From assembly GCA_022478985.1 (NCBI GenBank), contig JAKSZP010010605.1:62001-126000 (forward strand): a stretch of 64,000 nt of DNA. Reading direction: 5' to 3'. A program made the translations under genes and the position numbers. Source of the stretch: Massospora cicadina (taxonomy: Eukaryota; Entomophthoromycota; Entomophthoromycetes; Entomophthorales; Entomophthoraceae). Under the pieces are notes generated by a model. That model searched no databases. It saw nothing but the letters and a program-made list of their open reading frames with translations, and had not been told where the DNA came from. This document shows positions 1 through 64,000 of the stretch, piece after piece (position 1 is the first letter of the stretch; every line of letters begins with the position of its first letter).

Positions 1-294
1 CTCAACCACTCAAGAAAAAGATCCCCTTTCAATCCGCCATATGACTCTTTTATATCTCAGCTTCTCAAGCTGGATGCATCCTCAGCTTGGTAGTCTTTAA
101 TTCATTTTTCCTTTTCTAAAAACTCTTGTTTGTATCAAATATCAGCATAAATCCTCTTGATTCACCAAATGATCATCATTTTAAATGATTGTAATTTGTA
201 TACCTTTTTCCATAAATCTCGAGACTCATCTCAATTCCACCTCTAATCCATCAGTATGGGTAGCATATCATCCAGTCATATAAACTTCCTGACA
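1..294 (-). repeat. E1 LTR, downstream copy cut by window edge
   Basis: Left copy of the E1 LTR read on the minus strand. It starts TGTCAGGAAG at 294 and runs off the window. It aligns along its length with 721-1013 (for example both hold a CTGGATGCATCCTC-like block) and with 19696-20149 in the opposite orientation. Together with 535-1013 it brackets only 240 bp, so E1 is a miniature or internally deleted element. Confidence 0.75.
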
Positions 295-477
295 ACCTTG
301 TTGATCTGCCATCAAATCAGGACAAGTTTCTAGTTGCAAATCGACCATAGCATCTTCATCACCCAGCTCTGTTACTGTAAAAAGTACTGGTTCATCATTG
401 GATGCTTCCCACGCTTCCTCTGAGTATTGCACATGGAATCTGATCAAGTTTTGTCATAGTGAGTGAGGGCTCGCCAT
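295..477 (-). pseudogene. E1 internal gag-like reading frame, broken
   Basis: Minus-strand frame opening with ATG GCG AGC just after the primer-binding site (475-477), interrupted by one TGA at codon 8, then open to the next LTR. The readable part is acidic (for example EAWEASNDEPVLFTVTELGD). It fits the first 60 residues of a Gag, but no domain is recognisable. The frame simply runs into the downstream LTR, so no complete protein exists here. It may be passenger sequence in a TRIM-like element; family assignment is not possible. Confidence 0.4.
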
Positions 478-514
478 TTTTCCCTAGTGCTGATAAACTA
501 TAGTTGACCAGTGG

Positions 515-533
515 CCCCCTGTAGTGAGCACCA
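515..533 (-). other. E1 primer-binding site
   Basis: One base after the LTR end, the minus strand reads TGGTGCTCACTACAGGGGG. It starts with the TGG expected opposite a tRNA CCA end. Nearly the same site (TGGTGCTTACTACAGGGG) lies at the equivalent place of full-length element E6, so E1 and E6 probably use the same tRNA primer. I could not identify that tRNA. Confidence 0.65.
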
Positions 534-534
534 C

Positions 535-1013
535 TGTTAATTCTTGGTGTAACAGCTTAATCCCGCCAAGTTGGTTTACACAGGGCATTATTCACCAAGC
601 AACTGAATCAGATGATATGAACATTGCCGAAACTAAATAAAAACTAATAGATGATATATGGAGTATTCGCCCTTATAGACATCCTATTAATATTCTAATA
701 ATCTCAGACTTATCTGCAAAAACCTCTTAAAAGACCTTTCCCTTAATCTTTCATTCATTTTTAAATCTCAGTCTCCCAAGCTGAATGCATCCTCTGCTTG
801 GTAATCTCCTACTCGTTTTCCCTTTTCTAGGAATTTTTGTCTATCTCAAAATCTCAGCATAAAATCCTTTGATTTTCCAAATGGTCGACACTTTGATCAA
901 TTTTCTTTTCATATATATATATCTTTCCCATCCATCTTGAGACTCATCTTGACTCCAATTTCTGATCTGCCAGAATGTATAGCGTATTGTCCAGTCATAT
1001 CAACTTCTCAACA
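535..1013 (-). repeat. E1 LTR, upstream copy (479 bp)
   Basis: Complete LTR on the minus strand, beginning TGTTGAGAAG and ending ATTAACA, so the ends form the usual TGTT...AACA inverted pair. Its interior matches 1-294 and the antisense copy at 19696-20149. It is followed after one base by the primer-binding site at 515-533. Confidence 0.75.
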
Positions 1014-1096
1014 CCCACCACTCTGGGACACACACTCCAGCACCCAATATACCTCTTGAAGCAAAAACACTGCTGAAAATATCACCATTAAAAGCG

Positions 1097-1483
1097 TCAC
1101 GGTATGGTGATACCACACAGGAACACAACTTCTATTGGCTCCTCTTTTGCTTTCCACCACAACAACAGGAAAGTAAATGAGTTCCATTTAATGTAATGCA
1201 CTGGCTCCTTCCAGTGAGCCACAAATGAATTGGGAAGCATGGCCCAAGTCATTGACCAAAGGGCAGACATGGTCCTTGAGACCATTCTTCTAGTGCATAT
1301 GCTACAGGAGACATGGTTAAACACCCCTTGGAGGACAGCTGCGAGTATGCTTACCCCCAGCAACAAGCCCTGACTCCAAGACAAGGTGAATAGAGAGGCA
1401 ATAGCCTTCCCAATATCGCTCTCAAAATACACCTCATGTTTGTATAGGCCAAACATGGCCGCTGATAGACTAAATTTTATCAA
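1097..1483 (-). pseudogene. Hydrophobic ORF in a likely old LTR remnant
   Basis: A 128-codon open frame rich in Leu, Val, Trp and Phe with several membrane-like stretches (for example LLLGVSILAAVLQGVF). Composition and spacing resemble the hydrophobic part of the E3 LTR (15053-15367), where GYFGSSILCGALF lies at a comparable place. It is probably a piece of another minus-strand LTR next to E1. It could equally be a chance T-rich frame. No function is assigned. Confidence 0.3.
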
Positions 1484-1985
1484 TATAAACGTTGGAAGAC
1501 AGTAATAAAAATAAGTAAGGCTTAGGAACGGCTTTATTTGATATATTTAAGCAAGTTGATAGAAAACGGAACTAGAGAGCCTTCTATTCTCAAATCCCTT
1601 CTCTTATAGCTCTCTGCTGAAAGCATAGATCATGCTCATTCGTCATGCTTGATGCTATGTCTTTTGAAATATGCCATAAGCAAACCTGAATTGTTTTAGG
1701 CTGGATTGAATTCTGTAGTGGCTGAACCACCACACCCAAGAATAGTTCCAATTCTGATTCAAATACATTTTTAACCCAGAAACCACCCACTTTAAAAACC
1801 ATTTGGTTTGCCTCCAGGTCTGACGAAACATCTAACTGCCATCCTTCCCCAGTCTTAGTCTCACCTGGGGTCTAGCCAAGATTAATGTTCCAAACCTTTT
1901 CTACCTTCCACACCAGCTTGTCCTGTCTTATCAAAGTTCAGGGCAATGTGATGTTTAGGATAAACCTCAAGCATCACAACATACC
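1484..1985. other. No gene seen
   Basis: Non-repetitive within the window, with no convincing coding frame. Its right end leads into the RT of E2 and may be decayed Gag/protease sequence of that element. Confidence 0.4.
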
Positions 1986-2730
1986 ACAGAGGAGGAGGCT
2001 GGCCTTGATGCATGATTAGATGACATGCTAAAGAAGGGATGGTTGTTCAAGGAAACCTCCTCAGTTTCCTCTCCCATCATCTTTGCCAAGAAGGCCAAAC
2101 GCTTTCCTTGTCCCTGCGTGGATTGCAGAAACCTCGAAAATTTTCCAGTCCATGATTTTTAACCACTGCCATTGAAACAGACAATTGGCCAATAAATTGC
2201 AAAGTTGTGGGTACTTTCAAAACTCAATCTGGTCAACGCCTTTAATCAAAAGTTGGGGTGATGGAAGGTCAGTTTTGGCTTACCGCTATCTGGACAAGAC
2301 AGGGAATATTTTAATTTTTGAGTTATGCCCTTCACGCTGAAGAATGTGCCTGCAACATTCCAGAGAATGATCAATAGAATGCTAAGGGATCTCAGATTTT
2401 CCTACGCAGTCGCATATATTGATGACATCCTGGTACATCCTCCCTCCCCCAAACATGCAAAGGACCTGTAGGCGGTAGTGGCTGTCCTACATAAGAATGG
2501 TTTATTTTTAAGCTATCAAAATGCGAATTTTATTGGGAAGAAGTTACCTTCTTGGGTAATCTTATATTGAAAGATGGGTATGCCATCCCGCCTGCAAACT
2601 GGAAACCATCCATGAGTGGCCAACTCCAATGACACAGAAGCAATTGAGGAGCTTCTTGGGGACCATCATAATCCTTAAAAATTCTCCACCAAACTCTCAC
2701 AGTTGGACGCCCCCTCCATATGCTCACAGG
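1986..2730 (+). pseudogene. pol: E2 reverse transcriptase (Ty3/gypsy), broken
   Basis: Gypsy reverse transcriptase, which copies element RNA into cDNA in the virus-like particle. In order on the plus strand: LDDMLKKGWLF, then SPIIFAKKAKR (the fingers motif), then CVDC (for CVDYR), MPFTLKNVPATFQRMI, the catalytic YIDD at 2415-2426, and FYWEEVTFLG further on. Several frameshifts and stops break it, so it is dead, but the YIDD box survives. RNase H follows directly. The start is lost; nothing upstream is recognisable as protease or Gag, so E2 is 5'-truncated or eroded. Confidence 0.85.
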
Positions 2731-2739
2731 CAAGAATGT

Positions 2740-3240
2740 CCCTTTTCATAAGAGGCCTGAGTGCCAGCAGCATTCAATTCTATTAAAGAGGTGTTCTTGT
2801 CGCCTCCCATCCTTAAGCATGTAGATCTTTCCAAACCCTATATTGTAGCATGAAATGCGTCTTCTGCCACAGTAGGGGCTTTCTTGCTTCAGGAGCACAA
2901 TGGGTTGGAACACCCAGTCACTTATTTCTACTGCAAGTTTTCCACCAATGAGCAATTTTGGGCCATTTACAATAAGGAATTGGCAGCCGTAGCTTGAGCC
3001 TTGACCAACTAATGGTATCTCCTGTAGGGCGCTCAGCATAGGTTGATTACGCAAAAGTGTTACCAAGCTCTCCTTTATTTCTGCAAACTACAGAAGTTGG
3101 CACATTGGCAAACCTGAACTTACTAATATTTGTGCAGTTTCAACTTAAATTATGAATTTGTGAAAGAAGCGTTTAATATCATCCCAGGTTTTTTAAGCCG
3201 CAACCCTGCACATTGTCCAACTGACTCAGATGAGGCAGAT
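2740..3240 (+). pseudogene. pol: E2 RNase H and tether, broken
   Basis: Follows RT on the plus strand. Readable landmarks: SPPILKHVDLSKPYIV, NASSATVGAFLLQEHNG, HPVTYFYCKFSTNEQFW, IYNKELAAVA (the Glu of the KEL block). The connecting piece is NYEFVKEAFNIIPGFLSRNP, matching the gypsy pattern of a YRPGS-like turn and SRNP. The Asp of TDAS has become Asn (NASS). The frame is broken repeatedly. Confidence 0.8.
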
Positions 3241-3479
3241 CTCATCACAATCATTCCCCCAATCAAGCTTTGTTCTTGTCCCTCCCACAGTATCAGCAGC
3301 AGATCTTTTTCCAGATGTGACTTTGATTTTCGAATCTTTACAGCATAGACAGCATGTGCTGAATGGGCGGAACTTTTGAAGCAGTTGTCCCTCCCTTCCT
3401 CCAAGCATTCCCTTTATTTTCTGGCTGAGGGACTCCTCCAATTTTAGTCGCAGGTGTGGGTCCCTACCATCTACAAGAT

Positions 3480-4180
3480 GAAGTGATTCAGGCTCATCAC
3501 AATCCTCCTGCTGTTGGTCACCCAGGGTTAAAAGGTGCATTGATGTAATCAAGCGTACCTATAATTGGTCAGGCTTGTCAAAGGATGTCCCAGCATGGAT
3601 TGCAGGCTGTGTAACTTGTGCATGGTCCAAATCAGATTAGTCTGATAGAAATAGACTTTTAAATTCCTTGCGGCAAGCAGAGGGCATATGGACATTGTTG
3701 TCCTTGGATTTTATTGTTGAACTCCCCAGCTCAAAGTGGTTTACAGCAGATGGAGGTCGTAGACAGCTTCACTATATTCTTCTTATTTATTAATGCTCTT
3801 CCTCCTTCATTTACAAGAGAGTTGCTCGCCTGTTTGTGCGTCATAAGTTCTCAATGTTTAGCTCCCACAAGAAATTGTTAGTAACTGCAGGACCCAATTT
3901 ATGGCGTAGTTTTGGAATGAGCTCTTGGCAATTCTGAAGATCACGCCCTGTCGCTCCATTGTGTACCATCCACAGTTGGATGACCAAACTGATTGGGTTA
4001 ATCAGATCTTAGAACAGTATCTGAAGTGCTACGCTGCTGCCGCTAAGGATACCAGGGCTGATGACTTTCCCTTCGCTCAGTTTGAATATAATAATGGTAC
4101 ACACGCATCCACTGGCTTTTTCCTATACAAAGTACCTTGGGGTATAAATCTTCCTTTTTAGTTATCACATGTCTCCGCCC
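3480..4180 (+). pseudogene. pol: E2 integrase, broken
   Basis: The HHCC zinc-binding region is split by a frameshift (AVGHPGLKG, then YNWSGLSKDVPAWI and CVTC). The catalytic core remains near 3700-4160, with YHPQLDDQTDWVNQILEQYL and FAQFEYNNGTHASTGF. These correspond to the family's YHPQTDGQTERVNQ and AEFAYNN blocks. The catalytic Glu of the TERVNQ motif is now Asp (TDWVNQ). Frame 3925-4161 is the longest open stretch. Confidence 0.8.
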
Positions 4181-4529
4181 AGAGGTCCCAGATGCAGCTG
4201 AACACGCTCATCATATTTTGGAAACACAGTCCCTGGTTTAGGAGCATCTAACCAATGCCATAAGTGTAAAAAATGATTTTCATATTGAAAGTGGTTTCTG
4301 GCGCATGAGATAAAAGTGAGCTCACATGTCATGCTCAACATGTGCCACTTGCAGAATCAGGTACCCTTGCATAGCTTGCAAGTAAACGCTCAGGTTCCCA
4401 ATTGGTGGAAGAAGACTTGGGAAATAGAGCCTTTCATTTGAAACTCCCGCCCCAATGAAAGCAACATGTGGTCTTCCATGTCTCTTAGCTGTCCCTGTTT
4501 AAGGGCGTGATTCTAAAAGACCCAGAGAC

Positions 4530-4839
4530 CATTGCAATCGAGGGTGTGGAGGAGGCTGAAGTTGAGGGCATCCTGGACTCCTGACAATCATGCTGATCAA
4601 TTCAGTATTTAGTTGCATGAAAAGGCTATCCGGCCTACAAGAACAGATGGTTTGGCATGCAGGACTGTGTCAACTTCTTGAAGCTTGTCAAAGCATTCCA
4701 TTATTTCCACCCAGATGCTTCCAGTTCTCCTCCAAAAATTTCCATACTAATGGCTATCAAGTTGCATAAGGCCCATAAGAATCTGGCCCTCGCTCAATTC
4801 CCTAGCAGCAGTGCCCCCCTTGACAAAAGGGAAGGTTAA
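4530..4839 (+). pseudogene. pol: E2 chromodomain and Pol C-terminus
   Basis: Chromodomain, which targets integration to modified histones in chromoviruses. Plus-strand landmarks: EEAEVEGILDS, SIQYLVAWKGYP, WFGMQDCVNFL and KAFHYFHPDAS, in canonical order. Stops occur before and after WKGYP. The last open part (4657-4839) ends with a TAA that directly abuts the polypurine tract and the 3' LTR. The same frame, with stops, continues into U3 as the conserved VDEQW motif. Confidence 0.8.
4825..4835 (+). other. E2 polypurine tract
   Basis: AAAAGGGAAGG lies four bases before the LTR start at 4840. It is the expected primer site for second-strand synthesis, and the counterpart in E3 is AAAAGGAGAAGAGGG. 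Confidence 0.7.
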
Positions 4840-6078
4840 TGTAAGACAGGGGGAGGCCCCTCCATTTGAATTGGAAGGTGTTTACTTTCCCATCAAAAAA
4901 AGGGTCCAAGAAGGGCAGCTGTCCTTCTCTTCTCACAGGGCAACTTCGCCTATGTGGTGGATGAGCAATGGGTAACAGCTCTCCATTTGAGGACACTGCC
5001 ACATGTCCCATATTAACTTTGGACAAATTAATACAGAGAATTAAGGGGATTTGTGCTGAGCTTTCAAAAAGTCAGCAATCTCATGGGATGAAAGGTTTGA
5101 ATAAAGTTGAGGGCAATGAGCCTTCATCATCAAGAGCTGACAGCACCAAATCATTGAAACAACGACTGATGGGCGTGTTCCTTCAATGAATAAAGTTCTT
5201 AATGTTGGATCTTTGGAAAAGCTCATTAATGGCATCAGGCCAATGGGAAAAGTTGCCGTCAGTTCTAACCTACACTGGAAGCATCAGAATAACCGTCTGA
5301 TATGCTTTTATTGGCCAAACGGACGCCAGAATGACTGGGTGTTGGAGGGTTTGACGCCCCAAACACATTCCCAACATCATAGGGCTTACCTTATGCGTGG
5401 TGGCCTTGGAGGTTCCTGCTTCCCATTGAGTGAGATGCCATCACGCTAGTCATTAAACTGAAGAAATATTAGCAATTTGCATTCTTTGGATGAACCAACA
5501 GCAATAAGGCCCTAGCTGACTCTTTCAAGTTGGTTCAAATTAAGTTTTTTTCTTCCCCCTTCCTCAAAGTTTACTGGGTTAGGTCAATTATTGAGGGCAC
5601 TAATCTCCGCTCTCCTACGCTATTTCCAATCAATTGTCTATTTAAGTTTAATAACTCACTGAGGAAATTGATTGTCAATTCTCTTTATTTTCAAATTAAT
5701 AAAATCTTCCCATGCTCAAGTTTATTTAACCAAGGTTGAAATTTTTTCTGCTCAACTCACTGTGACATCTGTAATGTGGCCCCAAGGCTAGCATATTTAC
5801 TGGGTCATCTCAGTCATATTCACTACAATGGTCTTTACTATAATCACTTGGTCCTACCACGTCAAGGCCTTTCTATATAATTTCCTGGTCACAAAACTCC
5901 CTACGTCCATTCCTATTATCCCTGGAGTTACAACAGCTTGATTATCAATGTGTTGTTTTTCTTATTTGCAGCACATCGGCACTCCATTGCTATTTATCTT
6001 CCACCTTACTCTAAAGTCATTCAAGTAATGCCCCTGGCATTATAGGGGCTTTTTGGGTCTTTTGAAACCTGACTGACA
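4840..6078 (+). repeat. E2 3' LTR (1239 bp)
   Basis: Begins TGTAAGACAG right after the E2 polypurine tract and ends CTGACTGACA. Start (TGTAAG) and end (CTGACA) match solo LTRs at 12690-14443, 44574-45732 and 53790-54799. U3 encodes NFAYVVDEQWVTALH at 4942-4986 followed by LIQRIKGICAELS (from about 5028). A block MRGGLGG near 5395 resembles MWGGLGG of the 45 kb solo LTR. Near the 3' end VMPLAL matches AMPLAFW of the 12.7 kb LTR. No 5' partner LTR is in the window. Confidence 0.75.
4936..5188 (+). pseudogene. U3-encoded VDERW-type domain of E2
   Basis: Reads QGNFAYVVDEQWVTALH, then LIQRIKGICAELS, in the same frame as the E2 chromodomain (both in frame 1). The motif recurs in nine other LTRs of the window. 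Function unknown. It is preceded by stops at 4837 and in U3, so this copy cannot be fused to Pol now. Confidence 0.6.
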
Positions 6079-6938
6079 GACCAGTTTAAACTTCATCTGA
6101 AGTCACCGTGACAGTAAGAGGCTTTCCCCTAAAAAGCGTGATGCCTAAAACTAATGGATCTAGGGTCTAACTTCCTCTTGTAGGGGTTAAACTTAATGAA
6201 TCTAACATCCGCATAAATGCTTGGGCCGTCTTATAGATGACTGTAGCCATGTAGGGGGAGAGTTTTCCATATTTGATTCAAAGGAAAAACTTTTTTTGAT
6301 ATGGAGGAGAACCTGGGGCTGCAGTGTACTCATGGAAAGCTGTTATTTGGAGGACTTGGGCCTGTGATGGTATGGTTCAATTAAAATTTCATGGGGTAGA
6401 AGAGCTAGCCTGGTATACTCCATAAGCAGCAAAAAGGTATTAGGGGGTGGTGCACTACCAACCATTTATGGGTAGATGGCGTCAAACTCAACAACATTGG
6501 AAAAAATGCATAACAATAAGTGTAGTTTTATTAAAATATTTTAACTGTTTTTGGTGAAATAAATGACAAAAGTATTAAAAAGATGGTTACTTTAGTAGCA
6601 TTTTAGGATTAATTATGTAAAAAAGGAATAACTAAGACTGAATTGGTCAATCTATGTAAATCATTGATCCTATCATCTAGATTGTAGTACATTTTTTATC
6701 ATTATTAATAGGCAAGTTGTTGTAAATATTACAATCTGCTACATCAGGCCTCCGCCATGTGCCAGGCCAAACAGTATTAGGACTTCTTGACGCTTGCTGT
6801 TTTTCCCTCATAGGCGTACTAACCCCCTACAAGTCCACGTCCAACCCACCAACTCAGCAGACTAACAACTTCGCCTTAGCGCCAGCCACTCTTAGATGCG
6901 CACTGTAAAATACCCATCTTGGGGTTAAGGCTTCCATA
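6079..6938. other. No gene seen
   Basis: AT-rich sequence with scattered stops on all frames. No repeat partner in the window was noticed. Probably eroded retroelement or unique spacer. Confidence 0.4.
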
Positions 6939-7593
6939 CTACACCACTTTCATGGTTGACCGCCATCAGCTCATCATTGTTAGTGGCCAGTTGGCTTGTT
7001 CCTATTGAGTTCCTGGTAGGGCTGAGGTATGGGAGCTGACATCATCAGCCACTCCAAGCGCATCACCCCACGCTTACTTTGAGGATCTCCTGTCCCATCT
7101 TATATACTAGCAGCCACAATCAATACTTTAATAAATATTAAGATAGGCGAAAGAGAGATATTTATTTAGGAGGGAATGACAGCTATCTATAATAGGCTAC
7201 TGCGCCTATTTAAAACTTATCAAAATCCATCTTGGGCCTCATCCAATCGTTATCCTTCCATGGAACTTATTCCCTCCTAATATGTCCTTCCTGAGCACCA
7301 TATATTAATTTGACTCATCCTCAGCACTAGTCGCCGGTCAGCCATATATAAATTTTTATTATTAATCAAATTTAATCAGCCCTAAATGCTGATACTCAGA
7401 ATTGGAGGCGGCGAAGTTGTCTTTGCACACTTTCATCTCAGAAACCTCAGCTTTCTTCCAGAAAACTTAAATGACCAGATTGGAATTCAGCATTGACTTG
7501 GTATTCCACAATAACCCAATTGATTAGTAATTAACTATCTACATTATTGGTTTTAGTTACCAGTGTCAAACTTTGAATAACATTAAATCTTTC
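6939..7593. repeat. Tandem direct repeat, copy 1 (period 672 bp)
   Basis: Starts at CTACACCAC and runs to AACATTAAATCT. It matches 7611-8277 along its whole length, sharing TGTTAGTGGCCAGT, TTATTTAGGAGGGAATGACA, TCCTTCCTGAGCA and TCATCTCAGAAACCTCAGCT. It looks like a solo LTR or other non-coding repeat duplicated in tandem. No TG...CA ends could be fixed. Confidence 0.8.
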
Positions 7594-7610
7594 AAATCGT
7601 GGATCTCACG

Positions 7611-8277
7611 CTACACCACCCTCATGGCTGATGGTCACCAACCCATCAATGTTAGTGGCCAGTTTGTCAGGTTCCCATGGAGTTCCTTGCAGGGCTGAGG
7701 CATGGGAGCTAATAGCTTCAGCCACTCCAGGTGCTTCACCTCGTGCCTACTTTGGGAATCTCTTGTCCCATATTATACTACATGCAGCCATAATCACAAC
7801 AATAAATTTAGTAATAAGATGGGTGAAAAAGAGATCATTATTTAGGAGGGAATGACAACCGTTTATACATGGCTACTTTGTCATTTGAAAACCCATCAAT
7901 ATTCCAAGCCAAGACCACGTCCAATATTTATCCTTTCATGGAACTTAATCCCTCCTAATCTGTCCTTCCTGAGCAGCAAATATTAATTTGGCTCATTCTC
8001 AGCACTAGTTGCCGGTTATCCAAATATAAATTATTATCAATACTGATCATTATCATCAGCAATAGTCACTGGAACTCAGAATTGAAAATTGAAATTTTTA
8101 TCATTCACTTTCATCTCAGAAACCTCAGCTTTCCACTAGAAAATTTCTAGATGACCAGATTTTTGGATATTGGCATTAGCACAGTATTCTGACATAACCT
8201 GATTAATTAGTAACTAATTGATCAGCATCCTTGGCTTTAGTTGAAAGTGTCAGTCTTTGAATAACATTAAATCTATT
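7611..8277. repeat. Tandem direct repeat, copy 2
   Basis: Second copy of the 672 bp-period repeat, directly next to copy 1 and moderately diverged from it. No coding frame is shared by the two copies. Confidence 0.8.
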
Positions 8278-9689
8278 AAAAATTATCTCCAGTACTTTGA
8301 AAGGCTCAAACCACCTGAATGGGGAGCATTAATCAGTAAATAAAAAAATTAATTATGATATTGAACTAGGCAATTAAATGGCAATCACACCTGACTAATC
8401 AATACCCCTAAAACTGATATTATGGAAAAAATTCATCTAGTTAAGTTCCCAACAAACTTTAATGGTAGAGTTGATCCCATGGTCCTCCTACCTGAACAAA
8501 TTAATAAGAAAGTTGATGTCTAGTACTTCTGCAAAATGTGGTACCTTTAAGGAAGAATTTTAATTTATGGCCACAAATTGAAAATATTCTGATATTCATA
8601 TTTAGTTTGGTAAAAATATGCATACTCAACATATCTTTGTTCATTAACTGAGTATGTCATAGCCATACAATTTATTATGACTAAAATTCTATTATCTGAT
8701 AGCAAAAACTGAAGCTTACTTCAAGGACCAGAAGAGCCAAGTTTCTTTAGGTGTGATAACAGTTTTTTCAGAACCACCCAGGAAACTAAGAATTGAATTA
8801 AGTACAGCCCTTAAAATATAGCCAATGAAGTTATGCTATTTTGTCTTATGCAAATAAATGTCATCAATATATACTATGATATACAATAGCTTTTACAAAA
8901 AAATGTTAACTAAAACTTATTTAAAAGTTAAGGTTTTTTATCTGTGAAACTAAGTTATATATTAAATAAAATAGGGCCAAATAGTTAGCAGTACTATTCA
9001 TGGGGACATTCAACTATTTATAAGGTTGTAGAACTTCCTCATTTTGTGATTTGGAGGAAAGTTTCAGATTATAAATTGTCCTGAGGCTTGTGGTTTGGAA
9101 GATGATGGAGCACACCATTGTTGGTTGTTCTCTAATTTAGCTTTCCAATCTAATCTATAATTTCTAAATAGATTATATTTTACCATAAACAACCAGAACT
9201 TGATTGACAAATTGAATAAAAAAAATCAGAAATGTATAACAAAAAATTAGTGAATGGGGTAGTTGGTACTAGAGATCAGAATATTTTTATTTGTAGTAAA
9301 AACTAATAGATCTTACCACAAACTGAATTTAAATATAAAAGTGAAATGAGATTTTGGTTTCAGGAAATTGGTAAATTTGATAACAATAGATTAGAAAGTT
9401 ACCTGGAGCAAATTTTGTTATTTTGGTGTTTATTTGAGGGGCTTCTCTTTACAAGAGCCTAATTTTCTCAACATACAACCAAAAAAACAAGGTAAGGGAT
9501 AATAGTAGATATTTCATAAGTTAAAAGGGTTTTAGGCACTACCTGACTTATTGCCTTTAAAAAACCATATGCAAACCTAAGTTGCTGATATGATAATTTT
9601 ACTATTTCTTTTTGAAGCCTGGAAAATTGTGTGTTTGAGAATAGTTTGAAAATTTTATTATCTGCAATAGATTACTGAATATTATTTCA
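8278..9689. other. AT-rich, no gene seen
   Basis: Strongly AT-rich. On the minus strand near 8870 a short IYIDDIYL is readable and could be a worn RT active site, but no other RT motif supports it. Confidence 0.3.
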
Positions 9690-9870
9690 GCCCTGAGTGG
9701 TAGCATGATTGGTAATGCATCTACCATCATTGATGCATGAATTAAAATCTCCTCTGCAAATATACTTGAAAAAGGCTTAGACTCCTATTGGTAGAAAGTA
9801 ATCTTAATAGCCAAACTTCTTACCTTGTCAGATATAGCCTGAATTTTGTCCCAAAATGATTAAAAGACTT
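9690..9870 (+). mobile_element. Old tRNA-derived SINE copy
   Basis: The head GTGGTAGCATGATTGGTAAT fits a tRNA D-arm / box A, and the region near GAATTAAAATCTCC is an eroded box B. After the head, CTATTGGTAGAAAGTAATCT and a TTACC...TTTTGTCCC block line up with the body of the SINE at 36763-37044 (CTATTGGCGGTTAGTAGGTC, TTACCC...TTTGAGTCCC). It is more diverged than that copy. Target duplications were not found. Confidence 0.55.
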
Positions 9871-10935
9871 TGGGACCTAAAATCTGAACAGTATGTTTTA
9901 GATAAATTGCTCTTAACTTCATCATAGTTTTATTAGCCTGTTCAGAGCTCAGTTTACCTCAAATTAATGATAGTTCAGTCATTTTTATAATTTAAAAGTA
10001 TTTGGAACTTTAATCAGATTATGTTTCTTAGTATATTCTAAAACTAGTACTTCATTCATTTTGGGCATGGATGATGATTTATTAACTAGTTACAATAATT
10101 TTTATGCTTCTGAGAGGGAAGTTCCAAAATTAGTTCTTTATCTAATCATTCCTGAATGCCAATTTTTTTAGTTTAAATGATTTAAGGCATCTTAGAGGGA
10201 AACTCTGTTTAGCAATTTATCAATTGATCAGTGGATCAACTATGGCTAACTCATTAAACAGTTTTTTAACATATATCAGGATCAGTTGACAATAATGCTA
10301 GAATAAAAAATTTGTGGGGAAATTTTGGGTTCAATTAATATAAAATGAGGATCAATTGATGAAAGTAAATTATTTGGAGCAACTGATTATGATTTTCAAT
10401 ATATGGGTATCAAATTACCATGAGTCATCTAAATATAGGAGGATAATACTTCTAATAAAATATCTTGTATCATTTTTACTAGTTTTTCTAGTCATTTATT
10501 TACTTTTATTATTTAAATCAAAGTAAACCTTGTCTGGCTCAGCTATGCCTCCTGTCTTCATGCAGGAAGCAATTGTAGTTAAGAAAGAACTTTCAGTGAA
10601 CCTGTGCAGCCACTACTTTTTAACAAAATTTAAAGCTAATCAGTAAATATCATAGATCAAAACTATTTATGATTATGTTTTTAAAATTCTCTTCTAGTGC
10701 AAAATGCATTTGAGGAGAGTTTGTGCAGCGGGTGATGCAAAACTATGATTAGCAGTGAATTGTTAAACAGTATTATCTGAGATTAATAACTATAAATCAT
10801 TTACATATTTGGTTTTTGGTACGGTAAATAAATTTAGGGGTGGCAAAATAGGTGTTTTAAAACGTTAATGTATAAGATAATTAATTTAAATCTCGATTTA
10901 CTGGTTAGAGAAGTACAAATGTTATGATCTCTTGT
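9871..10935. other. AT-rich, no gene seen
   Basis: No supported gene, repeat or element. A less AT-rich patch at 10530-10600 has no usable frame, but could be exon-like sequence downstream of the small gene at 10936-11148. Confidence 0.3.
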
Positions 10936-11148
10936 TCAGCTTAACTTTAAATGGTCTATATGATTATCACCAATTTCGTAAGGTAAGTTGGAATAATGTT
11001 TGGCGTTTGACTCAATTTCAACAACCTTGACTGGTAAAGCGGTTGGTGCTAAAGACACATCTTGGCCAGCGGGGAGAGCGGAGCACTGCATGGAAATCTG
11101 AGAGAACACGAGAGCCTGAAATCCAAGTCGTGAAATGTATAATCCCAT
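10936..11148 (-). CDS. Possible small secreted protein or first exon
   Basis: A 70-codon frame with ATG at 11148 preceded by an A-rich leader. It is less AT-rich than its surroundings and does not match any element in the window. The N-terminus has a moderately hydrophobic segment (LGFQALVFSQISM) followed by small residues and CSALPAGQ, which could be a signal peptide with cleavage near Ala-24. The rest (VSLAPTALPVKVVEIES) is polar. A GTGATAATC near the end could be an intron donor. It might be a host gene exon, such as a secreted effector-like protein of a rust, or a chance frame. I do not recognise the protein. Confidence 0.3.
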   Translation of the reverse strand: MGLYISRLGFQALVFSQISMQCSALPAGQDVSLAPTALPVKVVEIESNAKHYSNLPYEIGDNHIDHLKLS

Positions 11149-12689
11149 TTTAATTTATTCTATACTAATCTAATTGTAACTTGAGTTTTCTAGAATCTAC
11201 TTATTTCTTTTATACTTCTCTGTGGTAACTAAAATATGACTCAAATTAGTAGCTTAGATAATAATAATAAAAAGGAGTAAATTGCAACTCCTTTTTTAAT
11301 CAAGATACCACTAGTTTGCAAGCTCCTTTACCTTTTTAAAACGAGAAAATCAATTACAAATTATATTAGCTACTTATTTCGTATAGTGTGAACTTAAAGC
11401 TTTCATACAGAATATTAATGTGAGATACTTTATAGTATGATTTCTTCTATACAATCTTTTAAACTCGATATTAACATATAAGGAATAAGCCTCGATGTTG
11501 GATAGATGTCCTAATTGATTAACTAATTTCCGATCTGTTACTTTTTAGTGCTAAAACCAGAGTCCAACCTAAAGCTGAATAATTACGAAATGTGATTAGG
11601 ATGATTAATAAGTTCATTATAAAGGATTGTTTAACCATAAATTTTTATTATGCCGAAGCTTCAGATAATGAGCTATAAATTTTCTGTGAAGCGTAACTTT
11701 TATAGATGAGGTTAGACGCTTAGAGTTTGAGGTGAAAAAGTGAGTCATATTTTAAGACATTGAGAAGTAAATTTATGATGTACCCGCAGTTAAATAATAG
11801 GATTAAACTTCTCACGAATCAAATTTTAGACAAAAATGTTCTCCAAAATGTTATGGGTGCTCTGCTTCGTTGACTAGATCTACTTTGGTGCTTGCCACTT
11901 ATCCTGTTAAGATGATATTATTTTTTACTAAATTGCCTAAGTTGTTATTATTGAGTTCAAAACTTTACTCATTAACTCCTAATATTAATGCCAATATAAT
12001 ATTTATCTTTGGTAGGAAAATTAGGGGATGGACACTTCCAAAAGGAATAGTTGTAATCTGCACTCAGGCATCAACTATAAATAACATAAGGATGGTGAAC
12101 TTAGATAAAAGATATTCTGTATGAGGAAAGGACCTAAAAAACAAAGGAACAAGATCCCAAACTTATTGCTACAAGGTTTTATTTAGATAAGATAAGCACT
12201 ATGATATCTAGTACTGGCAATGGCAGAAGGGCTCAGGAGTGGGGTTTCTTTAGTTGTGCTGGCTTCAGCAACAACTAACAAAGAATTCAAAAAGATCTCT
12301 TAACAACCCTAAACTTTATTTATGAACCTCTTTAAATCCTGGGTTTCTATTAATACTATTTTTAGGAATATTGGGCGCTTGCATAATTGTATAAAAAATG
12401 GGAAATAATTAACTCAAATAGCAATAATTTTACATTGACATAGGGAAAGGCCTAGTATGATAAACTCATATTTATGACGCATTTTTAGCATTGAGATCAG
12501 AGAGTAATGGTGAATATATCAAAAGTGATTTGATTACTGTAGCTGCAAGATGAGATAAATTGAAATAAATTAATGAATTGGAGAGAAGTACCAGTGGAGA
12601 GGCTAGGTATCTTTTGCAACATTTAATACTACCTATAATTGATGATGGTGTTTGCTAAACATAGTTTACTATGAAAGAATGAAACCCTC
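11149..12689. other. AT-rich, no gene seen
   Basis: Several short frames (for example 11870-12124, plus) show no recognisable motif. ATCTAGTACT at 12210 resembles the 3' end of the micro-retroposons but lacks flanking duplications. Confidence 0.3.
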
Positions 12690-12835
12690 TGTCTTGAAAT
12701 CTGCTGATTAAAGTAAGACTGGGCTTCCAATCTGGGTGTGTAACAATCCAGTGAAAGGCCCAAAATGCCAAGGGCATAGCAGTTCTGAGCAGTTATAGGA
12801 GGGATCCCCTATTAATCTGGTGATGGAAGTAGAAG

Positions 12836-13491
12836 TTAAATAACATACCAAAGGCCCCATAACAAACCAAATGGCTGCAATGGGGGCAACTGCAGGTCTT
12901 GCTGGGGCATCCCCAATGGTGGGAGAGGCAAGGTAGATGACCAATCCTCCTGGTTTTGCAGTTGTTGACCTTTGACTTCATTTTCCCATCCATATTGGAC
13001 TGGTTCATCATAGAAATTTTTTTGAAAATCATAGAAACTTTTAGAATTTTCAAAATGATGATTGGCTTCACGAATCAAATTAAATTGAATCGCTCTGACC
13101 ATTGGGAGGCCTTGGGCCTGATCTTGCATCCATTGGGGGGTTTTGGGTTGGATAGAAAGGTTGGGTACATTGCCAGTGCTGCAGATCAATTTTTAAATTG
13201 ATTTGGGCCATATTGTCCCTCAAAGGAATGGCCCATATGGTTTGGTGCCTGGTTCCCACCTTGCAGTTGTGTAAATGCTGAGTCCTCACCTCTGAATGGA
13301 AAACCACAATTAGCAGAGGTGGCCTCACTCCACCTGAATTGCGCTGAACCACTAGCAGATTGGCAAGGTTGATTAGGCTGAATTCTCTGACTATTTTGTG
13401 GAGTGGGAGGTGGACCTGAAGCTGGTCCGCTGGGTGCCAAATGGAAACCAGTTTGTTGAGAAAAGTTCAAAGGATCTGAAGACTCTCCCAA
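12836..13491 (-). pseudogene. Pro/Gln/Asn-rich LTR reading frames
   Basis: Two overlapping minus frames (13186-13491 and 12836-13189) encode low-complexity protein such as SGPASGPPPTPQNSQRIQPN and PLPPLGMPQQDLQLPPL. They lie in the middle of sL1 between the VDERW-type domain and a C-terminal hydrophobic block. The Z-type LTR at 53790 has Pro/Asn-rich repeats at the same place. Broken by frameshifts. Confidence 0.4.
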
Positions 13492-13945
13492 AGCGGTGGA
13501 TTGAGGTCATATGCTGGCGGTGAGTTCCAGGATCGTGATCACCATTTGGTGGGCAACCAGATTGATAGCTTGGAGGCCCACTTGATGACCATCAGTCCTA
13601 GAATGCAGAATGCTGCATACTTCACTGGGGTAAGAAAAAAGTATCATGGAAAAAGTGGCAGAGCTCATGGAGTGGGTTTTGGAGGGAGAAGTTTATTAAA
13701 GCTCAAAGGTGAAAATGGACCAACAAATGCTCCTTGCAAAAGCAGTTGTCTTATATATATGAAGTGGGGAAAGGGGGCTATGGGTACGTTTTTCCTGAAC
13801 AGCAATAGCTGACGTACTCATGGGTACTAAGCCTGGGTTTGGGGCTTCGTCATCTGGATTATGCAAAGGTTGCTAAGCTCTGGCAACATAAGCATTGGAT
13901 CCTCAAGGGAGGGACCATCACCAATCCAAGCATAAGCAGATTGAC

Positions 13946-14365
13946 TCAGATTGAAGGGGAGGCTGAATTAAGTTTCACCAGGGTTGATTCTGATGAATTT
14001 TTAAAAAAAATTTCAAAATTTCTTGAAAGCAAATTTCTAACTTGGATTGGCTTTCCCAGTCCCGGAATTTTGAATTCCATGTCCCAGATCTGGTTTTCTG
14101 ACTCAGGAGCCCTTTCCTGATCTATGAGGCTTATTTTCTTCTCACCCAAGAACGTAAAGGATGGCGGAGTGGGGCTCAGAGGGAGGGAAAGCTGCTGTTG
14201 AAGGCTTCTGGTCTGTACTACCTCATTGCAGATCTTTCTTATCTTTTCAATCAGAGCAAAAGCAGTCAAATGGGGAGCTGTGGTGGGGTTTTTTGATGCC
14301 AATGCAGTGACCCAACGTTCATCCACTATATGACCCAAGTCCCCCAGTTGAGCCAAGGGCACCAC
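13946..14365 (-). pseudogene. U3-encoded VDERW-type ORF of sL1
   Basis: A 139-codon open frame inside the LTR. It starts VPLAQLGDLGHIVDERWVTALA and continues to LIEKIRKICNEVV, the two blocks shared by the other LTRs in the same order and spacing. Among the best preserved copies of the motif. No known domain was recognised. The upstream frame (FRKKKGP) is open back almost to the LTR edge. Function unknown. Confidence 0.55.
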
Positions 14366-14443
14366 AGGGGTATTAGGTCCCTTCTTCTTCCTAAAAGGGA
14401 CCTTTTCCCGATCCAGCTAAGAGGTTAGGTCTATAGACTTACA

Positions 14444-15020
14444 CACTCAATGAAAAGGCAACGTTGATCAAAATCTCTATCTATATATTAGTTAAAGGAA
14501 TAACAGTTAAATAAACAAATAATCCACTCAGATATTAGGTCAGAACAAGATTACACCAAGGACGAAATAAAAATACTGACCTAAAACCTATTTCATTCAG
14601 GAATCAAGCTAAAATTTTGGATAACGTTGATGAACCTGAGAAATCAAAAAAACCAGGATCAAAAATTATGTTTAACTCAACTATAAATAATTTTAATATC
14701 TTCTGTATCAATATTAAAGGTTACAATAAATAAACCTCCTAGGATATGATGAGAGATAAATGATTGAGAATTCATACTTTAATGTTAAAAAAGTGTTAAT
14801 ATTGGAACTTATAGAAATCACTTATTGATCATGGGTGTTAGAATAAAGACTGATATGATAAACATAATAGATTCCCTAGAATCAATTATTCAAAACAGAA
14901 AAACATTGATGTGAAGAGATATTGGTTTAAATTAAATAAAATAAATACTAATTAATTTGATCTTTACTAATCTGCAAATGTATGTTCAAGTATCCTGTTC
15001 CTGACCTATGAAATTGAATA
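14444..15020. other. AT-rich flank of E3
   Basis: No coding frame. Before E3 inserted, this DNA was continuous with 21514 onward, as shown by the shared GAATA duplication. Confidence 0.5.
15016..15020 (+). other. E3 target-site duplication, left
   Basis: GAATA, identical to 21514-21518 on the other side of the element. Confidence 0.9.
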
Positions 15021-15908
15021 TGTAAAGAGAGTGCCTGTAACCCTTCCATTCCCTAAGAGGTGGTGCAAGATGTGCTATTACAACGCCAGGGACTAGTCAT
15101 TAGAATCATCATAAACAGGGCACCACAAAGGATGCTGGAGCCAAAGTAACCTAGTGCAAAGGTGTATAACCTGGTATAGGGTAGTTGATAACAAGTACAC
15201 AGCAACATCAGGGTGGACCTCATGGTGGAGACCATAACTAAGCGAAGATCTGTGCTGGAGAGTTTGGGTGCCTCAGTCTGAAATAAACCAAGAGGACCAA
15301 CGGTGCACTTGATCTTGTAGACAATTTTGTAAAAAAGAATGGCCATTGTTGTTAAAGACCTCCCCAAAGAGATCCATGCTTAGTTTCTCCTAAGGAACTA
15401 TAACAAAAAAACGTAAACTAATGGGAGTTTTAAAAAGAAAATTGACCCACAAGGAAGGCTGATCTCAAGGAAACATAACTAAATAATTAGGGGGAGTTAT
15501 CAATTGGTGGAAGTGGTACTAAACCTAAGTGCACCAATAAGTGCACGCTTCCATGAGCCTGGATACTATAGCTAGAGATTTCATGAACTCTAGTTATTGA
15601 TTGTAGGCATAGCTGAACCAATTTAGAAAATTCAAAAATTGAACAGGTTTTGAAACCCCATTCACTAAGCAACTGAATTGAACCGTTGTTATTGGTGATA
15701 TAGCTGGTGCATTTTAACAATCTTTCTGTAATGCAGTGGCAAGCATCATGAACATCTCCAGATCTTATCTGAGCATATCTCGCCTGCACCCAGAATTGAT
15801 CCAGGGTATGTTTGAGGTCAAGAAGGCCTTGTAATTTGACCTTTTTGGCCTACTGACTAGCTTTATCCTTGCAATTAATGCCCTCAATTATGTCATGGGG
15901 CCATGACA
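15021..15908 (-). repeat. E3 3' LTR
   Basis: Reads on the minus strand from TGTCATGGCCCCATGACA at 15908 to TTACA at 15021. U3 is largely open in the Pol frame (one TAG) and encodes LLDLKHTLDQFWVQARYAQI. The frame 15487-15789 ends about 40 bp before the inferred start of R. The second half holds a hydrophobic frame (15053-15367). Confidence 0.92.
15487..15908 (-). pseudogene. U3-encoded Pol extension of E3
   Basis: The chromodomain frame passes through the polypurine tract and enters U3 (KEKRVMSWPHDIIEG across the boundary). It continues with LLDLKHTLDQFWVQARYAQI and CHCITERLLKC to a stop at 15487. Two stops interrupt it: a TGA after the chromodomain and one TAG in U3, where the 5' LTR has a glutamate codon (TATGAG versus CAGTAG context). 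The motif matches the VDERW-type blocks of the other LTRs. A 3' U3 is part of the genomic RNA, so translation as a Pol tail is possible in principle. Confidence 0.55.
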
Positions 15909-15911
15909 TTA

Positions 15912-15926
15912 CCCTCTTCTCCTTTT
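15912..15926 (-). other. E3 polypurine tract
   Basis: Minus strand AAAAGGAGAAGAGGG, three bases before the 3' LTR start. A clean 15-nt purine run at the canonical position. Confidence 0.85.
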
Positions 15927-15989
15927 GAGGCTCCACCCCCTCCTGGGGATTTTTCCAAGAAAAAGTTATTGTGGGCTGAGGCTGGCTTC

Positions 15990-16230
15990 ATGGCGGCGAT
16001 GGCTTGCTTTGACAAAAATCCTGCAGCCTCCAAGAGATGCTCTTGAAAAACCTTAAAAGATCTTGGGCATTGGCGCATCCATGCACTGGTACCCAACTGT
16101 TCTCTGCTGCGTCAAATCCCTTCCAGGATACAAGATACTTAAGCCTTCTTCTTACTCAGCATGAGGCTATAATATCCTCCACTTCCCACTCTAGTGCCCC
16201 ATCCACGAGATAAGTCTCTGGAGTCTATGG
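15990..16230 (-). pseudogene. pol: E3 chromodomain
   Basis: Minus-strand landmarks: RRRLKYLVSWKGFDAAENSW, VPVHGCANAQDLLRFFK. This is the full beta-sheet and final helix of a chromodomain (YLVxWKGF...W.P...NA.DLL). It follows the integrase GPY-type segment (SIGPYHVVIKVSHTSYQLEV) and a frameshift near 16250. It probably steers integration to heterochromatin. The first strand (EVEDIxxSR) is only partly readable. Confidence 0.85.
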
Positions 16231-16261
16231 TGGGGGGCCCTCAAACAATGTAAGCTTACTT

Positions 16262-17300
16262 TCATGGAAAACTGAAAAGATTTGGAACAAAGGGGGGCAC
16301 TTCCAACTGGTATGAGGTGTGGCTCACCTTTATGACAACATGGTAAGGCCCAATACTCTTCAGTCCCAGTTTTTTGCATGGTTTCTTGATAGAGTTGTTT
16401 TTAGCATCTGGAATCACGGAATACTCTTCCTTGTAAGCAGGACCTACCCATCTCTTACCATCTGAGTTCTCCTTATAAGCTTGCATAGCTGCATCCAAGT
16501 TTGTGCTCACCCCATGGTTACTTTCTTGATCATTTTTGCAAAGTCCACCACCGCTTCCACCTTGGAGCCACAACTGGGCCCCATGTTGAAGGAGGGTGAA
16601 GCAATAGTTGGCAAAGAACAAAAAATCAATTGATGCATGTTGGACGTTGTTATAGCTGAGTTGGGCCATGGGAAGATGGAAACCCCAATCTGAGTGGTCT
16701 GCGGCGGTGTAACACCTCAAGAACTTCTCCAAGCACTGGTTCACTCGTTCAGTCTGCCCATCTGATTGGGGATGATAGGCAGTCAAACGGCAGGGATAGA
16801 TCTGAAGAGTCTTACATAACTCTTCCCAAAAGACAGAAGTAAAATGGGGCCCCCAATCGCTAATTATCTCTTGGGGGATCCCATGAAAAGCAAACAAATG
16901 AGATACGAAGAGACTAGCCATCTCTGCCACGGTTAAAGTGGTTCTTAAAGGGATAAAGTGGGAAACTTCATAAAACGGTCCACAACTACCATGATTGCAT
17001 CGTAGCCCTCAGATGCAGGTAACTCCATAATAAAATCCACCAATACAGAAGTCCAAAGCCTTCATCCTTTTAACTAGTACTGACGACCTTGCAAGGGGCT
17101 GGCGATATAGCTTCATTTGATTGCAGACTAGGCACTCCTTACAATATTGGCCACCTGCATGGATAACCCTTCCAATTGCACATACGGCAAATTAGCTCTA
17201 GAGTATTCATCTTCCAAAGATGGCCAACGGTGATTCCATCATGATGGTCTTAAATGATTTTCAGGAAAAATGGTCCGTCAGGAACCCATAGGCGCCCCTG
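16262..17300 (-). pseudogene. pol: E3 integrase
   Basis: Minus strand. Zinc-binding part near 17100-17300 (GHLWKMN, CKECLVCNQMK). Core: [12 protein letters not shown] with the first Asp, MVVVDRF, then an open frame of 222 codons (16262-16930) with IPQEIISDWGPHFTSVFWEE (second Asp) and YHPQSDGQTERVNQCLEKFL (Glu). The C-terminal GPY block is SIGPYHVVIK. Catalytic D, D, E are all present; the frame is broken between 16930 and 17020. Longest gypsy reading frame in the window. Confidence 0.9.
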
Positions 17301-17739
17301 AAACCACACCATCTCATCCTTTACGTGATAGCCATTGGTAAAGTCTTCTTGGTTCAACTTGCTCTTGGCGAGGACCATAGTATATTCAGCCAACAAAGGC
17401 TGTAAAAGGACTACTTTTTTGAACATCCCTTAGCCTCTGCATTTTCCAGACATCAAACGCCGGCAGGTGGGCCAAGGGAAAAGGAAGTTGAGACAATACT
17501 TGCCTAGCGGAATCACCAAGTGGGTGTTGTGTACCTCTACCTCCTTAGGTTCAGGAGCTAGTGCAGGGTTTCAGCTCAATGAATCCGCCAAACCATTCTC
17601 CTTCTCTAAAACTCATAAGAAAATGCAAATTGGGCCAAGGTCTCATGCCAGCGGGTCTGCTGTGGGGTCAATACATGAGGTGCGCGGTAGTACAACATGG
17701 TACGGTGATCTTAATACGTGGAAGTGTTAGGATGATCTT

Positions 17740-18062
17740 GCAAGAGATGACGCCAATAATTTAGCGCCTCAACCACTGCTAATAACTCTTTATCATATAT
17801 GGCGTAGTTTGGGCTCTGGCAGAGACATCTTTCTGAAAAAATATTTCACAGGATGCTCTATTACATTTTCGCCTACTTGTAATAAGGCCGCCACTATGGA
17901 GAAGTTAGAGGCATCAGAAGCTACAATAAACTTCTTTTTGGGGTCTACATGGCGAAGGATGGACGCGGACAACTGGGTGAACTTTACCGCTTGGAAGTCA
18001 TCCTGAAAATATGGAGACCACTGTAGCACTTTTGCCTTACTAGCCTCATACCATGGCGCCAC
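17740..18062 (-). pseudogene. pol: E3 RNase H
   Basis: Open frame 17793-18062 reads QDDFQAVKFTQLSASILRHV, DPKKKFIVASDASNFSIVAA, HPVKYFFRKMSLPEPKLRHI. The catalytic Asp of SDAS is kept, and the block resembles the family's VETDASDFAVGA and YFSRKLS motifs. A stop and frameshifts separate it from RT and from the integrase. Confidence 0.85.
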
Positions 18063-18099
18063 TTCTTTTAAAAAGGTTCATTGTGAAATCCTTAAGGAA

Positions 18100-18760
18100 C
18101 GTACACGTCCAAAAACACCTCAATTACTTGACCAAAGTTGGGGTGAGCCACTAGTAAATTTCCTTCTCCTCTTCTGGAGTTATCACTTAACCTTGGTCAA
18201 ACACAACGTTGCCTAGGAAGGTGACATGGAACTTGAATATTTCATATTTACTAATTTTTAGCGTAAGGTCAGCTGTCCTCAACTACTCCACCACCTGTCA
18301 AAAGTGTAATGCATGGGACTCACGATCAGGGGAAAACATCAGAATATCATCCATGTAAGCTACCCCGCATACCCCAGCAGGTCCCCCAAAGTTGAATCAA
18401 TATGGTGTTGGATTATAGCGGGGGAATTTTTTGCCCAAAGGGCATAAACTGAAAGTGGAGAATTACTTTTCTGGTCCAAAATGTGGTTAGCCACTTCTGG
18501 CCCCTCTTGATCTAAATCTGATTGAACGCGTTTATACTTTTTAGTTTGGAGAAAACTTTAGTCTTCTGCACATAGCGAGAAATTTGTGAGTCCATTGGGA
18601 TGGGATGCAAGTCTGGTACTATGACTTTGTTGAGTTCCCATAATTTATGCATGGGCGTAAGGTACCATCAGCCATCTCCACAAAGAAAAGTGGGGAGCAT
18701 ATTGGGGAGGTACACTGAAAATTGGGCCTTTAGCTTATTCCTCATTACCCCACACATCTA
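18100..18760 (-). pseudogene. pol: E3 reverse transcriptase
   Basis: Minus strand, in several frames: WELNKVIVPDLHPIPM, YVQKTKVFSKLKSINAFNQI, RGQKWLTTFWTRKV, FQFMPFGQK, then AYMDDILMFSPDRESHALHF with the catalytic YMDD encoded at 18346-18357, and VTFLGNVVFDQG. Order and spacing are those of a gypsy RT. Four or more frameshifts and stops. Confidence 0.85.
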
Positions 18761-18773
18761 AGGCAGCTTCCTC

Positions 18774-19340
18774 CTATACATTGAAAGGGTAAATGAGAGA
18801 AGATATACAAACCAGGTCAAATGTGAGCTTGAACTTGCAATAAAACTCCAAATGAGCTGGTAGTAAATTGGCTGAAGACGTGTCAAATGAAGATTCCAGC
18901 CCCTCCAAACAGGAAGGTAAGGGTACCACCAAAGAGGGCTTCAGCAACGGAGCAAGACTGAGAGTGTGGATATTGGGCAAGTGGGTAGATAGCCCTGAAA
19001 AGTTTGCTTCAGCAAAAGGGACAATTAACTCATGATCATCCTTCAAAGTTAAGGACAAGGTATTGTCTTTCAAGTTGGTTCTGACGTCAAACTTTCGCCA
19101 CCACTCTACACTCAAAATAATGGGGGCATAAAAGGCCTTTGATTGCTTGGAAGCGGTCAAACAATTGATATTTGCCAACTTGATAATCCTCTAACATCAT
19201 AATCCTCAGCGTGGGAATACCTTGGGAAGCCACACCCCTAACCATCCTACCTGGCAAGTAATTCAGATCAAAATACTTAGCCAGGGTTTTGGTCAATAAA
19301 ATTATCAGAAGCTTTGGTATCCACAAAAATAATTGTGGTG
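18774..19340 (-). pseudogene. pol: E3 protease region
   Basis: Frame with IIFVDTKASDNFIDQ near 19300-19335, matching the aspartic protease active site seen in this group as DSGASDNFID. The catalytic Gly is replaced by Lys (GGA-like to AAA). Downstream frame 18774-19178 (WWRKFDVRTNLKDNTLSLTL, LPSCLEGLESSFDTS) is the protease to RT linker. Broken. Confidence 0.7.
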
Positions 19341-19690
19341 ATTTTCAAAAGGAAATGAAAGGGTAGCGGTTAACAAAAAATATTCTAAATGATCTTAATT
19401 CTAAGCAGAAAACGCCAACACCTCTCCAGAAAATTCTTCATTAGGCATAAGCATGCCTACAGGGTATGTCTCCGCATCATAGGATGGAGAGGAATAGGCG
19501 GTACTTTTACTACTGAGGTCACATATCCCACCATATCTTCAGCAATTTCATAAACATTTTTATATTGAGGAAGAAACTCCCTTTTGACCGTCTGTGTCCT
19601 GCAGATCATGGTATGAGTCAAGCGCGGGTTCTCTGGGTGATCTGGTATAGTGAAATGGGTTTTTAATTAGAGCATGAGGGATGATGATTG
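19341..19690 (-). pseudogene. E3 Gag-protease linker
   Basis: A coherent minus frame: IHFTIPDHPENPRLTHTM, RTQTVKREFLPQYKNVYEIA, EDMVGYVTSVVKVPPIPLHP, then a stop. It sits directly before protease. I do not recognise a named domain; position suggests the Gag C-terminus. Its upstream side is cut by the antisense LTR at 19696. Confidence 0.5.
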
Positions 19691-19695
19691 GCTTG

Positions 19696-20149
19696 TGTCA
19701 GGAAGTTGATATGACTGGATGATACGATACCCATATTGGCAGATCACAGGGGAATTGAGATGTGTCTTGAGATTTATGAAAAGGGGATACACGAATTATA
19801 ATCGAGCAAAATGAGAACATTTGGCAAATTGAAAGGAATCATGCCGAGATTTAATACAAACAAGAGCAACTCAAAAAAGGAAGAAGAATAGAAGATACCA
19901 AGCTGAGGATGCATCCAGCTGGGGAATCGAGATATAAAGAGCCTGATGGAAGATTAAAAAGGGGATAGTATTTTATGAGGAAGAAGAAGCGCAGAATGGT
20001 CTTGAGACATCTAAAAATAAAGGAAGAAATAAGGGGCAATAGCTCCATATATATATTTTATTTAATTTAATTATGATAATCGGTGATCCTCATATTGTTC
20101 AATTGGGTTGCTCAGTGGCTATACCCTGTGCAAATCCAACTCGGTGACA
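19696..20149 (+). repeat. Antisense E1-type LTR inside E3 (454 bp)
   Basis: Plus-strand LTR TGTCAGGAAG...GGTGACA, the third member of the E1 family (compare 535-1013 reversed). It lies in the Gag region of E3 in the opposite orientation. Flanks (GCTTG left, GTGGA right) do not form a target duplication, so it may be an LTR plus some internal sequence, or its ends are eroded. The right flank begins GTGGACC, so a following primer site cannot be excluded. Confidence 0.65.
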
Positions 20150-20609
20150 GTGGACCTAGACACTGAGAAATTAACATCTTGTTTTTAGAAAGGAATTGGC
20201 GTTATAAAATGCGTTTTGGGATGTGAACGACCCCATATCAATTTGGCAGTAGGTTGTGCATCGTTATCCAAGACCATAACCACCAAGCCCTTTGTTGATG
20301 ATCCCCTGCACCATCCAAATGCAGTTCTGAGAAAAATTATTTTTGTTTATATTGTTTTTGATAGTCTTAATGAAATCTGGGGAATTAGAACTCCCAGCTG
20401 CAAAGCGTCCAAATCTACCAGATATGAGCAAGAAGGGTGGGCACTTCACAGTTAGAGATAGTGAGAATAACGCCAAGACTCCCTAACCATTGGCCAAATG
20501 ATATTATGGTGGTGAGCCACATTGAGGCCATGACAAATGTCAGGAACACCCAATTTTCACTTATCAAAAGCCATACATGGATAATTCTAGTTCACATAAA
20601 ATAAAAGTG
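20150..20609 (-). other. E3 leader / Gag N-terminal region, unresolved
   Basis: Between the antisense LTR and the primer-binding site. A minus frame 20264-20476 and a plus frame 20216-20455 are open, but neither shows a known Gag motif. I cannot say which is meaningful. Confidence 0.3.
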
Positions 20610-20620
20610 GTTGGTCAACT
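20610..20620 (-). other. E3 primer-binding site, likely self-primed
   Basis: Two bases after the 5' LTR the minus strand reads AGTTGACCAAC. There is no TGG start, so no ordinary tRNA end pairs here. Its exact reverse complement GTTGGTCAACT (11 nt) lies in the 5' LTR at 21044-21054, 31 nt downstream of a TATA box. That is the geometry of Tf1/sushi self-priming, in which the first 11 nt of the transcript anneal to the primer site. Confidence 0.6.
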
Positions 20621-20622
20621 AA

Positions 20623-21513
20623 TGTAAGGAGAGTGTCTGTAACTCTCCCATTCCCTGAGAGGTGGTGCAAGATGCACCGCGACACCTCCATGGAATTAGT
20701 TGTTAGAAACATGGTAAACAATGCACTGCAAAGGATGCTGGAGCCAAAGTAGCCTAGTGTAAGGGTGTATAATGCATATAGAGTAGTTGGTAACAAGTAA
20801 ACAGAAACACAAGGGTGGCCCCCTGGGGGAGCCCATAACCACAAGTAAAGATCTGTTCTGGAGGGTTTGGGTGCCTCAGTCTGGAAGGTACTGAGGGGGC
20901 CCAACGGCACTTGATCTTGTAGAAAATATTTATAAATATAGAAAGGCCATTGTTGTTAAAGACCCCCCTATGGAGGTCCATGTAAAGGACACCTAAGGAA
21001 TCATAACAAAAAATGTAAACTAATGGGAATTTTTTATTAAGGAAGTTGACCAACAAAAGGTTGGTCAAGAGGTAACATAATTATACAATTGGGGGAAATC
21101 ATCAATGGTGGAAGTTGTGCTAAACCTAAGTGCAGCTATAAGTGCATGATTTCATTAGCCTGGGTACTATAGCTCAAGATTGCCCAAACTCAAGTCATTG
21201 ATTGTAGGCAAACCTACCAAATTTAGAAAATCTAAAAATTGAACATGTTTGAAAACAATCATTCACTAAGCAAATGAATTGAACCGCTGCTATTAATTAT
21301 ATAGCTGGTACATTTTAACACTCTTCCTGTAATGCAGTGGCAAGCATCACGAGCATCCCCATGTTCTTATCTGAGCATATCTCGCCTTCACCCAGCGTTG
21401 ATCCAAGATATGTTTGAGGTCAGGAAGGCCTTGCAATTTGACCTTTTTGGCCTCATAATGACAAGCTTTATCCTTGCAATTAGTGCCTTCAATTATGTCG
21501 TGAGGCCATGACA
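20623..21513 (-). repeat. E3 5' LTR
   Basis: Minus strand TGTCATGGCCTCACGACA at 21513 to CTTACA at 20623. U3 carries LPDLKHILDQRWVKARYAQI (about 21363-21424), a better preserved copy of the motif than in the 3' LTR. Contains the TATA box and inferred transcription start. Confidence 0.92.
21044..21085 (-). promoter_or_regulatory. E3 core promoter: TATA box and inferred start
   Basis: Minus strand TATAATTA at 21085-21078, then GTTGGTCAACT starting at 21054, which is 31 nt downstream and complements the primer-binding site. The segment TTGACCAACCTTTTGTTGGT around the start can fold as a hairpin. The 3' LTR copy is mutated here. Confidence 0.55.
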
Positions 21514-21518
21514 GAATA
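21514..21518 (+). other. E3 target-site duplication, right
   Basis: GAATA, identical to 15016-15020. Confidence 0.9.
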
Positions 21519-22190
21519 GTTCCATCCAGCATGCCAATATCTTGATTAGTAATCTTTGTAGGTAGTAAAATATATAATATAATTGTTGTTTTTTGTTAAG
21601 TTTTTTGGTCAAAACTATCTTAATGACAAATTCTAATAACTTTATTAACTAAGTTAAGGTGGTTAGACTGGCGGGTAATTCCTGCTTCCATTATAGTACA
21701 GGTTTTGATCAACACATGTTTGAAACCAGTACTGGCTATAAAAAATCTTGGTGCATATTTGCCCCAAGGTCAACCCACCTCAATTACTTGCTTTAACTAA
21801 GTTTTAAATAACATAGAGTTTGCACAATAAATCCCCAAATACTATAGATATATTTCTCGTAAGAAATACCATTTAGTGATGAGACAAGCAACAATCTTAT
21901 TCATCAGTCCTACCTTTCACTCAACAAGCATTCTTATTAATCTGTACTATGGTAATAATTATGCATGCTCATGGTTTGCTAACATAACCTATGTTAACAG
22001 TAAAAAAAGTCTTTAATAATTTCACTATCCATTTTTTAGCAGATCTATTCTAAAGCTTACTTGTTTCTTTGTACATTTGTATTCATAGTTTTTAAAATTA
22101 TCAAATCATTTTTCTGGATGAAAAGCCTTCAAGAATAGCAACAAAGTGAAGTTCTAAAAGGGTTGGTGGGCCTCAGTCAGTTAAAGACAA
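21519..22190. other. AT-rich, no gene seen
   Basis: Upstream of the E4 Gag. The E4 5' LTR might once have lain here, but no match to the E4 3' LTR (56496 onward) was recognisable by eye. Confidence 0.3.
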
Positions 22191-22720
22191 TCATGGAAAC
22201 TATCATGTTCTTGACACCTACCCCAATATATTTTGATGAGAAGACATTTTTATAAGTAAAATATAGCCCTCAACGATTGCCTCACAGTTCATGGCCTACC
22301 CTGAGATGTTTGGAAGTGAAGAGATAAAATCAATGGCAGTGCGTTCTCTATTCACTGCAGATGCACTGGAGTGGTCAATCCATGCATATAAAGGAAATAA
22401 GAAGTTATTCAAGGAGTTAAAATTCTTAAAGAATTTGTTTAAAGCAGAAATTTACTACAATTACCATGTTAAGGCGCGGATTTTACTGATGAGAATCTAT
22501 CTAAAAACCCAGATACTTTGGAAATATACCCAATAATTTATAAATACCTTTAAGGTGCCATAATGTGATGATGATCTGGAAGCATTGTACTTATGACGTG
22601 GCTTTAGCAGGCACCTTGCTGAGTTGATAAGCTACCAGCCTAATAAATTAAAATTATAGAAAGTTATAAATATCTACAAAGGAATAACTAAATTTGGTAG
22701 ATAATGTGGAACTTCAGCTT
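22191..22720 (+). pseudogene. gag: E4 Gag capsid region
   Basis: Plus strand. The open frame 22291-22536 reads MAYPEMFGSEEIKSMAVRSL, FTADALEWSIHAYKGNKKLF. This is the retrotransposon Gag pattern of a Tyr/Pro-Phe segment, an E-E-I-K helix and an ALEW block. Upstream the same frame has IFISKI and a stop. Downstream AELISYQPNKLKL continues the Gag in a neighbouring frame. No zinc knuckle was found before the protease. Confidence 0.65.
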
Positions 22721-22833
22721 CATAAGAAACTAAGGAAGTATAGAATATTAAGCTTGACATCTGCTTAAAAAACCAAGATCTATAGGCTCACATTATAACA
22801 TTAGAGTTGAAAACTGAGAAATGAAGTTTGTAG

Positions 22834-23060
22834 ATGGCAGCCTTACTGGACAGTGGGTCACAAGGTATTTTATAACAGAGCATGTGATACAGATGTTGAG
22901 ATAGAAACTAAATCAAATTTCTATGATAAATGACCTTGTGAATGGTGTCAGATATTCTATTAGCTTCTCTATAGTGTAGAATTAGCAGCAATAACCCTAC
23001 CATTAAAATTCCAAACCCAAGCTACCTTAGTACAATCTTAATATTTTCAAATTATATTAT
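22834..23060 (+). pseudogene. pol: E4 aspartic protease
   Basis: MAALLDSGSQGIL with the catalytic DSG at 22849-22857, then stops. This fits the retropepsin active site of chromoviruses (ALVDSGSQGNFI). The rest is eroded. RT of the same element starts 2.2 kb further on, much farther than normal, so another insertion probably lies between. Confidence 0.65.
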
Positions 23061-25255
23061 ATATAAAATTAATACTAACACTAATTTGAGTAAAATGTTT
23101 ACGCTTGAATTAGCCCTTTTATAGTCTTTAAATAGATTTCAACAAGTAAAAATATTTTACCACGCCAAATTGTTATAACAATCTATTCTAGTCTTTATAA
23201 AATTATGATGATGTCAATTACCTCACTTCCAATTGGCTAGAGCTTAAGTCTCACTAAGATGAAATTATTTTACCTACAACTTATTGGTAAAAAATCAAAG
23301 GCGTTACAACAAAATACAAACCTTGTAAAAACTCTGATTGGTTCCAAACAAGATTCTAATTATTCAAATTTTCACGCACCAATCCAAACCTTAAATGCAT
23401 GCTTCAAAATTTGAGATCCAAATAGACCCTAACTAATACAATTGAGCTTTAAAACCTGGATTGGTAAATCAACACAATAATCTGTTACCCATATCTGAGT
23501 ATATATATATTCCAAGTTACAAGATATCAGTAAATCAACATGCCATCAGAAGAAGCAAGATATACTCCCCTTCCATGTGTGATACCCCCAAATCACATGA
23601 GACATGCATATTTTTGATAAGAAGTTTCACATTTCATTTTTTAGCACTAGTCGTGCCCAACCCAAAAGGGGGAGCTACCACTCATCTTTATTTGCAAATG
23701 GGCCAAACAAAGGGATTATTAGAAATTGAAATTACTAATATGGCACCTCAGCTAACATAATAGGAAGCCATATCAGAAGGTGAGGAAGCTTTGGGAAAAT
23801 TTTCATTTTTGCCCGCTTTAGCTGGCGACCATGGCACGCAGCATTAGGGTGGGAGCATCAGTAACATGGGCATAAGGAGGTATTGTTGTGGGTTTTCTTT
23901 GTTAATGAAGCCAGCCGTGTCTATCGCCTCAACGTATTGAGCAAGTTGATGCTCAGCAAAAGTGATGAGAGCTGGCACACAAGTGAACAACTTGATGCAC
24001 CAGTGAGTTTTTGGATAATTGGGGTTAAAAAGAAGCTTTTGCTGCGTCAATGCAAGCGTGGCTTTCACTGAAAGCAAGCTCCTCAATTTCATACTTTGTA
24101 TCTTCCTCAAAATCATGGGAAAAATTGGGGATAGGAATACCCTAAAAAAGGGGCTCCATCGCCCCATGAAGTTTATGGAAAAGTATGGTGTTATGTTTTG
24201 CATCTCATTTATTTTTTCATCACCTAATTTTACCTTGAAGATATTTTAATACTGAAAAGTATATAAGCTGTTTATAATTAAATAAAGAGATAGTTTTATA
24301 TCTTAAGTTTTATTTAGTTAATCTCCTTTATCTACAACAATAGTTAAGTTAGTGAATTTAGGAGGCTAACTTTGGTCTCCTCTCTCAGGCTGTCAAGATG
24401 TACTATGCATACCACGCCTGTCATGTTGTGGGAACTTTAGGTTAGTACCAAGTGAGAAACCCAACTAGCAAAAATTCCTACAATCATTGCCGTGGTGGAA
24501 ATCCCAAACTTTAAACTTCTAAGTTGGTCCCATATTGTGTCACATACTAGGCGGGCACCAAGTATTCCCTTGAAGATGTTGCCCAGGGCACCTAGGGTTA
24601 ATGGAGTTCAAAATGGGTTCCTTTAGCCTATGTTCCCTCTGATATGATCTTGATTGGGGCATTGTCAGTTTGATATGCAAAAAATCTGAACCTATTGGGG
24701 ATTAAAAATGATGAGCTGCTATTCCTCCTTTATAAGTGAGCTCTTTTTAACACAAATAAAATATCACTTAATAGATTGATGCCCCCAAATGGGCAAAACT
24801 ATTAGAAGTATTTTAGAATCATCATAAATTACAATTCTGACTGGTCCATCAATTTATGAACTGGGTGAAACTGTATTCTAAAATTCCAGTGTTGCAATCT
24901 TGAAGCACCAGAACAGTGGTAGCACAACAATTTAGATGCTACCATAGGATTAAGACTGCTGCTCAGTCTTATACTATGAGAAGTGAATATCCTGATTGAG
25001 GAGGATCTAGAAGTTTTTCTCCGCCACAAGTCTCCCACAAATGCTATAAATATGATGGATAGTAACTTTTATAAAACTAGCTCCAAATTTTTCTATAGTT
25101 TAATTAGTGAATTCTTACGTTCCTTTGCATATTAACAACAATAGCATTATTATGTGAACCCGTATCATTGCCTATAAATAAACCTAATGATCTGAAAGTG
25201 TTTTGTCATTGCCTAATAAACCATTTTATTGCTAAGAGCCATCCCAAATGCAGCT
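23061..25255. other. Unassigned insert between E4 protease and RT
   Basis: About 2.2 kb where 0.3-0.6 kb would be expected. It holds a less AT-rich minus frame (23844-24203) and sequence around 24360-24700 with worn minus-strand frames. No LTR, SINE or transposase hallmark was recognised. Likely another decayed mobile element. Confidence 0.4.
23844..24203 (-). pseudogene. Unrecognised 119-codon frame
   Basis: Reads protein-like in its second half (LRSLLSVKATLALTQQKLLF, HQLAQYVEAIDTAGFINKEN), and the local sequence is less AT-rich than the flanks. The N-terminal third looks like chance sequence. It lies antisense to E4 inside the suspected insert. No family could be named. Confidence 0.25.
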
Positions 25256-25598
25256 AGAATTTCCAAACATGACATTTTTGTGAAATAAAAAATAACTCCT
25301 AAGCGCCACTATACCATTGAAGCCAATAATGGGCATTTAAATAATGTAACAGTTATTGATGCAAACCTATTAAACTTTTAGGCTGCTATAGACCAAGCCA
25401 TATCCAAGTCTAAGTGTTTTTAGAAATTGACAAGTTTAATGCTTTCAATGAGCAGGTGAATACTGGTCAGGAATGACTGAAGGCAATCCACACACAATTT
25501 GGAATTAAATAGTCTAAGATAATGCACTTTGGACTTAATAATGCACCAGTGGTTTTCCGCAACTAATTTATAAAAGCACTGGAAGATCTTGGGTTTAG
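25256..25598 (+). pseudogene. pol: E4 reverse transcriptase, N-terminal part
   Basis: Plus strand in two frames: NNGHLNNVTVIDANLL, AAIDQAISKSKCF, EIDKFNAFNEQVNTGQE, LKAIHTQFGI, KIMHFGLNNAPVVFRN, FIKALEDLGF. This is the gypsy RT from LNxxT to just before the YxDD box. It stops exactly at the E5 LTR start (25599) and resumes at 36275 with TVEYIDDILINSA. Confidence 0.85.
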
Positions 25599-26394
25599 TG
25601 CATGGCAAACGCACAATACTGCACAGGTTAATTCTCTCCCTAAAGTTTCTAAGATCTTACTTTATCGCACAATCTCTGTCCCCTGACATTGCCTAACCCG
25701 CTGCATATTGTATAGAAGAGCTACTTGGAACTTAATTTACTGCAGTTTCTAGTATAGTAAAGGTCTTCGCCAGGAACAAAGGATTCTATCATATATGAAA
25801 AATAGGGAGTAAGAATTAGATTTAATAGTAAAAGTTTGTACTATTTAAAGTACCAGGAGTTTTCAGGATTATGATAAGTGATAGGCGCAAATAAAATGTG
25901 AAGGAGGAAGTAGACTAGGAATTTAGGAGTGTTGGCATAGTCCAGGATTGAGTTAGTCCAGGATTTATTAAATACTGGAATGAGATTAACACTGGTAACA
26001 CAGTTAAGTGTTTTTCATTAATTGCACTAGAAGCCAACATATAGTAAGGCATGATAGGTGACATAAAGTTGTTATTGGGGCAAATAGGAAAGTATAATTT
26101 ATCAAATAGAACTCGCTCCTTAATAACAAAATGATGTTAAATTGCTTATGCATTTCTATCTATCATTAACTAATGGAGCAATAGTGAGGTAATTTATTAT
26201 TGATTCATTTCTCATGAAGTTGACATTCTTAAGGATATTGCTCAGTGGTATAAAATCTAATGTTAACAAATTTTGGGCTTTAGGCTAAATATATAGCATT
26301 AATTGATAGATTATAGCAATAGATCATCATAAATAATTAGTATTTTATAAACTCTAAGGTTGAGGCTTCACCCTAACTAGGGTATATCTCAACA
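25599..26394. repeat. E5 LTR, left
   Basis: Shares with 35476-36274 the blocks GCCAGGAACAA, GTGATAGGC, CATAGTCCAGG, GTTATTGGGGC and AACTAG near the end. Confidence 0.8.
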
Positions 26395-27269
26395 GAGCCC
26401 CTTCTAAGCTCAACTGGGCGTTACTTTAGTTTTGCTAAGGTTGGTTGGCCTTTATGTAAATTTAAAATATCAGAGGAGGATTGAAAATGACAAATTAAGG
26501 TACTTGAATGATATTGTCCTGAAGAGTATAAGTTTGTATCAGTTGCAATATGTGATGGACATTACTGATTTAAATTTTGGTGTTGTTTTCATAATTGGCA
26601 GAGGTGATGGCTTCATTCATATATGATGGTGAGATAGACAGAGCAGGGCGAGTTGGCCAACATGTTTTTGGTTGGCTTGCTGGTGCGTTTTCACACCTGA
26701 TTTTCAACAATCAATGGCAGGAGAAGTATGATTCTCTACTGCTAGGATAAAAAAATCTTTTGGAGCATAATCAAACACTTTTTTTAAACTAATAATAAGA
26801 TAACTTGAAGGATTATAGATTTTATGTACAATATTAGTAGCTGCTGGAGGGGAAAGAAACATACCTTCTTAATATCTCAATGCTTAGTATTTAATAGTGT
26901 CAAGGCTCAGAGTTCAGATTAGCTTAGCAATGTCTGAATAAAATATTGGGATTCAACCTATTGGAGCTCTCAAGGCTCACATTGTTTAAATGGATCAGAC
27001 AATGGAAAGTCAGTTGCATGTAGGATATATCCATGGGCAACGAATCTAAATATATTACTCAATCATTAGGTGAGAAATTTTTTTTCACTTTGTGGGACCC
27101 AATCCAACCCTATAAAAGGGGCCAGTCTCTAAGGTTTAATTTTAATTTTTAATTATACATATATTCTTTTATTTCTACTCAGGAATATGCAACAAGAGAC
27201 AACGCACTTGAGGGATGAGATAGGCGAGTAAATGGTAATATTTTAGAGCACATTGTGAATGGAGTGGTT
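26395..27269. other. E5 interior, no gene seen
   Basis: AT-rich. The frame 26432-26626 (plus) has no known motif. It lies between the left LTR and the 3' end of the LINE. Confidence 0.3.
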
Positions 27270-30200
27270 TGATGATATTCACACAACTTTGGCATCGCGC
27301 CTAGCTGTGGGTTGCTGTTGGGGGAGACCTTGGTCACATTGGGTAAATAGCTTCATAAACATGTTCATTGCACCATGGATATTTTGAACATGTGTGAAAT
27401 GGCCCAGGACACTACTCACGCATGCTGTTTTGGTGGAATGGCATCCCCAAACAGCCAGTAGCCAAAGTTTTTTTTGGATTGAAGTGAAAGTCATTGATGG
27501 CCCTAGCTGGGTCAGACCCTTTTTGGGTTTTCAGTGGCAGCAACCCAGTTACTATGGATCGCCCATAATGTTAGAACAAGAATCATCTTGCTCCAATAAA
27601 GGTCTCAATGCCTTGAACCAGCCTGGAAGTGCCAGTCCTTGGCTATGTGGTTAGATTTGTGGATCATAGCTATGCTAAGTGCACTGATTCTTCCCAGACT
27701 CTTAACGCTGTTTTACATGAAACATACCTGTGGTTCGGCAAACCTTCATCTCTGCACACTGTGCACTGCCTGTGCATGGAGTTTGAGCTCTCCCGTCCAA
27801 AAAAGTTGTTTAGCAACTCTTGAATGCAGGGTTGTAATTTTGGGTGGAGTAGAGGCTCGCTTGATATTCTCCAAGTAGTATTAAAGAGTTCAGGAGAGTA
27901 TTTTATTCCCCAAAAATCCAGCGTTGGGATTGACTGGATGCTTGAGCACTCAGAGTTTGCATTATTTGGTGGCGCTGGGTACTGGTCGAGTTTTAGAATT
28001 TTCTATTTTTGCCCATGGCACATTTTATGAGGTTTGAGTTCAATTATTGATTCTATTTTCAATATTTTAAAATAATGGAGCATCGCCTTGGCATTTAGCA
28101 TCGCATCCCATGGACCTATTAGCCCTGGTCGTGAACCTAATTAATTAAATAGGGTGTTTGGGATCCTGGGTTCCTGAGAGCTAGGTTTCTGGCTATTTGG
28201 GTCCTTGATGCAGATGCCCATGGAGGCGGAGTCTTCTTGGGAGGTAGCAACACTTATACATTTCATGAATATGTTTGCGGTGTTACATTTAGGGTCTATT
28301 AGCCCCATACCACATTCAGAAGTTGGCCCCCTTAGTGTTGCGATCCTGGCTGGTGGGGAACATGAGCCTTAGAACCAATGTTGTAGAATTGACATGAGTT
28401 TTTTTTTATTTTTTTTTCTAAAGGCGATAGCATGTGTAAGGTACCAAATTTTTGAGAAGAGCATAGTGTTGGCAAGGCGACATTTTTTAGCCAAAGATGT
28501 CTTCGTGAACTTCCACCTTGCCACAGTCTTTTGGATATCCTGAAGTAGCTTCTTTTCCACCTCTTGAATAGCTATACCTGCACTTGTGATGGGGATCCCT
28601 AGGTGTATGATGGGTTCCTTTGGGCAAGGCATCTGAGAGGGTGGTTTAATAAAGCTGGGTTTTTACACTTCTTCACTTTTCTTGTGTTGGTGACTTTTCT
28701 TTTTGTCCTCTTGTTTTTAGGGCTTAGGCACTTAGAATCTGATAGCATAAAGGCTTGTGATTTAATTTTGTTATTTTTAGCTTTGGAGGTTTTTTCATAT
28801 AGGCTGATTATCTCCTCTACCTTTTTGGAATCCGCCTTGGAGGAGACCCCTACCACACAGTCATATGTAAAGGACAAAAGCTGAAGTGGTTTTTGCCCCT
28901 TTCACTCAATGCCAGATAGCTGTTTCTTTATCACGCGTAGGAGGGAGTCAATTATGAGGTTAGACAAGATAGGGCTAAGTAGGCCCCCTTGATGGAGGAC
29001 TCTTTCTAGTGTGACAGGAGGTGATATAAATGCAGAACCTAGAACTGAGAAGGTACTTGACAGCTAATGTCTCGCTATTTATGAGATAAAGGGTTTGGGG
29101 AAGTCCTGTTTGAAAAGTATTGCCGCCAAGTATTCCCAGTCTACTCTGTCATATGCCTTAGCTTGGTCTAGAAAGCAGAGGGTGCCCTTGGATTTTCCTC
29201 CCAGTGTGTTTGTTACTTGGTGGATGTTGTCCCAAATGCTTTTTCTGGGTGAAAGCCATTCTGTAGTGGGGCAATGAATTCCTTGGCTTTTTCTGAGAGA
29301 CGCTTAGCCATTATCTTTCCCATTATCTTCATATCCGCATTGATGGGAGATATTAGGCGCCAGTTTTTAAGGTCAGTACGGTCCCCTTTTTTGTGGAGCA
29401 CTATGGTATAGGCTTCTGCGCCTCCTGGGATCACCCTCCCCTCTTTCAGACTTGAGTTAAAGGGAGATAACATGGGCTTCTTTATTACTTCATAGTGTGC
29501 TTTATAGTACTCATAGGGCTACCATCTGGTCCTGGTGACTTATGGTAGGGAGCCTCCTTAGAATCTGTGCTAGCTCATCCTCCGTTATGGGGTCACCAAG
29601 GTTAGCTAAATGCTCGGCGTGGTTGGAAACAGCATTGATGAATTAGTTCTTAGCAGCTTCCTCTGTTGGTGCTGCCTTATAAAGCTCTGAGTAGTAGGAG
29701 TGGGTGATGGATGCTACCTCTTCTGGGTTGCTAGTGGTTTACCCTTCGCATGTTTGGAGTTCAGTGAGACTGGCATTTTTTGAATATATTTTGTAAGTTT
29801 GATAGAAAAACTTGTATGATTGGTCCCCCTGAACAGCCCATCTGACACCTGCTTGGAGGGCCTCCATGTGCATTTTGAGTTGTTTGTGTTTCTTGAAAAT
29901 TAATTTCTGTTTCACCCAATCTCTAGCCCACTGTGGTGAGTAGCCGCTATGGGGTGGCCTTTTCCAGATGGTTAAGTGTTCTACGAGCTTTGGAAAGTTT
30001 TGCTATTTCCTTCCTTGTGTGACAGGATGCTGCGTGGGCTGGGGCGGATAGAATTTCCTTTTTTAACCTTTGCCACTGCTGCCATAATGTTTCAGAGTTA
30101 GTCCATTTGGCTAGTTTATCTACGTGTCTATTTGTCTGATCTTCTGCTTGGACCAGATTCACATTCTTTGGCATCATCCTTTTCCAACGCTGGTTCTTGG

Positions 30201-31000
30201 ATGGTTCTTCCTTTTATCTGATACTAATTTTTACCAACCTGTGGTCCAATAGATGTAGGTCAATTGTTGCAAAATCTTCCGCTTGTAATTCTAATGACAC
30301 GGGTATGAGTATCCAATCCACCTTGTGGCGCTGATTAGCTGATTATCTACAATATTTGGCCGCGGCAGATTCATAAAGTATGATTCTGAGAATGTTTTGG
30401 CGTCTAGAAAACCTTTTGATGTCATTAATTGCTGTAATTAGTTCAATCCTATTGGTGGATTTGTGACATTTGGTCACCTGTCAAAAGTTCCATCCAGCCA
30501 GAAATTGAAGTTTCCTAGTAAACCGTTTCTTCTGGAAGGTTAAAGTCGATTAGGTTGCTCAAAAACTCTTCCCTTTTGTCCACCTCAACAGGGGCATATG
30601 CTGAAGCGGCCTGATATAATTGGTTCCTCGATTTGAAGGCCAGAACTAGAACCCTTCCTTCCAAATGAGAGTAGTAGTTGGTGACTACGATGGAAGCTGT
30701 TGCTTTGACTACAAATCCACAAAAACTTGTCCAGAATGTTCGCAAAGGGAGAAAGAGCCTGGATCACTTTTCCTCCTTTCCAGTGGTGCACTTGCTCTCT
30801 TGCAAGGCAAGCACATTCACCGATGGGTTTAGCAGAAGCCCTCAGTTTTTATCCAGAGACTTATTGGATGAAGTCCTGCTATGTTGAGAGTCCCAATTGT
30901 TAGTGAGCCCAGCACGCCTGCTATGACTGCATGGGTCCATATTGACCCTGTGCAGCTGAGGTGGCTACTCTGTGTCTATACCTAGTTATAGGACCCTTAT
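27270..31000 (-). pseudogene. LINE ORF2: endonuclease, RT, zinc knuckle
   Basis: Minus strand, broken. Endonuclease start SLGSLTIGTLNIAGL near 30900 and YAPVEVDKREEFLSNLIDFN (30515-30745). Linker 29947-30177. RT: KSPGPDGSPYEYYKAHYEVI, then VLHKKGDRTDLKNWRLISPI and PLQNGFHPEKAF (29213-29473). The active site SFTYDCVVGVSSKAD (28860 region) replaces FADD, so the first catalytic Asp is Tyr. Then HLGIPITSAG and KCRLANTMLFSKIWYLTH (28369-28632). A C-terminal CCHC knuckle CTVCRDEGLPNHRYVSC with a following W lies near 27715-27765. This is the layout of Tad/I-like fungal LINEs with an APE endonuclease. Confidence 0.85.
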
Positions 31001-31229
31001 AAATGGTTTGGGATAGTGGTGTACTTGATTGCCATTCTGATACCCAGAGTTCCAATTTTGGTTCTCCATACAGTGAGCACTATTGTCCTCCATCCCGTTC
31101 AGGGTTGAAAAACTGTTGGCTTGTGAAATGGGTTTTTTAACTGGTGCTTGAATGGGTTGGGTTCCATTATTTACGGGTAGGAAGTGTGCGTCATCCATTT
31201 CTTTATTGAGTTGTTCACTGCTCATAATC

Positions 31230-32350
31230 TTGCGGATGCTGGACTGTCTTTGGGGCGGTCATACTAGAGATGTGCTCTTGTTGTTGCACAATGTTGCGCT
31301 TGGCTGCTTCCTCCAGAGCTGTAGCTTTATTCTCCATCTTCTTCTTCTGCTTGGTTATCTCTTCAGACTTTCTGGCCTTCTTCGCTTCTTTAAGTTGCTC
31401 TGGGATACTGGTTGGACCACCTCATAGTTACCCTGCGATCCCCAGAGATGGTCTGTTAATGCGTCCTCTTGATATTTATCCTTCAGACTTTCTACACACT
31501 CAATAAACTTTATTCTCTCCCATGTAGCCGGACAGGCTTTGTTCTTATGCCCTACTTTGTTTCAGCTCATGTATATGGGAGGGCACTTTTCTGGGTGGAC
31601 TGAGAAAGGGCAAGACTGATTCCACTTTGAGTCCAAGGTGCACACTTTGCGTTGTATTGTATTAATGTCACCATCAGCATCCATGCTAAGGCATATCATT
31701 GCACAGCCTTATCTATAGCCAGGTGGGGCAGGAGGTGGTTTTTCTCCAATTTAAAATAGACTAGCTCTCCATATGCAATCAGGCTGCTTGTTATTGTTGA
31801 CTCCAGGTATTCCCGCTTTCAGTGGTTGGGAGGCCTTCTAGTACTACAAACAAGTTTTCATCATCCCAAAAATGGGTGCTTGAGATTGGGATATTGGCTG
31901 TAATTTGTTCAAGCTCCTTGCCTACTCTCAGAATATTGTAGGTGATTACAAATGGGGCGGCTATGGATGCATCCGCGGCCTCAGCAGTAGCAAAGCCAAG
32001 ATCTAAGGTTCCCATTGTGAGTACTTCAGTCAATCTTACAGATTTTTGGTTCGTCCTGGGATAGCCTAACATACTGCTTTATATTGTAAAGGTTCCTCAA
32101 TGCCAAAGTTAATGTGAGCATCAAATTCACTAGAGGACTTGGGAAATTCATGGCTGATGTTGCCAGTTCAGTGAAAATCTTGGACCATCTTGAGATAGTC
32201 ACTGTTTGGGACATATGGTCCTTTTTTTGCACTACGGTTAAAGTTGAGCAGTTGGGCCTTCTGTCCCATGCTGTTTCCCTTAATCGCTGCTTCATAGTTG
32301 TGTGAGTTCAGTGGATCCAGTCGCTTTGTCATCCCCAGATTGGAAGGCAC
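31230..32350 (-). pseudogene. LINE ORF1
   Basis: Minus strand upstream of ORF2. Starts near MPSNLGMTKRLDPLNSHNYE (32350), continues in shifting frames (ATAEAADASIAAPFVITYNI, ISSTHFWDDENLFVVLEGLP). It contains a worn CCHC knuckle at 31532-31573 (NKVGHKNKAC preceded by Y-x2-stop where C-x2-C is expected). The tail is Lys/Glu-rich. It would be the nucleic-acid-binding ORF1 protein. Dead. Confidence 0.65.
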
Positions 32351-34840
32351 ATTTAATTCAAGTTGTAATTTAATGAATCAATTTAATCACCTGTAAAGAA
32401 AAGTGATGTTTACAGGAAAGAAAAATGCCAGTCTCTGAGGTTTAGGTTGAACTAATTTAATTATAAGATGGGAGGGGTCTCAAATGGCTCTCTTGGTTCC
32501 GCCAAAAATTCAGAGTAACCCTGCTGCCCAAACTCATGTAATTTTCGTGAGAAATGTTAATAATTATATTACCCTGATTTGAGGGAGTCCACTGAGAATT
32601 TTCCAGAGTCTTTTGGCCGATTTTATTGTCATTTTCATCCAAAATGCTCTTCTCACAATATTGGACTTGCAATTGTTTGACAGAGAGCACAGAAGAAGTT
32701 GGCGCTGCCCCTGATTAAAGTTTGGCTCATTTTCATTCACAGGCTGTTCTGTGTCAAAGGTGTGTGGGTTCTGTCCTTATTGAACTGCACACGGCGCAGG
32801 GTATTCCATAATGCTTATTGGTGTGCCAATCTAAGGGCTAAGCTTAAAGAGGGTAATACCCAAAAAGAGAATGGCATCTTAGGGAATGATGGTAATACAA
32901 GTGAAGAGATTGTTTACTCCTATGCGGTAGATCTCCATGACTGGAACAGATAATTGGTCTGGTTCAGCTCGCCCCAGCAGGTTGCTGAGAAGGTGTAAAA
33001 GTCAGCACGCAACACCAAAAGCTGCATGGCGCCAATGGAGCTCTCATGTTTGAACATGCAGGACAAGGGATTGGAAGAACTTCTGAGAGCGCAGGTCAGT
33101 TACTTGAACCAGATTTAAGAAAGTGTCATGATGGCGTATGTGATAAGCAACAGCTGGGGGTTGTCCTTGGAAACCCTAACAATGGAAAGTAATTCTTGTA
33201 ACTATGGGGGCAAACGGGGTATTGACAAAGGACTACAACTGCTTCTGGTTAGACTCTTTGTCAATCTTTGCTGCTATAGATGGAATGTTCCATCAGGGTG
33301 AAAATATAATCACATGGGATCTTCTCTGGGGGCAGGTTGCTGCAGCCCAGGTGGCAATATCAAGCCAACTGGTTAATATTGAGATGCCTCAGTGAGATTA
33401 GCATCATTAAACTTCTAGGCATTGGGCCACCCCAGTGCCACATACCTAAGCTGCACTTAGACAAATGCGTGGAGCCAGGCGACAAGAAGTGAAGGCGGAC
33501 AGTCTCAGCGTGGCCTTAAAAATGGTGGGTGGGCAGCACACTGTGGAGCAAGTTATGAAGCTTGGCCTTGATTATGGTAGTGTGCTCAAACAACCGCACT
33601 TTTGACAAGTGCAGTAGGGTGGCGCTGACATGGATTAATCACCCATGAGTGAGATGACCTGTAGGTTGACAAACTGAAATTTCAGCTAATCCTCCAGGGT
33701 GATGATGGCGCTGCTGCCAAATATATGGGTGCTGAGTTAGGTGGTTACGACCTTGAATTGTAAGGTTTGGGCTGAGGAGAGGGTAAAATAGATCCATTCA
33801 AACTGGCTTGGCATACTTTCTGATTCAGACAAGGATCTTCTCTTGTAGAGCTTAAGGTATTGTAGCAGATTAAATCAAACTTGGGCACCACACCTGCTGC
33901 ACGAGCTTCTTTAGGTGAAGGTACTGCTTTGTGAAGGGTACCCATGTGTACTTTCATTATTAATAAGGCAGTTGGATGCATGCAGATTTCAAGGTGTTTG
34001 ATGTATGTGCCGAGTTGTTAACTGAGTTAAGTGGCCCTCCTTTCCAAGGCTTGTAGCTTCTGATGGATGTGGGACATCTTGTTATAATACATCTGTGGCT
34101 ACTTTGATTTTGTGTGGATATTGGCGGTGATGGCATTGAGTATCCTCTGGTAACCATCTTCTAAGCTGAGCCACTTGCATGTTTTAAGCTCTTAGGCGTT
34201 CTCAAGGGCTAAGCCTTTGAGATGTAAAAATGACAGGCTGAAAATATCAACTGGGTTGTTAATTGGTAAAGGTCCCCTGAACTTGATTGGCACTGGAGGC
34301 TACACCTCAAGATGCCACGCGGAGCTCCTTGGCCTTGCTGATGGTGGCTTAAAAGTGGGTTTCTTCCTGGGAGCTCAATGATTTAGTACGGGTATTGTAT
34401 AGCAAGTCACCTGACTACATCTTTAGGATGTGTGCAATGAGGCAATTCGTCTCAACAAGCAGATGGTTAAATTTGTCTTCATGATTGTTAAGGCTTAGGA
34501 AGTGGTTGACAAGATAAAGCAAGATCTCATGGTGTTATTTACCAGCTTAGTAAATTGTGATGGTTTGGAGGGCAACTGGTGTGCTGTGCTGGACCTTCTT
34601 ATAAAGAGATCATGGAGATCGAGGTCCAAGAAAATCTTGGCGCAAATACTTCCAGACAGCGTTCTTTCAAAGTCATAAATTGTGGTGACCCCATGGATCA
34701 TCTTGTCACAATGTGTTTATTTGTCAATGACCCAGTCAGTGCTGAAGGGCGGAATCTTGAGAAGCCTTGCATTCAGGCGGTAATTTTTAATTCCTTTTTC
34801 AATCATAATAACGTTTTTATTGGGGTTTTAATTCTTTGAC
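32351..34840 (-). other. E5 interior / LINE upstream region, unresolved coding remnants
   Basis: Less AT-rich than its flanks. Minus frames include EDGYQRILNAITANIHTKSK, NKMSHIHQKLQALERRA (coiled-coil-like) and PSPKEARAAGVVPKFDLICY, plus a Cys cluster YCTCQKCGC near 33600. These suggest a Gag-like or LINE 5' product, but I cannot assign them. A plus frame 34579-34839 overlaps and is probably antisense. Confidence 0.35.
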
Positions 34841-35475
34841 ATTAGCAGAAAACCTTAAAGTAATAGTAAAAAATAAAGAATCTACTTTACAATAATCTAA
34901 TTGGCAGAATAATTAAAGATGGTTTGTGGGACCCTCAGCTCATCTTGACAAAGTATATTAAAAGATTTTTGGTAGCCCTGACTTATAAATCAATATGACA
35001 CAAATGTATTTGGATTTGGCTTTTCCTCATCATCATAACAGCAAGGAGCCTCAGTGTATAAATTTTAAGAGAGGTGCAGAGGAATCTGGTTTGGTCTGTT
35101 CAGGATCAATATGAACTAGTTTCAGCTATCCTTGCATTTGTCACAGATTCTCAGATAAACTCTTGATATACCCGCATTGATCATTTTTTTAGTACTAGAT
35201 GGTCCCAATACCCGCAATGATCATTGTAACCTATAACATCAGGAGTATAGTCTTCTAGTAGGCTTTCTTTATAGAAAAAAAAACCCCTGATTTTCCCAAT
35301 ATATCCAATTAAATAAATTTAGTAAAATCTCCTAGCTTATAAATCTATCTTCAAATATATCTGACAGGTTGTAAGGATGGAAGATTGTATACTGAAATTA
35401 AACTGTAAATATACTTAAGATCATTTTTAGTTATTTATAAGTAAGCACATTACCCTGTGTTGATCAACATGGTAG
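34841..35475. other. E5 interior, AT-rich
   Basis: No gene seen. It contains the micro-retroposon at 35168-35225. Confidence 0.4.
35168..35225 (-). mobile_element. Micro-retroposon 1 with 18-bp TSD
   Basis: Insert 35186-35207, minus strand TGGGACCATCTAGTACTA then poly-A, flanked by 35168-35185 and 35208-35225 (ATACCCGCATTGATCATT and ATACCCGCAATGATCATT, one mismatch). A LINE-type insertion truncated to about 17 nt plus tail. Confidence 0.75.
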
Positions 35476-36274
35476 TGTACACCAAACGCACACTACTGAG
35501 TAGGGAAAAATCCTCTGGTATGTCTATAATTTTCCTCAATTACACAATCTCTGTAACCTGAAAAGGTCATATCCACTGATTATGCATAGAAAGCTGCACA
35601 ATATTAGATTTCCTACAGTTTTTGGTATAACTAAACTCTATGCCAGGAACAACAACTTTTATAATATATAAAAAGAGGTAATAAGGCGTTCTTATCAGTA
35701 TAAGTTTGGTAGTATTTAGAGTAACAGGAGAAAATCAAGAAAATAATGAGTGATAGGCATATACCACATGTGAAGTAGGAATTAAACTTAGGTATATAGG
35801 AGGTGATGTCATAGTCCAGGTTAGGATTAGATCATGACTCATCATCCAAAGATGGACTGAGAGGTAAGAATTGGCAACATAGTCATGTGGTATTCATTAT
35901 CTGCCATTAAAAAGTCAGCAGATAGCAAAACATAATGGGTGGCATAAGGGTGTTATTGGGGCGAATAGGAGAGTTAATGTTGAATAGTCCTGGTTCCTTG
36001 ATATTAAGATGATACTAAGCTGGTTATATAAATTCTCCCTATCTTATTTGCCAGTGGAGCAATAACGGAGCAATTTTATCAGAATTTGTTCAGTTTTGAA
36101 TTTGGTGTTTTAAGGTAAATTGTTTAGTAAGTAAAAATTTAATGTTATTAATTATTTTAGGCTTTAAGCCCAATAAAGTATTGGTCAAAGAATTATAAAT
36201 ATAAATAGATTTATATCAATAACTTTTTGTAAACCTAAACTCAAGGCTCACCCAAACTAGTGCAAATCACAACA
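35476..36274. repeat. E5 LTR, right
   Basis: Partner of 25599-26394. It ends AACA at 36274, after which the E4 RT frame resumes. Confidence 0.8.
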
Positions 36275-36460
36275 TCTGTTTTCCTGAACAGTTGAATACA
36301 TTGATGACATATTAATAAACTCGGCCAATGATGAGCAACACATCAAGGATTTAGTGGCTGTGGCTACAGTACTTTTGAAAAATGACCTATTTGCAAAACC
36401 TTCCAGATGTGAATTCTACAATGATGAAATTTAATTTCTGTTGGGATTTAAACTAATTTG
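36275..36460 (+). pseudogene. pol: E4 reverse transcriptase, C-terminal part
   Basis: TVEYIDDILINSANDEQHIK with the catalytic YIDD at 36297-36308, then DLVAVATVLLKNDLFAKPSR and CEFYN. This is the continuation of the RT interrupted at 25598. One in-frame TGA precedes it and stops follow after CEFYNDEI. Confidence 0.85.
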
Positions 36461-36743
36461 GGTAAAGCCTTGATCCATGGTTTCCCCATTAAGCATAGTT
36501 GTTTTTGGTTATATTTATTTATATATTAACAATTTATCAATTCACCTGTGAGCGGTGCACCATTGATTCCAATCCTATTTACTTTACTGTGAAGTGCTCT
36601 GATGTTTCCAGTTCAAATAGCATCTAAACTCATCTAATTTTATTCCTGATATCATAATCGAGTTGTATGACTTATAATGAAATTAAATTTTTTCCCAATT
36701 AGGCATAATTAGCATTTTGAAAATGCTACAATTTTAAAAAAGT

Positions 36744-36762
36744 TGATATCTCATTTTTTATT
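36744..36762 (+). other. SINE target-site duplication, left
   Basis: TGATATCTCATTTTTTATT, identical over 19 bp to 37045-37063. Confidence 0.9.
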
Positions 36763-37044
36763 TTTATTTAACCGAGGCAAGCTGACCAGGGGACAGGCAT
36801 TACCGAAAGAAAGAAATGACGAAACCTGAATAGGGTCAACTCTGTCGAAGAAAGTTTTCCACCTCCAGATCGGGACTCAAATTTTTCTGGTTACGTCATG
36901 GGTAAGGTTTTTGTGTTATTAGACCTACTAACCGCCAATAGCTTCCTTTGGCTGGCACCCCGATCAATGTTCAAAGGGTGGGAATCAAACCCGCAACCTT
37001 CAGGTTGGTAGCCGTACGCCCTTACCAACTCGCCTTCCACCCCC
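36763..37044 (-). mobile_element. tRNA-derived SINE with exact 19-bp TSD
   Basis: Minus strand, 282 bp. The 5' head carries an internal Pol III promoter: GGCGAGTTGGTAAGG (box A, tRNA D-arm) and GGTTTGATTCC (box B), 67 bp in all and tRNA-like in spacing. The body is unrelated to tRNA (ATTGATCGGGGTGCCAGCC, GGTCAGCTTGCCTCGG) and the 3' end is A-rich (TTAAATAAAA). Flanked by identical TGATATCTCATTTTTTATT repeats. A more diverged copy is at 9690-9870. It needs a LINE for movement; the 3' end does not visibly match the LINE at 27-32 kb. Confidence 0.88.
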
Positions 37045-37063
37045 TGATATCTCATTTTTTATT
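37045..37063 (+). other. SINE target-site duplication, right
   Basis: Exact copy of 36744-36762. Confidence 0.9.
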
Positions 37064-37699
37064 GATCTTAAATATCTGATATTTAATAATATCAGTTATC
37101 TGATAGAAAAGACTTATCAATTATTTGATATGGAGATCTTATTATACTATAAATATCCTTAAGTATTAAAATAATAAAGTAACTTTCCTTGCAGTATTGT
37201 CTATTCTTAGATGTTCAACTGCCATATTTATATTTGGATTTCAGTGCAAAATTTAACAATTTTTATCTTCAGCCCACAGGAACCTCTGAACTATCACAAT
37301 GGTTGAGTTACAATACTAAGGATTTAACAGGACTCCTGAACCTCTAATAAAGGTTAAGTCCTCTTCAATTATTCATATGTTGGATTTCAGTGCAAAATCT
37401 ATAATAGTCCAACCATTTAAGTGAGCTTTGAAGGACTTAACTCAATTTGTTATTGGATTCAGTGTAATTTCTGACAATCCCTCTGAAGTCTGGTGCTGAA
37501 AGACAAGCACTCCAAAGACTCTTTCAAGTTTTAAAGATCCGCCCTTGGTCTACTCCTGTGAGTCAGAAGAAACTTTGGAGCTTTCTTAAGTCAGTCACTT
37601 TCTTGAAGTAAATTTTTCCAGAAATATCTAAGCTCTCAACTTTCTTACACCCATTACCTGACAAACCGCTTCATTCTTTTGGACCACTAAATGCTAACA

Positions 37700-38070
37700 T
37701 GTTTTAGTGAAATATGGGGGCTTTACCAATGTCCTGTTTTAAGTTATGCTGACAAAAACCCTTAATTGTGACTTTTAATGCCTTTGGAACTGGTGTGAGA
37801 GCTGTCCTCTTACAAAAGCACTATGAGCAGGAACACCTAACGGCTTATTTGTCAAGGATATTTAGTGTAACGGAGCATGCCTAGCCATCTATGATTAAGT
37901 GTTGGCTGCTGTCTCCTGGCCTTTAAGGCACTGATGATATCTTTTATGTGGAGCCATCAATACTGTTGTTGTGCGTACTGATTACAAATCGTTCACCTAC
38001 TATTGCAAACTACAAAGGCTGGTATACATGCAGAACAGGAATCTCTGTGATCTGCTAAACAGAGCCTTAA
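37700..38070 (+). pseudogene. pol: E4 RNase H
   Basis: Plus frames: FNAFGTGVRAVLLQKHYEQE, HLTAYLSRIFSVTEHA, INTVVVRTDYKSFTYYCKLQ. This matches the gypsy RNase H (AVLLQ, AYLSR, TDHKSL). About 1.2 kb separates it from RT, of which the SINE and its extra duplication account for about 300 bp. Stops and frameshifts throughout. Confidence 0.75.
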
Positions 38071-38324
38071 AAATGAGATCTTTAAGGGGTCTATTCACTT
38101 CTTGACATACATAATTAGCTGCAATTTCCTATGGGTCCTGACCTTAATGACAATTCTGAGTTAGTCACTGTAATCACTCATGAACAAATTTTGACAACAC
38201 CACCTCCCGCCATTGCCAAAGTGGCTTACTCCACACCACGCTTATAAATAAACCCCTTGTTAACAAAATACATAGTGTTACTGTCAATTCCTCTGAGCCA
38301 TCTGGGCAAGTTGGTGTATGCAAA

Positions 38325-38374
38325 TCTAGAACAACTCCTTTTTTTAGTACTAGATGGTTCTAGAACAACTCCTT
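38325..38374 (-). mobile_element. Micro-retroposon 2 with 16-bp exact TSD
   Basis: Insert 38341-38358, minus strand ACCATCTAGTACTAAAAA, between two identical copies of TCTAGAACAACTCCTT (38325-38340 and 38359-38374). The insertion is only 18 bp including the A tail. It sits inside E4 between RNase H and integrase. Confidence 0.8.
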
Positions 38375-38539
38375 TGAAGTCAAAGGTTTCCTTCTTGGTT
38401 CTTTGTTGGCATTACAGTCTAAAGACTCTGAAAGCTTTGACCTCATGACAAGTTTAGCACCAAAAAGCCCTTTTATAAATTGTAATCAAAAAGATATGGA
38501 TGATCTACTTTTGTATTTAATTTGGGTCCTCTCTGTCAT

Positions 38540-39500
38540 GCGTTCCTTAATGATAAGGAATCATCACAATTACCTCCTTGGGACACCATGGCGCGAAAAA
38601 GTGTCACCTTGACCAAACGTGGCTATGACTGGAATGGACACACAAAGGACTTTCTGCTTGGGTAGAGGACTACTTGACATGCCCCGCGCCATATCTGATA
38701 GGACAAGTTTAATGATCTCCTCCACCCCCTCCAATAAGAAGTAGGCACTTTGAACCTCATTTTCAGTAGCCTTTAGATCAGGTTTGCAAATGTGACGTTG
38801 ATTTTATGCTGTCATCGTGGTAGTATATTGCTCCACGAGAAGTTCCATATTAATCCCCTACCATACAATGACTAGAGACGAAGACATGGCGTGGATGTTC
38901 ATTTCTCACGTCTCCTCAATCCTAAAAGTGTGTAGGAAATGATAATTAACAGAGAGCATCAGTCTACCTAGAAATTCTTGGATTAACTATGCAAAATGTT
39001 GAAGATCAAGCACTGAAGAGTTTAAGCGTATCACACTTAATCCAAAAGGCATACTGAACAAAAAAACATCCATTGGAACAGCACCTCTAATGTTATTCTA
39101 TTTTATCTTAAGACATATGGGCATTCAACCTCCCTCCGGCTCAGTTTTAAACAACAACCCTCGTGGCTCATCAACAGGGACATTTTTAATGTATGCCAAC
39201 TTAGGATACAACCCGCCTTCATCATTGACCTCTATATATGCAGAAACGTTCCAAAGGTTAAAGATTACGAGGCGCATAAGTAGAAGGTACAACAACAGCT
39301 CAGAAACATTGATCAAATTAACTAACAACTTCAAGCATTTCACTGACAAAAGAGCATTACATCTAACAATTTTAAATTAAGTGACTTAGTGATAGTGGAC
39401 ATAAAATCATTCACCTTAAAGTCCCATGTCAGAAGTTGGTTTATAAATAATCTGGGCCATTACATACTTCCAAAGACATAAACAACATATATATTAATTA
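38540..39500 (+). pseudogene. pol: E4 integrase
   Basis: Plus strand, eroded. The zinc-binding region near 38560-38690 is only faintly readable. The C-terminal half is clear: open frame 39090-39380 with GTFLMYANLGYNPPSSLTSI (family SPFYANYGY), LKLTNNFKHFTDKRA-like helix, then LSDLVIVDIKSFTLKSHVRS and NLGHYILPK (GPY module). It ends NIHALFH at 39536, where E6 interrupts it; the chromodomain continues at 47836. Confidence 0.75.
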
Positions 39501-39531
39501 TTCAAATGAACAGAATATTCATGCTTTATTC

Positions 39532-39536
39532 CATGC
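39532..39536 (+). other. E6 target-site duplication, left
   Basis: CATGC, identical to 47836-47840. Removing E6 and one copy restores a continuous E4 reading frame across the junction. Confidence 0.9.
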
Positions 39537-40574
39537 TCTCACCGCCATAGGTTCTGCTCACTTAACTATGGTGATTTTAAACTTGGGGCATCAGAAAGGG
39601 GTAATCTGTTACACAGATCTGACACTAACCAGCTAGGCTAAGACTTCCTTAGAGAGCTGTTAAATTGACACTTGCATGTCAACTGTGTGTCTTCTTTATG
39701 ATTAAACTTTGTACGTTGAAATCTTCCCTAGACCCAACGAAGCTTATCTCAACCTCTTTCCTAACAAGCCTAACCTTAAAAGGAGCCTTCTCAAAATGTG
39801 TGTCTTCAACTGTAGTGCACTCAAAACTGGGTACTTGCAGTCACTACTTTTCACTTATTTCCAATTAAAGTGAAAAACCAAATGAAGGACAACTTAAGAC
39901 TCTGAAAATAGACTAGTTATTTAAAATAAAAAATTAGTATTTTTATGATAAATACTAATAACTTGGGATGCAAAAGTTTATTGAGTAATAAATTATGTAG
40001 TGGAGCTGAAAAATATTGAATCTTCTTCAAAAACTTCAGGCGTAGTCTCTTCTTTAATTGATTTCTCTCTTGGGCACTTATTTTCTCAAGGTCCTGAATT
40101 CATGCACTATGGCGTTGTGTGGAGCCCGTGGTATCAGGGTCATCAGCTTCGTGGCTCCTGTGCGCTTTGGCGGAGTCCAAATTTACATCATCATCGGTGG
40201 AAATAATTTCCTAGTTGCTTGATGGCACCAATTTTCTTTTGTTTCAATTGTTTTCCTTTTTGGTTAACTGTTCTGCACCTAAATTGTTCTTTTCATTCTT
40301 GACGTTATTAAATTACTATTTCCTTTTCAAGAGCATATCTCATCTAAGATTTCATCATTGCTGGTTTGCATCTCATGGATGATTGGATTGTTTGGCATTT
40401 TGTCCATGACATTATCGCTAGCACCATTTTCACAGCCAATTATATTTGGAATATTACCATTTTTTGGAGCTATACTCATATTTGTGTTAATAATTCTCAC
40501 TATTTGATTAGATTTTCTGGATTCTGCCAGAGGTTGAGAATTTACTAATTTTGCAGTGCGCCAAATCTGTGACG
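39537..40574 (-). repeat. E6 3' LTR
   Basis: Minus strand begins with a mutated TGTC (CGTCACAGATTTGGCGC) at 40574 and ends GGCGGTGAGA. Nearly collinear with 46796-47835; both hold GGCGTAGTCTCTTCT and TGGAGCCCGTGGTATCAGGG on the plus strand. Ends are TG...GA rather than TG...CA in both copies. Confidence 0.88.
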
Positions 40575-41560
40575 CCACCACTTCCAAGATGAGACTGAGG
40601 GTAGGATCTGAGGTGTCTTGCATGGACTCTGTCAAACACAATGTTGGTGGTATCATCACGGATGAAGTATTCATGGTCCCTCTTGGCCAGTACAGTTGAT
40701 GGTCCAGTCCAAGTGGCTTGAAGCTTCTCAGGCTGGCTTCCATGGACATGGTAGAACTTACAATACGTTGACTCCAAAGTCTGGCAGTTTGGCACGTCTC
40801 TGACTATCTTTCTTCCCTTGTTGAATACTGTGCTCAATGCTCTTCCCTGATTCTAGTTGTATGCATATGAGCTCATCTGCCAGCTCTTGATAATAGTTCC
40901 CAGGAGGTAAGTTCTTGCGATCTGCAGCAATTATTGGATCCAACTGGGTAGGTAAGGCGGCTTCTATCCCATAAAGCGAATTGAAAGGAGACATCCAAAT
41001 GACCCTGTGGTGTCTAAGTCATTAAGCAAACAGTGCGGATGGTAAGAGGATATCCCGCTTCAATTTGTAGTTAACTGCTATCTTCCTGAGGATCCCAGCT
41101 AATGTACCATTTACTCGTTCCCATACTTCCATTTGATGATGGTGTATAGGGGGTAATAAACAGCTTTTTCACTCTACCAAGTCCATAAGTTTTCTCACTA
41201 CTTCAGAGATGAAGTTCTTCCCATTATTATATAAAAGATCTGGGGACAACCATGTCTTGTGATAATCTGGTCGTAAAAGAATCAGGTGGTGATCCTTGCG
41301 GTTTATGTCGTGATCACCACTGCTTCAATTCACTTCGTGAAGTGGTCAACTGCTACTATAGCAAACTTGTTCACACTTGAGGCAGTTGTTAAGAGTCCTA
41401 CCACATCAATAGATACATTGTGAAAAGGTGCAGATGGTGGGATTGGTGTAAACTCAAACTTTTTTTAAAGGTCTAAAGCTTGTATAAGGTACACACATCT
41501 CCAAGGCTTAGTGCACCTCGTCAGTCATAGCTTTCAATAGAATTAGTCCTTGATATAAGC
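40575..41560 (-). pseudogene. pol: E6 integrase
   Basis: Minus strand. The C-terminal half is readable: MSPFNSLYGIEAALPTQLDP (40758-40994), then NKGRKIVRDVPNCQTLES, a GPY block ATWTGPSTVLAKRDHEYFIR and DRVHARHLRSYPQS, and a stop at the LTR. The purine-rich GGAAGTGGTGG next to the LTR is the likely polypurine tract. The catalytic core upstream (41000-41500) is heavily eroded. Confidence 0.75.
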
Positions 41561-41799
41561 CAGGGTCTTCTGAAATCTTCCATGTCCCAAATGTTTGTGT
41601 GCATCCATCAATATTTCCATTTATTCACTAGGTTGCACATATGAATACCACTTCCCCTTAATGAGCTTATGGAGTTTTCCATCTACTCTTTGCATGTCCT
41701 TTGAACATCTTGTTAAAACTAACTTGATTTTTTTGGTTTCTTCTTCCCATTCCTCTTTGGGTAATCCAATAAAGTCATAAAGCCAATCCTCTCATGCAC

Positions 41800-42260
41800 A
41801 TGCAAAATGGAACACAGGCAATCTTGAGAGTTCATCTGCGTTCAGGTGGTTGCTTCCAGCCCTGTGTATACTTTTAAAGTCATATCACTGAAGCTGAACA
41901 GCCCATCTTGCTAGTCTCCAATCAGGATCTTCAAGTTCCTGAGCAAGCATAGGATGCATTATCCATTATGACTTTAAGTGGACTCCATATAGGTATGGCC
42001 AGAAATGCTTCAATGCTCTAATCACTGCAATGCATTTGCGCTCTGTAACAGTGTAGTTTCTTACCGCTTTGGTAAAGACCTTAGAATAAGTTTCGATGGG
42101 ATGGTCAATCCCCTCATCATCTAATTGTGCTAGTATTTCATTAAGTCCTACGTCGCTGTCATAGGCGTATAGGTAGAAGGTTTTGTTAAAGTCTTGGTAT
42201 GTATGAATCAGCGCCTCAACCAACTTCTTCTTCAGATCCTTAAAGGCTTGGTCTGCATTA
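41800..42260 (-). pseudogene. pol: E6 RNase H and tether
   Basis: Open frame 41966-42223: LIHTYQDFNKTFYLYAYDSD, VGLNEILAQLDDEGIDHPIE, TYSKVFTKAVRNYTVTERKC, VIRALKHFWPYLYG. The catalytic Asp (YDSD) and the Glu of TERKC are present. The tether then reads DWRLARWAVQLQ and GSNHLNADELSRLPV in the same frame with few stops. One of the best preserved domains of E6. Confidence 0.88.
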
Positions 42261-42399
42261 GTCCTGACTCAAACTTAGAGTCCTTGTTCAGTAGGTGCAT
42301 CAGGGGAGTAGTCAAGTCTGCAAATCTAAGGATGAACTGTCTGTAGTAGCCAATAATGGTCAGGAACTTCTGGACTCCCTCAGACTCTTTGGACGCTCC

Positions 42400-43171
42400 A
42401 TTTTGGTTTTTGCCTTCACTCTTCCTTCTTGAGGTCGAATCCCCTATGCACTTATCTCATGTCCCAAGAACTCGAGTTTCTTCTTGAAAAAGTGCACTTG
42501 CTCCCTTTCAGTTTAAGATTTGATTCTTTCAACCAGATGAACACCTCTCAAAGGTGCTCAATACGCTCTCTGAAAGTTTTATTGAATACAGTTATAATGT
42601 CTAGATAGATTAGAACACTTGTCATCTTCAGTTTTCAAATATTCAGTCCATGGCTCGTTGAAAGTTTGCTGGGGCGTTGCAAAGCCCTTTCAGCATCTGA
42701 GTCAGTTTTAAAAGCCTTGGCTGCTGATCAAGGTGCACGTTTCCTGGTCTTTGGGCAACAGTTTCATCTGCCAGTATCCATTAGCCAGGTCCATTGCCAA
42801 AAACAATTTGAACTGCCCAACCGTTCAAGGCGTTGTTGATTATTGAGAGATTTAAAAGCCTTTTTTGCAATTTTATCCAAGCAATGAGAGTCCATAACCA
42901 ACCTGTGTGAGACATCTTTCTTGCGCACCACTAGGAGTGGCGATGCTAATGGACTCTTCAATGGCCTCAACAAGCCAGCATTGGTAAGTTGTTGAAGCTC
43001 CTTAGTGATGACCTCCTCATCCATATTCAATTGGTGGTATGGCTTTGATTTAAAAGTTTTATCTGACCCTGTATCCATATAGTGTATCTCTCCTTTACAT
43101 AGACCATAATCTTTTGGTACTTGGCTGAAAATATCTTCAAAATCTTCCAATAAGTCATCCAGCTTTACCAT
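42400..43171 (-). pseudogene. pol: E6 reverse transcriptase
   Basis: Open frame 42764-43171: LLEDFEDIFSQVPKDYGLCK, VITKELQQLTNAGLLRPLKS, PLASPLLVVRKKDVSHRLVM. Then, in a shifted frame, LFLAMDLANGYWQMKLLPKD. The active site reads IYLDIITVF, so the second Asp of YLDD is missing. VHFFKKKLEFLGHEIS closes the domain. Dead enzyme. Confidence 0.88.
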
Positions 43172-43899
43172 TTTTCCTCTATCACATCATCAAGTACAAT
43201 TCGTCTAATCCTCCAACAGCATGTACCAACTCAAAGGTATCGCAATTGGTTAATTTTGTGCACGCCACAACTTGTCCTTCCTTAATTCAGATAGGTTGAG
43301 TGGTGATTTTCCCTAGGAGGATAGTCACTTCACCCTCATGTCAGAGTCAAAGATTCCAGTCAGCACTTGCAGCTCCTGTTTTCATACTCCTTCTCTGGGG
43401 TACATTTTAAGTGCCATGTTCTGGGGGATCTTCACTATTATGGTGGTGTGCATAACTCTTTTTCTCCTTGTCAAATCCCCATTGCCTCATTGGCACTCAA
43501 GGGTAGCCCATCTTCAGCGCACACTGAATCAGGTAGTTGTTTCACATCTTTCGTGAAGTATGTAGTTCACTGGGTTGATCAATTTCTCAGCTTTGACCAG
43601 ACATGTCCACTGCTTCCTTGATTTCAGGTCTTCATTCTTAAACACAAGGGCATCTGATAGTTAAGCAGACTTACAGTGATGCTAACAAAGTAAATCTTTG
43701 ATTTAAACTCCAATTAAAACTGTGTGCCAATAAGGAACTCATAGTGGTCAATGCCCAAAACCATGGCAGGGGCAGTGAGTACCATGCGTCCAAATCGTAG
43801 GGGTTAGTAAGAGTAAGCCCTTAATTCACGCATGGTGTCAGGTCCTGCTGTCCGATATCTCAAATGGTAATTGATGTCTGGCATGAATTTCAGCTTCTT

Positions 43900-43965
43900 C
43901 ATCAATTTTGAGGACATGATATTGACTGGGCACCACTATCAATGACTGATAGTACACGTACACAC
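43900..43965 (-). pseudogene. pol: E6 aspartic protease active site
   Basis: Minus strand VLSVIDSGAQSIS with an intact DSGA (about 43930-43945), directly downstream of the Gag frame 43977-44204. The rest of protease up to RT (43172-43900) is eroded. Confidence 0.65.
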
Positions 43966-43976
43966 TGTATCACAGC

Positions 43977-44573
43977 TTACACTTTGGTTACACTCTTCCC
44001 AAATGGATCTCTGGATGACAGCACGTCGTCAGCTGACTTTTCAAATTCCTCTAATTTCTTGGGTGTAATTGATGTCGATTCAATGTGCAGTGTAGTAGTC
44101 TTATTAATATTTTTTATGGTGTCCAGTACAAGTTGTTTGCCTTTCTTTAACCTATTGACTACTTGAGTGGGCTTCATTGCATGAGCTAGGTAAGAAGAGT
44201 TCAAATTTTCATTAGTGGATCTATGTACCCATAATTGTGCAGATACAGATACAGTACTGGGGGTCCTAAGACATGATAACCAACATACATCAAATCTTCA
44301 TCTTGGTGATTGTCCTCTCCTTCCACGTGTAGGCTCACCCAATTTACAGTTCCAGTGGTTTCTTCTTTTGGTAAAAGGGGTTTTCTTCATCACCTTTCAT
44401 AGAAAAAGTTTGCCAATAGTGACCAGGATTGTGAAATTTGTAACACGTGAACTCTTTGTGCTAAAAACGTGGAACTGGTTTGAAGCTCTAGTATTTTGGC
44501 TTGTCACACTTGACCTGTGTAGTGTACATTACTTTTCCAACTATGTGTGTTGGTTGAGTCAATGGATTGTTTT
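43977..44573 (-). pseudogene. gag: E6 Gag, C-terminal part with worn zinc knuckle
   Basis: Continues Gag after the solo LTR sL2. The knuckle reads CYKFHNPGHYWQTF near 44400-44445: the CCHC pattern is kept, but the second and third Cys are Phe (TGC/TGT to TTC/TTT). The open frame 43977-44204 follows (LKKGKQLVLDTIKNINKTTT, ITPKKLEEFEKSADDVL) and leads into protease. Confidence 0.6.
44569..44573 (+). other. sL2 target-site duplication, left
   Basis: GTTTT, identical to 45733-45737. Confidence 0.8.
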
Positions 44574-45732
44574 TGTCAGGCAAATAGCAAGTAATGATTA
44601 AACTGGCCTGCCAGCCCAGATACCAGAGCACCTGAATGGTAAACCAGAATGCCCAAGGCACTGCTGTCAATATGACAAATATGGAAATAGAAAGGAGTTC
44701 CACCAATATCTGCCAGTGAGCCAGAAACTTGTACAGGCATAAAAGAGAATACCAGACAACTATGGTCGTTAACCCTGAGGGGTATGAGAATGTTGGTGGA
44801 AAAGGCGGCCTAATTCTTATTATATTAAAAACTAGATTTTGGGAAGGTTTTTTTAATAAAAAATTTAAAGAAGAAAAATCAACCAACAATTTTTCAAGTG
44901 TGGTACAGCTGATTAAACAGTAGTCAAATTGGGGGAGCAACAAGCCAGGATCAGGTCCCGCAAGTTTGACCTAACTGGCGAATTATTTGGGAATGGGCGG
45001 GTTATTTTCCTGGGAACTGACATCCTAAAATTTGGCGGCGGGCCAAGTCGCTGTCAGTTTGACCTCAAACATCCAAACCAAGGCTCAGCTACATTTCCAA
45101 TGATTGGTGCAATGGCATTTGGCCTGACAAGTGGCAGGAATCCCCCAAGGCCACCCCACATAGGGGTGGGCCCATTTGGTTAGGAACGGGTTTGGGACAT
45201 CCAACCTGCCCATGCTCAGTCGCTGGGCCGTTCATTTGGTCAGTGGCATTGCATCAGACGCAACGCCTGATTTGCCAAAAGGAAGCTTTAAAACCTCATC
45301 GATGGTGTCCGATGCTGTTACCTTCCCATTGGGGGTGATCCCCAAAAATTTGGGAGGGGGGAGATTTTTCCAATTGTCATGTTAACCGAATCACAACTGT
45401 CAGGCATTCCAGCTGATAGATTGGTCTTCATACCTTTTTGACCATTTGAAATCTGAGCATCAGGCTGATTGCCACTCAAATTGGTTACAATCAATTTCAT
45501 TTCAGTGATCTCAATGCAGATTTCACTGATTCCTTGTAGCAGTTCTGCCAAGGAGAATGTGGGTACAGGGAGTGGTATCTGAAGTGGGAGGGCTGTTACC
45601 CAGCACTCATCTAACATGTGAGCGAGATCACCCATAGTAATGAGGGGTACTGCCATCCTCTTTGGTGCCTTCTTGCTCGGAAACAGGAAAATGGCCCAAT
45701 TTACACCCATAGGACGTTCCCTGAAACTTACA
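44574..45732 (-). repeat. Solo LTR sL2 (1159 bp) inside E6 Gag
   Basis: Minus strand TGTAAGTTTC...TTGCCTGACA with an exact GTTTT duplication. It belongs to the same LTR family as sL3 (53790-54799) and sL1. It splits the E6 Gag. U3 frame 45318-45764 encodes the VDERW-type domain. A middle block GPPPNFRMSVPRKITRPFP is one unit of the 30-residue repeat found three times in sL3. The LTR ends with AVPWAFWFTIQVLW and GWQASLIITCYLPD. Confidence 0.88.
45318..45710 (-). pseudogene. U3-encoded VDERW-type ORF of sL2
   Basis: Reads PSKKAPKRMAVPLITMGDLA, HMLDECWVTALPLQI, then LLQGISEICIEITEM. Open for 148 codons. A second frame (45628-45873) overlaps and is its shadow. No known domain. Best conserved overall together with sL1 and the E3 copies; codons for the shared residues differ synonymously. 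Confidence 0.55.
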
Positions 45733-46640
45733 GTTTTTGATCTGATAAGTTCCTTGCACATCAATTAAAGCTTCCTTGATGACTTTGAGAGTTCCAGCCT
45801 TTTTGACCACAAGTGTCATGTGCATCTTGAGGGCTGGGTGTGCTTCTAAGGAACTGAGTAGAACAGTCTTCACAGTAGGTAAGTTTAAGGTCCCTGTTGT
45901 CCATAGTTGTTGTGCTCAAAGGTAATATCAAGCAGCATAGTTTGTGACTGTCTCCATCTTGCCCATTTTAAAATATGAAATCTTGCTATATATTCTCAAC
46001 ATCCTGTGTGTTACTGAATTATGATAATAGGATTTCATTAACCTCGATCTAGGTCAAACAAGGGTGTAAACTAGCGCTGAGTATCTCCTGCGTTTTGCAG
46101 CTCATGTAGTTTTGGACGTGACGAGCCTTCTGCTTGCACTAGTGCCATCCATGCTGCTCTCTATATTTGTAAAAACCCAGCTAATTATCCCTTACTAGTA
46201 GTGATCATGGTTTTGGAATAGTGTTTAACTTCAGATCTTCCTCTTTTTGAGTGCTTTGCTGATGTTGTGGAGATGTTGCTTCCTGTGCAGCTAAAAATGG
46301 CGTTCCAAAACGTGAGGTTTCTAGCGAAGAGCTTAGAGCAGGCTGTGGCTTTACATGAAGTTGATCTTTGATTTCCTCCAAGTTTCAATTAATGTCATCT
46401 AAAACAATCTTATGGTGGTCTAAACGTCCACCATACTCATTAAATGTTCGTACATTAATTCCATTTTCACTTAAAGGTGTTTTACCCATTCCTTGAGTTT
46501 GTTCAGATCAGTTTAAATTTTTCTATTAACTGGTATGTGCCCTAACACCAGGCTAGTAGCCACTGAGCCCATTGAGTAGTTCTGAAACCTGATCTAGGTA
46601 AAACCTCAACTCCACCTCTTCTTTTTCCAACACTTTCATC
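45733..46640 (-). pseudogene. gag: E6 Gag, N-terminal part
   Basis: Minus strand, from about ATG at 46640 (MKVLEKEEVELRFYLDQVSE) with stops and shifts, through NVRTFNEYGGRLDHHKIVLD and EIKDQLHVKPQPALSSS, to TYCEDCSTQFLRSTPS before sL2. Glu/Lys/Gln-rich. No named Gag domain is seen, but position after the primer site and before the knuckle supports Gag. Confidence 0.5.
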
Positions 46641-46776
46641 CTTGCCTTGATCATCTATTTTTTGGTTGATGTTAGGCTTCCTGCTGCTTCTTCACCATGG
46701 TATACCTCCATGGTCTCGATGCTAGGCATTTCCATTTGCCCTGATCTCTCTTTTCTCAACTGTGTGATTGGCGTCA

Positions 46777-46794
46777 CCCCTGTAGTAAGCACCA
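46777..46794 (-). other. E6 primer-binding site
   Basis: TGGTGCTTACTACAGGGG on the minus strand, one base after the 5' LTR. It differs by a single base from the first 18 nt of the E1 site at 515-533. Confidence 0.65.
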
Positions 46795-46795
46795 G

Positions 46796-47835
46796 TCTCG
46801 CCGCCCTGGATTCTTATCGCTTAACTCTGGGGATTTTACCTTGGGGCGTTGAGAGGGGTAATCTATTGCAAAGATCTGACACTAACCAGCTAGATTCAAA
46901 CTTCCTGAGAGAGCTGTTAACTTGACACTTGCATGCCAACTGTGTGGCTTCTTTACAATTAAACCTGTGTACGTTAGAATCTTCCCTTGACCCAACGGAG
47001 CTTATCTCAACCTCTTTCCTTGCAAGCATAACCTTACAAGGAGTCCTTCTCAAAATGTGTGTCTTCAACTGTAGTGCACTCAAAACTGGGTACTTGCAGT
47101 CACTACTTTTCACTTATTTCCAATTAAAGTGAAAAGCCAAATGAAGGATAACTTAAGATTCTGAAAATAGACTATTTATTTAAAATAATATTAGTATTTT
47201 TATGATAAATACTAATAACTTGGGATGCAAAAGTTTATTGAGTAATAAATTAAATAGTGGAGCTGAAAAATATTGAATCTTCTTCAAAAACTTCAGGCGT
47301 AGTCTCTTCTCTAATTGATTTCTCTCTTGGGCACTTATTTTCTCAAGGTCCTGAATTCATGCACTATGGCGTTGTGTGGAGCCCGTGGTATCAGGGTCAT
47401 CAGCTTCGTGGCTCCTGTGCGCTTTGGTGGAGTCCAAATTTTCATCATCATCGGTGGAAATAACTTCCTAGTTGCTTGATGGCACCAATTTTCTTTTGTT
47501 TCAATTGATTTACTTTTTGGTGAACTGTTCTGCACCTAAACTGTTATTTTTTTCTTATTAACGAAACTCAAATGAATATTTTTTTCAGGAGTATATCTCA
47601 TTTGATGTTTCTTCATTGCTGGTTTGCATCTCATGGATGATTGGATTGTTTGGCATTTTTTCCATGACATTATCGCTATCACCATTTTCACAGCCAATTA
47701 AATTTTGGAATATTACCATTTTTTGGAGCTAGACTCATTTTTGTGTTAATGATTCTCACTATTTGATTAGATTTTCCTCAATTCTACCTGAGGTTGAGAA
47801 ATGTACCAATTTTGCAGTGCGCCAAATCCACGACA
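46796..47835 (-). repeat. E6 5' LTR
   Basis: Minus strand TGTCGTGGATTTGGCGC at 47835 to GGCGGCGAGA at 46796. Partner of 39537-40574, with the same noncanonical GA end. Confidence 0.88.
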
Positions 47836-48100
47836 CATGCATTGTCCATGTCCTCCTTAAATAAAAATAGCGAAGGTTGAGCCCCTCCTGGCTAAAAACA
47901 CCAGTTTTTGAAGTTGAGAAGACCTTGGACTCACAAAGAGTCAAGCGGCAGGTAAACTATCTAATGTCATGGAAAAAATTAACTAGCATACAAGAACAGC
48001 TGGGTTTCTTACCAAAGTTGCGTCAACTGCTTTGAGCTGATTCCAGAGTTCCATTCTAGGAAATTAAAGCACCCTCGCTTTCCATACATAAGACAATTGC
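47836..48100 (+). pseudogene. pol: E4 chromodomain
   Basis: Resumes the E4 Pol exactly after the E6 insertion: HALSMSSLNKNSEG, then in another frame VFEVEKTLDSQRVKRQVNYL and MSWKKLTSIQEQLGFLPKL, then CVNCFELIPEFHSRKLKHPR. This is a complete chromodomain (EVExILDS, YLxxWK, ELIxEFH). It ends at the E7 LTR (48101). The reading frame across 39536/47836 is continuous once one CATGC is removed. Confidence 0.8.
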
Positions 48101-49398
48101 TGTCATGGAACCAGCTTATAAAGCTAAGACCAGCCTTCCAGTCTTGGTGAGTAGACATATATAACACAAACCATAATACTAACTTATAACTGTCACTACG
48201 ACATTGTATTTAATCAAAAGCAGAACTGCTGAGAGATAAAAATTGTCAATCACTGTTACTAGCATAATCGCATGTAACCACACAGTTGCAAGAGTAGCGG
48301 CCAAGGATCCCGCGGCATTTGTTTCCTTAGGCGCCTCAGGGGGTTCAAAATACGCTCTGGGAACATAAGGGTAAAATTTGTGGAAGCATTGTGAAACTTA
48401 GCACCTAGTGGGATTCACCTCAAGGACCAGAGCCACATCATGACGCCATAAAGCATTAACAAGGGGCTTAACCCTCAATTGACCGACATAACAATATCCC
48501 CTTTCAAGTAGGGAGTGTAAAAGAGTAGTAAGTATGGCCACTATAGCTCATTCATTTTAAAGACCAGGAAACATGGCACTTGAAAAGAACGCGGTTAATA
48601 GATGGCAAAAAAAGTAATTTTGAAATTTTCCACGCTCGGATTTGTTTATTAAACAAAGGTTCAAAATTAACTAACAACAGTACCTGTGAAGAGACTTTTG
48701 TATTAAGTGCTGGGGCTTGGGAATAAAAAATCTGCATTATTCATTGTAAATGCAATCATTCTTACTCCAGCGGATTGACATTTAAAATATTCATGATGAC
48801 AAATCAGCCAAAACTGGCAGCTGAATTAATCTCAAAAATTTTACTAAATTTATCCACCCAAAGCGATTTTGCATGGCCGATCATTGATGATTATCTGGTG
48901 GACAACAGGTAGCAACAATGGTCAGGATAAGTATGGGAGGCACATTTATTTATAAAAGGGGTTTATTGCGCCCAAACCTGTTGGGGATGAGCTCACCTTT
49001 ATCATTGAAGAAGAAACAAAAATGGTGGGCTTCGAACAAAAGCATACAGTGGACAATTAGGTTATGTTGGGAACCAATTTTATCAATATTAAAAAACCCC
49101 AAATTGGGGTCAGAAGTTACTGGGGGAGAGGGGCGGACACAAAACTATCACTTGCAATGGTTTCTTGCTCCCGCCACCTCAGTCACACATGCCCCAATTT
49201 TCTGCATCAACTCCTGGATGGTGAAAAGGGGAGATAAAGGAGCTATCTTTACCAGGTAGGCTGTCACCCACCTCTCATCTACCATAAGGGCTAAAAGCCC
49301 TTGAAAACAAGAGGGACAGCTGCCTTTCTTACCACTTTTTTTGTCCTGAAAGAAGCCCCACGCAGTTGAGGTGCAGGGGGTGCTCCCTAGGACTTTAG
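48101..49398 (-). repeat. E7 3' LTR
   Basis: Aligned with 54963-56399 along its length (GTTTATTAAACAAAGG, CTGGGGCTTG, TAAAATCTGCATTA, CACAAACCATAATACT). Its U3 encodes LMVDERWVTAYLVKI and its last codons read STHQDWKAGLSFISWFHD. Confidence 0.82.
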
Positions 49399-49552
49399 TT
49401 AACCTAACCTCCTTGGACAAGAGGAGAATCCCAAATGAGGACTTGGTGAGGATGACGTTCTTGTTTTCAGCAACTTGATGGCCAAGATGTGTGGAAATTT
49501 TTTGTGGGGGGCGAGGAGTGTTGAGGTGCAAGGTGTGGAAGGCCTCCACCAA
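49148..49552 (-). pseudogene. pol: E7 Pol C-terminus fused to U3-encoded domain
   Basis: A single uninterrupted 134-codon frame. It begins in the last chromodomain helix (VEAFHTLHLNTPRPP), crosses the LTR boundary at 49398 (VRLTKVLGS), and continues in U3 with WGFFQDKKSGKKGSCP, ALMVDERWVTAYLVKI and LMQKIGACVTEVAG. This is the only copy with no stop between chromodomain and U3 motif, direct evidence that the two can be one protein. Domain function unknown. Confidence 0.7.
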
Positions 49553-49720
49553 TTCATCACAATGGGCACAATCACAGGCGCTGACCCAATAAGCTTATAT
49601 GCTGGAAACCTCTTCTAAGCCAAGAGGTACTGTACTAAATGGTGAGATTTATAAAAGGTCAAAATATCATTGACTTTATCCTCCTCTGATCCCTCCACCT
49701 GGATTGTCTCTGGCACCGCT
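49500..49720 (-). pseudogene. pol: E7 chromodomain
   Basis: Minus frames: SEEDKVNDILTFYKSHHLVQ, YLLAWRGF, and DCAHCDELVEAFHTLHL. Order and spacing are those of a chromodomain; two stops or shifts in the middle. Confidence 0.7.
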
Positions 49721-50660
49721 TGGTCCTTCCCCTAAAATGAGGACAACTGAAAAAGTGAAAAAACGAGTTGCTGCTTTCAATGAGCTGGAAGGGTCAATCT
49801 AAAACTCCATTGCCCAAATCCACATCCACCACATGAGGACCAGAGCGAGTAATTTCAAACTACCAGGAGGGCACCTTCATAGGGTTGGGACCATCTAGTA
49901 CTAAAAAAAGGAGGGCACCTTCATATGTAGTGCCACAAACCCATATGACAGAGAACACTACTCGATCAAATGGCCAGGGGGATTTTCTGGTCAGCAAATA
50001 TCTTGTAATCGCTAATAGCCTTGGTCAGGTGCTCCCAGACCAGATATATAGTGCTCTGGATCTTCTGCACTTGGTCCACCGCAGTAGGGACTTCTGGGAA
50101 AAGGCACAGGCCAATAGAAAATGAGGGGTTATACCTAGCATGGTTTTGTATGGTAAAAAGCCAGTGGGCGCACATGGATGATACCATTATATGAGAATTG
50201 CTAACAGATAATATTCACCCAGGTATCCTACATTAAGAGGCGTAACAGCAAAGATATTGTTTGAGAATCTGGTTTGGTTAATCTGTTAGGCCATCATACC
50301 GTGGATGATATGCAGTGGAGCGGCATGGCTTATTTTCAGGATAGCAAGGATTTAAGTCCAAAAATTGTCATAAGCTGCAGCCCTTGGTCACTCAAAATCT
50401 CCTGAGGCAAGCTGAACATTGAGAACACATGCCGCAAAAAGAGCTGAGCTGTCTCCTTGGAGGTGATGGCTGACAAAAAATGGATAAAGATTAAAAATTT
50501 TAAAGTGATTCACACAACCATAATCACGTTAAATCCATTGAATCTGGGAATCTCAGCAAAGAAATTAAATGATATTAAGGTCCACGAGCTCTCTGCCTGC
50601 TGCAGGTGATAGAGAGGACCATATGTACCTGATCTTCCAATTTTTACATTTGCATGTAAT
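49721..50660 (-). pseudogene. pol: E7 integrase
   Basis: Eroded. The core shows RHAAPLHIIHGMMA then QINQT (family YHPQTDGQTERVNQ) near 50280, and WPFDRVVFSVIWVCGTTYEG in the C-terminal part. Micro-retroposon 3 sits in it at 49866-49925. No catalytic triad can be confirmed. Confidence 0.6.
49866..49925 (+). mobile_element. Micro-retroposon 3 with 16-bp exact TSD
   Basis: Insert 49882-49909 on the plus strand: GGGTTGGGACCATCTAGTAC then T and seven A. Both sides carry GGAGGGCACCTTCATA (49866-49881 and 49910-49925), identical. The longest of the three, so it shows most of the shared 3' end. Confidence 0.82.
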
Positions 50661-51059
50661 GCAATTGTGAACAACGCTGGGTTATCCTTGGAGATATCTG
50701 GTCAGTTAAAACGTAATCTTCTACAGATTTAGGCGCTTTTTTCCCATGTGGCCTAATACTGATGGTCATGATGAACATTAATAACCTCATTTTTGAGTTG
50801 AACAGAACCCAAACTCTTGACTTTAACCAAAACATTTCTCCTCCACAAATAATGGATCCGCCTATGAGCCAGAAGTACTAGCTGATCCAACAATTGTAAC
50901 CCTTTGAACAGGAAGTTTGATCCACTGTTACCCAGAATTAGATTTACATCTGGGCGCACTCTGCCACCAAAATTTTGAGAGGAGCAATAACTAATATCTG
51001 GGCTGGCGATATTACCATGATAAGCTCTTGTGCTTCCTCCTCTACAGTATTACAATAAG

Positions 51060-51480
51060 GTTTAACTCAACAAATCTGGGATGACATTTAAGGTACCCTT
51101 GAAATACTCATAACTGAAGTTACAACTTTAGAGGTCTAATATGTCCAGGCCTAAAAATGTGCCATCTTCTGCAGTCCCCGATATACATAAGGGCCTGATG
51201 ATCCATCCACACAATTACTTCATACTGCATGCCCTGAAGAAGGTACACCAGTGGGTAAACGACCAAGCCACAGCGGCCAACTCCTTATCATAAGTGGTCC
51301 AGGAATGTTCAGACAAAGCAACTTGCGCAAAAATTTAGTGACTGGATCTTCCAACCTGCCATGCTCATGAAGCATCACTGCCCCCACTAAGGCTAAAGAG
51401 GCATTGTACACCAAAATAAAAGGCCTGGTCTGGTCAGCATGCTTGAGAACAGGAGACGCCAGGATCACCTCCTTGATGGC
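51060..51480 (-). pseudogene. pol: E7 RNase H
   Basis: Frame 51220-51468: MILASPVLKHADQTRPFILV, YNASLALVGAVMLHEHGRLE, DPVTKFLRKLLCLN. It matches the E2 RNase H (SPPILKHVDLSKPYIV, NASSATVGAFLLQEH), with Asn for the catalytic Asp in both. Confidence 0.82.
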
Positions 51481-51579
51481 ATCAAATGCCTATTAGCAAG
51501 CAAACGTCCATCTGAATGGAACATTTTTTTACGTCAAAGGATAAAGCGGCATGGCCGACTATGAAAGTGGTGAATTGTT

Positions 51580-52240
51580 AAAAAATATGGACATGCTCAA
51601 GAAGCTCTGCAGCTGCTTTTGGGTGGTATGAGTGGCCACGCGAGGATTGCCTCAAGCGCGCTGAGGGGGATAGCATACCTATTACCAGGACCACGTTACC
51701 AGAAAGGTAACCTCCTCCCTGAAAAACTTGCACTTTGAGAGCTTTATGTAAAGGTCCGCCTTGTGCAAAGAGGCCAGAACCGCTATAGGTTTTTCTTATG
51801 CTGCTCAGGATTGAGGGAATGCACAGGGATTTTATTAATGTACGCCACCACACAGGTGCCTTTTAGGGCACCAAGAACTTCATCTCTAATATGCTGGAAC
51901 TTGGCAAAGGATTAAATCCAAAGAACATTACATTGAACTGAAAGATGCCCTTCTGGAATGGATCTCTGTAAGCCACTACTGACCTTTTGCCACCGAAATT
52001 TAGCTAGAAAGTGTTCCTGAGCTTGAGCACTAATAACACCCAAGATTTTGCAGTCGCCGGGCTAAAATTTAGCTCAAGGGGAAGTAGATAAGGATCATAA
52101 ATAGTAATATTATTTAATTGTCCATAGTTCATGGGGAGCAACATTCTGTCGGCCTTCTGAGTGAAGACTATGGGGGAAGCAACAAGGGATAATTTTCAAA
52201 ACATCCATCCTTTTTAAGCTTATCTTTAAACCACACCTCC
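51580..52240 (-). pseudogene. pol: E7 reverse transcriptase
   Basis: Minus strand: SPIVFTQKADRMLLPMNYGQ, LNNITIYDPYLLPLEL, FQKGIFQFNVMFFGF, then VVAYINKIPVHSLNPEQHKK where YIDD has become YINK. Both catalytic Asp are lost. Several frameshifts. Confidence 0.8.
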
Positions 52241-52689
52241 ATTGCCTTGTCCTATTGCTTCATGTAGGGATACAATGGACAGTTTAATTATTTACAATTA
52301 CCATCAAATGGAAAGACAGGTCTTACTCAAAATGGGGAAGAAGGCAGTAAGTTTTTTCAGATTAAAATATCCTTATATGCTATCAAAGCCGGGGAACTCA
52401 GGTGAAAGGTCTTTGGGAGAAGGAATTAACGTGATGGAACTCACTTCCATCCTGACGCAAATGTATCAGTGAGTGGAAAATCACCCCACAACAGGGCATC
52501 TGTAAAGGATAATAAGTTAGAGTCCAGGTTGATGTTACCTTTTTACAGCGACACCAGCGCCCTAGATTTACTGATAATAGCAAATCTGACACCTTGGCAA
52601 ACCAATTACAAAAGAAAAACTGGTTCAAAAAGAGGGTACAGGACGCCATATCTAATTTCAAGCCATTAGTGTGGAGGATGCACCCTAAC

Positions 52690-52830
52690 ACTGAAATTCC
52701 CACTTCAAGGTTTAAATTGAGATCTTGTGTTAATTTAAACTTATAAAGAATCTCGTCGCTCCTGTATCTAAATGATCCTCTTTTGACATCTTTTGTGTAT
52801 CCAACCAAATTTCAAGAGGCAAAAAAATTA
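52690..52830 (-). pseudogene. pol: E7 aspartic protease
   Basis: Minus frame KEDHLDTGATRFFISLN with an intact DTG (about 52760-52768), matching the DTGATxxFI of chromoviruses. A long gap to RT (52240-52690) is eroded. Confidence 0.65.
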
Positions 52831-53789
52831 GGCAAGTCTTGTTTATTGACAACATCTTTGGCACTACAGGACGAGAAGTAATAATTATTAAGTCATCTGG
52901 GGATTTAGAATTTTGAGGGAAATGTGTGTTTCAGCGGGAAGAGCTTCAAAATTTTTCTTGTTGTAATACCAACAACATGGGTACCAGATGATTAATAATT
53001 ACCGGTTCCTTCATGAGAACAGCCTCCACAACCTGCACCAGGTAATCAGAATGGGGAGAAACTGGTTAGTAAGAGGAAGTAACATCCTCAAGAACCAAGA
53101 CATACCCCTAGAACCTTTACAGAACAGCCACGCTGAACGAGAGATAAGGTGCACGCCGCCTTGTTGTTCAGGATTACACTCAAAACTGCTTTAGTAGGGA
53201 ACATTTTCAGTAAACCTCCTACCTACCCGATGTACTTCAAAGCGTAGCACTAATCATAGATGTGCACCACAACCACCTGTTCCAGGGAACCCAACTGAGA
53301 TTATTAGGCGGAATAGTTTGCAGAACTAAGTTCCACAGCGGAATGTAACATCACAATCAAATCTTCCAATAAAAAACCCTAACCAAGAGACTTATTATGG
53401 AAGGCTTCAATGATTGAGGGCATATTAGACGCTCATGCCCAAAGTGAAGAAAATTGTAGAAGGCGAACCAATTAATAATACTGGCGCCTAAACCACCAAA
53501 GACATCAAAGTAATGAAGGGGTAGAAACTCCCATTTAGTTAGCCAAATGCAGAATCCAATGCACCCAATGGCAGGCATCAATTCTACTGAGCCCAATTGA
53601 GCTAAACTTCGTTGGTATATGTAAGGGGAGAAAAAATCACTGTATCATCTGAGAACTAAACCTGCAAATCTAACAGCGCGTCCAAAACCTGATTCACCAC
53701 ATCTGAGGAAAGTAAGGACAAAAACACCCCAATGTATGTGGTTAAACTGAAATAGAATAGTGAGGGAGAAGTATTGAGCCAGAACTCAT
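52831..53789 (-). other. E7 Gag region, eroded
   Basis: By position the Gag of E7. Minus frames such as WLTKWEFLPLHYFDVFGGLG (53357-53596) are open, but no Gag motif is secure. Bounded on the 5' side by sL3. Confidence 0.35.
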
Positions 53790-54799
53790 TGTAAGTCCCG
53801 AGGAACGTCCTCTGGGCGTTGATTGGGCCATCTTTCTATTCCTGAGCAAGAAAGTACCAAAGAGGATGGCCATACCCCTCATTACTCAGGGCGATCTCGC
53901 TCACATGGTAGATGAGCGCTAGAAAATAGTTCTTCAGCTTTGGATCCCACTTCTGGTACTTGCACTCTCCTCATCAGAACTGTTATGAGTAATTAGTAAA
54001 ATCTGCGCTGAGATCACCAAAATGGAACTGATTGCAACTAATTCAAGCGGCAATCAGCTGGATACTCAGATTTCAAATGGTCAAAAAGGTATGAAGGCTG
54101 AGCTATTGGCTGGAATGCCCGATGGTTGCAATTTGGTTTACACGATGATCAAAAATCTTCCTTCCTCCCAAATCTGTCAGGCATCACCCCCAATGGGCAG
54201 CTTCCTGCCAGAAAATTGGGCGTTGCACCTGATGCAATACCACTGACCGCAACTTGGCTCATCACCAAATTTTGCGATGTTGGCCCCCAGGGAACTAACC
54301 CTCCTATTCCCAAATAGTTCACCTCTTAGGTTGAACTGACCGCATTTGGCCTGCCGCCAAACTTAGCAATGTCAGTTCCTAGGGAACTAACCCGCCCATT
54401 TACAAATAGTTCACCACTTAGGTTGAACTGACCAAAACTTGGCTCATCACCAAATTTTTCAATGTTGGTCCCCAGGGAACTAACTCGTCCATTCCCAAAT
54501 AGTTCACCACTTAGGTCAAACTTGCAGAACCTGATCCCAGCTTATTTTCCCCAAAATTGATGACTATTTATCTGGGCGCATTGCACTGAGAAAATTGTTG
54601 GTCAATTCTCTTCCCCTAAGTTTTCCAATAAAAACACCCTATCCAAAATTTCCGTTTTTATCTGTTGAGAATTAAGATCCCTTCCAGTTCCATTCATAAT
54701 ATACCAGCAGCAGTGCCCTGGCATTCTGGTTTGCCACTTGGATGCTCTGGCATCAGGGCTGGCAGGACAGTATATTTTTTACTTGCCGTCTGTCTGACA
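53790..54799 (+). repeat. Solo LTR sL3 (1010 bp), antisense inside E7
   Basis: Plus strand TGTAAGTCCC...GTCTGACA, flanked by CTCAT (53785-53789) and CTCCT (54800-54804), one mismatch. Close relative of sL2. U3 encodes LAHMVDER then a stop, followed by ISKICAEITKMELI and TQISNGQKGMKAELLAGM, also present in sL2. Contains three tandem 91-bp repeats. Confidence 0.82.
54251..54522 (+). repeat. Three tandem 91-bp units in sL3
   Basis: Units at about 54251-54341, 54342-54432 and 54433-54522. Each holds CCCAGGGAACTAAC-like and AAATAGTTCACC blocks. Translated, each unit gives a 30-residue repeat like LGSSPNFSMLVPRELTRPFP. sL2 carries one clear unit and a faint second. Confidence 0.85.
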
Positions 54800-54962
54800 C
54801 TCCTCCTCCACTGCACAGAAGCACCTGACAAATGTACCAACTGACCATACAAAAAGACTAAACTAAGCATCAATTTAAGGTTCATTTAATAAAACAGAAC
54901 AATTGCATCACTTACTTACAGAAGAAGGGTGGAGATGGAAGAAACTAGTGTTCAGTCAATTA
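54800..54962 (-). other. E7 leader and primer-binding region
   Basis: Next to the 5' LTR the minus strand reads TAATTGACTGAACACTAG, with no TGG. A related sequence AACTGACTGACAAC is in the LTR near 55675, at the place homologous to the E3 self-priming site. Partial match only (TGACTGA). Confidence 0.4.
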
Positions 54963-56399
54963 TGTCATGGACCCAGCTAACTAAGATAAGATCAACCGCC
55001 AGTCTGGGTTAGTGGACACCCAAAACACAAACCATAATACTGGGGTTATAACTGTCCATATAATTTGATATTCATTGGGGAGCAACTGAGGGACGGCAAC
55101 TTTGCAATCAATGTTACTATCATTTCACCTGTAATCACATAGTTGCACAAGTAGCAGCTACAGATTCCGCAACAGTTGTTTCCTTAGTCACCCCTTGGCT
55201 CCAAAATCCACTCTGTGAACATGAGGGTTGAATGCATGGAAGGATTGCAAAACTTTTTACCAGGTGGAAATCACCTAAAGGACCAGAGCCGCATAATGAC
55301 GTCATAAAGCATACAAAATGAGAGTCAGCTGCAAGTGACCACCATAATGATACCCCCATTCAAGTAAGGTTGGTAACAGAGTCTTATGTATGACCATTAT
55401 AGCCCAGTTGTATTGAAACCAGAAAACATTTCACCTGACAAGAACGCGGCTAACAAATAGCTAAATCTTTTAATATTGAATTTTTTTATGCGCAGATTTG
55501 TTTATTAAAGTAAAAGAGGCAGGTCAACTTTGGGGATAAATATACCACGCTGAGTTTTCTAAGTCTGTGCTGGTTTCAAACCTGTTTAAATTAAAACCTA
55601 ACCCAGAGTAGAGCAAGAACCACCCCGCTATGCTGCCACTCCTCAGATTTGTTTATTAAACAAAGGAAAAAACTGACTGACAACAGCTCCTGTGGGGATC
55701 TTTTGCCTTATGTTCTGGGGCTTGAAGAATATAAAATCTGCATTACTTAATGTAGTTGTAATAACGCTCAATTCTGGGCGGATCAATACTCCTTAGTATT
55801 TCTGACGCTGAATTGGTCTCAACCTGGCCAGTCACAGTAGTCTTTAATTTTTCCAGTAAATTTGTCCTCCCAAAACAATTTCACTTGGCGCACAATGATG
55901 ATTTGTTTGGCAGATGGCTGGTTGCACCCAAGACCTGGTAGGTATGGGTTGTTTTAATGCATATCAAAGGGTTTATTAAATTTTAACCTGTTGCGGATGG
56001 GCTCTAATCTCTTGTCAAGGAGAAAAAAATTGGTAGGGTTTCAAATTTGAGTTTATATTGGACGGTTAGTTTTTCTGAACACCAATTTATCAATACTATT
56101 GAACACCATATTGGGTTAGTTTTTTGGGAAGATGAGTGGGCACAAACTTTTCACTTGCAATGTTCTCTTCCTGCCGCCACCTCCAGACTCACACCCCTAT
56201 CATCTGCCTCAACTCCTGGGTGGTGAGAAGGGTAGGTAAGTGAGAAATCTCAAGTGGTTAAGCATCATCTACCTCTTGTCTACCACATGGGCTCAAATAC
56301 TCTGGAAAGGAGAAGGATGGCCACCTTCTTAACCCCCTTTTTGTCCTGAACAGAAACTCCCCATGTTTGAGGTACAGGGGGTGCTCCACAGGACTTACA
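54963..56399 (-). repeat. E7 5' LTR (1437 bp)
   Basis: Minus strand TGTAAGTCCTGTGGAGC at 56399 to CCATGACA at 54963. U3 motif is worn (AHVVDKR between stops, about 56265-56300). The 3' end encodes FWVSTNPDWRLILS. Confidence 0.82.
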
Positions 56400-56495
56400 T
56401 ATGACATCACTGAAATCAAACTACCACTCCTATAAGAAATACGCCCTGGAACAGGCCCCAGAGGGGGCATGGATACTGTTTTATAGAAAAGTGGA
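56400..56495 (+). pseudogene. pol: E4 Pol tail before its 3' LTR
   Basis: Plus strand after E7: TTTPIRNTPWNRPQRGHGYC and FIEKWM, then the LTR start. By position the stretch between the E4 chromodomain (48.1 kb) and its 3' LTR. AGAAAAGTGGA serves as a plausible polypurine tract. Confidence 0.5.
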
Positions 56496-57240
56496 TGTAA
56501 GGTCTTTTGCCACAGCTATCAAGCTGTACAGGACTTTTTAACCTTTAAGGCTATGATGGGCACCAATCTTGGTGTATTTTCTCTTTCAAAAATCAATGAC
56601 TTGGGTCATAACTTGGATGAAAAATTGGTTGGAGGCTGTTTCCCCCTGTTAACCTCCCCAACTCCACAACAAGATCCAATACTGTCGCTTAGTTAGCAGA
56701 GTACTATGAGATTATAATTAAGCATCTCTGTTCCAATTTAAAGTTATATATAAAGTATGTGTAACAAAGGAAAACCTCCTTTTTAACTAACGGCTTTATC
56801 AGGATCAACATGAGGTTAAAAAAATGATACTTGGATAACCCCAAGTTAAAATTTTTAAAAAGAAAATTACTCGCAAACAAACATTTCAACAAATATGGAT
56901 TATAATAAGCTTTGAACGCTTTAGAGAATTAAAGTATGCTAAGGCAATATTGTTCCTTTACAGCCCATAATTGATTAGAACCAAACTCAGAATAGTAATT
57001 CCCAAGATTAAACATTTTTGAATTATGCTGAATCATTTTCATGCATTAAAGTTCAATAAGCCATTGTTACATCCCTTAGGGATAACCCTACACCCTACAC
57101 ATTGTAAGGTGCCAGGGTAATGTGAATTTTATAAATTTCTATTTAAGTTGAGTTTCAATTTTTTTATACTTCACAAAATTTTCTACCTTCTGAAAATCAT
57201 CTATTTGTTAATTAAAGGGTCAAAACCTTTTAATTTGGGG
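56496..57240 (+). repeat. E4 3' LTR, 3' end unresolved
   Basis: Starts TGTAAGGTCT. It encodes NDLGHNLDEKLVGGC at 56595-56639, an eroded VDERW-type motif in the right place. AT-rich afterwards, with a TATATAAAG near 56750. I could not fix its end; it may be truncated by E8. Confidence 0.6.
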
Positions 57241-57338
57241 TTAATTGTAGCTCTTTCTCTTGCGATTACTGCTTTATTATTTGGTAAAGGCTCAACTATA
57301 GGGGTAATTTCTCAATATATGTCTAATCCCATTCCAAT
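57241..57338 (+). other. E8 leader / LTR end
   Basis: TTATTTGGTAAAGGCTCAAC followed by TATAGGGG precedes the first ATG of Gag. The same block (AACGCTCAACTATAGGG) precedes the second Gag start at 63363. The sequence resembles the E1/E6 primer site CTTACTACAGGGG. Confidence 0.5.
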
Positions 57339-59560
57339 ATGACTACTAACGATAGTAAACGTTTAACTGGTTACAAAAAAGGTAAGTCTCAACTGACATT
57401 TACTAGGATAAAAAATTTAAATTTGAACCCTTTTTTATATGCTTTAAGGGACCTAAAGTTTCTGACAACAAAAGTTCTTGTATACCCCCTGACCACCATA
57501 AGCTTTGACAGCTGCTCATCATGACTTCAGAGGTGATGCAAAAATACCAGTCCAGAAGATTATTCACACAATGTTGCAGGCTTTTTGGAGGAACACATTT
57601 TATAGCTTTGGGTTTGACTTCCAATGATTGGTGAATCATTAAAAACCTCATCTAAAGAAGGGACCATTCTTACAAAGTTGATTAATGAAAATATTACTAA
57701 AACAGGAAGCAAAAAAAATTAATTTCCATCATTTATACAACAAAAAATTTCATGCAGTTACAAGAGTCACAAGGGTTATGGTACAACGGATCAAAGAGAA
57801 ATAGCCACACAAGCACAAGCAGGCCAGAGTCATAAATAATTTTAGAAAGAAGCTAGAAGATCCTATAGGATCAATAATTGGGCTACGCTTGCTCTGAAAC
57901 TAAGATACAAATGAAAGATCGTTTTTAAGAGAAAAACACGGTTTAAACAAAATCAAGTTCTACTTTATTCACTTCAAACCACTAAGCACTATATATACTC
58001 ATATCAATAAAGGATGTCTTCCATAGAAGCCCCCTTATCGTTGTCATTTTTATTTTAAAGATAAAGCCAAATACAATTTTTTATTGATAAATGTTTGGAC
58101 TTGGACTTCCTATTGTCAGAAGAAATTGAAAAAGTTCCATTGTTTTCTAAGTAGCCCCTTTCATGTATAATTTCAAGGGCTAACACAGTTGAACATGCTT
58201 GGAACCATGAGAAAAAGTCCCATGTATAGAAGGAACTACATTTTATAATTCACCTGATGGGGCACCCTGTGCATATACAAATGATTTATTGCAAGTGATT
58301 CAACCCTTTTCATCAGCGCCACCTGAGCAAAAAGCCACTTTAGTAATAACAAGTACTCACAAAGACTGGCACCATTAAGTGACTGTGGAGAATTCTACAA
58401 TGATAACATGGAATTGTACCATGTAGAAAAAATTCTAGAAGATTTGACACTGGAGATTATATATGAAACAACTAATAAATTGAAAATGTGCGTAAATTGT
58501 TTGACTGTTGAGCTAAGAGGAGTCAGATCATCACCAGTAAAGGAAAGATATAGAGATTATATTGAATCAAGTGAGAGGAAAGTTGGAGTAATTGGAGAGT
58601 GAGAACAGCAAAACCTTACAAAGCCTATACTTGATTTTTATCAAGCATGAACGTCATGATGACCAGTTGGATAGCTCAAAGCAGGATGTGAACACCATAC
58701 AAAGAAACTTCTTCCACCCCTCAGAACGTTACCTCTTAGGGAGAACGCACTACCAGTGCCAATAATTAGCAATAGTGGTACAACCAGCACGTTAGATTAA
58801 AGCTGAAGAAGATCCCAATTTCTTCTAATACTTCATAGCTAAGTTCACTCCCGACGAGGAACCATTGCTGAATTTTTATGGTATACAAAAATAGCATGGA
58901 AAGATTTAATGGCAAATAGTAAGCTCTCCATGTACACGTTTATATTAAAAGAACAAGAGGTATTTGAGTGCTGGTTTTTGACCCCACCACACTTGGCCAA
59001 AGTTAAAGAGATTCTTATTGATAATTTTAGAAGTTTATAGACGTTCAATTTTTAAGCAAGATATCATCATCATATAAATTGGATAGTCTGACTCATTTGT
59101 TGACTATGAAAACTGGTATTACCTCAAAGCACAACTGTTTTGTACAACTGGGTTCTTAAGTCTAGTCACTGCAAATAATCTATTGCTTAGTTTTCTGGAA
59201 TCACACCCACAACTTATGATGCACATGCCCTTAGCCGTGAAACCTGGTGAAGCTCTGTAATCCAAAAAGGAGACACTGAATGAAATTAAATCAGCATATA
59301 AGACGCAGTTAATAAACCAAAACCATCAGTAACGCCGTTTTAGAGAAGGTTTTTTGTGTTGCTCTGATCTGTGATGATAAGACTAAGGTGATAGCTTGCT
59401 GCAAAGTTAAACAATATATGAATTTTGCCAAGTTTAAATTCAAAAACTGCCAGCAAGAGGGACACTTATAAAGAAGTTGTCCTAAGATAAAGGAAGAAAA
59501 AGAAGAAAAACTAAAGTGCGAGAATTAGGATCAATTAATTGGGTTGTATACTACACCAAT
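57339..59560 (+). pseudogene. gag: E8 Gag
   Basis: Starts MTTNDSKRLTGYKKG. It continues in frame changes with GPKVSDNKSSCIPPDHHKL (equivalent to GP-APNDGSSYIPMTAEII of E9) and a middle frame 58408-58602 (YHVEKILEDLTLEIIYETTN). A knuckle FKNCQQEGHLxRSC at 59439-59480 keeps the CCHC spacing, but its first Cys is Phe. Lys/Glu-rich tail (KIKEEKEEKLKCEN). Confidence 0.65.
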
Positions 59561-59839
59561 GATAGATGAAGAAGAGTTTGAATCATGGGTTGATTCAATA
59601 TACTATGTTATAGAGCTCCAAGTGAAGTGAGTGCCCACCTTTCTCCAACCTATCCAACTAAAGTTTAACTCCCTGAGCAGTATTACTTAGATCAAGAATT
59701 TAAGCTTACTCATTTCATTGACAGTATCTCAGATGGCAAGATTCTTGTAAAACCACATTTAAAAATATTTTATTTGAAGATCAAGCTGCACCAAAAAAAT
59801 AAAGGGTTTTCTGCCATCATGAGGCTAAGAAGGGTTTAG

Positions 59840-60300
59840 TAAGACGGTCAGTGCTATTCTTACTGCGGGCATGACTTTAAAAAAGAGCATTATAGGAGTG
59901 TAAGTCACCATACACAAAGTCAAACTATTAGCAGTTCTGAATACTGGTACTCCTGTCAACATTATGTCTTCCAAGCTCACGAGAAGATTAAAGTTTTAAC
60001 AGACATTGATTATTGTGTCAATTTCAGAAATTCTAGGCCTGAGTCAAACAAAACACTATGAGCTTATTCCGTACTACTCTTACGATTTATAAGCATTGTC
60101 TTGTCAGCTACAGCTGTGTTCTTGACAACAATTATTAAAATTTTTCATAGGAACGCTGTTCCTAGATGAGTTTAAAGTAATCATTGACTTTAACCAGAGT
60201 TCATTTAGTCTCTTCAGTTACCAGATGACATTTGTGTTTCAAGATGACGAGAAAAAGGATATGAAGAAGGAGTACAACTAGTCAAAACTGATCACGCTAA
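59840..60300 (+). pseudogene. pol: E8 second zinc motif and aspartic protease
   Basis: QCYSYCGHDFKKEHYRS (about 59848-59898) resembles the CxxCGxKFxxGHxC motif that precedes protease in many gypsy elements. Then AVLNTGTPVNIMSSKLTRRL: the active site DTGSPVNIM with Asp changed to Asn (AAT at 59940-59942), so inactive. Further on FKVIIDFNQSSFSLF. Confidence 0.7.
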
Positions 60301-60620
60301 AGCTCAGTCAGCTATAGACTGAAGATAAAGGGTACAAAGCAGCTACCACTGACTGTAGAATCAAAAGCTGGCTTACCATGTACGTTAAAAAGAGATGAAA
60401 CTACATCTAGGAGAATAGAAGGTGATTCTGGTCAACATTAGTATTGATATCCCAAAATAGATGATGCTCAAGATTGAATGTCCATAGTAGTCAGAAAACA
60501 GAACCCTGAGTGATGCATATTCTATAATTTTACATACCAAGGAGAATTCAAAGCCTCCTTGGAAACATTGTCAAGCACTCTGTAAATATCAAGAATGGAA
60601 AGACTGTTGCAAAAGAGAAT

Positions 60621-61500
60621 ATGTGCCACTATGCCAATGTTGAGTCATTTTACACCATTGATAACATAAAATATAATGGGCTTCAAGAGCCGTCTACACA
60701 GGAAGAGCGTGAACTCATTGACCTCTTAGATAATTGCTTCAATATTTTCACCGGCGTGCCTAGATATTATGGCTTGTGCAAGGGAGTAGTTCACAGGATT
60801 GACACTGGAAGCTCTTTACCATTCCATTCAAACCCTTACTACTATTATAAGAGAATAATAAGTCATTTCAAGGAAAATACAGAAACTATGGATGTTTGCT
60901 TGATACGCCCCTCCAAGAGTCTATGCGCGTCGCTCCTTTTGCTAATTAAAAATAAGGATGGGACTCACCGCACCACAGATTACTGGTGATTGTACGACCT
61001 AACAAAGAAAGGTTCTTTTCCCCTACCACACGTTGAATATGTTCAAGACAACTCAGAAAATCGCTCTAATTCTCATTAATTGATGTGAAAATTGAATATT
61101 AGCAGATGAATATGTCACAAGAAGACCAGGAAAAGTGAGCGCTGATTACCAGCCAAGGTCTGTAAAAACTAACACATAATCCATAGGGCTTGTGTAATGC
61201 CCTGGCTATGTTCCAGCGAGAAGTTGATCAAAGTTTTCAAAGATCTGAAAACGTCAAGTGTGCTACTTTACTTGGACGATAACAGGGTGTTCTTCAAGAC
61301 ATTTAAAAATTGTCTGGAACAACTGAAGATGGTTTTTACCCAGTTAAGATAAAGACCACAAGCTTATTAGAAGCAAGTGCTTTTTTATAAAGAGTCAGTT
61401 GGAATTCCTCAATTTATATGAAATGAACCAATGAGGAATCAAGACCATGCAAGGGAAGGTTGAACCTACCACCAAGATGAGTTTTCCTAAGTGCATGAGA
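60621..61500 (+). pseudogene. pol: E8 reverse transcriptase
   Basis: Open frame 60621-60989: LIDLLDNCFNIFTGVPRYYG, LCKGVVHRIDTGSSLPFHSN, CLIRPSKSLCASLLLLIKNK. Then in other frames the active site VLLYLDDNRVFFKTFKNCLE with intact YLDD at 61269-61280. The N-terminal block matches E6 (SQVPKDYGLCKGEIHYMDTG), so E8 and E6 are relatives. Confidence 0.85.
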
Positions 61501-61599
61501 GATGTTCAGGTGTTTTGGGCATGGTGGGATACTACTGCCAATTCATGTTGAATTTCACGGACTTTGCCAAGTCTTTCACATCTCAACTCAAAAAAGGAG

Positions 61600-62070
61600 T
61601 ACTACTCAGCTGGAATTAACAGCAAGGAGATGCATTCAAACAGATCAAGAAGAATTTAATAGAAGTCCAATTTATTAATATACCCAATTTACTAATGACC
61701 TTCTACGTTTATACAAATGTTAGTGATGTGAGTATTGGCGCCATTTTAGCAAATTTGGATGAAAAAGTAGTAGATCACCTCATAGATTTCTACTCAATGA
61801 CAATAACAAGAGAATAGAGAGATTACCTGATCACGGAGAGCAAGTGCTTAGCAGTGATCAGAGAAATACTTTACTTTCAACCTTATCTTTATAAAATTAA
61901 CCTCAAGACAATTACCGACTATGTCTCTCTGAGATGGTTGACAAATGAAGGATCTAGACAGAAGATTAGCAAGACGGGCTGTTCAGCTGCAAGGCTACAA
62001 TTTTAGAATTCTGCTTTGGGCAGAAGAGAGCATCTGAACGCAGATGGCTTTTTGCAGTTTCCCATCTTCC
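61600..62070 (+). pseudogene. pol: E8 RNase H and tether
   Basis: IPNLLMTFYVYTNVSDVSIG, AILANLDEKVVDHLIDFYSM, TESKCLAVIREILYFQPYLY, ITDYVSLRWLTNEGS, then HLNADGFLQFPIF. Mostly one frame with few stops. It aligns block for block with the E6 RNase H. Confidence 0.85.
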
Positions 62071-62199
62071 ATTTGCAAGTCCTTGAGAGCGATATATTTC
62101 ATGAAAGATATATTAAACTCAAGAAGAAATGGAAACAAAATGACGATGCAGCTAAGAAAATACTGAAAATCTGTTCAAGAGCAATGAGACTATAATATG

Positions 62200-63250
62200 G
62201 ACAGCTGGAGAAACAATTACAGTAGAATGGCTACCTTATGCGAAGCTGAGCAAACAGGTATATTAGTCACGGAAGGATACCACCAAGTAGTCCATGGTAT
62301 GCTACAGAAGAAATATGTGCATCTCAGGGAGAGAGTTATTTGGAGACCATGTTAGACAATAACAGTTAGGCTCTAGAGCCTGGTTCTAATGTGCCATCTA
62401 CAAGCCTCTCCTGAGGTTTATAAGTTTCAGCTTGTCCCTCTAAGCGCCCATTCACAACATTTCCATTGATGTTGTTGGACCAACACAAAGTTATCTGGTG
62501 TAATAAGTTCGTTATCTTATTAGTTCACTTCACTAAAGGGGCAAAACCAATTGCAATTGAGGCCTTTACCGCAAGAGTTTTTGTGAGATTCCTTTACACC
62601 AGTTCATTATGCACCGTGGATGCCCTTAAATACTCATTTTTTTAAATGGATAGATCCCATTTTAAATGTTGTTAGAGACATAGTAGCTTAGTAGGAGTCA
62701 AGAAGCAGTTCACTACGCCATATACACTATCTACCAACAGAAATATGGAAAGAGTCAATGGAACCATTACATCAATCTTAAAGAAGATCACTAACAACCC
62801 CTGATTCAAATGGGACATTTTGTTGACATCAGTTTTATTTTTTTACCAGTTAAGTTACCACTGGACTATTAGCATGTCTTCATATAAAGTGCTATACAGA
62901 AGAGAGGCCACACTACCAAACTTGTTAGCACCAGTGGTGGAAGCGGATACTAAGAACTTTCTTCCAAAAGATAACAAGAAGATTTGGCGGAGTAGTAAGT
63001 CAAAAATCAGCTAAATGTCAGCATTAATATTATGAAGTCATTGAAGTGAGTACAAAGAGAGTGACCAAAACCCCAAGTTGCACATTTTGAGTTGAAACAG
63101 AAAATGATTTTCTACTATATGTTTAGAGAACAACCTGAGAGATTGAAAATTTTCTGATGAAAACTGTTATTGTTGTCATGAGAGATGACGTGAATAATAT
63201 TCTAAAAGATAATATCGACATATCACCTATAGCCAATTCCATGCGTGGCG
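62200..63250 (+). pseudogene. pol: E8 integrase
   Basis: Plus strand, eroded. Readable: EAEQTGILVTEGYHQVVHGM, the target-frame pieces around 62440-62780, SMSSYKVLYRREATLPNLLA (E6: FNSLYGIEAALPTQL), and a tail VVMRDDVNNILKDN matching FIRDDTTNIVFDR of E6. No chromodomain. Confidence 0.65.
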
Positions 63251-63362
63251 CTCTAAATCTTTCCCTGTTCTTGTATTGGAGAGGGTAACGTTGAGAAACG
63301 CTCAACTATAGGGATTAACTCCTTGACTTATGGAAAACCCCCTAGAAATAACTCATTACTAT
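63251..63362 (+). other. E8/E9 junction with almost no LTR
   Basis: Only about 110 bp lie between the E8 integrase tail and the next Gag start. It has the AACGCTCAACTATAGGG block seen before the E8 Gag. A normal LTR of about 1 kb is absent, so it was deleted or is extremely short. Confidence 0.5.
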
Positions 63363-63640
63363 ATGACTAATAATTGTACTAATAAACTAGCTGGTCAGAA
63401 CGAAGATTCAGTTCCAACTGAAGTGAACAGCAATCAAAAAGATTTTCAAAAATGTAGATCCTTTAATGGCTTTGATGGACCTTAAGCTCCTAATGATGGA
63501 AGCTCTTATATACCCATGACTGCTGAGATAATTTGACAACTGATCAGCATGATGTCATAGGACATGAAAGCATATATACTAATCAAGAGAACTATGCGCA
63601 TGATATTCCAGATGACGCATCAGAGAAATCCCTTTTATAC
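63363..63640 (+). pseudogene. gag: E9 Gag N-terminus
   Basis: MTNNCTNKLAGQNEDSVPTE, then NGFDGP and APNDGSSYIPMTAEII, homologous to the E8 Gag start. A 3.6-fold shorter remnant, cut by the LTR beginning at 63647. Confidence 0.6.
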
Positions 63641-63646
63641 CCTTAG

Positions 63647-64000
63647 TGTAAGGCCTGTAGCTCTTACATTAAGTTAGATAGGGCATGCACCCTTTTAGCT
63701 CTAAAAAGGGCTTTAACTTTAAGGCCTTACATCTTACCCAAATCTCTGACCTAGGGCATACCCTAGATGAGAGATGGGAGGCTCTCGCTCCTCCCTGATT
63801 GCCTTGTGCCATCCCCTCAACCCATTTCTTACTCGGCAAATCATAGTTTCAGAGTCAGTAGAATTTTACATTGAAAGAACCAGACAACTCTGTACATACT
63901 TAAGCAATTTTAGGAAAGCTCACCAAGGCCCCCAATTTCCATATACAACCAATGGCTCAATCAGGAGCTAATTCATTTGTAAAAAATACACTTGGGCAAC
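63647..64000 (+). repeat. LTR start at window end
   Basis: TGTAAGGCCTGTAG start of a TGTAAG-family LTR running off the window. U3 encodes SDLGHTLDERWEALAPP at 63745-63795, matching GDLGHIVDERWVTALA of sL1. It lies in the E9 Gag. Confidence 0.65.

What the first reader, a model, noticed from the sequence alone, without database searches (positions are those of the whole stretch)
49148..49552. Pol reading frame continues from the chromodomain through the LTR boundary into a U3-encoded domain
In E7 one open frame of 134 codons runs from the last chromodomain helix (VEAFHTLHL), across the polypurine tract and LTR edge at 49398, into U3 where it encodes ALMVDERWVTAYLVKI and LMQKIGACVTEVAG. In E2 (4657-4986) and E3 (15487-16140) the same frame relation holds, with one to three stops. 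Because U3 of the 3' LTR is part of the genomic RNA, it could encode a C-terminal extension of Pol, a layout comparable to accessory genes of some animal retroviruses that lie in U3. I know of no description of this for fungal chromoviruses.
Basis: partly seen in the sequence, partly recalled or inferred. Interest (0 to 1): 0.88.

Follow-up and report, generated by a model that had tools for sequence, protein, structure and literature searches.

The report
Retrotransposon gene running into its LTR
In a giant, repeat-filled genome that is probably a fungus, a group of jumping genes lets its main enzyme gene run on into the repeat at its end, which codes for an extra conserved piece of protein; plants have a related layout, but this piece of protein was not found elsewhere.

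Summary
The open frame exists (minus strand, 49594-49148; LTR edge 49398). In E7 itself it is patched together by decay: indels before the edge, a lost TAA at LTR nt 3-5, two one-base deletions in U3. Yet the proposed layout is real in E7's family. Counted by alignment columns, the chromodomain frame reaches the LTR edge in frame (158 columns) and stays open 77 codons into U3, to a shared stop at LTR nt 233 (36 of 61 rows). One related copy (L127), unedited, has the same layout and stop position, with a 92%-identical LTR piece 5.9 kb upstream. Against it, 61 family rows show median pS 0.81 and pN 0.40 over U3 in this frame, about equal values in the other two. In E3's larger family U3 encodes a related domain in another frame: Pol stops at LTR nt 11-16 and an ORF of about 143 codons begins at an ATG spanning the edge (codon-position bias p=1e-4). 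The two U3 peptides match as profiles (E=8e-5); DNA profiles do not. Plant CRM and some Reina chromoviruses also extend Pol into the 3' LTR; I found no report of it in fungi. Function is inferred. Host: probably Massospora cicadina.

The parts
49148..49594 (-). E7 stop-to-stop open frame crossing the LTR edge; a product of private indels and a lost stop
48091..49398 (-). E7 3' LTR
   Evidence: repeat of 54954-56396; LTR-only copies begin at nt 4
54954..56399 (-). E7 5' LTR (starts TGTAAG at 56399)
49552..49680 (-). E7 chromodomain end; 129 family columns where E7 has 128 bases
   Evidence: the family copy L011 gives only a weak Pfam Chromo match, E 0.028, below cut-off
49399..49551 (-). Pol tail over the polypurine tract; 158 family columns from 49552 to the edge, 154 bases in E7
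49394..49396 (-). AAA where 52 of 60 family rows have a stop (LTR nt 3-5); not in the family Pol frame
49190..49306 (-). Part of the U3-encoded domain that E7 still reads in the family frame (VDERWV motif)
15020..15908 (-). E3 3' LTR (pair 20622-21513)
15991..16155 (-). E3 chromodomain piece
   Evidence: Pfam Chromo, E 8.3e-6, above cut-off
15893..15895 (-). E3-family Pol stop, LTR nt 14-16 (51 of 57 rows)
15487..15910 (-). E3 U3 frame, ATG spanning the LTR edge; one internal stop in E3's own copy
4840..5020 (+). E2 U3 start, with VVDEQWVTA at 4954

Best explanation
E7 is an old, broken copy of a Ty3/Gypsy chromovirus lineage whose Pol polyprotein did not end before the LTR. SHOWN by sequence: in the family frame the chromodomain is followed by a short tail encoded over the polypurine tract, the frame crosses the LTR edge (codon AA|T) and continues 77 codons into U3 to a shared stop at LTR nt 233; U3 evolved as protein-coding sequence in this frame; a second, larger family (E3) keeps a related U3 domain in another layout (Pol stop at LTR nt 11-16, separate frame with an ATG spanning the edge). 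INFERRED: because the 3' LTR's U3 is part of the genomic RNA, the ribosome reads on and adds a small C-terminal module to integrase behind the chromodomain, most likely for choosing or holding target chromatin, as proposed for the CR motif of plant CRM elements; in E3 the module is made by reinitiation at the edge ATG, a +1 frameshift, or splicing.
For: Column counts 129 + 158 to the edge and 121 to the motif keep one frame. No stop shared by 30% of rows from nt -220 to 232; TAA at 233 in 36 of 61 rows. Shared variants in U3 nt 2-232 fall 39/21/50 on codon positions 1/2/3 (59 rows, p=0.0029), singletons 46/56/45, flat beyond 232. L124 open for 138 codons across the edge, unedited. 150 scored of 55,598 candidates match that frame on both sides of the edge; 95 of 150 without a stop by my hand count, open frames up to 640 aa. 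L127: LTR pair confirmed, stop TGA at LTR nt 233; pS 0.81, pN 0.40 against 61 rows in frame, 0.49/0.50 and 0.53/0.48 out of frame. E3 family: positions 102/81/143 (p=1.1e-4), DNA-selected rows alone 40/32/71 (p=1.4e-4). Cross-family profile match E 8.2e-5, none by DNA.
Against: No transcript, peptide or activity. One column in the A-run of U3 is held by just 39 of 61 rows and must be counted for the frame; 19 of 61 rows have CAA, not TAA, at nt 233. A stop-free U3 of E7's length arises in 4.9% of shuffles. The codon-position test is not significant in the E7-family Pol tail, nt -280..1. The shared-versus-singleton N/S test fails its control in E7 (odds ratios 0.37-0.52 in all frames beyond the ORF), and one of three frames of LTR 239-370 also shows pS 0.82 / pN 0.47. 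The 61 comparisons share one copy, L127. The 12 differences between L127's LTR and its partner piece fall 6/5/1 on positions 1/2/3, no third-position excess, which is expected of changes after insertion but does not help. The frame relation differs in E3.
Confidence: 0.85

Rival explanations
1. Only decay: E7's frame is open because stops were lost by chance, and U3 is non-coding as in ordinary LTRs.
For: E7 lost a stop that 52 of 60 rows have and carries private indels; a stop-free frame of E7's U3 length is not very rare (4.9% of shuffles).
Against: True of E7's own frame, but not of the families: codon-position bias in two families, pS far above pN in one frame only, unedited copies open across the edge, matching peptides in two families without DNA similarity.
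Confidence: 0.05
2. U3 encodes a protein, but always as a separate accessory ORF, as in E3's family; the joined frame in E7's family is secondary or not used.
For: In E3's family Pol ends at LTR nt 11-16 (51 of 57 rows at nt 14) and the U3 frame has an ATG across the edge in 28 of 40 rows.
Against: E7-family rows have no shared ATG in the U3 frame between nt -220 and 240, and the frame is joined to the chromodomain by column counts and in L124 and L127.
Confidence: 0.1
3. The conserved U3 stretch is a DNA or RNA control element that happens to look coding.
For: It lies at a similar distance from the LTR edge in both families (motif codon at LTR nt 111 and 122 by column counts).
Against: The families share residues but use different codons, with synonymous variety inside the E3 family (V: GTG 27, GTT 16, GTA 12); DNA profiles do not match; third positions vary most.
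Confidence: 0.04

Closest known systems
Plant CRM chromoviruses, group A (PMC3059260, abstract and passages read)
   Different: There the LTR encodes the CR motif, which takes the place of the chromodomain. Here a Pfam chromodomain lies wholly before the polypurine tract and the U3 part is an additional domain with no Pfam match; LTRs start TGTAA or TGTCA, not TGATG.
Reina-clade Bingo1-4 and 7 of beet (PMC3605345, passages read)
   Same: Chromodomain upstream of the polypurine tract and the gag-pol ORF running on into the LTR: the nearest layout found.
   Different: Plant elements; no separate conserved U3 domain is mentioned in the passages seen; not compared by sequence here.
U3 genes of animal retroviruses (MMTV sag, lentiviral nef; recalled, no call)
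   Same: A reading frame inside U3; the E3 layout resembles this.
   Different: Different element family; no sequence relation was tested or is claimed; in E7's family the frame is joined to Pol.

Membership tests
Chromovirus (Ty3/Gypsy with chromodomain at the integrase C-terminus) | Chromodomain behind integrase, in Pol next to the 3' LTR | tested here: met
   E3: rve E 5.3e-4 and SH3_Tf2-1 E 3.9e-5 (both below Pfam cut-off), Chromo E 8.3e-6 (above); L070 Chromo E 1.9e-10. E7 family: L011 Chromo only 0.028.
Chromovirus (Ty3/Gypsy with chromodomain at the integrase C-terminus) | Reverse-transcriptase tree placing it among chromoviruses | not tested
   Pol is broken in the window copies; no tree was built.
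[quoted passage not shown]
   E7 family and L127.
Plant CRM clade, group A | CR motif in place of a chromodomain, encoded in the LTR | tested here: not met
   A Pfam chromodomain lies upstream of the LTR; U3 peptides gave no credible Pfam match. The CR motif itself was not compared.
Plant CRM clade, group A | LTR ends TGATG ... T/CATCA | tested here: not met
   LTR starts are TGTAA (E7 family) and TGTCA (E3 family); the other end was not examined.
Plant CRM clade, group A | Concentrated at centromeres | not testable with these tools
   Contigs without chromosome assignment.

The most novel reading that the evidence does not exclude
A previously undescribed protein domain, encoded inside the LTR and kept by selection in two chromovirus families under two expression layouts (in-frame Pol extension in E7's family, overlapping separate ORF in E3's), serves integrase or the element as a second targeting or accessory module behind the chromodomain, in a lineage that helped inflate a fungal genome beyond a gigabase.
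Probability: 0.6. Interest if true: 0.78.

Novelty: new variant of a known kind. Interest (0 to 1): 0.7.

Why it matters
An LTR is normally read as control sequence only. Here one stretch serves as U3 and as protein-coding sequence, copied anew into both LTRs at each round of replication. That makes LTRs of large fungal genomes worth scanning for coding frames, gives a testable candidate for how these chromoviruses choose or hold their sites, and may explain stray gene predictions such as the Massospora protein fragment hit.

Tried and rejected
First reading, rejected: from the commonest row length (157 nt) I concluded that the E7 family's Pol ends at TAA at LTR nt 3-5 (notes). Column occupancy gave 158 and placed that TAA outside the Pol frame.

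The shared-versus-singleton N/S test was kept for E3 only; in E7 its control failed. In the E3 set one of three control frames in LTR 433-560 gave p=0.049, a non-coding frame of U3 itself gave p=0.015, and an earlier version with E3 as reference gave a control frame at p=0.0004. With L030 or L060 as reference copy the E7 bias vanished (p=0.93) and the E3 bias weakened to p=0.009, because those copies carry indels of their own; majority-occupied columns were used instead. In the L127 comparison one control frame of LTR 239-370 also showed pS 0.82 / pN 0.47 (39 pairs).

let-7 search for host type: 0 matches, but it rang in none of the control genomes either, so it says nothing. Pfam and PDB: nothing credible for the U3 domain. 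Protein searches with the E3 U3 peptide alone and with the E7-family U3 set found nothing. A fold of window:15490-15849 was ordered and had not come back at the last look. E2's own family search did not complete.

Full report
What was given.

Place. The window is G000:C9152:62001-126000 of a 1,469,884,898-base assembly in 16,968 contigs. A profile of four E3-type U3 peptides finds one protein at E <= 1 in the 5.8-billion-sequence database, a 79-aa fragment named hypothetical protein L0F63_002272 of Massospora cicadina (E 3.7e-5). One short cox1 match was found; that it looks fungal is recall only. The eLife paper on Entomophthorales (PMC11105155, passages read) reports that Ty3 elements make up 56.8% of the M. 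cicadina genome, with a burst near divergence 20, which fits copies that are 70-80% alike. The host is thus probably M. cicadina; this is an inference.

E7 itself. The frame is there and the edge is right. But E7 is heavily decayed: its Pol is broken into many frames. The E7 set has 61 rows: E7, its 5' LTR, 25 internal and 14 LTR-type copies (39 of the 39 other places, which scored 40 of 1,473 candidates) and 20 of 26 new places (my count; letters were limited). E7 reads AAA where 52 of 60 rows have a stop at LTR nt 3-5, and lacks two single bases in U3 that 60 and 58 of 61 rows have. So E7's unbroken frame is an accident.

The family. Lengths of single copies mislead, because most rows have private indels: 15 of 46 internal rows have 157 nt, 11 have 158, the rest other lengths. 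Column occupancy does not mislead: between the chromodomain codon at 49552 and the LTR edge there are 158 columns held by at least half of 46 rows and none between 20% and 85%; upstream, 129 columns link this codon to the chromodomain proper. The codon at the edge is therefore AA|T, and the TAA at LTR nt 3-5 lies in another frame. In the carried-through frame, stops shared by 30% or more of rows are absent from nt -220 to 232; at nt 233 TAA stands in 36 of 61 rows and CAA in 19. Of the columns between edge and motif two are held by 51 and 39 of 61 rows; the second lies in an A-run and must be counted for the frame to hold. Over nt -157..232 the 45 internal rows (E7 left out) carry 0-7 stops in this frame (0 in 6 rows, 3 or fewer in 37), against 4-12 and 2-12 in the other two.

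Selection, E7 family. Variants shared by six or more rows, CpG changes left out, window copies left out (59 rows): positions 1/2/3 = 39/21/50 over U3 nt 2-232 (p=0.0029; 59/52/81, p=0.028, with four or more rows), singletons 46/56/45; nt 233-420 and 421-640 flat. The same measure is not significant over nt -280..1 of this alignment, but in Pol further upstream (25 copies, 895 columns, four or more rows) one phase holds 165 shared variants against 118 and 91 (my sums).

Unedited copies. L124 is open for 138 codons from the chromodomain end to U3, the edge lying at residue 75. Searching the genome with it, 150 of 55,598 candidates were scored; each listed row spans at least residues 5-124 in one frame, 95 of 150 have no stop inside (hand count; the query's own place included), and open frames reach 640 aa. 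These are chosen by score, so they do not estimate a rate, and in only one of them was the LTR edge checked. For that one I fetched the 3' end and a piece upstream (L127, L128): the match between them begins at the edge and is 92% over 158 bases, 5,908 bases apart, and the Pol frame crosses the edge and stops with TGA at LTR nt 233 after 77 codons in U3, the position of the shared stop in E7's family. L127 against the 61 rows over U3: median pS 0.81, pN 0.40, dS saturated in 55 of 61; wrong frames 0.49/0.50 and 0.53/0.48; the Pol tail in frame 0.78/0.30 (46 pairs); in LTR 239-370 the three frames give 0.56/0.48, 0.63/0.48 and 0.82/0.47. The 12 differences between L127 and its partner LTR fall 6/5/1 on codon positions.

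E3 family. 57 rows: E3, 27 DNA-selected copies (of 39 other places; 40 scored of 8,970 candidates) and 29 found by the U3 peptide (150 scored of 43,925; loci were cut for 30, one of them E3). Pol reaches the edge over 263 columns (36 rows, one intermediate column) and stops at LTR nt 14-16 (51 of 57 rows), in 18 of 57 also at nt 11. The U3 frame has codons from LTR nt 3, +1 to Pol, with ATG across the edge in 28 of 40 rows. It has no shared stop from nt -78 to 320, a mixed codon at 321 (TGA 21, CAA 21, others) and a shared stop at 432 (49 of 54). Stops per 100 codons over nt 1-431: 1.6 against 6.0 and 9.9 in the other frames, shuffles 5.0; some frame wholly stop-free in 0.16% of shuffles. Positions 1/2/3 of variants shared by four or more rows, nt 1-480: 102/81/143 (p=1.1e-4), DNA-selected rows alone 40/32/71 (p=1.4e-4), singletons 90/94/88. 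N/S shared against singleton: odds ratio 0.32 (p=1e-7), DNA-selected 0.45 (p=4e-4), other frames 0.59-0.92 (the 0.59 at p=0.015).

One domain. The two U3 frames give peptides that match as profiles: E=8.2e-5 from nine unedited open stretches; with all rows P=3.4e-4 in the predicted frame pair, the other eight pairs 0.042 or above, score 28.2 against a maximum of 22.7 in 150 column permutations. Earlier runs with the window copies as reference gave 0.0024 and 0.0012. DNA profiles gave no hit below E=8. The shared core is seen in single copies as DLKHTLDQRWVQA (E3 type) and NLAHVVDERWVTA (E7 type). E2 has VVDEQWVTA.

Mechanism. Shown: coding, frame and position. Inferred: the 3' U3 is translated from genomic RNA as the end of Pol in E7-type elements, placing a module behind the chromodomain; a targeting role is by analogy with the CR motif (PMC3059260). 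For E3-type elements the way of translation is open.

Known or new. Plant CRM group A and some Reina elements extend Pol into the 3' LTR (PMC3059260, PMC3605345; passages read). My paper searches (open-licence papers only, listings seen) showed no report of this for fungal chromoviruses, and no credible Pfam, PDB or other protein relative was found apart from the Massospora fragment. Passages found by term in the survey of fungal LTR elements (PMC3248453) mention none. I file it as a new variant of a known kind.

Noticed in passing
39537-40567 and 46796-47828: The youngest-looking LTR pair of the window (91% over 1,039 bases); a 158-codon frame (40803-40327, minus) crosses the inner edge near 40567. 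By eye its integrase end lacks a chromodomain.
   Followed up: no
E3 family, column at window 16237: 23 of 36 rows lack one base that E3 and others have just upstream of the chromodomain, which would shift Pol; perhaps a subfamily mobilised in trans.
   Followed up: no
25668-26394 and 35543-36274: Direct repeats 9.9 kb apart, 68% alike, perhaps the LTRs of another old element.
   Followed up: no
54242-54522: Three tandem copies of about 93 bases inside E7 near its 5' LTR.
   Followed up: no
E3 family U3, LTR nt 321: Codon split between CAA (21) and TGA (21) among rows: a truncated subfamily, or recurrent change.
   Followed up: partly
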